A stretch of 47,018 nucleotides of DNA from a bacterium. Its GTDB lineage: Bacteria; JAHJDO01. The translations under genes and the position numbers were made by a program. The notes under the pieces were generated by a model. It saw only the letters and a list, made by a program, of their open reading frames with translations. It did no database searches and had not been told where the DNA came from. The stretch is from positions 1 to 47,018 of the forward strand of contig JAUWOV010000002.1 in NCBI GenBank assembly GCA_030611945.1, given 5' to 3'. Shown here one piece after another: positions 1 through 47,018 of the stretch. Positions within the stretch are counted from its first letter, which is position 1; each line of letters opens with the position of its first letter.

Positions 1-183
1 ACGGGCGGACATGGCGGAGGAGATAAAAGGCTTCTGGATATGCTTTTCAAAGAAGGTATTCCTGATCCTCTTGGGCATCAGGCTGGTTCATGGGGTGGTG
101 CTATGTCAGTATTGATTGGAATTGCCGGAAATAAGTCCATAAAAACTGGGAAGCTCGTTAAGATTAAAGAATTACTTAAATGA
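1..183 (+). CDS. Gfo/Idh/MocA family oxidoreductase, C-terminal 60 residues (5' truncated by window)
   Basis: Frame 1 is open from the first base to the TGA at 181-183. The peptide begins TGGHGGGDKRLLDMLF and ends with an AMSVLIGIAGNKSIKTGK-type tail. This is the usual C-terminus of NAD(P)-dependent sugar or cyclitol dehydrogenases of the Gfo/Idh/MocA family, with a Gly-rich HGGGD motif followed by a serine/alanine-rich helix. The Rossmann domain lies outside the window, so the substrate cannot be assigned. It converges on uxaC with a 9-bp gap; a sugar-acid role would fit that neighbour but is inference. Confidence 0.75.
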   Translation, partial: TGGHGGGDKRLLDMLFKEGIPDPLGHQAGSWGGAMSVLIGIAGNKSIKTGKLVKIKELLK

Positions 184-192
184 AATCTATTC

Positions 193-1611
193 TTACTTCT
201 CAATTTCAATCCCTACATATTTAACCGCATTATTAAAAGAAATATCCTTAATAATATGTCCTAGAAATTTTACATCATTTGGTAATTCGCCATTTTCAAC
301 ATCCTGCGCAATAATATTACATAGAATTCTTCTGAAATATTCGTGTCTTGGATACGAGAGAAAGCTGCGCGAATCAGTAAGCATGCCAATAAAGCGGCTC
401 AAAAGTCCGGTGCAGGATAAAGCGTTTATCTGCTTTTCAATACCATCTTTACGGTCAAGGAACCACCATGCCGACCCAAATTGTATCTTGCTTGGAATTG
501 AAGAATCTTGAAAATTACCGGCCATTGTAGCTAGAACCTCGTTATCTCTTGGATTTAGATTATAAAGAATTGTCTTTGGCAGCTTGCCCATAAGATGTAA
601 TCTGTCAAGAAATCTTGATAGAGGTACAGCAATCTCAATATCGCCGACAGAATCAAATCCTATATCAGCGCCTAACTTCCTGAACATAAGAGTATTATTG
701 TTTCTCATAGCTCCAAGATGGAGCTGCTGAGCCCAATTTTTCTCATAATCCATAATTCCAAATTCAACCATCATTGCAGATTTAAATTTTAAAACTTCTT
801 CTAAAGAAAGCTCTTTTCTTGAGCGCACTTTATTGAAAATAGTTTTTATTCCGCTTTTTGTATAATCTTCTGCATAAGCCGTCTCAATGCCATGATCAGA
901 GATACGGCAGCCCATCTGATGAAAAAAATCATGCCGTTTTCTAATTGCATCCAAAAAGTCCATATAATCATTAATGCTAATCTCGCTTGCCTTTTCCAGT
1001 GTATTGACCCATTCATTAAATTTCTCAACTTTTTCAACAGCCATAGCTTTGTCGGGACGGAATGTAGGTAGTACTTTAATATTAAAACTGCTATCGTTCT
1101 TAATTTGTTTATGATACATAAGGCTGTCTGTCGGATCATCCGTTGTGCATATTGCCTTAACATTCATCATTTGCATAAGACCGCGAGCTCTAAATTCTTC
1201 TTTATGAAGCATGCCGCTGCATTTTTCGTAAATTCCACACGCTGCAGAGGGGTTTAGAAGCTCGTTTATTCCAAAATAGCGGTTCAATTCCAGCAGTGTC
1301 CAGTGATATAACTGGTTGCGTACTAAAAAAGGAACTGTTTTAGCCCACGCTTTAAATTTTTCATAGTCATCTGCATCACCTGTACAAAAACGTTCTTCAA
1401 TGCCATTGGATCTCATAGCGCGCCATTTATAGTGATCGCCTCCAAGCCATACTTCGCTAAGATTCTTGAATTGCTTATTCTCAGCAATGTCCTGTACTGG
1501 TAAATGGCAGTGATAATCAAATATCGACATGTTTTTAGCATATTCATGAAAAAGAGTTTGGGCGGTTTTTGTATGCAACAAAAAATTTTCATCCATAAAT
1601 TTGATTTTCAC
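193..1611 (-). CDS. uxaC: Glucuronate (uronate) isomerase UxaC
   Basis: Interconverts D-glucuronate and D-fructuronate (and galacturonate and tagaturonate) in uronate breakdown; cytosolic, amidohydrolase-like metal enzyme. About 472 residues, the usual family length. The N-terminus reads FMDENFLL followed by the metal-site motif DYHCHLP, then GDHYKWRAMRSNG, and SWWFLDRKDG lies near the C-terminus; all are typical of UxaC. The start is uncertain. GTG at 1611 has a GGGGGAA Shine-Dalgarno about 9 nt upstream. TTG at 1614 and ATG at 1596 are alternatives. It is the last gene of the leftward run and converges with the oxidoreductase fragment. Confidence 0.93.
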   Translation of the reverse strand: MKIKFMDENFLLHTKTAQTLFHEYAKNMSIFDYHCHLPVQDIAENKQFKNLSEVWLGGDHYKWRAMRSNGIEERFCTGDADDYEKFKAWAKTVPFLVRNQLYHWTLLELNRYFGINELLNPSAACGIYEKCSGMLHKEEFRARGLMQMMNVKAICTTDDPTDSLMYHKQIKNDSSFNIKVLPTFRPDKAMAVEKVEKFNEWVNTLEKASEISINDYMDFLDAIRKRHDFFHQMGCRISDHGIETAYAEDYTKSGIKTIFNKVRSRKELSLEEVLKFKSAMMVEFGIMDYEKNWAQQLHLGAMRNNNTLMFRKLGADIGFDSVGDIEIAVPLSRFLDRLHLMGKLPKTILYNLNPRDNEVLATMAGNFQDSSIPSKIQFGSAWWFLDRKDGIEKQINALSCTGLLSRFIGMLTDSRSFLSYPRHEYFRRILCNIIAQDVENGELPNDVKFLGHIIKDISFNNAVKYVGIEIEK

Positions 1612-1672
1612 CAATTAATTCCCCCATATTATTCAGCCAAATATTACTCTAATTAAGATAAAAAGGAAAGAA

Positions 1673-3262
1673 TTAGTTAGGACGCAATTTGAGATATCTG
1701 TCAAGATAGTAACGTGCTTTCAGCTTGTCTTTTAAATACCATCCATAAGCTATTGCAGCGCTTTTTAATGCCTTTGCATAATATGGATTGAGTTTCAGAA
1801 CCTCTTCAAATTCTCTTATAGCTAGTCTCGGCTTTCTCTGTCGAAGAAGGCAAAATCCCTTCATATAAATAGGCTTAATATAATTCGCTCTTAATTTTAT
1901 CGCATTATCAAACTGCATGATTGCGTTGCTATACTTTTTGCCAATGGCATAGGAAAGACCCATATTGTAATGGTCCTGAGGCAATATAAACTGCTGCGGT
2001 CTTGGCCACATTGCAAAAAATAAAAAAGCAGTAAATAAAAAGGAGAAAACTAGTTTCTTTAAATCTTTGTCCCTTGCTTTCTTCCATAGCCAATCAATAA
2101 AAAATCCTGTAAATAATATTAAAAATGGAACTATAGGCTGGCGAAATCTTGATAGGACATAAAAAGCCATTACAGAGCAAAAACAGCCAATGATTATTAA
2201 ATATACAAGTAAATACCTTTGCCAGTTTCGAATGGATACAATAATGCCTATTATTCCCATTGAGGCTATAAAAGCGAAACTGGGAAGAGGAAGGCTCAGA
2301 AGACCGGAAAATTTTCTTGATAAATAAAAATTGGAATTATTTGGTATCTCGTATCCGTTCCAGAAAGCAGCAAATTTATTTGCCTGCTGTTTGAACCATT
2401 TAGAAGGTGTTTTGGAAGCTGTTTTTAAAATATTAAAACATGTTTGTATCTGATTTTTTTCGGTATATGTATCGTCCTGTATCTGGTAAAATCCACAACC
2501 GGTAGATCTTGAATCGTGTCCGCATATAAATGCGTTTACTCCTTGCGATGACATAGAAAACAAATTAACTCCAACAATATGATTGCGAATAAAAAGAGGT
2601 GTAAGCGCTAATAAAACACCAAAGAAAAAACACATAAATCGTCCAATTAAGAGTTTTTTATTCTTTAGCGTTACATAAACAACCCATATCAAAATAAATA
2701 GAACCAATATGATATTATTTGGTCTGCATAGTATCAATAGACCGAGCACAATTCCAGGAATTAACCATATAGCAGCTCTTTTACTCTTTGAGAGCCGTGT
2801 AATAGAAAAAACTAAAAGAACAGTTAGAAAAACTGCGATAGTTACACGCAATAATTCTCCTTCATAGAAGATCAATACTCCATACAAGCTGCAAATAATT
2901 CCTGATATTACACCAACAGTCCGATTAAAGATCCTGTTTCCTGTTAAGTACAATAAAACACATATTCCCGCCCCCAAGATCATTTGGAATATTCTTGCCA
3001 TGACAGAACTATGCCCAAATAAGCTGTACATTAAGGCAAGAAAGTATGGATAAAGAGGAGATTGCGAATAAATGTCTTTTCCTCCCAAAATATCCCCTTT
3101 TGAAATTTGAATGGCAAACTGGTCAAATCTTTGTTGGTCCAGTCCTGCTGGAATATTATAAAACATCGGATTATCCCTCATCTGATACAGGTAAATAAAT
3201 CTTATGGATAAGGCAAAGATGAAGATTACGAGAGGAATGAAGACAGAATTTTTAATTTTCAA
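1673..3262 (-). CDS. Polytopic membrane glycosyltransferase (GT39/ArnT-like) with C-terminal TPR repeats
   Basis: 529 residues. The first ~390 contain many hydrophobic helices with family-typical features of polyprenol-sugar-dependent (PMT/ArnT-like) transferases: an early acidic loop, then SQSPLYPYFLALMYSLFG, and repeated membrane spans. The last ~110 residues are TPR-like (NMGLSYAIGKKYSNAIMQFD, then LAIREFEEVLKLNP). The TPR tail could bind protein partners or acceptors. The start is TTG and overlaps the mtnA stop by 11 nt, suggesting translational coupling. Acceptor and donor cannot be told from sequence. Confidence 0.75.
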   Translation of the reverse strand: MKIKNSVFIPLVIFIFALSIRFIYLYQMRDNPMFYNIPAGLDQQRFDQFAIQISKGDILGGKDIYSQSPLYPYFLALMYSLFGHSSVMARIFQMILGAGICVLLYLTGNRIFNRTVGVISGIICSLYGVLIFYEGELLRVTIAVFLTVLLVFSITRLSKSKRAAIWLIPGIVLGLLILCRPNNIILVLFILIWVVYVTLKNKKLLIGRFMCFFFGVLLALTPLFIRNHIVGVNLFSMSSQGVNAFICGHDSRSTGCGFYQIQDDTYTEKNQIQTCFNILKTASKTPSKWFKQQANKFAAFWNGYEIPNNSNFYLSRKFSGLLSLPLPSFAFIASMGIIGIIVSIRNWQRYLLVYLIIIGCFCSVMAFYVLSRFRQPIVPFLILFTGFFIDWLWKKARDKDLKKLVFSFLFTAFLFFAMWPRPQQFILPQDHYNMGLSYAIGKKYSNAIMQFDNAIKLRANYIKPIYMKGFCLLRQRKPRLAIREFEEVLKLNPYYAKALKSAAIAYGWYLKDKLKARYYLDRYLKLRPN

Positions 3263-4289
3263 TTTTCTTAATCTTTTTTCTATCGGGTTTTTTTATTACG
3301 CCATTTTCTGTTATTATTGCGGATATGAATTTTGCAGGAGTTACATCAAAAGCAGGATTATATACATTTATATTTTTTGGAGCAATTCTTTTGCCGTATA
3401 GATTTGTTATTTCTTCAGGAGACCTTTGCTCAATTGGAATCTGTTTCCCTGATTTTATTTTCATATCAAATGTGGAAATAGGAGCAGCTACATAAAAAGG
3501 GATTTTATGCGCTTTTGCAAGTACTGCCAGGCTGTACGTGCCTATTTTATTTGCGGTATCTCCATTAGAGGCGATTCTATCTGCCCCTACTATTACGCAA
3601 TTTATTTTTCCATCTTTCATTAATGAACCTGCCATATTATCGCAGATTAATGTAACATCAATCCCAGCCTGCATCAGTTCCCATGTTGTAAGCCTGGCTC
3701 CCTGCAGTAATGGTCGAGTTTCGTCTGCATAAACTCTTATCTTCTTGCCTTGCTCGTTTGCATTAAAAATCACACCCAGAGCTGTTCCGTAATCAGCGGT
3801 TGCTAATCCTCCGGCATTACAATGAGTTAAAATCACATCTCCGTCTTTTATAAGCCTTGCCCCGTTTTTACCGATATTTCTGCAAATATTCTTATCTTCC
3901 TCTATAATCTTTTGCGCTTCGTTTAACAATTTAGATTTTATTGTATTAATTGACAGGTCGCTATGTTTCTTGCAACATATACGCATTCTATCCAGCGCCC
4001 AGAAAAGATTAACTGCAGTAGGTCTTGAGGATGATAGATAGGATATAACTTGTTCCAGTCGTTTTTTGAACTGAGCATAACCTTTTGCCTTTGAATCCTG
4101 CATGCCCACAACCACACCCAATGCTCCGGCAATGCCTATGGCAGGAGCCCCCCGAACCCTCAAATTCCTGATTGCTTCCCATATACTTTCTACAGTATCG
4201 CAATATATGTGCTTAAACTTGTTTGGAAGCAAAGTCTGATCTATTAACTTAATTTTCCCTCTGTCCCACTTAATTGTTTCAACAGGCAT
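3252..4289 (-). CDS. mtnA: S-methyl-5-thioribose-1-phosphate isomerase MtnA
   Basis: Converts 5-methylthioribose-1-phosphate to methylthioribulose-1-phosphate in methionine salvage. 345 residues, full length. Visible signatures are RVRGAPAIGIAGALG near the N-terminus, the catalytic Cys in THCNAGGLATADYGTALG, and the catalytic Asp region GADRIASNGDTANKIGTY. An AGGAG Shine-Dalgarno lies 7 nt before the ATG. It sits 3 nt after rfaE2 and overlaps the glycosyltransferase, so it appears co-transcribed with envelope genes. No other methionine-salvage gene is visible nearby. Confidence 0.94.
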   Translation of the reverse strand: MPVETIKWDRGKIKLIDQTLLPNKFKHIYCDTVESIWEAIRNLRVRGAPAIGIAGALGVVVGMQDSKAKGYAQFKKRLEQVISYLSSSRPTAVNLFWALDRMRICCKKHSDLSINTIKSKLLNEAQKIIEEDKNICRNIGKNGARLIKDGDVILTHCNAGGLATADYGTALGVIFNANEQGKKIRVYADETRPLLQGARLTTWELMQAGIDVTLICDNMAGSLMKDGKINCVIVGADRIASNGDTANKIGTYSLAVLAKAHKIPFYVAAPISTFDMKIKSGKQIPIEQRSPEEITNLYGKRIAPKNINVYNPAFDVTPAKFISAIITENGVIKKPDRKKIKKIEN

Positions 4290-4292
4290 TAC

Positions 4293-4769
4293 TTAACTCC
4301 TAATTATCTTTTTCATAATCTCCGAAGTTGATTTCCCCTTTACTTCCGGAATAGTGACAACCTTTCCACCATGCGATATTACTGTGTCTCTTCCAATAAT
4401 CTCATCTATCTTATAGTCTCCTCCTTTTACCAGAATATCAGGGAGCAGTGCGGAGATGGTTTTTGCCGGATCCAATTCATTAAAAATCACAACATAATCA
4501 ACAAATTCAAAAGCAGAGAGTATTTCAGCGCGCTCATCCTGAGGGAATAGAGGTCTTTTATTACCTTTTAAGAGTTTTACGGATCTGTCACTGTTTATAG
4601 CAACTATAAGTATATCGCAAAGCTTTTTTGCAGCTCTTAAATATTTTATGTGTCCAACATGTATGAGATCAAAACAACCGTTTGTAAAACCTATCTTTTT
4701 CCCTTGCTTTTTTAAAGAGTCTATTATTCCTTTTAACTCGGAAAGAGATTTGTGTTTATCTTTGCTCAC
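4293..4769 (-). CDS. rfaE2: D-glycero-beta-D-manno-heptose 1-phosphate adenylyltransferase (RfaE domain II)
   Basis: Activates heptose-1-phosphate to ADP-heptose for LPS core. 158 residues: a stand-alone cytidylyltransferase-fold domain with no fused RfaE1 kinase. It shows the nucleotide-binding FTNGCFDLIHVGHIKYL motif (HxGH-like), NSDRSVKLLKG, and the KGGDY and GRD..ISHGG region. The GTG start overlaps the gmhA stop by 14 nt. Its position next to gmhA supports the ADP-heptose pathway. The kinase partner (rfaE1) and phosphatase (gmhB) are not in this window. Confidence 0.93.
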   Translation of the reverse strand: MSKDKHKSLSELKGIIDSLKKQGKKIGFTNGCFDLIHVGHIKYLRAAKKLCDILIVAINSDRSVKLLKGNKRPLFPQDERAEILSAFEFVDYVVIFNELDPAKTISALLPDILVKGGDYKIDEIIGRDTVISHGGKVVTIPEVKGKSTSEIMKKIIRS

Positions 4770-5334
4770 AATATAATTTTTCTTCTACAAGTTTACAGAT
4801 TATGTGAATTACTGTAATGTGAGCTTCCTGAATACGGGGAGTGCTTGAGGAATGGGCAACGAAGCATAAATCTGCTATTTTTGAAAGCTCTCCACCTTCT
4901 CCACCTGAAAAGCCGATAGTCGTAAGTTTCATAGCTTTTGCTTTGCGGATGCCAGCTAATACATTCTCAGAATTTCCGCTTGTTGATATACCCAAAGCTA
5001 TATCTTTCGGAGTTCCTAATGCCTCTATCTGACGCGAAAAAATCTCATTAAAACTGTAGTCATTAGATATTGAGGTTATTACTGAACTATCTGTAGTTAA
5101 GGCAATTGCCGGCAGCGCGTTTCGTTCCAGTTCAAACCTGCCAACCAGTTCTCCAGCAAGATGCTGCGCATCAGCAGCACTGCCTCCATTTCCAAAAACA
5201 AGCAGCTTCCCTCCACTGCTCAATATATCAGCAATGCTGTTTACTATCTTAACTATAACGTCAACCTGATGAGCTATAATATCCTGCTTTACTGCGATGC
5301 TTTCCTCGATTATTTCTATTATTTGTTTGTGCAT
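4756..5334 (-). CDS. gmhA: Phosphoheptose (sedoheptulose-7-phosphate) isomerase GmhA
   Basis: First step of ADP-heptose synthesis. SIS-fold protein of about 192 residues with GNGGSAADAQHLAGELVGRF, the SNDYSFNEIFSRQ segment and LGISTSGNSENV; HITVIHIICKLVE lies near the C-terminus. The start chosen is the ATG at 5334 (MHKQIIEI), preceded by AGGGG at 8 nt. A longer in-frame start at 5379 would add 15 residues (FPSLSREGVGD) that are just the translation of an intergenic palindrome. It is coupled to rfaE2. Confidence 0.94.
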   Translation of the reverse strand: MHKQIIEIIEESIAVKQDIIAHQVDVIVKIVNSIADILSSGGKLLVFGNGGSAADAQHLAGELVGRFELERNALPAIALTTDSSVITSISNDYSFNEIFSRQIEALGTPKDIALGISTSGNSENVLAGIRKAKAMKLTTIGFSGGEGGELSKIADLCFVAHSSSTPRIQEAHITVIHIICKLVEEKLYCEQR

Positions 5335-5349
5335 AAACTCATCCCCTAC

Positions 5350-5371
5350 CCCTTCTCTTGACAAAGAAGGG
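5350..5371. repeat. Small palindrome upstream of gmhA
   Basis: CCCTTCT at 5350-5356 pairs with AGAAGGG at 5365-5371 across an 8-nt loop, with a C-rich flank (CATCCCCTACC) on one side. On the - strand the flank supplies the GGGGATG sequence that acts as the gmhA Shine-Dalgarno. The form resembles dispersed palindromic repeats of environmental genomes; that it is dispersed is inference, since only one copy is in the window. Confidence 0.45.
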
Positions 5372-5383
5372 AAAAACATCTAC

Positions 5384-6337
5384 TTACCGTTTAACTCGTC
5401 TGAATCCGGAGCATTCAATCACATTAATTTTTGAATCTGCCAGCAAACGGTCAAACATGAGATTTAATCCCAGATTATCACTTGCTATATGCCCTGCGAT
5501 TATAACGTTTAAGTGATTCTTTTCAGCCTCTTTTCTGTGATCCTCACTTAAATGCATACACACAATCGTGTTTATATCACTCGCTGGAAGCATTTTGAAT
5601 ATATCCTTTGAGCCCTCCGTTCCGCCTGTCATATCCACGAATATTTTGCCGGCGCTTCTTTCCTTTGAGCCAATAAGAATATTAGGACCTGCGCCATTCA
5701 TCGCAGCTTGCTTATACTCATCTAGTCCCAGCAACATATCTATAACCTTGCCCATTGTATAAGGTTTTTCTTTGTCAAAGAGCCTCTGCAAGTATGTCGC
5801 CACCATATTATCAGCAGGTGTATGAAGGTTCATAAAAGGCAATCCGATTAATCTGGCTGCGTCAACTGCTCTTGTATGATTTATCGGCATAAGCCTTCTC
5901 TGAACTTCCTTAACCCTATGTTCCATCAGGCTTTCTGCTACGTTAATTGGTACGCCGTGCAAGCTGAGAATATTTGCCTGCATCTTCATTACGTCATACA
6001 GCATTGCATATGGCAAGCCCTCAGGATGATGAGCTATAACTGCATCTATCTGTTTGCCTCTATTTTTTAGAGTATCTGCCAGAATAAGCTCGCCCACTTC
6101 AATATCTATACCAACAAGCACAGTTTTAAGCGTCTCATTATCGCAGTCATTTAATATTCTTGAATCAGAATACGGATTTTTAAGGGATTCTTTATCAAAA
6201 AATTCCTTCTCTTTTTTCTTTAATTCCTCATATTTATTCTTATTTTTCTTAAGTTCAAGCAAAACAGTTTGTTTGCCCCTTGGATCATTTTCAATCCCAA
6301 TCTTAATTGCTTTTCTGTAGAGCTCTTTCAGGTTCAT
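5384..6337 (-). CDS. NIF3/DUF34 family dinuclear-metal protein
   Basis: 317 residues. After a charged, coiled N-terminal segment of about 70 residues come NIF3-family features: VLVGIDIEVGE, the metal-binding AHHPEGLPYA, a conserved NHTRAVDAARLIG-type helix, and a C-terminal AGHIASDNLGLN metal motif. The family has a two-metal site and suggested hydrolase or chaperone-like roles, but no agreed reaction. It sits 6 nt downstream of coaBC and upstream of gmhA in the same leftward run. Function therefore remains open despite clear family membership. Confidence 0.8.
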   Translation of the reverse strand: MNLKELYRKAIKIGIENDPRGKQTVLLELKKNKNKYEELKKKEKEFFDKESLKNPYSDSRILNDCDNETLKTVLVGIDIEVGELILADTLKNRGKQIDAVIAHHPEGLPYAMLYDVMKMQANILSLHGVPINVAESLMEHRVKEVQRRLMPINHTRAVDAARLIGLPFMNLHTPADNMVATYLQRLFDKEKPYTMGKVIDMLLGLDEYKQAAMNGAGPNILIGSKERSAGKIFVDMTGGTEGSKDIFKMLPASDINTIVCMHLSEDHRKEAEKNHLNVIIAGHIASDNLGLNLMFDRLLADSKINVIECSGFRRVKR

Positions 6338-6343
6338 ATGATT

Positions 6344-7573
6344 TTACACTCCTTTATTTTTATTAATTAGTTCTACAATTCTATCCCAGATTCTATGGGC
6401 TACTTCTTCTTTAGTCCACTTTGGCAATTCTTCCACATCATTAGCTCTATCGATTATTTTCACAATATTAGTCTCGCTTTCAAAGCCTGCGTCAGGCTGA
6501 GTTATATCATTAACCACTATTAAATCCAGGTTTTTCTTCTTTAATTTTGTCTTGGCATTTTTTATAAGATTATTGGTTTCTGCTGCAAAGCCGACAGTAA
6601 TTCTACCATTTTTTATTTTGCCCAGTTTTTCTAATATATCATCCGTAGGCTTCATATCTATTTTTAACATACCTTTTCTTTTTATTTTATTTTTCTCTGT
6701 CTTTTTGGGTTTAAAATCACCAATAGCAGCAGCCATTACTAAAATATCAGCATGCTTAAAACTATCCAGAACGGCTTTCCCCATTTGATCCGCGGTTTCC
6801 ACTGGAATATATTTTACATTCTTGGGAGGAACCAAAAATGTTTTCCCGCTTATTAACGTTACATCTGCTTCTCTTGCCAGCGCACCACGCGCCAGAGCAA
6901 ATCCCATTTTCCCTGTAGCCGGATTTCCAATAAATCTCACCGGGTCTATATACTCTCTCGTACCGCCTGCTGTTACAATAACCCTTTTTCCTTTTAGGTC
7001 ATATGTATCAAAAAGATTGCCCCCAATTAAGGTATCAACAACACGAGAAACGATTGAGTCCACTGATGCCAGTCTTCCCTCTCCTTCTTTTCCACATGCC
7101 AACTTTCCGTACTCAGGATTAATAAATTTGACACCAGCTATCTGCAGTTTTTTCTCATTATGTTTGTATATGTGACTTTTATACATCCTCTCATTCATAG
7201 CAGGAGCCATCAAAACAGGTTTGTTCCCGGCAGACAGTAATGTTGTGGAGAGAAGGTCATCTGCAATGCCGCTTGCTACTTTCCCTATAATATTGGCAGT
7301 TGCCGGCGCTATAAGAAACAAGTCAGCAGTATCACTTATAGTTATGTGAGGCAGAGGACCTTCAAGACTGCCCGAGTCATGGAACATGTTAATATACACA
7401 GGATTCTGCGAGAGTGTCCGTAATGTTGTCTCTCCAATGAAGTTAACAGCATTCACGGTCATGACAACCCTGACATTTGCATTCAAGTCTTTTAATCTTC
7501 TTATTATCTCTGCGGTTTTATATGCCGCAATACTGCCTGTAACACCAAAAATTATCGTTTTTCCTGTTAGCAT
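6344..7573 (-). CDS. coaBC: Bifunctional phosphopantothenoylcysteine decarboxylase / phosphopantothenate-cysteine ligase
   Basis: Two consecutive coenzyme A steps: CoaB ligates cysteine to phosphopantothenate and CoaC (FMN) decarboxylates. 409 residues, full length. The N-terminal flavoprotein half shows FGVTGSIAAYKTAEIIRRL, APAMNERM and GKVASGIADDLLSTTLL. The C-terminal half shows VTAGGTREYIDPVRFIGNP and TGKMGFALA, then VGFAAET and VVNDI, typical of the CTP-dependent ligase. It lies 1 nt after rpoZ, a common bacterial arrangement, and is probably co-transcribed with it. Confidence 0.95.
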   Translation of the reverse strand: MLTGKTIIFGVTGSIAAYKTAEIIRRLKDLNANVRVVMTVNAVNFIGETTLRTLSQNPVYINMFHDSGSLEGPLPHITISDTADLFLIAPATANIIGKVASGIADDLLSTTLLSAGNKPVLMAPAMNERMYKSHIYKHNEKKLQIAGVKFINPEYGKLACGKEGEGRLASVDSIVSRVVDTLIGGNLFDTYDLKGKRVIVTAGGTREYIDPVRFIGNPATGKMGFALARGALAREADVTLISGKTFLVPPKNVKYIPVETADQMGKAVLDSFKHADILVMAAAIGDFKPKKTEKNKIKRKGMLKIDMKPTDDILEKLGKIKNGRITVGFAAETNNLIKNAKTKLKKKNLDLIVVNDITQPDAGFESETNIVKIIDRANDVEELPKWTKEEVAHRIWDRIVELINKNKGV

Positions 7574-7574
7574 C

Positions 7575-7829
7575 TTACTTCTTCTTTTTCCCCTTTTTCT
7601 CTTTATCCTTCGCCGTTGTTTCAGTCTCCACTTTTTCTTTTTTTATAGGTTGCCAATTTATTTTCCCTGCTCTAATTTCCTCTAAAGCAATATTTACTGC
7701 CGTATCTTTAATATCTACAAGTTTTGGCGATCCTGCATTAAGCTGTCTTGCTCTCTTTGCAGCCATATTTAGCAGAATGAATATATTGTCCGCTTTCTCT
7801 AAAAGTTCTTCCATATTTGTATCTATCAT
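7575..7829 (-). CDS. rpoZ: RNA polymerase omega subunit
   Basis: 84 residues. It contains the omega/RPB6 core NIFILLNMAAKRARQLNAG followed by KLVDIKDTAVNIALEEI, then a lysine-rich tail. Omega binds the beta' subunit C-terminus and assists polymerase assembly. A GGAG Shine-Dalgarno precedes the ATG. Its place directly between valS and coaBC matches the frequent rpoZ-coaBC pairing. The Lys/Glu-rich tail is longer than the core requires and is low complexity. Confidence 0.9.
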   Translation of the reverse strand: MIDTNMEELLEKADNIFILLNMAAKRARQLNAGSPKLVDIKDTAVNIALEEIRAGKINWQPIKKEKVETETTAKDKEKKGKKKK

Positions 7830-7840
7830 GTTTTGCTCCC

Positions 7841-10519
7841 TTATTTTAAGAAACTTTTAATCTTATCCATGTTTTCTATTAATTTTATCCTGTTTTTACT
7901 AAGCATTTCCCTTTTTTTTTGTTGATTTTCTATAACATCTTTTGGCGCTTTATTTAAGAAATCCTGATTATCAATCTTTCTGCCTATCTTCTCAAATTCC
8001 TCTTCTAATTTAGCAATCTTTTTCTCAATGCGATTTTTCTCTGAAGCAAAATCAAATTTATCGCCCAAGCACAAAAATACCGCTATCCCGGATTTAGTAA
8101 TATCTGAAGGAAATGGAGAACTAACCTTTATATTGTAACCTATTTTCACATCTTTAGCATGTAATAATCTTTGCATTCCTATTCTATCTGAACTCAGCGC
8201 TTTTTCCTCCTCTATACTGGTTGTCTTAACTATATAGTTGATATCCTCTGATAAAGGGATATTCCAATCCCCTCTCAAATTTCTACCAACATTAATAACC
8301 TCATATTTAAGCATTGCTTTGTTGGTTTCTTCCAAATTAACATATCTGGAATCTGCTTCCGGCCATGATGATATCATAATACTCTTATCCAAATCCTGAT
8401 CTATGGTGTTTCTTAGATTCTGCCATATTTCTTCCGTAATAAACGGTATAAAAGGATGTAACAACTTAAGACTTTGCTTCAACACGTGAAATAGTACTGC
8501 TTGGGCTGCGACGCAACTTGTTTTCTCAGACACTCTGTGCTTTATTATTTCCAGATACCAATCACAGAATTCATGCCAGAAGAAATTATAGATTTTACTT
8601 GCGGCTTCATTGAATTTGTACCTTTCCAGACTCTCAGTTAGAGATACAATGGTTTGATTTAATTCAGTTAAGATGAACCAATCATCTGATGCTAAATTAT
8701 TAGAAGTTAAATCAATATTTAAGTTCTTATGTCCTGCTAAATTTGTTATTGAAAAACGAGCAGCATTCCACAATTTATTACAGAAATTCCTTGCTCCTTC
8801 TATTCTTGTAGTTGTCAACAGAATATCCTGCCCTCCCAATGTTGACAACTCTGCAAGAGCCAATCGCAATGTATCGGCGCCATATTGGTTAACAAGGTCT
8901 ATAGGGTCAACCACATTTCCGCTGGATTTGCTCATCTTCTTTCCTGAGGAATCTCTAACAATCCCATGAAGATAAACTCTCTCAAAAGGAATGTTATCCA
9001 TAAACTGCTGTCCCATCATAATCATGCGCGCAACCCAAAAATATATTATGTCATACCCGGTAACTAATACCGTAGTAGGATAGAAATAACCTAGCTCTTT
9101 TGTCTGGTTAGGCCATCCCATTGTAGCAAAAGGCCATAAAGCGGAGCTGAACCATGTATCAAGCACATCAGTATCCTTCTCCAGATCAATGCTTTCACAT
9201 CTCCCGCATTTCATAGGTTTTTCTATTTCTACTATTATTTCTCCACAATTATTGCAATACCAAACTGGTATTTCGTGTCCCCACCAGATCTGCCTTGAAA
9301 TACACCAATCCTTAATGTTCTTCATCCAGTTCAAGTAAACTTTTTCCCATCTGGACGGCGAGAACTTTATTTTACCGCTGGTTACAGCCTTTATCGCAGG
9401 TTGAGTCAATGATTTCATACTAACAAACCACTGCTTAGAAACTAACGGCTCCACAACAGTATGACATCTTGAGCAATGCCCTACATTGTGAAGATGATTT
9501 TCTATCTTTAAGAGGTATCCTTCTTTTTTTAGGTCTTCCACTAATTTTTCTCTGCAGGAATATCTATCCATCCCATTATAAGCGCCGGCATTTTTATTCA
9601 TTCTGCCTTTTTCGTCTATTACAACCACCTGTTTCAGGTTATGAGCAAGTCCGATTTCATAGTCAACAGGATCATGAGCCGGCGTTACTTTAACTGCTCC
9701 TGTTCCAAATGAGCTATCTACCCTCTCATCAGAAATAACGGAAATTTTCCTTCCGATAATAGGCAGGATAACTACCTTCTTTATAAACCTTTTATATCGT
9801 TTGTCCTGAGGGTGAACAGCAATTGCAGTATCTCCAAGCATTGTTTCCGGTCTGGTAGTGGCAATTACTATTTGGTCATTGCTTTGTTCTAAAGGATAAT
9901 TAATGTAATATAAATGACCTTCCACATCCTTTCTCTCTACCTCAATATCTGAAATTGCTGTCTGACAGCGAGGGCACCAATTAACAATATAATTATCCCT
10001 GTACAGCAATTTGTTTTTATACAATCTGATAAAGGCTTGCTTTACAGACCTTGCGTAATCCTTGTCCATTGTAAATCTTTCTCTTGACCAATCACATGAT
10101 GTTCCTAATCTTTTCAATTGGCTTATTATTCTATCGCGGTACTCTTCCTTCCATTTCCATGCATGTTTAAGAAATTTTTCTCTGCCAAGTCCATCCCTAG
10201 TCAACCCTTCCTGAGAAAGTCTTTTCTCTATTACATTTTGTGTGGCAATTCCAGCATGGTCTGTTCCCGGTATCCATAGAGCATTAAACCCCTGCATCCT
10301 CTTCCATCTGACCAGAATATCCTGAAGAGTTTCATCTAACGCATGCCCCATGTGCAGAACTCCAGTTACATTTGGCGGAGGAATAACAATACAGAACGAT
10401 TTCTTGTCGGAAGTTACTTCTGCGCGAAAGAATTCATTCTTTTCCCAGAAAGAATACCACTTTTCTTCTACTTGTTTTGAGTCATATCTTTTCGATATCT
10501 CAGTCTCAACTAAGGTCAT
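7841..10519 (-). CDS. valS: Valyl-tRNA synthetase
   Basis: Charges tRNA-Val and edits threonine; class I synthetase of 892 residues. The HMGH signature appears in VTGVLHMGHALDETLQD and the KMSKS loop in GKKMSKSSGNVVDP. The CP1 editing domain includes ATTRPETMLGDTAIAVHP. Several Cys pairs (CPRC, CSRC, CNNC, CGRC) could bind zinc. The C-terminal coiled coil is present (EKNRIEKKIAKLEEEFEKIG). The start is ATG with AAGGAA at good spacing. Confidence 0.97.
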   Translation of the reverse strand: MTLVETEISKRYDSKQVEEKWYSFWEKNEFFRAEVTSDKKSFCIVIPPPNVTGVLHMGHALDETLQDILVRWKRMQGFNALWIPGTDHAGIATQNVIEKRLSQEGLTRDGLGREKFLKHAWKWKEEYRDRIISQLKRLGTSCDWSRERFTMDKDYARSVKQAFIRLYKNKLLYRDNYIVNWCPRCQTAISDIEVERKDVEGHLYYINYPLEQSNDQIVIATTRPETMLGDTAIAVHPQDKRYKRFIKKVVILPIIGRKISVISDERVDSSFGTGAVKVTPAHDPVDYEIGLAHNLKQVVVIDEKGRMNKNAGAYNGMDRYSCREKLVEDLKKEGYLLKIENHLHNVGHCSRCHTVVEPLVSKQWFVSMKSLTQPAIKAVTSGKIKFSPSRWEKVYLNWMKNIKDWCISRQIWWGHEIPVWYCNNCGEIIVEIEKPMKCGRCESIDLEKDTDVLDTWFSSALWPFATMGWPNQTKELGYFYPTTVLVTGYDIIYFWVARMIMMGQQFMDNIPFERVYLHGIVRDSSGKKMSKSSGNVVDPIDLVNQYGADTLRLALAELSTLGGQDILLTTTRIEGARNFCNKLWNAARFSITNLAGHKNLNIDLTSNNLASDDWFILTELNQTIVSLTESLERYKFNEAASKIYNFFWHEFCDWYLEIIKHRVSEKTSCVAAQAVLFHVLKQSLKLLHPFIPFITEEIWQNLRNTIDQDLDKSIMISSWPEADSRYVNLEETNKAMLKYEVINVGRNLRGDWNIPLSEDINYIVKTTSIEEEKALSSDRIGMQRLLHAKDVKIGYNIKVSSPFPSDITKSGIAVFLCLGDKFDFASEKNRIEKKIAKLEEEFEKIGRKIDNQDFLNKAPKDVIENQQKKREMLSKNRIKLIENMDKIKSFLK

Positions 10520-10594
10520 TTTTGAATTTCCTTAATAATGCCAAGTGACATGATTTTATGCTTTTTTAGACACAAAGTCAATTTTAGATCTTTC

Positions 10595-11626
10595 TTATCT
10601 CACATATATTGGATTAGAGAATATCCATGGCTTGTTTTTAAGATAAACTTCCACTCTATAACTGCCGGGACTTTTAACATCATAATTAAGAAACCTATCG
10701 TTTACACACTTCACCACAACTCCATTATGCAACAAACTAATCTTTGCAATTTGCGGACATTTAATCTGTATTAGTAAATTATTGGCAAGCTTTATTTCTT
10801 CTCCCATAATGGCTCTATGATTTGCTCCTGTAACTATAAACGAAAATCCACTAGCCTCAGCTAAAAAGTCATATGCAATATATGATCTCCCTTTCTTTAA
10901 TGCAGAATATACCTTTTGTATGTCTTCGCAGGAATTCCCTGAAAAAGGCATACTCAATATATGTGTTCTTATTGTACTAAACAGCTTTTTATATGGAAAT
11001 ATACTAATAAATGGCAGTATGTATCTGGCATGAGCATCTAGCCCTCCTATTGCTATAGTAGGTCGTACAGCATTCAATCTATCCCACAGTTTGAGAACTT
11101 GTTTTGATGGACCAGTTATTGTTATTTCAGGATGTAAAAGATAATAAAGCAGGTTAAATGGATGGATGTCTTCTATCCAATCATGCATATATGACCAAAT
11201 TTCGATTCCACAAAAATTTCCACCATCCTCCACTATCCAGGACATGTCTCTTATACCTAAAGAACGCTTTCTTTTTCTTATTGGATGTGCTATAAAGCCG
11301 AAGCCGTTCTGTTCTTCTACCTTTTTAATATAAGTTCCGGGGTCTTTTTCTCTTAGTTTAGGAACAATAGCCTCCTTTATATCAAGGGCAATAAAGTGAT
11401 TAATTTTAGGTGTTATCTCCTCCCCGACTAAGAAAAGGACATTCTTACGCCATCCCTCACCATGTTTTTCTTTCCATTTCATAGTGTTATGGTCCGTTAT
11501 AATCACAAAGTCCAAATTATTTGATTGGGCAGCTTGCAGTATTTTCCTAAACCCTCCACTGCCATCAGAACATTTTGAATGAATGTGTATTACACCTTTG
11601 TAATCAGTGAGCTCAGGTTTGTTCAT
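10595..11626 (-). CDS. PHP-domain metal-dependent phosphoesterase-like protein
   Basis: 343 residues. The N-terminus has the PHP metal motif IHIHSKCSDGSG and the following ITDHNT. GFIAHPIRK and a GGLDAHARY motif supply further metal ligands. The last ~100 residues look like a beta-rich domain rather than a polymerase. PHP proteins hydrolyse phosphoesters with two or three metals; the substrate here is unknown. The start overlaps the flippase-like gene stop by 4 nt. About 75 nt with no visible feature separate it from valS. Confidence 0.75.
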   Translation of the reverse strand: MNKPELTDYKGVIHIHSKCSDGSGGFRKILQAAQSNNLDFVIITDHNTMKWKEKHGEGWRKNVLFLVGEEITPKINHFIALDIKEAIVPKLREKDPGTYIKKVEEQNGFGFIAHPIRKRKRSLGIRDMSWIVEDGGNFCGIEIWSYMHDWIEDIHPFNLLYYLLHPEITITGPSKQVLKLWDRLNAVRPTIAIGGLDAHARYILPFISIFPYKKLFSTIRTHILSMPFSGNSCEDIQKVYSALKKGRSYIAYDFLAEASGFSFIVTGANHRAIMGEEIKLANNLLIQIKCPQIAKISLLHNGVVVKCVNDRFLNYDVKSPGSYRVEVYLKNKPWIFSNPIYVR

Positions 11627-12582
11627 CTTGAGAAAGTTTTTGGAGGCTTATGGAATATATAGAATATGCCGCCGAAAAGATTTAAAATAAGTGCGCTAAG
11701 TCTTACAATTATTGACATGGTTACAGCTAAACCGCAAGCTGAAGTAACAAGTCCAAAGAAATACTTATACATACTCTCTCCAAGTCCCCATCCTGCAAAT
11801 GTAATAGGAATTATACTTATAACTGTAATAATTGGAATAAACAAAAAGAAATATTTCATTGAAACATTCAAGCCCAGACCTAATGCTATCTGGTAATTTA
11901 TCAATATAGACATAATCTGTATAACGATAGACATTAGAAAAACCTCAGTAAGCAAGGCTTTTTTGGACCTGTAAATATAGAATGCTGAGTACACACGCTT
12001 TAAAGAAACAATAATCTTTTGCCATCTTTCCATTTTTATATCAAAAGAAAATTTTTTCATAATGCGCTTGTTAAGAAAAATAATGCCCGAAATAGTTATT
12101 ATCAAAAATAATACCATGATACTTATTGCAGGTTTTCTGATCTGGGGATCTGATATAGCATAGAGACTTGCAACTGCGCCTATTGTAAGAAGAGCCAGCA
12201 TTCCAATAATTCTGTCAATAAGCACTGTTGTGGCTGCTTCAAGTCTTTGATCAGTGTGCTTTGATACATAATACGCCTTTACAACGTCTCCTCCTGTCAT
12301 ACTTGGCATAAAAGTATTAAAAAATAATCCAATAAAATGCAGTTCTAATGTCTTGAGAAATGATAAGTATATTCTCTGTCCCTGAAGAAGTTTTTGCCAT
12401 CTTAGGCACGCTATGATGATGATAATGATATACAATCCAATTGCTATAAGAAGACGTGATAACTCTATGCTTTTGATATGTTCTACTATTTTGTGAAGGC
12501 TAATATCCGGTCTTGAAAAAACATACCAGAGAATTCCTATACTAATACATAATTTTAGAATCCAAAACAGGGTCTTTTTCAT
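11623..12582 (-). CDS. Lysylphosphatidylglycerol synthase-type transmembrane protein (UPF0104/AglD-like)
   Basis: 319 residues with about seven or eight hydrophobic helices. Family-typical features are LHFIGLFFNTFMPSMTGGDVVKAYYVS near residue 85-110 and LIDRIIGMLALLTIG, with FAGWGLGESMY toward the C-terminus. The N-terminal half of MprF and archaeal AglD share this fold and are linked to lipid or glycan transfer or flipping. There is no aminoacyl-transferase domain. Neighbouring nucleotide-sugar genes suggest an envelope role; the reaction is not known. Confidence 0.8.
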   Translation of the reverse strand: MKKTLFWILKLCISIGILWYVFSRPDISLHKIVEHIKSIELSRLLIAIGLYIIIIIIACLRWQKLLQGQRIYLSFLKTLELHFIGLFFNTFMPSMTGGDVVKAYYVSKHTDQRLEAATTVLIDRIIGMLALLTIGAVASLYAISDPQIRKPAISIMVLFLIITISGIIFLNKRIMKKFSFDIKMERWQKIIVSLKRVYSAFYIYRSKKALLTEVFLMSIVIQIMSILINYQIALGLGLNVSMKYFFLFIPIITVISIIPITFAGWGLGESMYKYFFGLVTSACGLAVTMSIIVRLSALILNLFGGIFYIFHKPPKTFSR

Positions 12583-12594
12583 GGATATTGCCTA

Positions 12595-13563
12595 TTATTT
12601 ACTGCTTTTGTACCACCTGACAAATTCAGCGATTCCATCCTCTACGGAAATCTTGGGCTGGAAATTTAGCATCTCCTTAGATTTACTGATGTCAGCATAT
12701 GTAATACTCACATCGCCAGGCTGAGTAGGAAGTTTTGTTATGTTTGCTCTTTTGCCAAGTTCTTCTTCTATTACGCTGATGAAATAATTTAATTCTACTG
12801 GATGAGAATTGCCAAGGTTGAAAATTTCATATTTGAATTGTTTGTCCAGAGCAGACATTACTCCATCAATAATGTCATCAATATAGGTATAATCTCTTTT
12901 TGAATGCCCGTCTCCGAATCTCTGGACCTCTTTGCCCTCATCAATCCATTTTGTGAATTTATAGGTTGCCATGTCAGGTCTCCCTGATGGACCATATACA
13001 GTAAAAAATCTCAAGCAGGAGATTGGTATATTGTAAAGATGGTGATATACATGGCACATAACTTCTCCAGCCTTCTTAGTCGCTGCGTATGGAGAAATTG
13101 CTTTATCCACATTGTCATGTTCCGAAAAGGGTGTTTTTTTATTATTACCATATACAGAAGAAGAGGAAGCAAAAATAAAGTTCTTGACATTTTTGCTTAA
13201 TTCCAATAAATGCATTGTTCCTTTTAGATTGACCTCTTCGTAAAGCAGCGGGTTTTCAAGCGAAGGTCTAACTCCTGCCCTTGCAGCCAAATGAACAACT
13301 CCGCTTATTCTATTAGATGAGAAGATTCCCTTTAGAGAATTGAAATCGCGAATGTCAACTCTATATAGTTTGAAATTCTTCCGGCTAAGAAACGGTTTAA
13401 TATTATTTTCCTTTACCAAAGGAGAATAATAATCATTAAAATCATCCACACAGATGACAGACCTATTATCATCTAATAATCTTCTTACAAGATGAGACCC
13501 AATAAACCCTGCACCACCCGTTACAAGAATGTGTTCATCTTCCATATATTCGTCACTTTCCAT
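12595..13563 (-). CDS. NAD-dependent nucleotide-sugar epimerase (UDP-glucuronate 4-epimerase-like)
   Basis: About 322 residues, extended SDR. The NAD motif is TGGAGFIGSHLVRRLL; the catalytic Ser is in FASSSSVYGNN and the YxxxK pair in SPYAATKKAGE. RFFTVYGPSGRPDMA and GDGHSKRDYTYIDDI closely resemble the GalE/GAE branch acting on UDP-glucuronate. Start ATG 13563 is chosen because GGAAAATG precedes it. It overlaps or abuts the nitroreductase stop. It probably feeds glycan synthesis together with the phosphomannomutase. Confidence 0.85.
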   Translation of the reverse strand: MESDEYMEDEHILVTGGAGFIGSHLVRRLLDDNRSVICVDDFNDYYSPLVKENNIKPFLSRKNFKLYRVDIRDFNSLKGIFSSNRISGVVHLAARAGVRPSLENPLLYEEVNLKGTMHLLELSKNVKNFIFASSSSVYGNNKKTPFSEHDNVDKAISPYAATKKAGEVMCHVYHHLYNIPISCLRFFTVYGPSGRPDMATYKFTKWIDEGKEVQRFGDGHSKRDYTYIDDIIDGVMSALDKQFKYEIFNLGNSHPVELNYFISVIEEELGKRANITKLPTQPGDVSITYADISKSKEMLNFQPKISVEDGIAEFVRWYKSSK

Positions 13564-13565
13564 AA

Positions 13566-14147
13566 TCATTTTCCATACTCATCAAAGAAACATACATCAT
13601 TAAGCTTTCTTTTTGGAACGTTTAATACTCCTTCCCCGTCCTTCCAATACTTAATGGAATCCTTCATCTCTACAGCTTTTGGGCTTTCATTGGAATATCC
13701 GAGAGCAACTACAGAGTCTATTATACATTTATCCGGTATATTTAATATTTTTCTTAAACTGGTTCTGTCAATTGACCCTATCCAACACGTCCCAATATTC
13801 TCTTCCATAGCAGCAAGAACAATATTCTCTATAGCCGCTGCTGCATCGTGTTCGCCGCCAGTTGTTCTCTTCTCCCTATTGAGAAGAACAACAATATAGG
13901 CTACAGGTTGTTCCCCCTTTTTTGGATCTCCCTCAGGCGCAATATATCCTGCCCATTTAAGAGTGCCAAAAACCTTATTAATTAGTTCTTCATTCTGAAT
14001 AATTATATACTCGCACGGTTGGAGATTGGCCCCGGATGGAGCAAGACGACCTGCATTAACAAGCTTTTTCAGTACATCAGGAGAAATAGGCTTTTGCTTA
14101 AATCGTCTGATAGAACGTCTTCTAATAATAGCGTCATATACATTCAT
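13566..14147 (-). CDS. Nitroreductase family FMN oxidoreductase
   Basis: About 193 residues. It opens with the classic IIRRRSIRRFKQKPIS FMN-binding segment, followed by AGRLAPSGANLQPCEYIII. GTCWIGSID lies in the second half. Such flavoproteins reduce nitro compounds, quinones or flavins using NAD(P)H; the natural substrate is not predictable. ATG 14147 is preferred over 14153 on Shine-Dalgarno spacing (AGAAGAATG). It sits between the phosphomannomutase and epimerase genes. Confidence 0.85.
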   Translation of the reverse strand: MNVYDAIIRRRSIRRFKQKPISPDVLKKLVNAGRLAPSGANLQPCEYIIIQNEELINKVFGTLKWAGYIAPEGDPKKGEQPVAYIVVLLNREKRTTGGEHDAAAAIENIVLAAMEENIGTCWIGSIDRTSLRKILNIPDKCIIDSVVALGYSNESPKAVEMKDSIKYWKDGEGVLNVPKRKLNDVCFFDEYGK

Positions 14148-14163
14148 AATCATTCTTCTTTCT

Positions 14164-15519
14164 TTACCAATTTTTGTCTATTGCCGGAAACTCGTCCAGC
14201 TTTTCATGTACTATTTTCTTTATTTCTTCAAGCCTTTCCTGAGTTTTGGCTTCAAACCTTAATACCAACAATGGCTGTGTATTTGATGCTCTTACCAGTC
14301 CCCAGCCATCTTTAAATAAAATCCTTACTCCATCAATATCAATTGTTTCGTATTTTGATTTGAAATATTTTTCAACACTGTCCATTACTTTAAATTTCTC
14401 TTCCTCAGATGCGCAATTTACTCTTATTTCAGGTGTGGAAAAATAATGCGGTATCTCTCTGACTATATCTGCCAATGATTTGTCCTGCGCAGATAGAAAC
14501 TGGAGCAGTCTTCCTGACGCATATATACCATCGTCATATCCAAAATAGTTATCCGCAAAAAACATGTGCCCGCTCATTTCGCCTGCCAGAAGAGCTTTTT
14601 CTTCTCTCATTTTTTTCTTGATAATAGAATGCCCTGTCTTCCACATTATTGGCTCTCCTCCATGTGCTTGAATATCTTCTATCAATGCCTGAGAGCATTT
14701 GACATCAAATATTATCTTTGCCTTTCCTTTTGAGAGTATATCCCTTGCGTAAAGAGCAAGTATCTTGTCTCCCCTGATTATATTCCCTTCATTGTCAATT
14801 GCGCCAACTCTGTCAGCATCGCCGTCATACGCAATTCCAACATCTGCTCCTGTCTCTTTTACTTTTGCTACTAAATCAGCTACATGCTTATCTACCGTAG
14901 GATCTGGAAGATGATTTGGAAAGCTTCCATCAGATTCACAATAAAGAGGAATAACTTCACATCCCAGATCTCTAAACAATCTTGGCGCAATGTTACTGGC
15001 TGTTCCGTTTCCTGCATCAATAACAACCTTAAGTTTCTTCTTTATCTCTATCTTTGCCCTAAGCGTTTGGAAATATGTCTCTTTAGGACATTCTTCTTTG
15101 ACAGTCCCCTCTCCGGTTAAAAAATCACCTGATTCTATAATTTGCCTTAATTTTTGAATTTCCTCGCCATATATTGAAGCAATGCCTTTAGATATTTTAA
15201 ATCCATTGTATTCAATCGGGTTATGACTCCCTGTTATCATTATTCCTGCGTCTGCGTTATAATGCAGAATTGAGAAGTAAAGCATAGGAGTTGGTCCTTC
15301 TCCAACATCAATCACATCACAGCCTGTTGATATAAGTCCCTTTATCAGCCAATCATTCAAACTGTTGGAACTTAATCTGTTATCATGTCCTACTGCAATC
15401 TTCTTTCCTCCTGACATATATGTGCCAACCGCCCGACCAATATTTGTAACAACATCCTGCGTTAAGTCATCCTTTACTAACCCCCGAATATCGTACTCCC
15501 TAAAAATTTGTTTATTCAT
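14164..15519 (-). CDS. Phosphomannomutase / phosphoglucomutase
   Basis: 451 residues, alpha-D-phosphohexomutase superfamily. The phosphoserine loop is MITGSHNPIEYNGFKIS, the metal loop is IAYDGDADRVGAID, the sugar-binding loop is LLAGEMSGHMFFAD, and the phosphate-binding loop is LVRASNTQPLLVLRFEAK. The N-terminus IFREYDIRGLV is typical of the ManB/AlgC type. It makes mannose-1-P or glucose-1-P for glycan synthesis. It overlaps the flavodoxin-like gene by 4 nt. Confidence 0.92.
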   Translation of the reverse strand: MNKQIFREYDIRGLVKDDLTQDVVTNIGRAVGTYMSGGKKIAVGHDNRLSSNSLNDWLIKGLISTGCDVIDVGEGPTPMLYFSILHYNADAGIMITGSHNPIEYNGFKISKGIASIYGEEIQKLRQIIESGDFLTGEGTVKEECPKETYFQTLRAKIEIKKKLKVVIDAGNGTASNIAPRLFRDLGCEVIPLYCESDGSFPNHLPDPTVDKHVADLVAKVKETGADVGIAYDGDADRVGAIDNEGNIIRGDKILALYARDILSKGKAKIIFDVKCSQALIEDIQAHGGEPIMWKTGHSIIKKKMREEKALLAGEMSGHMFFADNYFGYDDGIYASGRLLQFLSAQDKSLADIVREIPHYFSTPEIRVNCASEEEKFKVMDSVEKYFKSKYETIDIDGVRILFKDGWGLVRASNTQPLLVLRFEAKTQERLEEIKKIVHEKLDEFPAIDKNW

Positions 15520-16073
15520 AGTTTTGCTCCTAGCATAAAGGCTTTTTTTAATAATTCTGGATGCTTTAATATAGCACCCTTTTGATCAATTCCGAAACAG
15601 AAAAGTTCTTCTTTGTAATCTGCGTTAATGGTAACAAAGAAATTCTTTACAATTGATATTGCATTATCAAAGAAATCTTTTCTCTTTGATCCCTCTACAG
15701 AAATGAAAGCCCCTATCTTCCTTTTTCCAAGAACTTGTTTTCTTAATATATACTTAGCTCTCCAGACACATTGAAACCTGTCTATCATCATTTTGGTCTG
15801 CGCGCTAAGACTTCCGAAGAATATTGGAGAAGCCAAAATTATAGCATCTGCTTCTTCCACCTTTCTGTAAATAGTTTGCATATCGTCTTCAATTATACAG
15901 AATCCGTCGTCAGGCATATTTTCACACTCCTGACATGGAGAAAATTCAAGATCATTTAAGATGATCTTCTCTACCCGAGCACCATTATTCTGAGCACCTT
16001 TCAATGCATTATCAAGGAGAATATCCGTATTTCCACCCTTCCTTGGACTCCCATTTATTCCTAATACTTTCAT
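15516..16073 (-). CDS. NADPH-dependent FMN reductase / flavodoxin-like iron-sulfur flavoprotein
   Basis: 185 residues with the flavodoxin-like FMN loop GINGSPRKGGNTDILLDN and a second flavin-contact segment ILASPIFFGSLSAQTKMMIDRF. A Cys cluster between them (CQECENMPDDGFC) resembles that of iron-sulfur flavoproteins, which may hold a 4Fe-4S cluster. It is the first gene after the tRNA cluster on the - strand; its promoter is not clear. The electron partner is unknown. Confidence 0.82.
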   Translation of the reverse strand: MKVLGINGSPRKGGNTDILLDNALKGAQNNGARVEKIILNDLEFSPCQECENMPDDGFCIIEDDMQTIYRKVEEADAIILASPIFFGSLSAQTKMMIDRFQCVWRAKYILRKQVLGKRKIGAFISVEGSKRKDFFDNAISIVKNFFVTINADYKEELFCFGIDQKGAILKHPELLKKAFMLGAKL

Positions 16074-16089
16074 CTAAGGTTCCCCCTAT

Positions 16090-16204
16090 GACTTAGATGC
16101 GGAATGTATGTTGAGCTCGCCAGCTCCAGTACGTCGTAGGAGAGACTGGAGAGTGTTTGTCCCGAAGGCGTTCGGGAGCGAGACATGCATTTTGCATCTA
16201 AGTC
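16090..16204. other. Folded ~115-nt intergenic element bounded by an 11-bp inverted repeat
   Basis: GACTTAGATGC (16090-16100) is the exact inverse of GCATCTAAGTC (16194-16204). Inside the ends, AATG-t-ATGT can pair with ACAT-g-CATT. Two internal hairpins follow: CTCCAGT with ACTGGAG, and CCCGAA-ggcg-TTCGGG. Together they make a multi-branched junction. It lies between the last tRNA and the flavodoxin-like gene. It could be an operon terminator structure, a MITE-like repeat or an RNA; there is no T-tract typical of an intrinsic terminator. Confidence 0.6.
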
Positions 16205-16216
16205 TAAGCACTGCAT

Positions 16217-16290
16217 TGGAGCGGGTGAAGGGAATCGAACCCTCGTATCAAGCTTGGGAAGCTTGTGTTCTACCACTGAACTACACCCGC
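16217..16290 (-). tRNA. tRNA-Gly (anticodon CCC), CCA encoded
   Basis: The cloverleaf is complete: acceptor GCGGGTG/CACCCGC, D-arm GTTC/GAAC, anticodon stem CAAGC/GCTTG with loop TTCCCAA, and T-arm with TTCGATT. The anticodon reads CCC (Gly, GGG). The discriminator T and CCA are encoded (TCCA). Third in the Thr-Tyr-Gly cluster transcribed leftward, the same order as E. coli thrU-tyrU-glyT. Confidence 0.95.
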
Positions 16291-16291
16291 A

Positions 16292-16376
16292 TGGTGGGGA
16301 GAGGAGGATTCGAACCTCCGAAGGCATCGCCGTCAGATTTACAGTCTGATCCCTTTGGCCGCTTGGGAATCTCCCC
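16292..16376 (-). tRNA. tRNA-Tyr (anticodon GTA), CCA encoded
   Basis: 85 nt with the long variable arm expected for bacterial tRNA-Tyr. Acceptor GGGGAGA, anticodon stem CAGAC... with loop around TGTAAAT giving GTA, T-loop GTTCGAATC, and an ACCA end. It lies 1 nt from tRNA-Gly and 8 nt from tRNA-Thr, so it is probably processed from one transcript. Confidence 0.96.
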
Positions 16377-16384
16377 ATTTTTAG

Positions 16385-16457
16385 AGCCGGCGAAGGGACT
16401 TGAACCCCCGACCCGCTGATTACAAATCAGCTGCTCTACCAACTGAGCTACACCGGC
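16385..16457 (-). tRNA. tRNA-Thr (anticodon TGT), CCA not encoded
   Basis: 73 nt: acceptor GCCGGTG/CGCCGGC (one wobble), D-arm GCTC/GAGC, anticodon stem GCTGA/TCAGC with loop TTTGTAA giving TGT, and T-loop GTTCAAGTC. After the discriminator T the sequence is CTAA, not CCA, unlike its two neighbours. Its 5' end lies 8 nt from the integrase stop, making it the first host feature at the prophage border. Confidence 0.95.
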
Positions 16458-16465
16458 GTTACAAT
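16385..16465. other. Likely left prophage border (attL region) at tRNA-Thr 5' side
   Basis: The integrase stop codon is at 16466, 8 nt from the 5' end of tRNA-Thr; everything to the right is phage-like. The crossover probably lies in or next to tRNA-Thr, but the matching attR is outside the window, so the core cannot be defined. Integration at the 5' side of a tRNA is less usual than at the 3' side. Confidence 0.45.
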
Positions 16466-17494
16466 TTACCTGCTTGCTGTTTTTGGCAATTTTAAGTTCA
16501 ATTTGCTTTTGTCATTTTGTCCACTTTTGTGACCATATTGTTTAGAAAGTATCTCAACAGCCTTAACTTTATGCTCTGGTAATGTATGAGTATATCGCAT
16601 GGTCATTTCTATCGTCTTGTGTCTCATAAGTTCTTTTACAGTCACAATGTCAACTCCGTTCTGGACTAATCTCGAACCAAATGTATGTCTTAGATCGTGG
16701 AATCTTATTTTAGGGATTCCCGATTTTTTCACGGCATTATACCAGCCCTTTTTTATATCTGCAATTTTATTATTTTTAAAAGTAAAAATATATTCACTAG
16801 CCTTTTTTAGAGACTTTAGGGCATTGTAAACATCTATGTTCATTGGTATTTTTGCTGATTCTCCAGATTTAGAATCTTGAAGATAGATTGTTTTATCTTT
16901 AAAATCTATATTATTCCATTTTAGATTAAGTAATTCTGACTTTCTCATGCCTGTATTAAGTGCAGTTATTATAATTGGCTCAAGATGTTCAGAAGTATTA
17001 TTAAGCAGCTTTATTTCTTCTTCAGGAGATAGAACCCTTACCTGATTAGCAATCTCTCTATATTGTTTAATTGATTTAGCTGGATTTGAATTGATATATC
17101 CCCATTGGATAGCAATTTGATACATGTGTTTAAGACAAGACATGTTTCTATTTACCGTTGATTTACTTACCCTTTCTAGTCTCTTCAATTTATATTGTTC
17201 AATTTCTCTTGTTGTGACCTGTGATAATTTATTGTGACCAAAAGCAGATAGAAGCCCATTAATACTGTATAATTCCTTTTCCCATGATTTTTTGTTAGCT
17301 TTTGAGTGTTCTGCATACTCTTTGGCAAAATCAGAGAACAGAATATCTTTGATAGGTTTTTTGTATCTGCTTACTTTGCGCTCAGCGAGAAGATCTACGG
17401 CCATGTATTTTTTGGGACCAGCAGGATCACGAATACGTCTACCATTCTGGTAATAATCTATATACCAGATTTGTCCTCTTTTGTAGATTGCCAT
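16466..17494 (-). CDS. int: Phage tyrosine recombinase (integrase)
   Basis: 342 residues. The N-terminal arm-binding region (MAIYKRGQIWYIDYYQNGRR) and a SAM-like core-binding domain precede the catalytic domain. The catalytic Arg lies in TALNTGMRKSELLNLKW, HxxR in RFHDLRHTFGSRLV, the second His in ELMRHKTIEMTM, and the nucleophile is the Tyr of RYTHTLPEHK. It catalyses site-specific integration and excision. It is the last gene of the leftward lysogeny block and reads straight into the tRNA cluster. No good Shine-Dalgarno precedes the ATG. Confidence 0.95.
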   Translation of the reverse strand: MAIYKRGQIWYIDYYQNGRRIRDPAGPKKYMAVDLLAERKVSRYKKPIKDILFSDFAKEYAEHSKANKKSWEKELYSINGLLSAFGHNKLSQVTTREIEQYKLKRLERVSKSTVNRNMSCLKHMYQIAIQWGYINSNPAKSIKQYREIANQVRVLSPEEEIKLLNNTSEHLEPIIITALNTGMRKSELLNLKWNNIDFKDKTIYLQDSKSGESAKIPMNIDVYNALKSLKKASEYIFTFKNNKIADIKKGWYNAVKKSGIPKIRFHDLRHTFGSRLVQNGVDIVTVKELMRHKTIEMTMRYTHTLPEHKVKAVEILSKQYGHKSGQNDKSKLNLKLPKTASR

Positions 17495-17522
17495 TAATTA
17501 TGTGAAATATAATTGGAAAATT

Positions 17523-17825
17523 TTAGGCACTTAAAGGCTGAAGATAACTGTCTATTGTTTTTCTTAGTGGAGCAGATAAGCTGTCTTCTGTATCTTGCAA
17601 TATTTTTTTAATAGTTGTGTTAACTTTTTGTATTCTAATTATTTCAATACCAACAAGCTGCCCACTTTTATCATAATCATAAGACAGAGAACTACCTTTA
17701 CGCAAGGTTTTTACGACTGGATCATTAGAAAACCCAATATATACAGCCTTTGCCAATGTATCCAAAGAGAATGAAACCGGCTTTCTTGTTTTAATGTGTA
17801 ATACCTCTTTTTTTATGCTATTCAT
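17523..17825 (-). CDS. DUF2283-like protein, possible antitoxin
   Basis: 100 residues. The core TLAKAVYIGFS followed by LSYDYDKSGQLVGIEIIRIQ matches the DUF2283 pattern (xxDVLYI... DYDxxGxLVGIEIL). About 35 residues form a charged C-terminal extension. It overlaps the upstream DUF4258-like gene by 8 nt, so the two are translationally coupled. DUF4258/DUF2283 pairs are known as putative type II toxin-antitoxin pairs, hence the antitoxin guess; there is no direct evidence of activity. Confidence 0.6.
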   Translation of the reverse strand: MNSIKKEVLHIKTRKPVSFSLDTLAKAVYIGFSNDPVVKTLRKGSSLSYDYDKSGQLVGIEIIRIQKVNTTIKKILQDTEDSLSAPLRKTIDSYLQPLSA

Positions 17826-18054
17826 CTGACCACCCCACTGTTATTATTATTATAAGATTATTTTTCTTACGTTCAACTACTATATAATTTTCTCTATTGT
17901 CAACTCTTCTTCTAAGTTCCTGAGTATTATCTTTTTTTATGGATGATGTATATGTCGGATGGTCAACGGTTTTTCTTATATCTTCCCGGCTCACATTTCT
18001 TTTAACCATCCTTTCTTGAGCGTGTCTAGTTAAAATTATTTTTTTCTTTGCCAC
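17818..18054 (-). CDS. DUF4258-like protein, possible RelE-like toxin
   Basis: 78 residues, GTG start with GAGGGG close upstream. LTRHAQERMVKRNVSREDI at the N-terminus is the DUF4258 hallmark (RHAxERMxxRxIxxxDI), and the C-terminus NYIVVERKKNNLIIIITVGW forms the final strands of a RelE-type fold. Its small size and basic charge suit an RNA-binding toxin. It is coupled to the DUF2283-like gene and lies among lysogeny genes, where stabilising modules are usual. Toxicity is inferred only. Confidence 0.6.
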   Translation of the reverse strand: MAKKKIILTRHAQERMVKRNVSREDIRKTVDHPTYTSSIKKDNTQELRRRVDNRENYIVVERKKNNLIIIITVGWSDE

Positions 18055-18104
18055 AGTCCCCTCTTATTCTCTCTCGCTTCTTTTTCGTATTTCCCGAACT
18101 GTTT

Positions 18105-18527
18105 TTACCATCTGTATGTAGGTTTAAAACCCATTGATTGGTGTCTACGCCCGATCAATTTTAACATTGGTCCAACTTTAGTCGCTCCGTATTCATTTTG
18201 AAGCGTAGCTCTAACTACAATAGCAGATATGTACCATCTTCGTTTACGTGTAGTCCGTTGCATATAATTAAATCCCGTTGTTTTAAATTCAGCATAAATG
18301 TTATTCCCGTGCTCATCCCATAAAGTTGCACAATAAATTCCCTTATCTACCTGAGATATATCTGTTGCATAATTGAATTCAATTCTTATTATTTCGTTTT
18401 CATAATCTGCCCAACTTAAATTAAGTTCTGAGATAGTCATTCTTATTTCTCTACTTCCCGCAGAGACATTTACTCCACAAAATAAAATTAAGAAGCATAT
18501 GAGTAATAATGTTTTAATTTTTACCAC
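18105..18527 (-). CDS. Small exported protein of unknown function in the lysogeny block
   Basis: 140 residues, not recognised. The N-terminus is a clear Sec signal peptide: a KIK start, the hydrophobic core TLLLICFLILFCGVNV, and a likely SAG/S cleavage near residue 23. The mature part is beta-rich with two cysteines (CATLWDEHGNN region has one). The GTG start overlaps the repressor stop by 7 nt with AAGGA upstream. Co-transcription with the repressor means it should be made in the lysogen, so a lysogenic-conversion or superinfection-exclusion role is possible. Confidence 0.65.
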   Translation of the reverse strand: MVKIKTLLLICFLILFCGVNVSAGSREIRMTISELNLSWADYENEIIRIEFNYATDISQVDKGIYCATLWDEHGNNIYAEFKTTGFNYMQRTTRKRRWYISAIVVRATLQNEYGATKVGPMLKLIGRRHQSMGFKPTYRW

Positions 18528-19222
18528 TTTGTCCTTTTCCCACTAATTCTGTAAACAGTGATATTATTTTTAACTATAATAGGCTCATATTTAGGATTTA
18601 GGGGATGTAAGATAATCTGACTATCGCTCTTGTAAAATTTTTTAACTGTAACTCCTTTGCTGTCATCTCTAGCAAGAACTATATCTCCGCTCTCAACATC
18701 CATAGAGGGTTCTACGAGTAGCAAATCTCCCGAATTTATACTCCTTTTGTCATCTATGCTTCCTGTCATGCTATCTCCATTTGCTTTAACAAAGAAGGCA
18801 TGAGGGTCTTTTGTGTCTGAATACTCATAAGAATCGGCATTACCAACAGGATAGTCCAAATCAGTAAGATCTTCCCATTTACCACAACTAGCATAATTTA
18901 TTACGGGGATTGCATGTTCTTTAAGATATATTTTATCTTTTTCGGGAACGATGTTCTCATTTAATTCAGAGGGAAGTTTATATAGATGTTTATCTTCCTC
19001 TGGAGCCCTGGCTCTATGTGCAAGAATTATTAACCTGCTTCTATCAATTCCTAATGTCTTAGATAATTTAGAAAGTGTATCTAACGACTTATTAGGGTCA
19101 GGAATAAAATCTGTAGACAATTGTCGCAAATATTCTGCCGAAATTCCAATTTTCTTAGAGGCAGCTTTTCTAGAAGGAAAAATTTCTATGGCTTGCTTAA
19201 TTTCATCGCCAAATTGGGACAT
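18521..19222 (-). CDS. CI/LexA-like phage repressor with S24 autoprotease domain
   Basis: About 233 residues. The N-terminal HTH spans AASKKIGISAEYLRQLS. The C-terminal half is an S24 peptidase: an ASCG site near residue 105 (probable Cys-Gly cleavage), the catalytic Ser in KANGDSMTG, the catalytic Lys in VTVKKFY, and GDIVLARDD. Such repressors hold the lytic promoter off and self-cleave when RecA is activated. ATG 19222 has AGGAG at 7 nt; GTG 19228 is too close to that site. The divergent promoter and palindrome at 19303-19331 are its probable target. Confidence 0.9.
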   Translation of the reverse strand: MSQFGDEIKQAIEIFPSRKAASKKIGISAEYLRQLSTDFIPDPNKSLDTLSKLSKTLGIDRSRLIILAHRARAPEEDKHLYKLPSELNENIVPEKDKIYLKEHAIPVINYASCGKWEDLTDLDYPVGNADSYEYSDTKDPHAFFVKANGDSMTGSIDDKRSINSGDLLLVEPSMDVESGDIVLARDDSKGVTVKKFYKSDSQIILHPLNPKYEPIIVKNNITVYRISGKRTKW

Positions 19223-19243
19223 ATTCACACTCCTTTATGTTTT

Positions 19244-19272
19244 ATTATATGCGTGTTTTATGTGAAATAAAA
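19244..19272 (-). promoter_or_regulatory. Probable repressor promoter (leftward)
   Basis: On the - strand the -10 is TATAAT (19244-19249). No good -35 lies 17 nt upstream (TTTTAT at 19267-19272), so the promoter may need activation, as lambda pRM does. Two partial direct copies of TGTTTTAT lie across it and could be operator half-sites. It is 22 nt upstream of the repressor ATG. Confidence 0.5.
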
Positions 19273-19302
19273 GGGAAAAATTAAAAAAAATTAAATATTT
19301 AC

Positions 19303-19331
19303 TTGACAAACAAATATCCTTTTGTCATAAT
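19303..19331 (+). promoter_or_regulatory. Early rightward promoter
   Basis: TTGACA (19303-19308), a 17-nt spacer, and CATAAT (19326-19331) make a near-consensus sigma70 promoter. Predicted transcription starts about 19338-19340, at the ATG at 19340, so the first message may be leaderless. The spacer is filled by the operator palindrome. Confidence 0.8.
19304..19327. promoter_or_regulatory. Probable repressor operator
   Basis: TGACAAA (19304-19310) and TTTGTCA (19321-19327) are a perfect 7-bp inverted repeat separated by 10 nt, occupying the -35 to -10 interval of the early promoter. This arrangement lets the S24 repressor block polymerase. Binding is inferred from position. Confidence 0.65.
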
Positions 19332-19339
19332 TGCCTATC

Positions 19340-19609
19340 ATGGAAATTAAAAACACAGTAGAAGTTGAAACTTACATGACGATCAATGGCTTGTCAGAAT
19401 ACATAAAACTCGCCACAGGCACTATATATAACAAGATTGCTCGCAATGAAATCCCCTACTTCAAAATTGGAGGCGCAGTCAGATTTAAAAAATCCGAGAT
19501 TGATAATTGGGTAAAAGTTTTGAGACCAAAAAATTTTAATCAAGAAAACAAACAAATGTCTATCGTTGATGATAGTAATCAACCAAAGGAGAAAGAATGC
19601 AAATATTAA
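19340..19609 (+). CDS. Excisionase/MerR-like helix-turn-helix protein
   Basis: About 89 residues from ATG 19340 (or 77 from ATG 19376). The HTH_17-type domain is MTINGLSEYIKLATGTIYNK followed by IARNEIPYFKIGGAVRFKK and SEIDNWV. First gene of the early operon, so it is either a Cro-like regulator or an excisionase partner for the integrase. There is no Shine-Dalgarno before 19340; with the predicted start point at about 19338-19340 it may be translated leaderless. The tail is acidic and Gln-rich. Confidence 0.8.
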   Translation: MEIKNTVEVETYMTINGLSEYIKLATGTIYNKIARNEIPYFKIGGAVRFKKSEIDNWVKVLRPKNFNQENKQMSIVDDSNQPKEKECKY

Positions 19610-19710
19610 TAATTCTAAATATCATCATGTTGATTCTGAATACCGCAGTTTTTTTTACCACTATTTCCCTGATGCAAATCGTAATTCGAAAATACAGAGA
19701 ATTTAAATAA
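19597..19710 (+). CDS. Single-pass membrane micropeptide (37 aa)
   Basis: ATG 19597 is preceded by AAAGGAG at 7 nt; TAA at 19708. The peptide MQILIILNIIMLILNTAVFF... is one long hydrophobic helix ending in the basic IRKYREFK. It overlaps the HTH gene by 13 nt and is coupled to the next gene by TAATG. Function unknown; small early membrane proteins in phages often alter host envelope or exclude rivals. Confidence 0.6.
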   Translation: MQILIILNIIMLILNTAVFFTTISLMQIVIRKYREFK

Positions 19711-19907
19711 TGGGAGCAGAAATAAAGACTATATTGTTGTTTTTCCAGATAAATTGTTTTGTCTTGCTTATTCAATACTTCATAACTGAAGTAATGCTCG
19801 CTCGCTATTATCGCATTATAGATAGCTCGTTAGAAATTTTAAAGAATCTGCCATTAAAGAGACGAAAATTTTTGGTCAAAAAATTAATGAAATCAAAGAA
19901 ACAATGA
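19710..19907 (+). CDS. Small membrane protein with basic tail
   Basis: 65 residues, not recognised. One hydrophobic segment (TILLFFQINCFVLLIQYFI) is followed by a lysine/arginine-rich cytoplasmic-type tail ending RRKFLVKKLMKSKKQ. The start is in a TAATG overlap with the preceding micropeptide. Its 3' end overlaps the end of the antisense gene at 19876-20088 by 32 nt. Confidence 0.55.
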   Translation: MGAEIKTILLFFQINCFVLLIQYFITEVMLARYYRIIDSSLEILKNLPLKRRKFLVKKLMKSKKQ

Positions 19908-20088
19908 GAGAAACAAGAGCTACAAATATTGCTATCCAAGATCGTGAAGAAGTTTTTTTGTTTTCTCTTTTTCTTATTCTTTCTAACTCTTGGGCAGCCG
20001 CAATATGTATTTCACTCCATTTTTCGTTTTTGTGCGTAATCCTAATTAATTCATCATCTTTCTTTTCAGAGATATCTATATTACCCAT
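19876..20088 (-). CDS. Tail-anchored small protein encoded antisense within the early operon
   Basis: 70 residues beginning MGNIDISEKKDDELIRITHK. A charged helix (IHIAAAQELERIRKREN) is followed by a C-terminal membrane anchor (SWIAIFVALVSLIVSLISLIF). This layout is more protein-like than the overlapping + strand frame (19904-20140), which gives a low-quality hydrophobic string. The Shine-Dalgarno is weak. Lying against the early operon, it would be expressed in the lysogen if it has its own promoter. Confidence 0.5.
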   Translation of the reverse strand: MGNIDISEKKDDELIRITHKNEKWSEIHIAAAQELERIRKRENKKTSSRSWIAIFVALVSLIVSLISLIF

Positions 20089-20143
20089 ATTTATTATTTT
20101 ACCACAAAACAGCAACCAATCAAAAAAGGAGAATAAATAGGCT

Positions 20144-20344
20144 ATGAGCAATTTATCGTCTTCAAGTGCAGGACTCGGATTTACAGGACTGCTAACAATT
20201 GTGTTTATAACTTTAAAGCTGTTAGGAAAAATTAACTGGTCTTGGTGGTGGGTGTTATCACCACTCTGGATTGGTGCTGTCCTTTCTATTGTTCTGCTTG
20301 CGCTAATTCTTGGTATAGCCATTTTGACTACTAAAGAAAAGTGA
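20144..20344 (+). CDS. Small phage membrane protein, transmembrane Fragile-X-F type
   Basis: 66 residues with AAAAGGAG well placed upstream. The core GLLTIVFITLKLLGKINWSW followed by WVLSPLWIGA matches the short phage proteins named transmembrane Fragile-X-F (TMEM185A-like), with two hydrophobic helices and a Trp-rich turn. Role unknown; the family is frequent among small early phage genes. Confidence 0.65.
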   Translation: MSNLSSSSAGLGFTGLLTIVFITLKLLGKINWSWWWVLSPLWIGAVLSIVLLALILGIAILTTKEK

Positions 20345-20354
20345 GGAATAGCTT

Positions 20355-20729
20355 ATGGACAATCTAATGACGATAGACGAATTATCGGAATACTCGCATA
20401 TACCAAAACTAACCATCTATGACTGGACTCATAAGAAAGAAAAGACAGGGATACCATTTTATAAACCAGACCATCCTTTTCGTAATTCCCATAATTATAT
20501 TTTTGAGCATCGTCTTGTGATTGAGAAGCAAATAGATAGATATCTACAAGCTGGAGAACCTGTTCATCACATCAATAAAATTAGAAATGATAATCGGCCA
20601 GAGAATCTAATGGCATTTATCAGCGATTCTGCGCATCAAAGATTTGAAAAAGGTGGAAAATATTCTCAAATAGAAATTATTTTTGATGGGAGAAAACAAA
20701 CAAACAAAATGGGAGGTGGAAAGAAATGA
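20355..20729 (+). CDS. HTH-HNH endonuclease chimera
   Basis: 124 residues. Residues ~5-36 are an excisionase-like HTH (MTIDELSEYSHIPKLTIYDW). Residues ~45-95 are an HNH nuclease: NYIFEHRLVIEKQ, then GEPVHHINKIRNDNRPENL with the HH pair and the N of the fold. Such HNH proteins are often homing or nicking enzymes of phages. The HTH half closely resembles that of the gene at 19340. The end overlaps the next gene by 4 nt (ATGA). Confidence 0.82.
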   Translation: MDNLMTIDELSEYSHIPKLTIYDWTHKKEKTGIPFYKPDHPFRNSHNYIFEHRLVIEKQIDRYLQAGEPVHHINKIRNDNRPENLMAFISDSAHQRFEKGGKYSQIEIIFDGRKQTNKMGGGKK

Positions 20730-20980
20730 TGGAAAGATTCGGACACTTAATAATCTGGCTGGTATTTAGCGGGATAGCAATCTGGATACCATTCAGAGCT
20801 ATGGCTAAAGGTCCCGGGAAAGAAAGCAAGGATCAGAGCGAAGAAATAAACAGTGAAATAAGAGAGGAAAGAGGAAATGAAGTGGAAAGAGATACTTACG
20901 AAGATGACTGCTTGAGAGAAGAACATGAGTATTTAGCCCGTGTTGACGAGCATATCTTGAGACAAAACGACCAAATATAA
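20726..20980 (+). CDS. Small membrane-anchored coiled-coil protein
   Basis: 84 residues. One N-terminal membrane helix (HLIIWLVFSGIAIWIPF) is followed by a highly charged Glu/Arg/Lys helix up to the C-terminus. Not recognised. It is coupled to the HNH gene through ATGA. Confidence 0.6.
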   Translation: MMERFGHLIIWLVFSGIAIWIPFRAMAKGPGKESKDQSEEINSEIREERGNEVERDTYEDDCLREEHEYLARVDEHILRQNDQI

Positions 20981-21004
20981 TAATAACAAAAAAGGAGAAG
21001 GAGA

Positions 21005-21847
21005 ATGGGAAACGAAATCATGAAGGTAGAGCAAGGACAGGACACAGATATTATAGGTTCGGAGAAGGATATTGATTTCATCGTAGCGCAGGCAGAGAAA
21101 CAGATTGAGACATTGAAGAAAGTATTGGGTATAGCGATAAAAAGAACATCAGCATTGGATTGGATAGATCAAAGTGGCAAACCTTATTTAACAGCATCAG
21201 GAGCGGAAAAACTTATGCCATTATTTGGGGTGAGTGTTACAGGGACGAAATTAGAAAAACTTCAATCAGAAGATGATAAGGGTGGTTTGTATATCTATAA
21301 GGCAACGGGGGTATTTAGTTGGAAAGGTGGGAGTATTGAGGCACTTGGATCTTGCAGTTCCAGAGATAAATTCTTTGCGTATGACAGCAATTCAGGAGAA
21401 TTCAAAGCATTATCTCAGGTAGATGAGACGAACATTATGAAGGCTGCTTATTCCAATCTTATGGTCAGAGGCATAACTCAATTACTTGGCATTAGGAACT
21501 TAACTTGGGAACAACTAGGCGAATTTGGAGTTGATAAAGGCAAAGTTCAGAAAGTTGTTTATGGTAAAGGCAAAAAAGAAGCCACAGAAGACGAAAAGGT
21601 AAAGCAAGAAAAATTGAAGGACATGATATTGCAGATGGCTTACGGAAAGACTAAAGACGCAGCAACATATTTGGCAGCCATTACACAGTTTAAAGGCAGG
21701 GATGGCAAGATGGTTAAAGGTGTAGAAAGACCGGTCTTTCTCACAGGTCAACGATTAGCAATAGCATATTCTAAAGCAGAGAAAGATTATAAAGAATTTC
21801 AGCAGACTACAGGTGCGGGGCAGAAAGAAAAAGGAGAGGATAAATAA
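21005..21847 (+). CDS. Phage recombination-associated protein (possible ssDNA-annealing protein)
   Basis: 280 residues with GGAGAAGGAGA upstream. No catalytic motif recognised. A globular region with YLTASGAEKLMPLFGVSVTG, a beta-rich middle and TNIMKAAYSNLMVRGITQLL is followed by a Lys/Glu-rich linker and a C-terminal helical part. It is followed directly by a RecB/Cas4-like nuclease and a RecF/SbcC-like ATPase, the place where phages usually keep a RecT/Rad52-type annealing protein. That role is inferred from position, not from motif. Confidence 0.5.
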   Translation: MGNEIMKVEQGQDTDIIGSEKDIDFIVAQAEKQIETLKKVLGIAIKRTSALDWIDQSGKPYLTASGAEKLMPLFGVSVTGTKLEKLQSEDDKGGLYIYKATGVFSWKGGSIEALGSCSSRDKFFAYDSNSGEFKALSQVDETNIMKAAYSNLMVRGITQLLGIRNLTWEQLGEFGVDKGKVQKVVYGKGKKEATEDEKVKQEKLKDMILQMAYGKTKDAATYLAAITQFKGRDGKMVKGVERPVFLTGQRLAIAYSKAEKDYKEFQQTTGAGQKEKGEDK

Positions 21848-22827
21848 TGCTAAAAATAAAGGACTATAACGAACTAGGTGATGTGGTAAAGGGGAAGATA
21901 TTAGATGATGTAAAAAGCAGAATAAATATTTATCCATGTCATAGCAATAGAGCCAGCCAACTTTCCGACCCATGCCTGAGAAAATTGGTGTATTACAGAA
22001 CACGCTGGCAGGAAGCAGAACTGCATGACGTTGATTTGCAAAAGATTTTTGACGAAGGGAATTATCAAGAACAGATAGTTATCAGGGAATTAGCAGAAGC
22101 TGGGATTGCTTTAGAGCAGCAGCAGAGACCATTTGAATGGAAAGAATATCAAATCACTGGACACATTGATGGAATGTTGCCGGTAATCATTGAAGGTGGT
22201 AATGATTTTACAACAATCCCGGTTGAAATTAAGTCAATGTCTCCGAACATCTGGCGAAATATGCACAGCATAAAAGACCTTGAGAAATATCCTTGGACAG
22301 CAAAATATATTGGGCAGGTGGTTTTGTATATGTTAATGGGAAATGCTGAGCATAGCTTGCTTATACTGAAAAACAAGACAAGTGGTCAGTTTAAGATGTT
22401 TGTTATTAATCTTAATGATTGGCTTGATTTAAAAGAGGAATTACTCCAGAAAGCAGAGGCAATAAACAAGCATATCAAAGAGAATACATTGCCTGATTTT
22501 TGCGATGATCCTGAACACTGCCTAAGATGTCAATTCAGGCATATATGTCTACCTGACATGAAAGCAAGTCCGGGTGTTAATTTCATAGATAAACCTGAAC
22601 TTGAGGCAAAGTTAAAAAGGTTGGATGAGATAAAAGAATCGGTCAAAGAATTCAATCAGCTTGATAAAGAAGTCAAAGAGGAAATCAAAGAGCAAGAGAA
22701 TCTTTGTGTCGGTGATTACCTAATATCAGGCAAATGGATAGTGGTGAATAAGAAAGAGCAGCCGGCAAAAGAGGCAAGTTCTTATAAGTACTGGAAATCC
22801 AAGATAGTTAATTTAATCAAAAAATAG
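21847..22827 (+). CDS. PD-(D/E)XK exonuclease with Cas4/AddB-like Fe-S cysteines
   Basis: 326 residues. Nuclease motifs are the Asp in ITGHIDGM and PVEIKSMSP (ExK), as in the RecB/Cas4 superfamily. Four cysteines suit a 4Fe-4S cluster: one near the N-terminus (SDPCLRKLVYYR) and three in CLRCQFRHIC (CxxC-x5-C), preceded by CDDPEHC. The C-terminal ~90 residues form a helical extension. Likely processes DNA ends for phage recombination. The start overlaps the previous stop (TAATG). Confidence 0.83.
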   Translation: MLKIKDYNELGDVVKGKILDDVKSRINIYPCHSNRASQLSDPCLRKLVYYRTRWQEAELHDVDLQKIFDEGNYQEQIVIRELAEAGIALEQQQRPFEWKEYQITGHIDGMLPVIIEGGNDFTTIPVEIKSMSPNIWRNMHSIKDLEKYPWTAKYIGQVVLYMLMGNAEHSLLILKNKTSGQFKMFVINLNDWLDLKEELLQKAEAINKHIKENTLPDFCDDPEHCLRCQFRHICLPDMKASPGVNFIDKPELEAKLKRLDEIKESVKEFNQLDKEVKEEIKEQENLCVGDYLISGKWIVVNKKEQPAKEASSYKYWKSKIVNLIKK

Positions 22828-22839
22828 GAGGAAGGGGTT

Positions 22840-24111
22840 ATGAAGATAGTTGAGTTAAGAGCAGAGAATATCAAGAATTTGAAGGTTGTAGAGATCAAGC
22901 CAGATGGGGCAGCAGTTATTCTAACGGGCAAGAATGGCGCGGGGAAATCAGCGGTATTGGATTCAATATTTATGGCATTGACTGGGAAGAAAGTTGAGAA
23001 GCCGATTAGAGAAGGAGAGAACAGAGCAGAGGTTATTGTAGATTTGGGGAAATACCAGATCAAGAAAGTTTGGACAGACAAAGGGGAACGACTGGAAGTA
23101 ATGAATGAAGATGGGGCAAAGTATGGAAGTCCGCAAGCATTTTTGAATCAGATATTAGGGGAGTTATCCTTTGATCCATTAGCATTTAAGGACATGAAGG
23201 ATAAAGACCAAAGAGAGTTGTTATTAAAGGTATTAGGATTAGATTTTTCAGAGAGTGATGCGAAACGGCAGGAATTATATGATGAACGGACATTAAAAAA
23301 CAGAGAGGTCAAGAGTTTTGAAGCTAGGGTTGCAAGCATAGAAAAGCCAGAAGAGGGGCTGCCAGATAAGGAGATATCTATCAATGATGAGTTAAAGAAG
23401 GTGGAAAATCTACAGAATAAACAGAATGAACATATTAGATTTAAGAGCGAACAGGCAAGAATCCATGATGAGATTATTAATGCAAAGCAAAAAATAACAA
23501 AATGTGAAAATGAGATCAAGGAAATACAACAGCAAATTGAGAATTTTAGGAACGATATTGAATTTAATAAAAAGCAGTTAACAGAATCGACAAAAGAACC
23601 TGTGAACATAACTGATGAGCAGATCAGTGAAGCAAGACTAAAGATTGAGGGCATTGAGAGAGTAAATGCAAATATCAGGGAAGGGATTAAATATAGAGAC
23701 ATTAAAAAACAGCTAAATGAGGCAATCCTGGCGGTAAAAAAGATTACAGAGGGAATAGACAGGATTGATAGTGAAAAAGCAAGTAAAGTGAAATCTTGCA
23801 AGTTTCCTGTGGCAGGCTTAGGGGTAGATGATGAGACAGTATTGTTAGATAGGATACCATTCAGCCAAATATCAACAGGACAGCAGGTAAAAGTATCAAC
23901 AGCGATTGCAATGGCATTGAATCCAAAGTTGAAAATTATCTTAGTTAGAGAAGGATCATTATTAGATGAGGTGGGATTGAAGGAAATTGTAGAGATGGCA
24001 AAGAAAGAAGACTATCAAATGTGGATTGAGAAGGTTGATGACAAGGGAAAGATTGGTATCCATATTGAAGACGGGAGTATTTCAGCAGTTAGTGGAAAGA
24101 ATAAAAAATGA
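22840..24111 (+). CDS. SbcC/RecF-like AAA ATPase of the recombination module
   Basis: 423 residues. Walker A is LTGKNGAGKSAVLDSIFMAL near residue 30. The middle (about 165-320) is a long coiled coil. The C-terminal ABC-type signature is FSQISTGQQVKVSTAIAMAL, followed by KLKIILVREGSLLDE where the Walker B acidic residue would be. The pattern is like Rad50/RecF proteins that work with a nuclease. The Walker B-like strand has Arg-Glu rather than Asp-Glu; whether this is usual in its phage relatives needs alignment. Confidence 0.8.
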   Translation: MKIVELRAENIKNLKVVEIKPDGAAVILTGKNGAGKSAVLDSIFMALTGKKVEKPIREGENRAEVIVDLGKYQIKKVWTDKGERLEVMNEDGAKYGSPQAFLNQILGELSFDPLAFKDMKDKDQRELLLKVLGLDFSESDAKRQELYDERTLKNREVKSFEARVASIEKPEEGLPDKEISINDELKKVENLQNKQNEHIRFKSEQARIHDEIINAKQKITKCENEIKEIQQQIENFRNDIEFNKKQLTESTKEPVNITDEQISEARLKIEGIERVNANIREGIKYRDIKKQLNEAILAVKKITEGIDRIDSEKASKVKSCKFPVAGLGVDDETVLLDRIPFSQISTGQQVKVSTAIAMALNPKLKIILVREGSLLDEVGLKEIVEMAKKEDYQMWIEKVDDKGKIGIHIEDGSISAVSGKNKK

Positions 24112-24578
24112 AACTGGCAACTGCCAAGACAATAGCGCGTGATTTTATAAGCCAAATTCAACCTTTTTGTTCGAGGGCTGAAATCGCAGGATCCGTGAGG
24201 AGAGGAAAGTCAGAAGTTCACGACATAGAGATCTGCGCAATACCAAAAGCCTTGTTTGGATTAAAGACTGTTATGGATCGGCAGAATTATATCAAGGGAA
24301 AATTTCCCTCAAGATATTCTCAAATTAAATTTCAATGCGAGAAGATAGACATCTTCTGGTGTTGCCGGGAGAACTGGGGAAACATTTATTTAATTCGTAC
24401 CGGTCCCTGGGAATTCAGCAAATGGATCATGGGAATTAAAACCAGAAAGGCCGGACTAATACAAAGGGATGGCTATCTTTGGAGAGGCAATGAAAGGTTA
24501 ATATGCTACGAAGAATCCGATGTCTTTAGCCGGTTAGGAATGGATTACATAGAGCCAAAGAATAGGAATGGGAAATGA
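24108..24578 (+). CDS. Minimal family X (Pol beta-like) DNA polymerase/nucleotidyltransferase
   Basis: 156 residues. The palm motif AGSVRRGKSEVHDIEICAIP has the GSxRRG helix and a DxE acidic pair; a third acidic residue sits in KIDIFW. The C-terminal part (KAGLIQRDGYLW, then ESDVFSRLGMDYIEPKNR) matches the Pol X thumb with its Y-x-EPxxR end. The N-terminal 8-kDa lyase domain and the usual fingers are missing, a size like the small ASFV Pol X. A repair or gap-filling role is plausible. It overlaps both neighbours by 4 nt. Confidence 0.75.
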   Translation: MKLATAKTIARDFISQIQPFCSRAEIAGSVRRGKSEVHDIEICAIPKALFGLKTVMDRQNYIKGKFPSRYSQIKFQCEKIDIFWCCRENWGNIYLIRTGPWEFSKWIMGIKTRKAGLIQRDGYLWRGNERLICYEESDVFSRLGMDYIEPKNRNGK

Positions 24579-24985
24579 AGCTAACTCAATGCGATATGTT
24601 ACTAAAAGTCCTTGAGGATGGGAATCCGCACACGCAGTTTGGGATTCTCGAGGAAATAAAAAATAGATTTTATAACCCAGAAGCCGACTTGTCTTTCTGG
24701 TCTGTTGCTGCCCGCGCTTGGGATTTAGTAAAACCAAAAGGCAAATACAAGCTGAATATTAAAAGTGGACCGCCTGCGAAATTTGGCAAGAAACGCATAG
24801 GTTCAGAGCATTATTATCAGCTTATAAAGCCAGAAGATGAAAGATCACAAACATTCACGGACGTGGGAAGTAGCATTATTTATGATTTACCAGATAATAA
24901 ATTAAGAGAAAAAATAAGGGCAACAAAGAAGCCAACATCACCTTTCGCTTTTAATGTAAAGGGACAGGGGGAGTTGTTCGCATGA
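24575..24985 (+). CDS. Winged-helix-like protein with C-terminal clamp-type motif
   Basis: 136 residues, not recognised. The first 60 residues (TQCDMLLKVLEDGNPHTQFG, then ILEEIKNRF) look like a winged helix. The last residues GQGELFA resemble the QxxLF beta-clamp-binding motif. It is coupled by ATGA to both neighbours, so it is probably made with the Pol X-like enzyme. Confidence 0.5.
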   Translation: MKLTQCDMLLKVLEDGNPHTQFGILEEIKNRFYNPEADLSFWSVAARAWDLVKPKGKYKLNIKSGPPAKFGKKRIGSEHYYQLIKPEDERSQTFTDVGSSIIYDLPDNKLREKIRATKKPTSPFAFNVKGQGELFA

Positions 24986-25149
24986 GAAAAATTGAGGAGA
25001 AAGGGAAATATAACATCGGGGACCATATCACAACTAAAAATGGCAAGCTGGTTATTGCTAATGATAAGAAGCGGTTAATTGCATATGCAGAAAAAGAAAT
25101 AAAAGAATGGCAGAAATTTCTTGAGAATTTAAAAAAGGGCAAGATATGA
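24982..25149 (+). CDS. Small charged protein (55 aa)
   Basis: Begins MRKIEEKGKYNIGDHITTKN and ends in a charged helix (KEIKEWQKFLENLKKGKI). ATGA overlaps on both sides show translational coupling in a run of five genes. Not recognised. Confidence 0.55.
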   Translation: MRKIEEKGKYNIGDHITTKNGKLVIANDKKRLIAYAEKEIKEWQKFLENLKKGKI

Positions 25150-25376
25150 AAACCACAATAAAACATACATTCTTTTTAAACGGGAATGAAATCCCAGAGA
25201 GCCCGGGAAATGGGACTAAATGCTATCGTTGCGAGCAAGATATCGGTCAGGATGATAAATGCGCCAAAATAGCGACTCTCATCGCCAAAAAAGATGACGA
25301 ATTGATCATCCATTGGCATTGGTTTTGCGGGGAGTGTGCCGGGAAATTTAAAAGTCTGGTGGAGGAAAATAAGTAA
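25146..25376 (+). CDS. Small zinc-ribbon-like protein
   Basis: 76 residues. Two Cys pairs, CYRCEQDIGQDDKC and HWFCGECAGKF, with nearby histidines make a zinc-binding knuckle likely. It is coupled by overlap to its neighbours. Function unknown; it could bind DNA or a replication protein. Confidence 0.6.
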   Translation: MKTTIKHTFFLNGNEIPESPGNGTKCYRCEQDIGQDDKCAKIATLIAKKDDELIIHWHWFCGECAGKFKSLVEENK

Positions 25377-25471
25377 TGAAAAACATTGCAGGCAGTCATT
25401 TGCTCGTCAAGAGCCGCAAAGGCATCACCTCCTTTCGGGCTGCCTGCAAAATTATGAGAGGAGCGAGGTAA
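25376..25471 (+). CDS. Possible leader peptide (31 aa) before the replication initiator
   Basis: Starts in a TAATG overlap at 25376 and ends in a TAATG overlap with the initiator ATG at 25471. The peptide (MKNIAGSHLLVKSRKGITSF...) has no known domain. The region is folded at the RNA level, so translation of this frame may control the next gene rather than make a useful product. Confidence 0.4.
   Translation: MKNIAGSHLLVKSRKGITSFRAACKIMRGAR
25386..25463 (+). promoter_or_regulatory. Alternating hairpins and anti-Shine-Dalgarno upstream of the initiator gene
   Basis: TTGCAGGCAG (25386-25395) pairs perfectly with CTGCCTGCAA (25440-25449). Its loop holds ATCACCTCCTTTC (25424-25436), identical to the 3' end of common bacterial 16S rRNA. 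CTCCTTTC (25429-25436) can pair with GAGAGGAG (25456-25463), the initiator's Shine-Dalgarno, over 8 bp with one G-U. The two pairings cannot form together without a pseudoknot. Confidence 0.5.
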
Positions 25472-26280
25472 TGGCAAGTCCACAAAAAGAAAACGGACAC
25501 ATTAATATTGCCAATGAGATTGCAGAGGCACTTATGAGAATACATTTATCTGGATACGAGAATAGAGTTTTGTGGGCTATCTTTAGAAAAACTTACGGTT
25601 GGAATAAGGCAGAAGATTGGATAACTAACTCTCAAATAGCAAAAATGACTAATGTAGCAGAAAGCCATGTTAGTAGAACTATAAAGATATTAATTCAGAA
25701 AAAAATAGTTACCAAAAATGGTAAGAAATTGGGTTTCCAAAAAGACTATGACCAATGGGGAAAGTTACCAAAATTGGTAAGAAATAAACAAGAAGTTACC
25801 AAAAATGGTAAGTGTGAAGCGCCTATCGCTTTAAGAGAAAAAGTTACCAAAAATGGTAAGTGCAAAAAGTTACCAATTCGGGATATAAAGTTACCAAAAT
25901 TGGTAAATGAAGTTACCAAAAATGGTATAAAAAAGTTACCAAAATTGGTAGACACAAAAGACAATAAAGACACTACTACAAAAGACACTATACAAAAGAA
26001 AGAAAATTACCCTTTTTTAAAAGACAAAAATTTCTCAAAAACATTCCAAGATTATCTTGATATGAGAAAGGCAAATGGCAAAAAAACAACTAATAGAGCG
26101 ATAGAACTTAGGCTTAAAGACCTGCATACATACGACATAAAGATAGCAATAGCCATGCTGGAGCAATCTATTATGAATTCATGGCAAGGAGTTTTCCCAT
26201 TGAAGCCTAATTATAAACAGCCACAGCAAACCAAATTACAAAAAGACCTGCATAAAATAGCAGAATTTGGAAGGGAGTAG
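25471..26280 (+). CDS. Lambda O-like phage replication initiator
   Basis: 269 residues from ATG 25471, preceded by AGGAG at 7 nt; a longer frame from 25336 has no support. Residues ~10-95 match the phage replication protein O N-terminal winged-helix domain: ANEIAEALMRIHLSGYENRV, LWAIFRKTYGWNK, NSQIAKMTNVAESHVSRTI. Residues ~80-160 are translated iterons with repeated VTKNGK and LPKLV. The C-terminal ~100 residues resemble the helicase-loader contact domain. It should bind its own gene's iterons to start phage replication. Confidence 0.85.
   Translation: MASPQKENGHINIANEIAEALMRIHLSGYENRVLWAIFRKTYGWNKAEDWITNSQIAKMTNVAESHVSRTIKILIQKKIVTKNGKKLGFQKDYDQWGKLPKLVRNKQEVTKNGKCEAPIALREKVTKNGKCKKLPIRDIKLPKLVNEVTKNGIKKLPKLVDTKDNKDTTTKDTIQKKENYPFLKDKNFSKTFQDYLDMRKANGKKTTNRAIELRLKDLHTYDIKIAIAMLEQSIMNSWQGVFPLKPNYKQPQQTKLQKDLHKIAEFGRE
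25709..25951 (+). repeat. Phage replication origin: seven iterons plus a half-site
   Basis: The 16-bp unit is TTACCA-N4-TGGTAA. Copies: 25709-25724, 25765-25780, 25796-25811, 25844-25859, 25891-25906, 25913-25928 (last base T) and 25936-25951 (last base G), plus a half-site at 25870-25876. Spacers alternate between AAAA and AAAT. An A-rich stretch follows (about 25952-26040), fitting an unwinding element. Location inside the O-like gene is as in lambda ori. Confidence 0.85.
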
Positions 26281-26282
26281 TT

Positions 26283-26594
26283 ATGCAAAAGAAGACTTTT
26301 TCTTTAGGGCTGATGTTCTTAAGATCGGCGCAAATGAAGAATACACCGGAATTTGAAAATGAGCAATTAGAAGTCTGGTGGTTTTCGTTAAAGGATCTGG
26401 ACGGAGAGAATTATTTGCACACCTGTAGGGAGCTAATAAAAGTCGAAAGTTGGTTTCCTGCAATCGCAGATATTAGAAAATTAGCAAAGCATCCTGATGA
26501 TCCTATATTAGCTGCGGCCAATAGGCGGCTGGCAAAATTAAAAATTACACAACAACCAAAGGAGATAAACGATGGAAAACAGGATGGGATTTGA
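26283..26594 (+). CDS. Possible helicase loader (G39P-like)
   Basis: 103 residues. The N-terminal helices and WWFSLKDLDGENYLHTCREL, then SWFPAIADIRKLAK, resemble phage helicase loader/inhibitor proteins of the G39P type, where a WF-P-IADIR turn is usual. Position directly after the initiator supports this. No replicative helicase is encoded in the window, so host DnaB would be loaded. Similarity is partial, so the call is tentative. Confidence 0.5.
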   Translation: MQKKTFSLGLMFLRSAQMKNTPEFENEQLEVWWFSLKDLDGENYLHTCRELIKVESWFPAIADIRKLAKHPDDPILAAANRRLAKLKITQQPKEINDGKQDGI

Positions 26595-26952
26595 ATTTCT
26601 ACAGGGAACTAAAAATCAATTTCATAATCATTGGACTTTATTTATTGATGAGAAGCTCACATTGCACCAATTAATGCTATTAACATTTGCATGGGTAATC
26701 CAGCATGAGAGCCTATACAGAGAGAAGCCTCTACCAACAGAGCCGCTACAATATTACGGAACAACCGATGCAGACTTTGCAGAAGTTATGAAAGCATGGC
26801 ATCTTGGATGCGGAAGCATGGAAATGGAAAACAAAAGCAATGTCCGGTGCTTAAAGAAAGCAACAAAGTTCTTCTTGGATACCAAAAACGATTATGACGA
26901 AGGAATGAAACTATTTAATAAATATGCGGAGCCGGAAGTGGTCCCGTTTTAG
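26572..26952 (+). CDS. Uncharacterised early protein
   Basis: 126 residues, not recognised. Mostly helical with many aromatic residues (NHWTLFIDEKLTLHQLMLLT) and a short C-terminal VVPF tail. It overlaps the loader-like gene by 23 nt in another frame with AAAGGAG upstream, so it is likely translated and works in the replication module. Confidence 0.55.
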   Translation: MENRMGFEFLQGTKNQFHNHWTLFIDEKLTLHQLMLLTFAWVIQHESLYREKPLPTEPLQYYGTTDADFAEVMKAWHLGCGSMEMENKSNVRCLKKATKFFLDTKNDYDEGMKLFNKYAEPEVVPF

Positions 26953-27027
26953 GAAGGCAAATGCAAACTGCTACTTATAGACAGTTGGGCAAAGTTCAAC
27001 ATCTTTTGCGGTGGCTGCTTTGCCTTC
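26953..27027. other. 75-nt stem-loop between early genes
   Basis: GAAGGCAAA (26953-26961) and TTTGCCTTC (27019-27027) are a perfect 9-bp inverted repeat. Inside, AACTG and CAGTT can form a smaller hairpin. There is no T-tract, so it is not an obvious terminator; RNA processing or stability is possible. Confidence 0.45.
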
Positions 27028-27053
27028 TAATTTTGAAAAATAAAAGGGGATAA
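26961..27053 (+). CDS. Possible 30-aa basic micropeptide
   Basis: ATG 26961 to TAA 27051-27053 with AGGAAGG just upstream; encodes MQTATYRQLGKVQHLLRWLL... with a hydrophobic centre and basic ends. It lies mostly inside the stem-loop, so it may be chance. Low confidence. Confidence 0.25.
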   Translation: MQTATYRQLGKVQHLLRWLLCLLILKNKRG

Positions 27054-27057
27054 AATT

Positions 27058-27309
27058 ATGAGCGGGATAGCGGTAGAGATGACTAAATATCGCAAGAGTT
27101 ATGTTGAGAGTATAAATAAATTTAGAAATAAATTTCAAAAAGAGATTCGGAAAATACGGGAAGAAAAGAAAATAATAAAAGAATGTCCGTTCTGCAAAAA
27201 GCAATTCACTCAAAAAGAACTAGATGACTTATTTATGGATGATAAAGGATTTATGCATTGTCCTGATTGTGGAACTGTTGAATTAGATGATGTGGAAGAA
27301 GAGAATTAG
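27058..27309 (+). CDS. Zinc-ribbon protein with coiled N-terminus
   Basis: 83 residues, AGGGGA upstream. A basic helical first half (ESINKFRNKFQKEIRKIREE) is followed by a zinc ribbon: CPFCKKQFTQKE and CPDCGTVELDD. Probably a nucleic-acid or protein adaptor. It precedes rusA by 12 nt. Confidence 0.6.
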   Translation: MSGIAVEMTKYRKSYVESINKFRNKFQKEIRKIREEKKIIKECPFCKKQFTQKELDDLFMDDKGFMHCPDCGTVELDDVEEEN

Positions 27310-27321
27310 AAAGCAAATAAC

Positions 27322-27765
27322 ATGAAGATTAAATTTGAAATTTTGGGACCACCGCGACCAAAAGGACGTCCGAAGTTCTTCCGTAAAGGTAATTTTGTTG
27401 GTACATACACTCCAACTGCAACCAGAGAATACGAACAAAATGTCTTAACGCAGGCATTACCTCATAAGCCGGTGAAACCGATTGAGGAAGCAATAAGATT
27501 GACAATGATTTTTCATATGCCAATACCGACATCGTTTAGCAGAAAGAAAAAAGGTCTGGCAATAAATAAATTCCTAAGACCAACAAAAAGGCCTGATCTC
27601 GATAATCTTGCAAAAATTAAGGATGCTCTCAATAAGGTTTTCTGGACAGACGATTCGGTCATTGTTGAGGAATATCTATATAAAGTTTATTCCGAAACGC
27701 CTAAAACAGAAATCACGATAGAAACGATATTCGCTAAGCAGGGGGAATTTGAATACGATGGCTAA
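27322..27765 (+). CDS. rusA: RusA-type Holliday junction resolvase
   Basis: 147 residues. It begins with the RusA pattern EILGPPRPKGRPKF; the catalytic acidic core is RPTKRPDLDNLAKIKDALN and TDDSVIVEEYLYKVY. RusA dimers cleave four-way junctions to tidy replicated phage DNA before packaging. It closes the recombination and replication operon. The start is ATG at 27322. Confidence 0.9.
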   Translation: MKIKFEILGPPRPKGRPKFFRKGNFVGTYTPTATREYEQNVLTQALPHKPVKPIEEAIRLTMIFHMPIPTSFSRKKKGLAINKFLRPTKRPDLDNLAKIKDALNKVFWTDDSVIVEEYLYKVYSETPKTEITIETIFAKQGEFEYDG

Positions 27766-27817
27766 GCTAACCAGAGACATCCGTTGCCAGAAATGTAGGA
27801 AGCTCATATGCAAATAA
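27758..27817 (+). CDS. Truncated Com-like zinc peptide (19 aa)
   Basis: Overlaps the rusA stop. The peptide MAKLTRDIRCQKCRKLICK has the first CxxC of Mu Com-like proteins (IRCxxCxKLL) but stops before the second Cys pair. It may be a remnant or a minimal peptide. Confidence 0.35.
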   Translation: MAKLTRDIRCQKCRKLICK

Positions 27818-27984
27818 CTCTACCATATCAGGCTAAGAGCATACTTTTAAATGTTTTAAAGGATTTCATACCTGTTGATGTGGAAAAGTTTGTTGGAAGC
27901 ATAGAGATACCCTTAAAGCAGGGGAATATTGGAGTAATTAAGTATATTGGGCATATAGAGGTGAAATATAAAAATAAGGCTTGA
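27808..27984 (+). CDS. Small hypothetical protein (58 aa)
   Basis: MQITLPYQAKSILLNVLKDF... reads through a beta-rich end (GVIKYIGHIEVKYKNKA). It overlaps the Com-like fragment by 10 nt. Not recognised. Last gene of the early operon. Confidence 0.45.
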   Translation: MQITLPYQAKSILLNVLKDFIPVDVEKFVGSIEIPLKQGNIGVIKYIGHIEVKYKNKA

Positions 27985-27986
27985 TA

Positions 27987-28014
27987 TTGTTTTTAAAGTA
28001 GCGTAGCTTATAAT
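27987..28014 (+). promoter_or_regulatory. Candidate late promoter upstream of terminase genes
   Basis: TTGTTT (27987-27992), a 16-nt spacer, and TATAAT (28009-28014). Predicted start about 28021, so the terminator at 28061-28097 would end the transcript after roughly 75 nt unless antiterminated. Confidence 0.5.
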
Positions 28015-28060
28015 TAGTTTTTTAGAAAATTTGATGTAGAGGAATAACATCATAACAGAT

Positions 28061-28097
28061 GCCTCATTTTGGCTTAGGTCAAAGTGGGGCTTTTTTT
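28061..28097 (+). terminator. Intrinsic terminator before terS
   Basis: GCCTCATTTTG (28061-28071) pairs with CAAAGTGGGGC (28080-28090) over 11 bp with two G-U pairs and an 8-nt loop, followed by seven T (28091-28097). It lies inside the 5' part of the longest terS frame, arguing that terS starts later. Confidence 0.75.
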
Positions 28098-28106
28098 AAT
28101 AAGAAT

Positions 28107-28514
28107 ATGAGAAAACAATCTAAAAAGCAAAAGAAAATAAAGAAAGAGATTTCCCCTCAGAGCCTAACTTTACAAATGGTAGAAGTCGCAAAAGTGCTAG
28201 GCGATGTTACTGATAAGCGTTATGATTATGAAATAGCACAGGAAATAGGAATTACTTCCAGAACAATAACAAATTGGAAAAGAATTCCTGCATTTCTGGC
28301 AATAGTCAATGGAACACTAGACGAAACAAAATCAAGTTTAAGGCTTAATGCATACAAATCACTTAATCGTCAAGCTATTGCGCAAAATATGGTAGCAGTT
28401 AAAGAGGCATTGGATAGGACTGAGGGACAAGTAAAGCAGACAGTTGAACACTCAGGGGATATAAAAGTAGTATTTAAAAACTCTGAGAAGATACTTGCTA
28501 AGGCGGATAAATGA
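28107..28514 (+). CDS. terS: Terminase small subunit
   Basis: 135 residues from ATG 28107. A basic N-terminus is followed by an HTH (YEIAQEIGITSRTITNWKR), a helical oligomerisation region and a charged tail, as in TerS proteins that recognise the packaging site. Starting at 28059 would place the terminator hairpin in the coding region, and the nearest AGAGG there is 16 nt away. The Shine-Dalgarno for 28107 is weak. It overlaps terL by 4 nt. Confidence 0.8.
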   Translation: MRKQSKKQKKIKKEISPQSLTLQMVEVAKVLGDVTDKRYDYEIAQEIGITSRTITNWKRIPAFLAIVNGTLDETKSSLRLNAYKSLNRQAIAQNMVAVKEALDRTEGQVKQTVEHSGDIKVVFKNSEKILAKADK

Positions 28515-30838
28515 AATTAGAGATAGAATACAATCCTAACCCAAAGCAAACAGAATTTCATTGTTCAAGCGCAAAATACCGCTTATTTCTTGGAGCATGG
28601 AGAAGTGGGAAATGTCTTTATGTCAAGCAAGGCGTAAGGATGGCTGATGGGAGTATAAAGCAAGCTCAAGATATACGGGCAGGGGATAAGATACTAGGAT
28701 ATAATAGGGAGACATGTAAAGCAGAGTCTTGTTCGGTTTTATCAACAGAGAAAACATTAAAGAAAACAGAAAGATACATATTATCTGATAATTCTGAAAT
28801 TATTTGTTCTCCTGACCATAGGTTTCCTTGTAGTTGGCAAGGATATGATAAAGAAAAGGAAATAGGAGAAATAGCGAGGAGAACAAAAGGGAATATATCC
28901 AAAGGATATTATTATTTACTTGGTGTTAAAAAGGTTAATTTTTTAGAAAGTAAAACCCCTTTTAAAATATCTCCATATATTCTCGGCTTATTATTAGGCG
29001 ACGGTTGTATGGTGCGGAACGAAATAAGTTTTTCTACCCCAGACAAGGAATTACTCACGGAACTAAGGACATTAGATAGTTTAGAGATTAAAAAACGCAG
29101 CGAATATGATTATGGCATAGTAAGCAAAGAAAAAGATGCTGGTGGTCGGAATTTCAATTGGCTTGTTACGGAATTGAGAGAATTAGGCTTATTAGGTAAA
29201 AATTCACATACTAAATTCATCCCAGAAAAGTATTTATATTCTACTGAGAAAGATAGGAAGGAAATATTATCGGGATTGGTAGATACTGATGGTTCGGTAA
29301 GAAAAGATAAAAAAGGCAGTATAGAATATAGCACCTGTTCTATTCAATTGGCAGAGGGTGTTCAATTTATTTTAAGAACGCTCGGGATAAGAGCAACTGT
29401 TAATAGAAGAACGACTAAAAGTCCCAATGGTAATCTTTGCCTTTCATATAGACTTACTTGGACTGATAAAAACTCCGTGAATTTAAGAATAAAACGGAAG
29501 AGAGATTTACTTGGAATAAGAAAACTGCATCGTTCTCACAGGGTATATATAAAAGAATATTATGATTTTGGAATACAGGAATGTGTAGACATAGCAATAG
29601 ACTATCCATCGCATTTGTTTCTTTTAGATAATTTTATAGCCACTCATAACACATGGGCAGGTTGCAAAGAGGCATTAAAACAAAGCATGTTATATCCTAA
29701 TAACAGAGGATTGATAGGCAGAAAGAACTATACTGATTTAAGAGATACAACGATGAGAACATTTTTTGAAGTATGCCTGCCAGAGTTGATAAAAAGCTAT
29801 AATAAAACAGAACATCATCTTTGTCTTATAAATGGTTCAGAGGTATTTTTCAGGGAATTAAAAGACAGGTCGGGACTTGGTTCTTTTGAGCTAGGCTGGT
29901 TTTATATTGATGAAGCAGAAGAGGTACAAGAAAGCATATTTACATATCTAAAAGGCAGGCTAAATGCTTCAGCAACGAAAAGACAATGCGGCTGGCTGAC
30001 AAGTAATCCACCAAACAAAGATCATTGGCTATTTAATGCTTTTGAAAGCGGGAATGCAAATCATTACTCCATACACGCCAATACATACCAAAACAAAAAA
30101 CATTTACCCGATAGTTATATTTCAGAGCTTGAGAGCCTGCCAGAATCTTGGCGTAAAAAGTATTTAATGGGCGAATATGGATTTACTCCTGACGGCAAGC
30201 CTTTTTACGATGGATTTAAAGATAGCCTACACAGGCGGTTATTAAATTATATCAAGGGCAAAACAATATACAGGGGAATAGACTTTGGATTTCATCATCC
30301 ATTTTGCGTTTGGGGGCAGGTTGACGCTAATGATAGATTTATGGTGCTAAAGGAGTTAATGGGGGCAGACATCACAATTGATAAGTTCGCAGATAGAATA
30401 ACATTGTTTGAGAATGAACATTTTCCTGATGTTGAATTTAAGACATTTTATGATCCTGCAGGAGAGCAAGTAAGTGATAAAAACGAACAGACATCAGTTG
30501 AGATACTAAAGGATAAGGGAATTACAGGAAGTTGTAAGCAATCTACTTATCGAGAAAGAAAGGAATTGATGGAGCAAAAGTTATCTACTCTTATTGCCGG
30601 TATTCCTGCGCTGATTGCAGATGAAAGTTGTCATGTGATAATTGATGGATTTTTAGGTGGTTATCATTATCCAGAGGCGAAAGATGGAAAACCTGTTGAG
30701 GAGACACCCTTTCGAGACGGATATTATGAACACGGATTAAATGCTTTGGAATATATTATAGTTAATCTGTTTAACGTGAGGAAGAAAAAACCGTCAAGAC
30801 CACAATTTACGGGAAGTTACAACCCCATGCAAGCTTAA
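28511..30838 (+). CDS. terL: Terminase large subunit precursor containing an intein
   Basis: 775 residues; after removing the 346-residue intein the extein is 429, the usual TerL size. The spliced Walker A is GAWRSGK-TWAG (residues 28-34 joined to 381 on). Walker B is WFYIDEAEE. The C-terminal RNase H-like nuclease shows GIDFGFHHPF, FYDPAGEQ and a late acidic/His stretch (FRDGYYEHGLNALEYI). TerL powers DNA packaging and cuts the concatemer. Without splicing the ATPase would be dead, since the P-loop is interrupted between its Lys and Thr. Confidence 0.93.
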   Translation: MKLEIEYNPNPKQTEFHCSSAKYRLFLGAWRSGKCLYVKQGVRMADGSIKQAQDIRAGDKILGYNRETCKAESCSVLSTEKTLKKTERYILSDNSEIICSPDHRFPCSWQGYDKEKEIGEIARRTKGNISKGYYYLLGVKKVNFLESKTPFKISPYILGLLLGDGCMVRNEISFSTPDKELLTELRTLDSLEIKKRSEYDYGIVSKEKDAGGRNFNWLVTELRELGLLGKNSHTKFIPEKYLYSTEKDRKEILSGLVDTDGSVRKDKKGSIEYSTCSIQLAEGVQFILRTLGIRATVNRRTTKSPNGNLCLSYRLTWTDKNSVNLRIKRKRDLLGIRKLHRSHRVYIKEYYDFGIQECVDIAIDYPSHLFLLDNFIATHNTWAGCKEALKQSMLYPNNRGLIGRKNYTDLRDTTMRTFFEVCLPELIKSYNKTEHHLCLINGSEVFFRELKDRSGLGSFELGWFYIDEAEEVQESIFTYLKGRLNASATKRQCGWLTSNPPNKDHWLFNAFESGNANHYSIHANTYQNKKHLPDSYISELESLPESWRKKYLMGEYGFTPDGKPFYDGFKDSLHRRLLNYIKGKTIYRGIDFGFHHPFCVWGQVDANDRFMVLKELMGADITIDKFADRITLFENEHFPDVEFKTFYDPAGEQVSDKNEQTSVEILKDKGITGSCKQSTYRERKELMEQKLSTLIAGIPALIADESCHVIIDGFLGGYHYPEAKDGKPVEETPFRDGYYEHGLNALEYIIVNLFNVRKKKPSRPQFTGSYNPMQA
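28613..29650 (+). other. LAGLIDADG-containing intein in the TerL P-loop
   Basis: 346 residues, beginning with Cys (CLYVKQGVRMADGSIKQAQ) and ending FIATHN before extein Thr. Block B is CSPDHRFP with its His. Two dodecapeptide homing-endonuclease motifs are visible: LGLLLGDGC and LSGLVDTDGS. The His-Asn end and Thr +1 fit standard splicing. All parts look intact, so both splicing and homing are plausible. Confidence 0.95.
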
Positions 30839-30856
30839 CTAACTAAAGGAGAAGAT

Positions 30857-31153
30857 ATGAAGACGTTAAAGTTAAATGGAGTGTATTATCGTTGGGAGCA
30901 TATTGGTGGAGGCAAAGGACTGGAAATAGAGAATAAGTATATCACTCGTCCTTATTGCAGGATTATTTTTGAGAGTGATGCAATTATTAAGGAGCCTGAA
31001 AAGATAGTTAAGCAGGTTTTGGGTGTTTTGTTTCCTGCTCCTGAGATTGAGGAAAAGCAGCGAGCTTTTGTTTGTAAAAAATGTGGAAAAGTATGTAAAA
31101 ATAATATCGGGCTTTTGGCGCATATGCGGTCGCATAAGAAAAAGGAGAAATAA
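30857..31153 (+). CDS. Small protein with a classical C2H2 zinc finger
   Basis: 98 residues. The C-terminus CKKCGKVCKNNIGLLAHMRS followed by H gives C-x2-C-x12-H-x3-H, the classical eukaryote-type C2H2 spacing. The first 70 residues are a small beta-rich part (RWEHIGGGKGLEIEN). AAAGGAG lies upstream. Role unknown; it sits between terL and portal, so it may be a virion or packaging cofactor. Confidence 0.65.
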   Translation: MKTLKLNGVYYRWEHIGGGKGLEIENKYITRPYCRIIFESDAIIKEPEKIVKQVLGVLFPAPEIEEKQRAFVCKKCGKVCKNNIGLLAHMRSHKKKEK

Positions 31154-31155
31154 CT

Positions 31156-31398
31156 ATGATGGGAAAAGAAGTATGTGAATGTGATAGGGAACGTCAGAAA
31201 GATGTATATGGTTTAGATAAACGTGTAAATTGCAAAGAATGTGTAAAGTGTGGAAGTAAGAAAATAGACGTTGCTTATATGGAGAGATACCACGATGAAG
31301 AAAAAGGTTGGATTGAAGAATGTTTATTAAAGACATGTCAGTGTGGTTATGCTTGGATTGAAGATTGTAACGATAAGAAAAAAGGAGGCAAGAAGTGA
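31156..31398 (+). CDS. Cys-rich zinc-ribbon protein
   Basis: 80 residues with three Cys pairs or clusters (CECDRER, CKECVKCGSKK, CLLKTCQCGYAW). The middle pattern suggests a zinc ribbon. Not recognised beyond that. It has AAAGGAG upstream and is coupled to the next gene. Confidence 0.55.
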   Translation: MMGKEVCECDRERQKDVYGLDKRVNCKECVKCGSKKIDVAYMERYHDEEKGWIEECLLKTCQCGYAWIEDCNDKKKGGKK

Positions 31399-31643
31399 AA
31401 TTATACGACGTTGGGACCTCACCTGTAGAGACAGAAGGAAAGCCGAGAAAGTATTATCCTTCAATTAATGTTGAGGGCGGGGATATTAAAGGGATAGAGA
31501 AAGTAAAAGTCGGAGCAACCTTTAAGGGCATGTGCGAAATGGTGTTAACAGGAGAGGAAATTAACATTAGAAACGGAAAAATACTGAAAGAATATAGATT
31601 GGAAATTAGAAAAGTAGGGGTTGAAAACAAAAAAGGAGAATAA
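31395..31643 (+). CDS. Small protein, possibly capsid-staple-like
   Basis: 82 residues, GTG start with AAGGAGG upstream. The order KYYPSINVEGGDIKGIEKVK, VGATFK.. and a final beta strand RLEIRKVGV recalls short phage capsid-staple proteins (YPxxxI ... VGxxxK). Its place among small head-region genes fits. The similarity is weak. Confidence 0.35.
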   Translation: MKLYDVGTSPVETEGKPRKYYPSINVEGGDIKGIEKVKVGATFKGMCEMVLTGEEINIRNGKILKEYRLEIRKVGVENKKGE

Positions 31644-31644
31644 A

Positions 31645-31779
31645 ATGGCAACAAAAAGAGGTGGTAGAGGAACAGGTTACGGTCAAAAAAATGGTTCACA
31701 AAGAGGTTTGAAATCAGGCGGCAGAGGTAGAAATAGAACATCTACTTGCAGACACCCCAATCTTAAGAAAAAGAGATAG
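31645..31779 (+). CDS. Very basic Gly/Arg-rich micropeptide (44 aa)
   Basis: MATKRGGRGTGYGQKNGSQR... with repeated GGRG and a TCRHPNLKKKR end; AAAGGAG upstream at 7 nt. It has almost no acidic residue, so it likely binds DNA or RNA. Not recognised. Confidence 0.5.
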   Translation: MATKRGGRGTGYGQKNGSQRGLKSGGRGRNRTSTCRHPNLKKKR

Positions 31780-31790
31780 GAAAACAGATT

Positions 31791-31988
31791 ATGCCTTATA
31801 CATTAAAAACACTACCACCACATATTAAAGAACTACCTCAATCTGCGCAAAAAACATTTATGGAAACGTTTAATTCTGCTTATGCGGATTGTAAGAAAAA
31901 CGGGTTATCACATGGAAATAAAAGTTGCGATGCTCAAGCGTTTAGAATAGCAAATAGTGCATTGAATAAATTAGCGGGGAAGAAATGA
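31791..31988 (+). CDS. ChaB-family protein
   Basis: 65 residues: LPPHIKELPQSAQKTFMETF followed by NSAYADC and DAQAFRIANSALNKL. This is the ChaB pattern (LPxxVxxLPxxAQxxFxxxxNxAY ... AxRxAW). ChaB-like proteins are frequent near phage head genes; the role is unsettled. It overlaps the portal start by 4 nt. Confidence 0.8.
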   Translation: MPYTLKTLPPHIKELPQSAQKTFMETFNSAYADCKKNGLSHGNKSCDAQAFRIANSALNKLAGKK

Positions 31989-33682
31989 GTGATATTGGAA
32001 CTTTAAGAAAGATTAAGGCGTGGAAAGAGGAAGCCACGAGTAAATGGTCGAAATGGGAAACGGGCGCAAAAGAAAATTTTGCTTTTGCACATGGAGAGCA
32101 ATGGAAGCCGGACATTAAGAGTAAAGTAGAAGAAGAAGGCAGGCCTGCATACACTTTTAACGAAATAAGAGGAGCTTTAAAGCTCGTTACAGGATTTCAA
32201 CGTCAAAACAGGCAGGATATTAAAATTGTTGGAGTAGAGGGCGGAGACGATAAAATAGCAGATATAATGACGTTATTGATTAAAAATGTTGTTACTAAGC
32301 AAAACGGAGAATATAAATTTAGTGATTGTTTTTCAGATGGAGTGAAATGTTCTCGTGGGTTTCTTGAGATAGAAATAAATTATGATCAAGATATTCTAAA
32401 TGGCGTTATAACTATTCATCATAGAAGTCCATTTGAAGTAAAGGTTGACCCATATTCTGTTGAATATGATTTAAGCGATGCTGGTTATCTAATTCGGGAA
32501 ATACCAAATCTCACAAAAGATATATTGCTTTCTCGGTTTCCTGAGCAGAAAGATAAGGTAATTGAGGCAACGGCAAAACAAGAACCTGATAGTGAGAAGA
32601 ATCGCTGGACTTTAGTAGAATGTTGGTATAAAGAATACACTATTGTAAAGTTTCTTGTTGATACTCAGCGTGGAGAAGTAACGGAGTTAGGCAAAGTAAC
32701 TAAGAAGCAGGAAGCGAAGCTATTAAAGGTTTCTAAGGATTTACAGATATATTCTCGCCGTGTTCCCTTAATTAAAGTAGCGTCAGTTGTTGGAGACGTT
32801 CTTTTGCAGGATGATGATTCTCCGTATTATCCACATTTAAAGATATTTCCTTTTATCCCTTATATATGTGATTGGACACCTTCTGCAAGTAAGCTGGAAC
32901 ATAGATGTCAGGGGATAGTGGATGCAATAAAAGACCCGCAGAGATTGGTAAATAAACAAACTTCTATGTCGTTACATATCATCAACACTTCGGCTAATGC
33001 TCCGTGGATTGGCGACGATGATGCTTTAGATGAGGAAGGAGAGACGAACCTTAAAAAGTTTGGGTCAAGACCTGGTATTTATATTAAAAAGAAAAAAGGT
33101 TCAGAATTAAGGAGAGAGCCTCCTGTTTCAGGCACTTTATCGCAGTTTGTTCTAACCGATAGAGGTTCAGACCAGATAAAGCGTATTAGTGGAATAGACA
33201 CTAATTTATTAGCACAAACAGAAATGAAATCAATGTCAGGTAAGGCTTTAGAGATAAGACAGCAACAAGGCAAAACAGCAATTCAGGAGATATTTGATAA
33301 TTTGCGATTAACAAGACATATTGAAGCTAGAGTGATAATAGGATTAATACTGCATTCTTATACACCTGAGAAAGTAGTCAGGATTTGCGGAGAAGAAAAA
33401 GTTACGCTAGAACAAGCATCTGCGATATTAAAAAATATAGATATGACGCAATATGATATTGCTATTGATGAGATTAGCTCCTCTGCTACTATGAGAGCAG
33501 CAACCTTTCTTACAATGCTTGAGATGAAGGAGAAAGGATTTCAGAGTATATCAGAGGCTGATTTAATAGAAAGTTCAGATCTGCCCAATAAAGAAAAGAT
33601 ATTAGCGAGAATTAAAAGTCAAGAAGAGGAAGGTCAAGGGGCTTTGCCTCTCGGACAAATAACACAAAAACAAAGGAGATAG
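31985..33682 (+). CDS. Portal protein (P22-type)
   Basis: 565 residues. N-terminal NFAFAHGEQW and RPAYTFNEIRGALKLVTGFQ followed by RQNRQDIKI are hallmarks of P22-like portals, with the FNEI and G-Q-RQNR elements. HHRSPFEVKVDPYS and a central GTLSQFVLTDRGSDQIKRIS follow; the C-terminus is helical. It forms the DNA gate at one capsid vertex and docks TerL. Absence of tape-measure genes fits a short-tailed phage. Confidence 0.88.
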   Translation: MSDIGTLRKIKAWKEEATSKWSKWETGAKENFAFAHGEQWKPDIKSKVEEEGRPAYTFNEIRGALKLVTGFQRQNRQDIKIVGVEGGDDKIADIMTLLIKNVVTKQNGEYKFSDCFSDGVKCSRGFLEIEINYDQDILNGVITIHHRSPFEVKVDPYSVEYDLSDAGYLIREIPNLTKDILLSRFPEQKDKVIEATAKQEPDSEKNRWTLVECWYKEYTIVKFLVDTQRGEVTELGKVTKKQEAKLLKVSKDLQIYSRRVPLIKVASVVGDVLLQDDDSPYYPHLKIFPFIPYICDWTPSASKLEHRCQGIVDAIKDPQRLVNKQTSMSLHIINTSANAPWIGDDDALDEEGETNLKKFGSRPGIYIKKKKGSELRREPPVSGTLSQFVLTDRGSDQIKRISGIDTNLLAQTEMKSMSGKALEIRQQQGKTAIQEIFDNLRLTRHIEARVIIGLILHSYTPEKVVRICGEEKVTLEQASAILKNIDMTQYDIAIDEISSSATMRAATFLTMLEMKEKGFQSISEADLIESSDLPNKEKILARIKSQEEEGQGALPLGQITQKQRR

Positions 33683-33685
33683 AAA

Positions 33686-34528
33686 ATGGGAGACATGCTT
33701 ATAGATGGAGAAGGATTTCAGCTAAATGACCAGAACGAACGTGCTTTAACCGACGAAGGGGATGAAATACTAATAAGTCATGATAAAGAGAACAATATTC
33801 TTGATGAAGAAGGCAACCCGAAGATGGATGAGGAAACAGGTGAGCCATTAAAAGTCGAAATTTTTACACCAGAGTCGCCAAAAGAGCCTAATGAGCTAGA
33901 TGGGCTTAAAACACAAGTAACTACATTGACAGAGCAGATTGAGGAGTTAAACAAAGCAAATACAGGTATTAAAAGTGATTTAGAGACAGAGAGAGGGAGA
34001 AGGCGAGATTTAGAAACAAACACAACTCCGCCAGCAATGACACCTGAGGAACAGGAAGAATATTTGAATGAGCCAATGACCCGTCAAGAAGCGCTTAATT
34101 TACAGGATACTCTTCGTCAGGATATTAAAAAGAGCACTCGTCCTTTAACTGAAAGCACATCATTAGCAAGCGCAAAAAAGAACCATGAGGATTTTGACGA
34201 AGTATCAAAGTTAGCAGATGAGGTTTTAAAAAACCAGCCATATCTAAGAGCGGCGCTTAATTTATCTAATGATCCTTCGGAAATGAAATATACTTTTGGA
34301 AAAACACATCCGAAATATATAGAAGGAATTAGGACAAAAGGAAAAGCTGATACTATAAACACAATAACTAATCCAAAAATTAAGACATCGGCAAATGTTA
34401 GCGGTGTAAGTAAGACAGATTTAAGCGGGCTTGACTTGGCAGCGGCTGAGAAGCTCCAAAGAGAAGACCCAGAAGCCTTTGCAAAGTTACCTGAAGCAAC
34501 AAAACAAAGGTTAATGGGCGCAATTTGA
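33686..34528 (+). CDS. Capsid scaffolding protein
   Basis: 280 residues, acidic N-terminal half, coiled-coil centre (LKTQVTTLTEQIEELNKANT) and a Lys-containing C-terminal part. Length, charge and place between portal and capsid are typical of internal scaffolds that leave or are cut after assembly. No protease was seen. The last codons overlap the capsid promoter -35 box. Confidence 0.7.
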   Translation: MGDMLIDGEGFQLNDQNERALTDEGDEILISHDKENNILDEEGNPKMDEETGEPLKVEIFTPESPKEPNELDGLKTQVTTLTEQIEELNKANTGIKSDLETERGRRRDLETNTTPPAMTPEEQEEYLNEPMTRQEALNLQDTLRQDIKKSTRPLTESTSLASAKKNHEDFDEVSKLADEVLKNQPYLRAALNLSNDPSEMKYTFGKTHPKYIEGIRTKGKADTINTITNPKIKTSANVSGVSKTDLSGLDLAAAEKLQREDPEAFAKLPEATKQRLMGAI

Positions 34529-34553
34529 CATCTATATAATTATAGTATATACT
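34525..34553 (+). promoter_or_regulatory. Strong promoter dedicated to the capsid gene
   Basis: TTGACA (34525-34530), a 17-nt spacer, and TATACT (34548-34553): near-consensus sigma70. The -35 overlaps the scaffold stop codon. The transcript should start about 34560, giving a leader of about 209 nt before the capsid ATG. Confidence 0.8.
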
Positions 34554-34559
34554 GATTTT

Positions 34560-34768
34560 TGAGGCTGGAAAGCAAGGGTTTCCATGTTTACCTGATGAAT
34601 TCGCCTCACATCAAACAAGCATGCGGTCAAAATGGGCTGTAAAGCAGAGAAGTCAGGCACTTCTTGTGGAATTCGCCCACCGCAGTAAAAAGTCTCGATT
34701 CGCCTAAAAGCGAGGAGGGCTGTAATAAATCCTCAAAATTGTAAAAAGTTAATAAAGGAGGATTTATT
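34560..34768 (+). ncRNA. Structured 5' leader of the capsid mRNA
   Basis: Paired segments: TGAGGC 34560-34565 with GCCTCA 34603-34608; TGGAAA 34566-34571 with TTTCCA 34579-34584; TGCGGT 34622-34627 with ACCGCA 34679-34684; GGGC 34634-34637 with GCCC 34675-34678; AGAAGT 34648-34653 with ACTTCT 34659-34664; TCGC 34700-34703 with GCGA 34710-34713. GAATTCGCC recurs at 34597 and 34669, and GATTCGCC at 34697. GGGCTGTAA occurs at 34634 and 34717. No open frame is convincing. Confidence 0.7.
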
Positions 34769-34771
34769 ATG
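34721..34771 (+). promoter_or_regulatory. Start-sequestering hairpin of the capsid gene
   Basis: AATAAATCCTC (34724-34734) is the perfect inverse of GAGGATTTATT (34758-34768), with a 23-nt loop. U34723-A34769 and two wobble pairs extend the stem across the AUG to 14 bp, so the GGAGG Shine-Dalgarno and start codon are both paired. A competing GAGGA at 34712-34716 can take the same TCCTC (34730-34734). Confidence 0.8.
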
Positions 34772-35782
34772 TTAACAACCGTAAATTCAAGTCTAGTTCC
34801 TATTCTATGGGCCCGAGAACTCATCACAGAGATCCTAAGAGATTTATGGATGAGAAAGTTTATCAGCAGCGGGAAAGATAATGTTGTTCAAATTTCCAGC
34901 GAGCTTGGTAAAAAGGCAGGGGACCGCATAAGGTTCGGTTTAAGAATGAAACTTAGCGGCGATGGAATAGACGGAGATGGCGAGAGAGCCGGGCATGAAG
35001 AGGCTCTGGATGTCAAGAACGACGCGTGTGTCATTAATCAAAAATGGCATGGAGTTACGCTAAAAGGCAGAATGGAAGAGCAGAAAGCTGCTTACAATCT
35101 GCGCTCAGAAGCAAAAGCAGGGTTAAAGGACTGGTGGCAGGAACTGATTGATGAGTATATCATTCGGTTCTTGAGCGGTGATACCACTTTGACTTTTGCT
35201 AATGCTGGAACAGCTCCTGATGCGGGGCATCAGGTTTTTGCTGGCGGATTGGCAAAGGCAACTATCACAGCATCAGACAAGTTTGATGTTGGCTGTATCA
35301 AGAGAGCAAAGCAGAAGGCAAAAGTCCCTGCTTCTGGAACTCCAAAAGTTCCGCCTCTCATGATCAATGGAAAACCTCACTGGATAATGATTTTACATCC
35401 TTTTCAGTCAGATGACCTCAAGAGTGATAGTGAATGGTTGCAAAGTCAGCGAACTGCCAATATCAGAGGCGAGAAAAATCCTGTTTTTAGTGGCGCATTA
35501 GGTATCTATGATGGGGTAATCCTGCATGAGCATGAAAAATGCTTGACCTTCTCTGATTATGGTGATGGTGGAAACTTGCCTGCTGCAAGGGCAATTCTGT
35601 GCGGACGACAGGCAGCTCTTTTTGGTAAACAAAAAGAAGTTCCTCGTTGGCATGAAGAGACCATTGACAGAGGGAATAAGTATCATGTCGGCGCTGACAT
35701 GATTTTTGGAATTAAGAAAGCTGTATTTAATTCCAAAGATTTCTCAGTAGTTGCTTGCGATACTTATGCGACAACCATCTAG
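34769..35782 (+). CDS. Major capsid protein (N4-gp56 family)
   Basis: 337 residues. The start (MLTTVNSSLVPILWARELIT) and the segment KKAGDRIRFGLRMKLSGDGI, with a later RSEAKAGLKDWWQELIDEYI, match the N4-gp56/DUF4043 capsid family. Near the C-terminus RAILCGRQAALFG and the ADMIFGIKKAVF strand are typical. Strong GGAGG upstream but buried in a hairpin. It builds the icosahedral shell around the scaffold. Confidence 0.9.
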   Translation: MLTTVNSSLVPILWARELITEILRDLWMRKFISSGKDNVVQISSELGKKAGDRIRFGLRMKLSGDGIDGDGERAGHEEALDVKNDACVINQKWHGVTLKGRMEEQKAAYNLRSEAKAGLKDWWQELIDEYIIRFLSGDTTLTFANAGTAPDAGHQVFAGGLAKATITASDKFDVGCIKRAKQKAKVPASGTPKVPPLMINGKPHWIMILHPFQSDDLKSDSEWLQSQRTANIRGEKNPVFSGALGIYDGVILHEHEKCLTFSDYGDGGNLPAARAILCGRQAALFGKQKEVPRWHEETIDRGNKYHVGADMIFGIKKAVFNSKDFSVVACDTYATTI

Positions 35783-35796
35783 TAGGAGAAGTAATA

Positions 35797-35821
35797 GGGG
35801 GAGCGGATTTCCCGCTCCTCC
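35797..35821 (+). repeat. GC hairpin after the capsid gene
   Basis: GGGGGAGCGG (35797-35806) pairs with CCGCTCCTCC (35812-35821) over 10 bp with one wobble and a 5-nt loop. No T-tract follows. First of three similar hairpins in consecutive gaps. Confidence 0.65.
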
Positions 35822-35842
35822 AATAACAAAAGGAGAATAGTC

Positions 35843-36142
35843 ATGGCTTATGATTATGCTACAACTGAACAAAGGGCTTTGGAAACAGGGGAAATGGAGC
35901 TTATTCTTGATGTTACACCTGACGCCGCTACTGGAGATATAACTGTCACAGGTTATGCTTCTGTGAGGGTTGTAGGTGTAGTTCCATTGATTGAAGACCC
36001 TGCTGCTAATGCGCAGGTTGCAGTTCAAGCGTTGAGAGACGGTTCAACTCTTAATAAGATAAACCTGAAACTCTGGCAGGCTGCTAATTCGGCTGCTGCG
36101 GCATATAAGAAGTTCAGACTTCTTGTCAGGGGAATTAAGTAA
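35843..36142 (+). CDS. Small virion-associated protein following the capsid
   Basis: 99 residues with AAAGGAG upstream. Beta-rich centre (LDVTPDAATGDITVTGYASV) and an Ala-rich helix near the end (LWQAANSAAAAYKKFRLLVR). Not recognised. Position and good translation signals suggest a decoration or head-completion protein; this is inference. Confidence 0.55.
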   Translation: MAYDYATTEQRALETGEMELILDVTPDAATGDITVTGYASVRVVGVVPLIEDPAANAQVAVQALRDGSTLNKINLKLWQAANSAAAAYKKFRLLVRGIK

Positions 36143-36157
36143 CAAAACATGAGTGAG

Positions 36158-36177
36158 GGGGAGCTTAATTGCTCCCC
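36158..36177 (+). repeat. GC hairpin before the fiber-like gene
   Basis: GGGGAGC (36158-36164) and GCTCCCC (36171-36177) are a perfect 7-bp inverted repeat with loop TTAATT. A longer frame from 36149 would run through it, so the gene start is placed at 36200. Confidence 0.65.
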
Positions 36178-36199
36178 ATACTCTAACAAGGGAGATATT

Positions 36200-37423
36200 A
36201 TGAAGAAAAAATGGGTAGGAATAATAGGAAGTATTTTAATACTTCTTATGTTTGGAACTTATGCGATAGGTAATAGCTACCTAACAACGAAGTTCCTAAG
36301 AGGTTATACAACTATAGATCTCTACAACATCCTGATTGATTTTGAGACGGATGTGGACTTAAATACAGCAAAGGTTACTAATGCAACTCATACAGGCGAG
36401 GTAACAGGAGCAACAGCTTTAACAATCACTGATGAGGCTGTAACCTATGCCAAGATGCAACATGTATCTGCCACAGCTAGATTGTTAGGTAGAACGACAG
36501 CAGGGGCTGGAGACGTTGAGGAGATAACAGTCGGTGGAGATATCAGTCAAAGTGGCAGCACATTCACAATCGGAGCGGATAAGGTTTCATACGATAAAAT
36601 GCAAGATGTATCAGCTACCGATAAGCTCTTGGGCAGAAGCACAGCAGGGGCAGGAACAGTTGAAGAAATAGCTTGCACTGCGGCAGGTAGAGCCATATTA
36701 GACGATGCTGATGTCTCCGCGCAAAGAACTACTTTAGGCGTAGATCCAGCAGGAACTGATAACTCTACTGATGTTACGCTTAATGCTAGTGCTACAACGG
36801 GCGGATTAAGTCTGTCAACGCAGGAGATAAGTCATAGAACTGCAACAAATGCACAAACAGGCTATATGACTGCTGCTCTGGTTCTTGATATTGAAAACGA
36901 TAACTTGGCAGAAAAGACACCTGTAAACGCCGTAGCTTCAGAGGGGAAAATTACTTCTGATGCAACTGCACCTTCAGATACAGATACTGTAACTATTGAT
37001 GAGAAGGTTTACACCTTCAAAACGGTACTTACGCCTGTTGAAGGTGAGGTTCTGATTGGTGGCTCTGCTGCCATTGCTCTTGATAATCTATTATCAGCGA
37101 TTAACCATACAGGAACTCCTGATACAGATTATAAATGTGCAGCGGTTCATCCAACAGTAACTGCAACTACAAATACCGATACAACTCAGGTAGTTCAAGC
37201 AAAGACTAAGGGTGTTGCGGGAGATTTAATTGCTCTTGCCGAGGCATCTACGCATTTAACTGTGGATGCAGCGACTTTAGGCACAGAAACAGCAGGAGTA
37301 GACGGCACAGTAGGCGTTGCTAATGAGACTTGCGCAGACGGGTCATATCTCTACCACTGCACTGCTACAAACACAATAGCAGACGCTAATTGGAGACGGG
37401 TTTCACTAGGTTCAGCATATTAA
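36200..37423 (+). CDS. Fiber-like repeat protein with an N-terminal hydrophobic signal
   Basis: 407 residues. The N-terminus MKKKWVGIIGSILILLMFGT looks like a Sec signal or membrane anchor, unusual for a virion protein. Two repeats of tail-fiber type follow, AKMQHVSATARLLGRTTAGA and DKMQDVSATDKLLGRSTAGA, then CTAAGRAILDDADVSAQRTT and Thr/Ala-rich beta segments. GGGAG lies at 7 nt before ATG 36200. Either a fiber with a helix mistaken for a signal or a true exported host-interacting protein. Confidence 0.6.
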   Translation: MKKKWVGIIGSILILLMFGTYAIGNSYLTTKFLRGYTTIDLYNILIDFETDVDLNTAKVTNATHTGEVTGATALTITDEAVTYAKMQHVSATARLLGRTTAGAGDVEEITVGGDISQSGSTFTIGADKVSYDKMQDVSATDKLLGRSTAGAGTVEEIACTAAGRAILDDADVSAQRTTLGVDPAGTDNSTDVTLNASATTGGLSLSTQEISHRTATNAQTGYMTAALVLDIENDNLAEKTPVNAVASEGKITSDATAPSDTDTVTIDEKVYTFKTVLTPVEGEVLIGGSAAIALDNLLSAINHTGTPDTDYKCAAVHPTVTATTNTDTTQVVQAKTKGVAGDLIALAEASTHLTVDAATLGTETAGVDGTVGVANETCADGSYLYHCTATNTIADANWRRVSLGSAY

Positions 37424-37434
37424 ATTAACTGTAT

Positions 37435-37466
37435 GGAGGGCTTAAGATATTACCTTTAAGCTCCCC
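37435..37466 (+). repeat. Third intergenic hairpin
   Basis: GGGCTTAA (37438-37445) pairs with TTAAGCTC (37456-37463) with one wobble; outer GG and CC add two pairs. It shares the CTCCCC end with the previous two hairpins and again lies between a stop and the next Shine-Dalgarno. Confidence 0.5.
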
Positions 37467-37487
37467 GTGCGAAATGGAGATAAAAAA

Positions 37488-38555
37488 ATGCTAACCTTTA
37501 AGCAAATACAAGTTCTTGTGTGTTCTAAGTTCGGCTTTACCTTATCAGAGATGACAGATGCGGAAGATCTCGCAACTCTAAACCTCATTAAGTCTTATAT
37601 TAACTTTGCTCAAGATATTGTTTATCAAAACAAGATGTCTTGGATGAAAGCGCAGGGGTTTATTTGTCTAAAAGCAAAGTATAATACAGGAACTATAACC
37701 GCAACACAAAACTCTGCTTCTATTACCGGCGATGGAACTACATTTACTCGTGATATGGAAGGACAGAAGATAGTTATTGAAGACGGAGCTGATGGTTCAG
37801 TAGTTTATAGACTTAAAGACTTCACTTCTGCAACTGTGTTTTCTCTGGACGGCAAATATATCCACACAGGCGGAATTGGACTGACATACGCAATTTATTA
37901 CGATGTATATTTACTTCCCATAAATTTCAATTCGCTTATAGAAATGAAAGATGTGGATGTCTCATCTGACGATAAGGAGAAAAGCTATAAATTACTTTTA
38001 GAGGATATAGCTTCGGGTATTCCCGCAGAAATGCAATTCATAGGATTTGCTGATAAATCTTATTACAGCACAGGCACAGTTTCAATTGATAAAGCAGCTA
38101 CAGAAGTGATTGGGGTTGGGACAGCTTTTGATGATGATTTTGTAGGCAGGAGCATACAGTTAGGGACCTATGGCAAGTTATATGAGGTTGCAAGTGTTGC
38201 AGACGGAACTCATTTAGCTATCAATAAAGGATTTGGCGGAGAAAATATATCGGGTGGAAAATTTCAAGTGGATCCGTCTCTTATAGAGAGAATTAAGTTT
38301 AGTTCTTCTCCTTCCATAGCAAAACGCATTCCTTATGCTTATTACAAAAAAGCAATAACATTGCAGGATGATGAGGATATTTCCCCTATTCCAGCAGATG
38401 ATGTATTGGTTTTAGGCGGAATATGGCTATATGCAAAGAATGATAATCAGTCTTATCAGAACATAGCATTACGGGATTTTGACGATGCAATAAATAGAGT
38501 AAGAAGTAAGAGAGTGGCTGGCTCACCTACTTTAGTTAAAGCGAATGAGGCGTAA
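37488..38555 (+). CDS. Head-tail adaptor or virion structural protein with two repeated beta domains
   Basis: 355 residues from ATG 37488 (GGAG upstream). The N-terminal ~60 residues are helical (TLNLIKSYINFAQDIVYQNK). Two similar beta units follow, at about residues 70-135 (GTITATQNSASITGDGTTF) and 195-265 (GTVSIDKAATEVIGVGTAF). Such modules are common in connector and tail-hub proteins of short-tailed phages. The C-terminal part is helical. Confidence 0.6.
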   Translation: MLTFKQIQVLVCSKFGFTLSEMTDAEDLATLNLIKSYINFAQDIVYQNKMSWMKAQGFICLKAKYNTGTITATQNSASITGDGTTFTRDMEGQKIVIEDGADGSVVYRLKDFTSATVFSLDGKYIHTGGIGLTYAIYYDVYLLPINFNSLIEMKDVDVSSDDKEKSYKLLLEDIASGIPAEMQFIGFADKSYYSTGTVSIDKAATEVIGVGTAFDDDFVGRSIQLGTYGKLYEVASVADGTHLAINKGFGGENISGGKFQVDPSLIERIKFSSSPSIAKRIPYAYYKKAITLQDDEDISPIPADDVLVLGGIWLYAKNDNQSYQNIALRDFDDAINRVRSKRVAGSPTLVKANEA

Positions 38556-38806
38556 TGGCTAGTTTAATAATAGAGCATTTTTTTGGTGCAAACACAAAAG
38601 GCGATAAAAAGGATGTGAGCGAACATGCCTGCATACGACAAAAGAATATGGTATCGGCAAATGGACTGTTTTCAACTCGTGAAGGCTATAAAAAGTTAGA
38701 TAGCACAGAATATTCAGCAAGGATAAATATGGTTTACTATTTCAAGCGAAGCGTGGGCGGAAATAAGACGCTAGTTTGCGCAGGAGGCAACATTTATGCC
38801 GTCTGA
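38555..38806 (+). CDS. Stand-alone N-terminal virion module (duplicated)
   Basis: 83 residues, TAATG coupled. It matches the first ~83 residues of the next protein: CIRQKNM / CYRMKNM, TREGYKK / TRAGYKK, INMVYYFKRSVGG / INLIYEFKRVVGG, GGNIY / GGNLY. The pattern recalls the start of long phage hub proteins. Alone it is too short for a full protein, so it may be a product of gene splitting. Confidence 0.55.
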   Translation: MASLIIEHFFGANTKGDKKDVSEHACIRQKNMVSANGLFSTREGYKKLDSTEYSARINMVYYFKRSVGGNKTLVCAGGNIYAV

Positions 38807-39452
38807 TACACTTAAAACTTTTTCTGGGCAAATTACGGAAGGCTCGCAAAAGGCTATTCCAAAGGATAACTGTTATAGAATGAAGAATATGCGGTGTCTT
38901 GAGAATAAGTTTTTAACACGTGCTGGCTATAAGAAATACAATTTAGTTCCTTATGACGCACATATAAACCTAATTTATGAATTTAAAAGGGTAGTAGGTG
39001 GGCATTTGGATATAATAGGTTTTGGTGGAAACTTGTATGAAGGGTATCCTGTTCCTCCGCCTTGGACTACTTTGGGTGGATTTTCTGATCCCTATGGTAT
39101 CTACTACGACCCTGCGAGTGGGCATATTTATGTTGCTAACAGTGGTAATAACCGCATAGTCAAGACCAAGATAGACGGCACTGGTTGGCAGACTTTAGGT
39201 GGATTTTCTGATCCTTGCGGTATCCACTACGACCCTGCAAGTGAATATATTTATGTTGCTAACAGCAATAATCATCGCATAGTAAAGACGCAAATAGACG
39301 GAACTGGTTGGACTACCTATGGAAGTGGTGGTAGTGGAGTAGGGAAATTTTCTGATCCCTATGGTATCTACTACGACCCTGCGAGTGGGCATATTTATGT
39401 TGCTGATCAGGATAATAACCGCATAGTAAAAGCAATACCAGATTGGAGTTAA
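38796..39452 (+). CDS. Virion module fused to an NHL beta-propeller repeat array
   Basis: 218 residues; AGGAGG lies 8 nt before ATG 38796. Residues 1-85 repeat the previous protein. Residues ~90-218 are three NHL repeats of about 41 residues, each with FSDPYGIYYDPASGHIYVAN and NNRIVK-like cores. NHL propellers usually bind proteins, sugars or RNA; three blades are fewer than the usual six. A receptor-binding or hub role is possible. It ends 1 nt before the next start region. Confidence 0.7.
   Translation: MPSDTLKTFSGQITEGSQKAIPKDNCYRMKNMRCLENKFLTRAGYKKYNLVPYDAHINLIYEFKRVVGGHLDIIGFGGNLYEGYPVPPPWTTLGGFSDPYGIYYDPASGHIYVANSGNNRIVKTKIDGTGWQTLGGFSDPCGIHYDPASEYIYVANSNNHRIVKTQIDGTGWTTYGSGGSGVGKFSDPYGIYYDPASGHIYVADQDNNRIVKAIPDWS
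39063..39449 (+). repeat. Three near-identical ~123-bp NHL DNA repeats
   Basis: Units 39063-39185, 39186-39308 and 39309-39449. The first two are exactly 123 bp; the third carries a Gly/Ser insertion (GSGGSGVG). Repeats 1 and 3 share a long identical run from TTTTCTGATCCC to TTTATGTTGCT, so duplication is recent or the array is homogenised. Confidence 0.85.
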
Positions 39453-39453
39453 A

Positions 39454-41511
39454 ATGGCACTAATAAAATCAGGACTTAAAGACTTACTTATGCAGGCGGC
39501 AACTTTACAGGGCAAAGCATTTATTGTAAATGGTCAGGACGGGAATATGTCATATAATGGCTGGACTACACCTGCAAGCCAAGTATTAGTAAACATGAGT
39601 ATAAAAGCACCGCCAGCTTGCGCAACAGATGAAGGCACTAATTTAGCAGGTTCTCTAGTAGTAGGTGGAAAATACAAAGTTAAATTTGAGTATTACAATA
39701 AAAGCAGAAGTGTGCCGTCTGGAATGAGTCCGGAGTCCGAAGTAATAATTTGTCAAAGTAATGGAGGCATAAGAGCCAATATTCCCGCCAACTCAGGCGT
39801 AGATAGTCAAGTAACACATATAAGAGCGTATCTGACGGCTAATGGCGGGAGTGTCTTTAGACTTGATGACGCAGACGGAAAAGCATATACAGGCGCAGCT
39901 ATTACTTATGACTTCACAGTAGTGGAAAAAGCTAGAAAAGTGGCAATGGGCGAACTAGCGGCAGACGGCAAGTCAAACATAGACGTTCACGGCATATTCC
40001 CTACTGTTAAATATATAAAGGCTTTTAAGGATAGATTATGGGGACTAGGCACAGAGAAGTTTTCAGGCGGGACGGTAGCTGTAACAAACGGAAGTAAAAC
40101 AGTAACTCTTTCAGACGATACACTGCCGACAGGCATAGCAGACGGATATACGCATTTTCACATAGACGGCGATTCGAGAAAATATCTCATAGATTCCAGA
40201 ACCGACGACACACATTTTGAACTAAAACAGAACTATGACGGAACAACAGGAAGCGGAAAGTCATACTATATTTACGGAGAGAACTCATATCTTTATATGA
40301 CATACATAACCCCAGGCGGGATACCTATGCCAGAAAGCTGGCCAGCAGACCATTTTGTCCCTATAAACAAAGATGATAACGATGTATGCACAGGACACGG
40401 CGTTACACATAACCAAATAGTAGCCTTTAAGACAAGAAGTCTTGGCATTGTAAGCGGAACAAGCCAAAGTAATTTCCAATTTATTTGCATAACAGTAGAA
40501 ACAGGCTGTATATCAGGTTATACAATAGACAATAACGATAAAGGCGACCTTTTATTCCTATCAGAAAAAGGACTTTGTTTAACTAATGGAAATGAGGTAG
40601 TAAACCTGTCAGAAAGCCAGATAGGCAATATCTTCACAGGAGAGGGTAATCCTCCTTGGACCGTAGAGAAAAGCCTTCTGGGAAACGCCTGTGGGGGTTA
40701 TGACATACTTACTAATAAATATACACTCTTTGTTACAGAAAACGGACAGACACAAAATATAAAAAGAGTAGTTTACGACTTCAACAAAGTAAATGGTGTA
40801 GCTATTGGCTGGTATGAAGGAGATGGAATAGTAGCGCGCTGTTGTGGAATACTTGAGGACGCAAGCGGATCACCGAAGGTATCTTTTGGGTGCGACGGTG
40901 GAGTAAACGGAGACAAAGCGTACGTATATTCTTATGATGAGGATGTTACAAATGACGGAGCTGGCACAACTTCAACTAAAAGAGGAACTGTAACATCTGC
41001 AACTAATAATAGCTTGACGGATAGCGCAGCTAATTTTACTGATGATATTTTGGGGTGCAATGTTTCGATATTGAGTGGAACAGGAGCAGGGCAATCAATA
41101 CGTATTTATACAAGAGATAGCGCAACTAAATTCACATTAGAAGCTAATTGGGACACTAACCCAGATACTACCAGCATATATGCCATAGGAGCTATTGACG
41201 CTTTTAGGTTATTCAAACAGCAGGATTTCGGGGCCCTGGGAAGTAAGATACTGGATAAGATAATTCTGATTTTCAAACAGGCAGCATATTCGTGTTACAT
41301 CAAGGTATTTAACGACTATTCAACCACAGAAAAGATAGATAAGACAATCTCACTAGATACATCAAAGGGGTATCGTATGTTGCGAATCGGACAAAACAAA
41401 GCCAGATTACATCAACTCAAGATAGGTCTCAATGATGTGGATAAACCTATCGAAATACGTGAAATAAAAGTGGAATTTAGAGGTGTTGGCAAACCGAAGG
41501 ATTTTGAATAA
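39454..41511 (+). CDS. Large virion structural protein (hub/tail)
   Basis: 685 residues with TTGGAG upstream. Beta-rich. It begins IKSGLKDLLMQAATLQGKAF and INGQDGN-like segments that normally follow the module carried by the two preceding genes. Later domains include GTVAVTNGSKTVTLSDDTL and GTVTSATNNSLTDSAANFT with GTGAGQSIRIYTRDSATKFT, both common in phage structural proteins. Probably forms a hub or tail part. Confidence 0.65.
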   Translation: MALIKSGLKDLLMQAATLQGKAFIVNGQDGNMSYNGWTTPASQVLVNMSIKAPPACATDEGTNLAGSLVVGGKYKVKFEYYNKSRSVPSGMSPESEVIICQSNGGIRANIPANSGVDSQVTHIRAYLTANGGSVFRLDDADGKAYTGAAITYDFTVVEKARKVAMGELAADGKSNIDVHGIFPTVKYIKAFKDRLWGLGTEKFSGGTVAVTNGSKTVTLSDDTLPTGIADGYTHFHIDGDSRKYLIDSRTDDTHFELKQNYDGTTGSGKSYYIYGENSYLYMTYITPGGIPMPESWPADHFVPINKDDNDVCTGHGVTHNQIVAFKTRSLGIVSGTSQSNFQFICITVETGCISGYTIDNNDKGDLLFLSEKGLCLTNGNEVVNLSESQIGNIFTGEGNPPWTVEKSLLGNACGGYDILTNKYTLFVTENGQTQNIKRVVYDFNKVNGVAIGWYEGDGIVARCCGILEDASGSPKVSFGCDGGVNGDKAYVYSYDEDVTNDGAGTTSTKRGTVTSATNNSLTDSAANFTDDILGCNVSILSGTGAGQSIRIYTRDSATKFTLEANWDTNPDTTSIYAIGAIDAFRLFKQQDFGALGSKILDKIILIFKQAAYSCYIKVFNDYSTTEKIDKTISLDTSKGYRMLRIGQNKARLHQLKIGLNDVDKPIEIREIKVEFRGVGKPKDFE

Positions 41512-41972
41512 TGGATTTTGTTAATAGATATAACTTTAATGATCCTCAACTTGCCGATTTAGCCAGACAACTAGAGGGTATATTGAATGGGAATCTTGAA
41601 GGTAGTAATTTTACATCAGTAACAAGTTCAGGCTTGACAGGTAAATACTGCAAGACAAAGAGATTTGGTAATTTTTTAGTAGCTGGGGAAGTATTTGGGA
41701 TTTTTTATTCTCCTGATACCATTTCCATTATTAAACTTTTTTTAAGTATTGGCGCAGTTGCAGATCAAGATATTACAGTAGAAATTTACAAAAATGATGT
41801 TGCAACAGGACAGATTGCAACTTTATCAAGTGGAACAAAATCAGAAATGACTATCTTAGGCAGTCCATTGAGTTTTATAGAGACTGATAAAGTCAGTTTA
41901 AAGGTAATTACTTGCGGATCAGACAATGATCCAGGACAAGATTTAGATTGTGATCTGTATTATGAAATATAA
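41511..41972 (+). CDS. Beta-sandwich virion protein
   Basis: 153 residues. A short helical start (LADLARQLEGILNG) precedes a beta-rich body (SIIKLFLSIGAVADQDITVE, ending LDCDLYYEI). TAATG coupling with the large hub protein. Not recognised. Confidence 0.5.
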   Translation: MDFVNRYNFNDPQLADLARQLEGILNGNLEGSNFTSVTSSGLTGKYCKTKRFGNFLVAGEVFGIFYSPDTISIIKLFLSIGAVADQDITVEIYKNDVATGQIATLSSGTKSEMTILGSPLSFIETDKVSLKVITCGSDNDPGQDLDCDLYYEI

Positions 41973-41987
41973 GGGGGTGTAAATATA

Positions 41988-42839
41988 ATGGCTAGGACAA
42001 TAGCACAAATTCAAGCAGAAATGGCAAATCTTCCTACTTCTTTTTCTGTTAGCAGTAGAGGTGGTGGAGCACAGGTAGGTGATAAGGACTGGCGAAAAAG
42101 ACAAGCATTACAGCAGGAACTTACAGCATTGAAAAGAGCAGAACAGGTAACTCCTATAACTGCTATCACAACAGCAATGAAGGAAACTCAAAGACGTGCA
42201 GCAGAAGATAAAAAGTTGGCTCTGGCAGGAGTAACAGGCAGGGAAACACAGGCAACAGGGGCTATTACAGCAGGCAGGGAAAAAGGCATAGCGGCTTATA
42301 GTCCCACAGAGGAGCTTCTAGCAGAAGCAAGAAAAGAAGTGAGTCCTGAACGTGAAGCTGAGATGTATGAAGCGGGCAGGATAGGTATTGAAGCAGGCAC
42401 ACAGGCAGGGAAAAGACGACTACAAGAGACTTATGCTCGTGGCGGTGCTCCGGGTGGTGCTATGTTTAGAATGATGGGTGATGTTGAATCAGCAGGACAG
42501 GGGCAATTATCTGAAGTGCAAAGAAACATAAATATTGATAGATACAAAAAGTTAATGGGTTTAACAGGCGAAAGCGGAAGAATAGCAGGAGCAAAGGCAA
42601 CTATATTTGGGCAGGAAGGCAGAAGTCTTGCAGATGTTTATGGAACAACCGGCAGAACATTAGCAGATATTTATAAACATACCATTGCTAAGGTCCCTGA
42701 ATATCCTGAAATACCTAGTGGCGGTGGCGGGACTACTAGGACTGTATCAGGTGGAGGATTTAGAAGTGCACCTAAAAAGAAAAAGGTTTATCGACCTACT
42801 ACGGCTACTACTTGGGGAAGTCGTTGGAGTATGAACTGA
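41988..42839 (+). CDS. Ala/Gly-rich helical virion protein
   Basis: 283 residues. Long helices with REKGIAAYSPTEELLAEARK, then Gly-rich stretches and a basic C-terminus (PKKKKVYRPTTATTWGSRW). AAGGGGG lies upstream. Might be an ejected internal protein by position; no family recognised. Confidence 0.5.
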   Translation: MARTIAQIQAEMANLPTSFSVSSRGGGAQVGDKDWRKRQALQQELTALKRAEQVTPITAITTAMKETQRRAAEDKKLALAGVTGRETQATGAITAGREKGIAAYSPTEELLAEARKEVSPEREAEMYEAGRIGIEAGTQAGKRRLQETYARGGAPGGAMFRMMGDVESAGQGQLSEVQRNINIDRYKKLMGLTGESGRIAGAKATIFGQEGRSLADVYGTTGRTLADIYKHTIAKVPEYPEIPSGGGGTTRTVSGGGFRSAPKKKKVYRPTTATTWGSRWSMN

Positions 42840-42861
42840 TAAAGAGAGGAGAGTGATATAA

Positions 42862-44199
42862 ATGGCAGGATTCGGAATCGACCCCACAAGTTTAAGTTTA
42901 AGCCCAGCGGGCTACCTACAGCACCGCAGAGCACGCAAAGCACAGGACATAGGGGAAGCACAATTTGAAAGAAATTTGATAGAAAAAGAAGCAGATAGAA
43001 AAGCGAGATTTGCTGAGTTGCAATTTGATGCAGACCAAAAACTATTAATAGAAAAAGCAAAAACCGAAGCAAAACTTTTAGCTGATGAGGCAAAATCGAC
43101 TAAAGAAATACGGACATGGGCAGAAAATCGTGCTAACGAAGCAATAAAGGCTGGTAACGCTACTTTTGACCAATGGGATGAACTCGTTGACTATTTTATA
43201 GGCGTAAAGACAGGACAAGCACGACAGCCACAACCTCAATTTCAACCCGCAGGAGCAGAGGGCGGTTATGATTTAAGAACAGAAGAAGCAGCATTGGAAG
43301 AAGAAATGGGCAGAATGAAGCAAGCTAAACAGCAACCTGCGCCTTACACAGAAATGATTCCTACTGTTACAGGCGGAGAAGGTAGTTATGTGTTAGAAAC
43401 ACAGGAAAATTTACCGGAAGAACTTCGGAAAGAACAAGGTCAACCAGCAAGAGAATTAACATTAGAGGAAATAAATAAGCAAATATTAGATGAATATAAG
43501 GCAGGACAAGCACCAACGCCAGCACCTGTAACACCCCCAGCACCTAGAAAGCCAGAAATACCAGAAGCGGTTGTTAAAACAAGATACGCGCCAGAATACA
43601 GACGTGAAACTCGTCAGATAAAAAATGCTACAAGAACAATAAACCAAATTAAAAAAGATGAAGCTAGGCTTGAAAAACTGATAAAAAGTCCTGCTTTTTC
43701 TCCTAATAAGAAAAAATACAGAGATGATCTGAAAAAGTTAAAAGCCAGAAGAGAGAAACTAAAAGGAAAAGTAGATACTTCAGAAAAAAGGCTTATAGCA
43801 ATAGAGAGAGAATCGGGAGAGAAATGGGAAGCTAAGCGGGAGAAGTTGGAAAAACCGACTTCTAGAGAAGCAACAAGAACGAAAAATCTAATAAAATACT
43901 TTGAAGAAATTAATAAAGGAAAAATAACACAAAGCAGAGAAGAAGGATTTAGCCATGATGAAAAGAAAAAGTTAGAGCCAATTCTTAAACGATACAATGC
44001 AATTCTTAAAAAAGAAGGTAGCCCTGAATTAGAGTTATACTATGACACTGTAGGTAAAAATAAGTGGAGATTGAGAGAGAAAGCAGGAACAGCTACAAGT
44101 GGTAATGAACAAGAAACACTAATACAAGACAATATGCGTGCTTATGGTAAGAGTAGAGAAGAAGTTATTTCTGCACTTAAAGCAAAGGGATTATTATAA
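42862..44199 (+). CDS. Coiled-coil internal virion protein
   Basis: 445 residues, rich in Lys/Glu with coiled coils at about 30-90 and 250-340, separated by a Pro/Gln-rich linker (PAPVTPPAPRKPEIPEA). The C-terminal ~30 residues hold NMRAYGKSREEVISALKAKG, a short helix seen in other phage internal proteins. AGAGAGGAG upstream. It overlaps the next start by 1 nt. Probably an ejection protein. Confidence 0.55.
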   Translation: MAGFGIDPTSLSLSPAGYLQHRRARKAQDIGEAQFERNLIEKEADRKARFAELQFDADQKLLIEKAKTEAKLLADEAKSTKEIRTWAENRANEAIKAGNATFDQWDELVDYFIGVKTGQARQPQPQFQPAGAEGGYDLRTEEAALEEEMGRMKQAKQQPAPYTEMIPTVTGGEGSYVLETQENLPEELRKEQGQPARELTLEEINKQILDEYKAGQAPTPAPVTPPAPRKPEIPEAVVKTRYAPEYRRETRQIKNATRTINQIKKDEARLEKLIKSPAFSPNKKKYRDDLKKLKARREKLKGKVDTSEKRLIAIERESGEKWEAKREKLEKPTSREATRTKNLIKYFEEINKGKITQSREEGFSHDEKKKLEPILKRYNAILKKEGSPELELYYDTVGKNKWRLREKAGTATSGNEQETLIQDNMRAYGKSREEVISALKAKGLL

Positions 44200-46946
44200 T
44201 GGCTGTTATTCCTAACTTATTTGAAGAAGAAAATAGTCTTGTAGTCCCTAATTTGTTTCCCGATATTGATCCTAACCAAAATGTAGTTCCAAACTTATTT
44301 GACGATGTAGAGCCTATATCTTTAGAAACCCCTCCGGAACAGCCTGTATCTATATCACGAGGAGCAAGTGGCGGCTGGGGAGAGGACGAAGAAGATAGAA
44401 TTGGGTTTAATGAAGAATTTTTAAAAAAACCTCCAGCTATTCCATTTGACCCACGACCAGCTTATAAAATTTATCAACTTTACAAATCGTCAAAGAGATT
44501 ACAAGCCGACGAATATCTTGACGAAAATAAAAGAGAAGATGATAGATTTAGAGTATCTGAATATTTAAAAGATATTGCAGAGGAACAAAGGAGAGGAAAA
44601 ACAATTCCTGCTAAAGTTTATGATGTGGTTTCCCAGATGCCTGCTTATATGAGTGAATTCTTACTTACAGGCGGACTTGCAAGTTTAGGCAAAAAGGGAG
44701 CGGTTAAAGGACTTACTAAGCTACTCGGGACAGTTGTAAAAAAACGAGCAGGCAGACTTGCAGTAAAAGGAATTGGTTGGGGTGTATCCGGTGGATTGCG
44801 TGCCGCCCAAATGCCTCACCGTGTTGCTGAAAGTGTTATTGGTCGCAGAATACCAGAAGGAATGCAATTAACCGAAGAAGGTAAATTTATTACTGAAGGA
44901 GTAAAAGAAAGTCCGTTTACATCAGCTTGGAAAGGTTTTGGTGATGTATGGATTGAAATGATGTCAGAAGAAGCAGGAGCAGGAATAACTAAAGGAATGA
45001 GTATGGTTGCTAGGAAAGTTCCTTTTATAAACAAAGCAATGCGTAAGCTCGGTGGTAAATGGATTGGACTTGGTGCAGGCAGGACTATGAGAGAATTTAA
45101 TCGTAAAATAGGCACAGCCACAGGTTATCACGGTGTCCTTGAGGAAATGGGAGAGGAACGACTTGGCGATTTTATGCGGGCTGTAACAGGAATACAAGAT
45201 TTTGGAGCAGGAGAAGGAGCTACTATTTTTGACAGAGTAATAGCTTCTATTCCAAAAGCTGAACAATTACTAGTTGAGGGGATAGCTTTTTCAATTCCTG
45301 GCGTTGCTCGTGCTGGAGCTGGTATGTTAATAAGAGAAGGAAAACCTGTCTTAACTGAACCTACTGAACCTATTATCAAGCCTACAGAACCCACACCTAT
45401 AACAAAGCCAATTACTCCCACAGTAAAAGCACCTGTTGTTAGACCAAAAATTATAACAGACCCTGTTGAAGTCCAAAAGATTAAGGACAGTATTGCAGAG
45501 GGTCAACTTATATTAAAAGCAGGGACAAGTCATGGTAGAAAATTATCAAAAGACGAATTATTAAGCGTAAGAAAATCAGTTGAAAATTCTTTAGCAAAAA
45601 TAGGAGAAAGCAGAATCCCTGCTAAAGCATTAAAGCAAGCTAAAGAACATACTATGCCTGCTAAATCGCTTAAAATAGGAGATATGTTCCTACATCCTAG
45701 TGGAGAAGTCTATAAAGTAATACCAACGCCAAAAGACGCACCTGCTAATAGAATATATATACAAGACGGAAAGAAAAGAGTATTAGCGCAAAGTGATGAC
45801 ATACATCTTAAAGGCGCAGTGAATGATCCTTTATTAGTAGGCAAAGCAGGAATGAAGATACATGGAGAGGAATGGACAGAGGGATTTGCGGATATTGAGG
45901 TTAAGATAAAAGATGTAGCCATTAAGGGACGGCTTAGAAAACTTGATGCAGATAATAAGATAATATTACGACAGATAGACAGTTTAGAAATACAACGAAA
46001 GCGATTTATAAAACACGGATTATCAACCAAGTCTATTGATAATAAAATTCAAAATCTAGTTAAACGACAAGAGAAGATTGATATTCAAAGAGGAGATATC
46101 CTAATAGACCAAAGAGCAAAGATAAATTTAGCAAAAGAGAAAATTGAAATTAAGCCTGAGAAGATAGAGAAGATAGCAATATCAGAAAGAATAAAAGGAA
46201 TTAGTCAGGGATTGCAAAGAGGGACAATTAAGACAAGGGAACAGATTAAAGCTAGTCAGACTGAAATTATTGAATTATTAGAGCAATCAAATCTTGAGGC
46301 AGTAGATAAGGCAAAGTTTATCCGAGCAATAAAGAATATTCAGACACAACAACAGCTTATTAGACAACTTCCTATTATACAGAAAAGAATTGCTACATTA
46401 GAAACAAAAGCTACATCCAGAAAGTTAAAATGGAAGATAAGAAGCGAGTTAAGAAAATTCAAAGTCAAGAAAGATAAAGTGGGAAGAACCAGCGTGGAAT
46501 ATGAAATGCTAAAAACTGCTTTCAATAAGAAGTTCTTTGACGGAGTTAAGTTAAGAACACAGGCGCAAAACGAAGAATTGTTAAGCGGAATTCAAACAAA
46601 TATAGAAAGTTATGATGTGAATAATCCTGCTAATTATGAGGATTTTGTTTTATATGCTTTGTTAAGTCAAGACACAAAAGGTTTGAATGAAATGGCTACT
46701 GATGAATTGGGGAAAACATTAGATACGATATTACAAACCCGACAGATAGCAAGAGATAGTTTTTTAATGAAACAGATTGATAGAGCAAAGGATATTCGTC
46801 AGGCAATAGATAATTCAGTTGATAATATGCAGGGGCATGGAGTAGTTAAACAGACTTTTAGCAACCGAATGACTATGAACCCAAATTCCTATTTAGACCG
46901 GCAAACACAGGGATCTAAAGAAAATTCGAGATTAGTTTTTACCTAA
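44199..46946 (+). CDS. Large internal/ejection protein, LPD-type polyprotein start
   Basis: 915 residues. The N-terminus carries three copies of VxPNLF (VIPNLF, VVPNLF, VVPNLF). Residues ~145-210 form a cationic amphipathic, hydrophobic region (FLLTGGLASLGKKGAVKGLT), followed by a Pro/Thr hinge (KPTEPTPITKPITPT) and long coiled coils. Composition fits large polyvalent proteins injected with DNA. A +1 frame stays open past the stop to the window end, so it may be truncated by a frameshift. Confidence 0.65.
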   Translation: MAVIPNLFEEENSLVVPNLFPDIDPNQNVVPNLFDDVEPISLETPPEQPVSISRGASGGWGEDEEDRIGFNEEFLKKPPAIPFDPRPAYKIYQLYKSSKRLQADEYLDENKREDDRFRVSEYLKDIAEEQRRGKTIPAKVYDVVSQMPAYMSEFLLTGGLASLGKKGAVKGLTKLLGTVVKKRAGRLAVKGIGWGVSGGLRAAQMPHRVAESVIGRRIPEGMQLTEEGKFITEGVKESPFTSAWKGFGDVWIEMMSEEAGAGITKGMSMVARKVPFINKAMRKLGGKWIGLGAGRTMREFNRKIGTATGYHGVLEEMGEERLGDFMRAVTGIQDFGAGEGATIFDRVIASIPKAEQLLVEGIAFSIPGVARAGAGMLIREGKPVLTEPTEPIIKPTEPTPITKPITPTVKAPVVRPKIITDPVEVQKIKDSIAEGQLILKAGTSHGRKLSKDELLSVRKSVENSLAKIGESRIPAKALKQAKEHTMPAKSLKIGDMFLHPSGEVYKVIPTPKDAPANRIYIQDGKKRVLAQSDDIHLKGAVNDPLLVGKAGMKIHGEEWTEGFADIEVKIKDVAIKGRLRKLDADNKIILRQIDSLEIQRKRFIKHGLSTKSIDNKIQNLVKRQEKIDIQRGDILIDQRAKINLAKEKIEIKPEKIEKIAISERIKGISQGLQRGTIKTREQIKASQTEIIELLEQSNLEAVDKAKFIRAIKNIQTQQQLIRQLPIIQKRIATLETKATSRKLKWKIRSELRKFKVKKDKVGRTSVEYEMLKTAFNKKFFDGVKLRTQAQNEELLSGIQTNIESYDVNNPANYEDFVLYALLSQDTKGLNEMATDELGKTLDTILQTRQIARDSFLMKQIDRAKDIRQAIDNSVDNMQGHGVVKQTFSNRMTMNPNSYLDRQTQGSKENSRLVFT

Positions 46947-47018
46947 TCTACTTATTTCTGCCAAGAATTTCCTTTCAAATCACTATAATTCACTCAAAGA
47001 ACGTTTTATGCCTGGTTT

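Follow-up and report, generated by a model that had tools for sequence, protein, structure and literature searches.

A predicted hairpin over the ribosome-binding site of a prophage major capsid gene, a probable translational lock

The major capsid gene of a temperate prophage was found to follow a strong σ70-type promoter and a predicted leader of about 209 nt, and the leader ends in a hairpin that would pair most of the Shine-Dalgarno (SD) sequence together with part of the start codon. We consider it moderately probable that leader and hairpin act together in cis as a translational lock on the capsid mRNA. The stretch of DNA analysed, referred to here as the window, comprises 47,018 bases of a 1.66-Mb assembly of 91% completeness, from a phylum with only five genomes in the set searched. 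It contains a temperate prophage with an N4-gp56-like capsid (PF13252), whose genes bearing on the argument are as follows.

16466 to 17494, minus strand: integrase gene (protein scan)
18521 to 19228, minus strand: gene for a CI-like S24 repressor (protein scan)
28511 to 30838: large terminase gene (identity by position)
31985 to 33682: portal gene (profile match)
33686 to 34528, plus strand: putative scaffold gene, 280 amino acids (position between portal and capsid genes)
34769 to 35782, plus strand: major capsid gene, 337 amino acids (PF13252 and phrog_334)

Host genes, valyl-tRNA synthetase among them, reach as far as about 16 kb. A prophage end lies beside the three tRNA genes that come next (16220 to 16457), and the integrase and S24 repressor region occupies 16466 to 19331, including at 19303 to 19331 an early promoter, TTGACA-N17-CATAAT, that is extended by TG. 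Past the repressor come replication genes and then the small terminase gene, as assigned by protein scan. The strongest terminator-like site in the right half of the window, a 13-bp stem with a T7 tail at 28061 to 28090, overlaps the listed start of the small terminase reading frame (28059), and for this reason the true start is probably downstream. The large terminase frame (775 amino acids) looks interrupted by an intein-like insert, stopping after ...GAWRSGK at a Cys and picking up after ...HN with TWAG. Assignment of the capsid gene rested on profile matches to phrog_334 (E 7e-77) and PF13252 (E 1.4e-49). The putative scaffold frame matched no PHROG and had no significant Pfam match, so that the name "scaffold" is positional only.

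The elements at the 5' end of the capsid gene are listed below, all on the plus strand.

34525 to 34553, plus strand: σ70-type promoter TTGACA-N17-TATACT, 11 of 12 consensus bases (sequence and promoter scan)
34560 to 34768, plus strand: predicted untranslated leader (start inferred from the −10 box)
34712 to 34716, plus strand: GAGGA, possible competitor for TCCTC at 34730 to 34734 (folding)
34722 to 34734, plus strand: 5' arm, GTAATAAATCCTC, of the hairpin sequestering the ribosome-binding site (folding)
34750 to 34756, plus strand: TAATAAA, second copy of an arm sequence and alternative partner of 34763 to 34769
34758 to 34770, plus strand: 3' arm of the same hairpin, which contains the A and U of the start codon and the greater part of the SD (folding)

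The preliminary description of this DNA had placed TTGACA-N17-TATACT at the scaffold stop codon, and our analysis bore this out: the −35 box TTGACA (34525 to 34530) and the −10 box TATACT (34548 to 34553) are separated by 17 nt, and the scaffold stop codon TGA (34526 to 34528) lies inside the −35 box. With its 11 of 12 matches this promoter ranked first among 48 promoter-like sites between 27.5 and 47 kb, a total equal to the shuffle expectation, so that only rank and position distinguish it. The position of the −10 box predicts a transcription start near 34560 within the 240-nt gap between the scaffold and capsid genes, and hence a leader of the length, about 209 nt, that had been claimed. 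The lysogeny region and the capsid promoter had no word of 9 nt or more in common, and on this ground we rejected an operator shared by the two.

The central feature of the leader is a perfect inverted repeat in which TAATAAATCCTC at 34723 to 34734 can form 12 Watson-Crick pairs with GAGGATTTATTA at 34758 to 34769. Minimum free energy (MFE) folding added a G34722-U34770 pair, giving 13 bp at −15.3 kcal/mol (z −4.87; matched by none of 200 shuffles). Four of the five bases of the SD GGAGG (34757 to 34761) are paired, together with the A and U of the AUG, so that the SD and AUG are predicted to lie in an intramolecular helix of the sort found over one or both of them in T4-type inhibitory hairpins. 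The 14-bp stem reported earlier was correct in that the stem encloses the SD and AUG; it consists of 12 Watson-Crick pairs and one or two wobble pairs, the fourteenth being U-G (34721-34771). The host 16S rRNA ends in CACCTCCTTT, and therefore the capsid SD should be functional in principle. The repeat is the only perfect one of at least 12 bp (loop up to 40 nt) in the 47-kb window, and five shuffled windows contained 0, 3, 0, 0, and 0 such repeats. Freeing positions −15 to +5 at the capsid start was calculated to cost 14.6 kcal/mol, against a median of about 5 for genes in the window; this is the maximum among genes with a credible start, the sole costlier start being a GTG at 37467 that has no SD. 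When the SD and start were held fixed in the shuffles, SD sequestration at the capsid gene had a z of 4.1, and none of 60 shuffles was as high.

Two alternative folds were compared with this hairpin. The GAGGA at 34712 to 34716, which had been said to compete for the same TCCTC, is indeed complementary to it and was the predicted MFE partner while the transcript ends at 34739 to 34749; however, once the 3' arm has been transcribed the hairpin is favoured by about 10.5 kcal/mol, so that GAGGA would be a transient partner too weak to switch the leader unaided. Pairing of TAATAAA (34750 to 34756) with TTTATTA (34763 to 34769) would place GGAGGA in a 6-nt loop; this fold is 11 kcal/mol less stable than the hairpin, and about 10% of shuffled loops would contain, by chance, the repeat that it needs.

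Several nested hairpins had also been described in the leader. Hairpins were predicted in its 5' part, but the segment from 34560 to 34683 folded alone was no more stable than its shuffles (z −0.42). Three elements of this upstream part, again on the plus strand, are of interest.

34561 to 34607, plus strand: module A, a 37-nt interior, TGGAAAGCA...GAATTC, closed by GAGGC/GCCTC
34633 to 34679, plus strand: module B, a 37-nt interior, TGTAAAGCA...GAATTC, closed by TGGGC/GCCCA
34691 to 34721, plus strand: small hairpin between module B and the ribosome-binding-site hairpin (−10.3 kcal/mol, z −1.5)

Both interiors start with TGnAAAGCA and end with GAATTC, and each is shut by a stem of 5 bp; between the two stems, two pairs are changed on both sides. 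Plain similarity of the modules is modest, being equalled in 39 of 500 shuffles; similarity and stem closure combined were reached in none of 1000 shuffles, by a statistic devised after the pattern had been seen. The modules may be tandem binding sites. Pattern and covariance-model searches found them nowhere outside the window: seven pattern matches in IMG/VR all lay inside long open frames and were set aside as chance, weak covariance-model matches at three loci (L213 to L215) were rejected because they sit in long coding frames, and there was no match of the module model in 35 relatives. An open frame at 34543 to 34707 spans both modules, which are 72 nt apart and in the same frame, and would encode a repeated peptide, KQ...EFA. 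A leader peptide starting at ATG 34622 (28 codons) is unlikely, as this ATG has no SD and the protein-level matches look like chance.

No capsid relative above 46% identity was present in IMG/VR, phage records, or genome contigs. Single-sequence searches of IMG/VR and the genome contigs with capsid and portal gave no close relative, and the relatives at or below 46% identity came from alignment-based searches. The leader DNA found only itself in the host genome, its best matches in congeners being of 15 to 28 nt (best E 0.02), at chance level, and the exact hairpin pattern was absent from IMG/VR. With no close homologue to supply covariation for the window leader, we turned to a family-wide test of whether the ribosome-binding site is hidden. 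The SD and start were fixed, the 114 nt upstream were dinucleotide-shuffled, and MFE energies were compared; relatives were counted as leader-bearing if the leader was at least 50 nt, and control genes were those of the same contigs whose upstream non-coding sequence was 80 nt or longer. The SD was sequestered beyond shuffles in 26 of 52 leader-bearing capsid relatives (mean z 1.8), whereas this was so for only 2 of 42 leaderless capsid relatives and for 8 of 110 other leader-bearing genes (mean z 0.01). Fisher tests gave p values of 2e-9 and 8e-7 for the two control contrasts, which are overstated as related sequences were counted separately. We propose a grouping of leader-bearing PF13252 capsid genes with a sequestered ribosome-binding site, in which the window capsid belongs by its PF13252 match, its 240-nt gap, its SD sequestration beyond shuffles, and its place in the capsid tree. 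Among the relatives the pairing arms varied in sequence and kept their complementarity; in the cluster of Pavtok, Itty13, and Parlo two outer pairs were changed on both sides, evidence that from six sequences is weak alone. Promoters matching 11 of 12 σ70 consensus bases occurred in the leader region of 3 of the 52 relatives (L091, L059, and L013; 0.04 expected), and that of L091, where the SD is strongly sequestered, lies just past the upstream gene, as in the window. In a quick tree of the capsid proteins the window was sister, with 98% SH-aLRT support, to a clade in which 46 of 55 other sequences have leaders. Recurrence of ribosome-binding-site sequestration in the relatives, far above controls, supports a selected function, and in these folding models it suggests that such phages widely control capsid production at translation. 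Counting against a lock, the relatives closest by identity have no leader, and in half of those with a leader the SD is not significantly sequestered. Searches with the module model in 35 relatives and with the exact hairpin pattern in IMG/VR found no homology of the window leader to the other capsid leaders in sequence or in structure, and no Rfam family matched at the leader in any of the 20 capsid loci tested.

Of 55 leader-bearing relatives, 12 have a csrA-like gene immediately 5' of the capsid leader; the same gene order occurs in the named phages BcepMigl, LASTA, Parlo, and Skulduggery, among others. At the csrA-bearing loci (among them L014, L017, L200, L202, and L204 to L207) it sits between the scaffold-side gene and a structured leader of about 100 nt, in which GCGCAnGACGTGC is often shared and the SD and AUG are drawn into a hairpin. 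The leader in csrA-bearing relatives is a candidate csrA-controlled element that has no Rfam family. A paper on the related phage JC1 regarded csrA as a moron gene (PMC9144972), and a survey of CsrA catalogued such phage genes with capsids unmentioned (PMC7366521); the csrA-capsid link is absent from both, although earlier notice in the Bcep22 literature is possible. The Bcep22-like and related podophages (BcepMigl, LASTA, Parlo, Pavtok, and Itty13) have in common with the window the capsid family, a non-coding leader directly 5' of the capsid gene and, in many of their leaders, a ribosome-binding site drawn into a hairpin; in contrast, the csrA-like gene that adjoins the leader there was not found in the window, and the leader sequences are unrelated. 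The phage csrA-like profile had no match in the window, nor was there a PF02599 match to CsrA in the 91%-complete host assembly, and CsrA control of the window leader is disfavoured. Very long hairpins at the ribosome-binding site precede the capsid gene in several relatives lacking csrA (L060, about 1180 to 1303; L150, about 2390 to 2492; L027, about 2850 to 2968; L013, about 1415 to 1482); in L060 the SD is wholly paired (z 9.4) and the outer stem is RCGTTAA...TTAACGT.

We propose that host σ70 RNA polymerase would initiate near 34560, past the scaffold gene, and produce a capsid mRNA with the 209-nt leader; on emerging, the SD and AUG would pair with the upstream arm, blocking the 30S subunit and keeping basal capsid synthesis low. 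Some opening step must then exist, because the phage would gain nothing from a capsid gene that is always closed. Our best guess is that the opener would come from the phage or be a factor induced in the host; an RNA-binding protein is the likeliest kind, and its target would be either the pair of modules or the GAGGA/TCCTC competitor. Such an arrangement would silence the locally transcribed capsid gene during lysogeny or in the early part of infection, or would set the capsid dose. The promoter sequence, the hairpin with its predicted strength, and the repeated sequestration in relatives are what the analysis shows; we infer the transcription start, repression in cells, on/off switching by the leader, and the opening step with its trigger.

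The best-supported reading, by analogy, is that the lock would work like the hairpins of T4 e, soc, and I-TevI. In T4 such a hairpin cuts translation of gene e about 100-fold (PMC3014915). The T4 e, soc, 49, and I-TevI hairpins and that of Aeh1 mobE resemble the one described here in that the SD, the AUG, or both pair with sequence lying farther 5' in their own mRNA, in that the phage gene is costly or harmful if mistimed, and in that the mRNA is also begun far upstream (PMC3014915). The present case differs in concerning a temperate phage and its major capsid gene. Transcripts from the strong promoter found here would keep the 5' arm, their 209-nt leader carries a repeated pair of modules, and a late promoter is not evident inside the hairpin. 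The translational operators of T4 gp32 and gp43 likewise lie in leader RNA upstream of and overlapping the ribosome-binding site (PMC3014915), but there a protein represses an open site, whereas here the RNA itself would close the site, and any binding protein is conjecture.

The T4 comparison also raises two-transcript timing, in which the long mRNA is silent and a later promoter within the hairpin region yields a short, translated mRNA lacking the 5' arm. The 5' arm contains TAATAAAT, which resembles a weak −10 element, in the leader of T4 gene e the late-promoter box TATAAATA lies across the 5' arm in like manner (PMC3014915), and the ribosome-binding site would be free in transcripts begun near 34736. 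We nevertheless consider this unlikely: the strong promoter that was found is upstream of the entire leader, a scan confined to σ70 consensus sites gave no match of 9 of 12 or better on the plus strand in the hairpin region, and the proteins scanned showed neither a sigma factor nor an RNA polymerase of phage origin.

Nor do we favour, as a somewhat improbable reading, a leader without a switch, one that stabilises the mRNA or attenuates it constitutively, with ribosomes loading via a standby site or during transcription. Stabilised leaders start with a stem, and the predicted transcript does open with one of 6 bp (34560 to 34565 with 34603 to 34608). However, a 15 kcal/mol hairpin at the ribosome-binding site would suit the most abundant virion protein badly unless it could be opened, and the site is hidden in the relatives far above controls. 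That an A+U-rich inverted repeat merely happens to fall at the capsid start is improbable: repeats of 12 bp do turn up occasionally in shuffled windows, and unsequestered leaders make up half of those in the relatives, but the repeat must also coincide with the ribosome-binding site, which none of the 200 and none of the 60 shuffles matched, and the trend repeats in the relatives.

A ligand-binding riboswitch, with modules A and B as tandem aptamers and the hairpin as the expression platform, is very doubtful. Two similar, stem-closed modules stand 5' of the hairpin with a competing helix, an occluding arrangement like that of platforms such as SAM-III (SMK box), and the combined shuffle result above fits such a reading. 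Against it, aptamers are normally widespread, whereas these modules were found nowhere else and their plain similarity is weak. The preliminary description recognised no riboswitch class in the leader, and we agree: no Rfam family matched at gathering score, the best sub-threshold matches were at chance level, and that to SAM-III was rejected at 16.7 bits against a cut-off of 45. The window leader also differs from SAM-III in having no known aptamer and a competitor about 10 kcal/mol weaker than the sequestor. Finally, an RNA thermometer opened by warming is highly improbable, and temperature, earlier offered as a possible trigger, is disfavoured: as in thermometers, the hairpin is rich in A+U and masks the SD and the start codon, but the SD was predicted to remain closed from 4 to 70°C, and the host is very likely a mesophile because its 16S rRNA has a GC content of 49%.

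Beyond the translational lock proposed for this one gene, it is possible, though we hold it doubtful, that translation of PF13252/N4-gp56-like capsids is generally gated by leaders hiding the ribosome-binding site, with different leaders and openers in each lineage (csrA-like in the Bcep22-like phages), and that the window holds a separate type, with a promoter of its own, a tandem pair of binding modules, and a bistable hairpin. The capsid protein is the virion protein made in greatest amount, and its control in DNA phages is usually ascribed to late transcription and gene order. If true, a recurrent lock on the ribosome-binding site of capsid mRNA would be an added, post-transcriptional checkpoint; it could explain the presence of csrA-like genes directly 5' of capsid genes in many podophages, and it would explain how the capsid gene stays silent in the lysogen despite an apparently unrepressed σ70 promoter.
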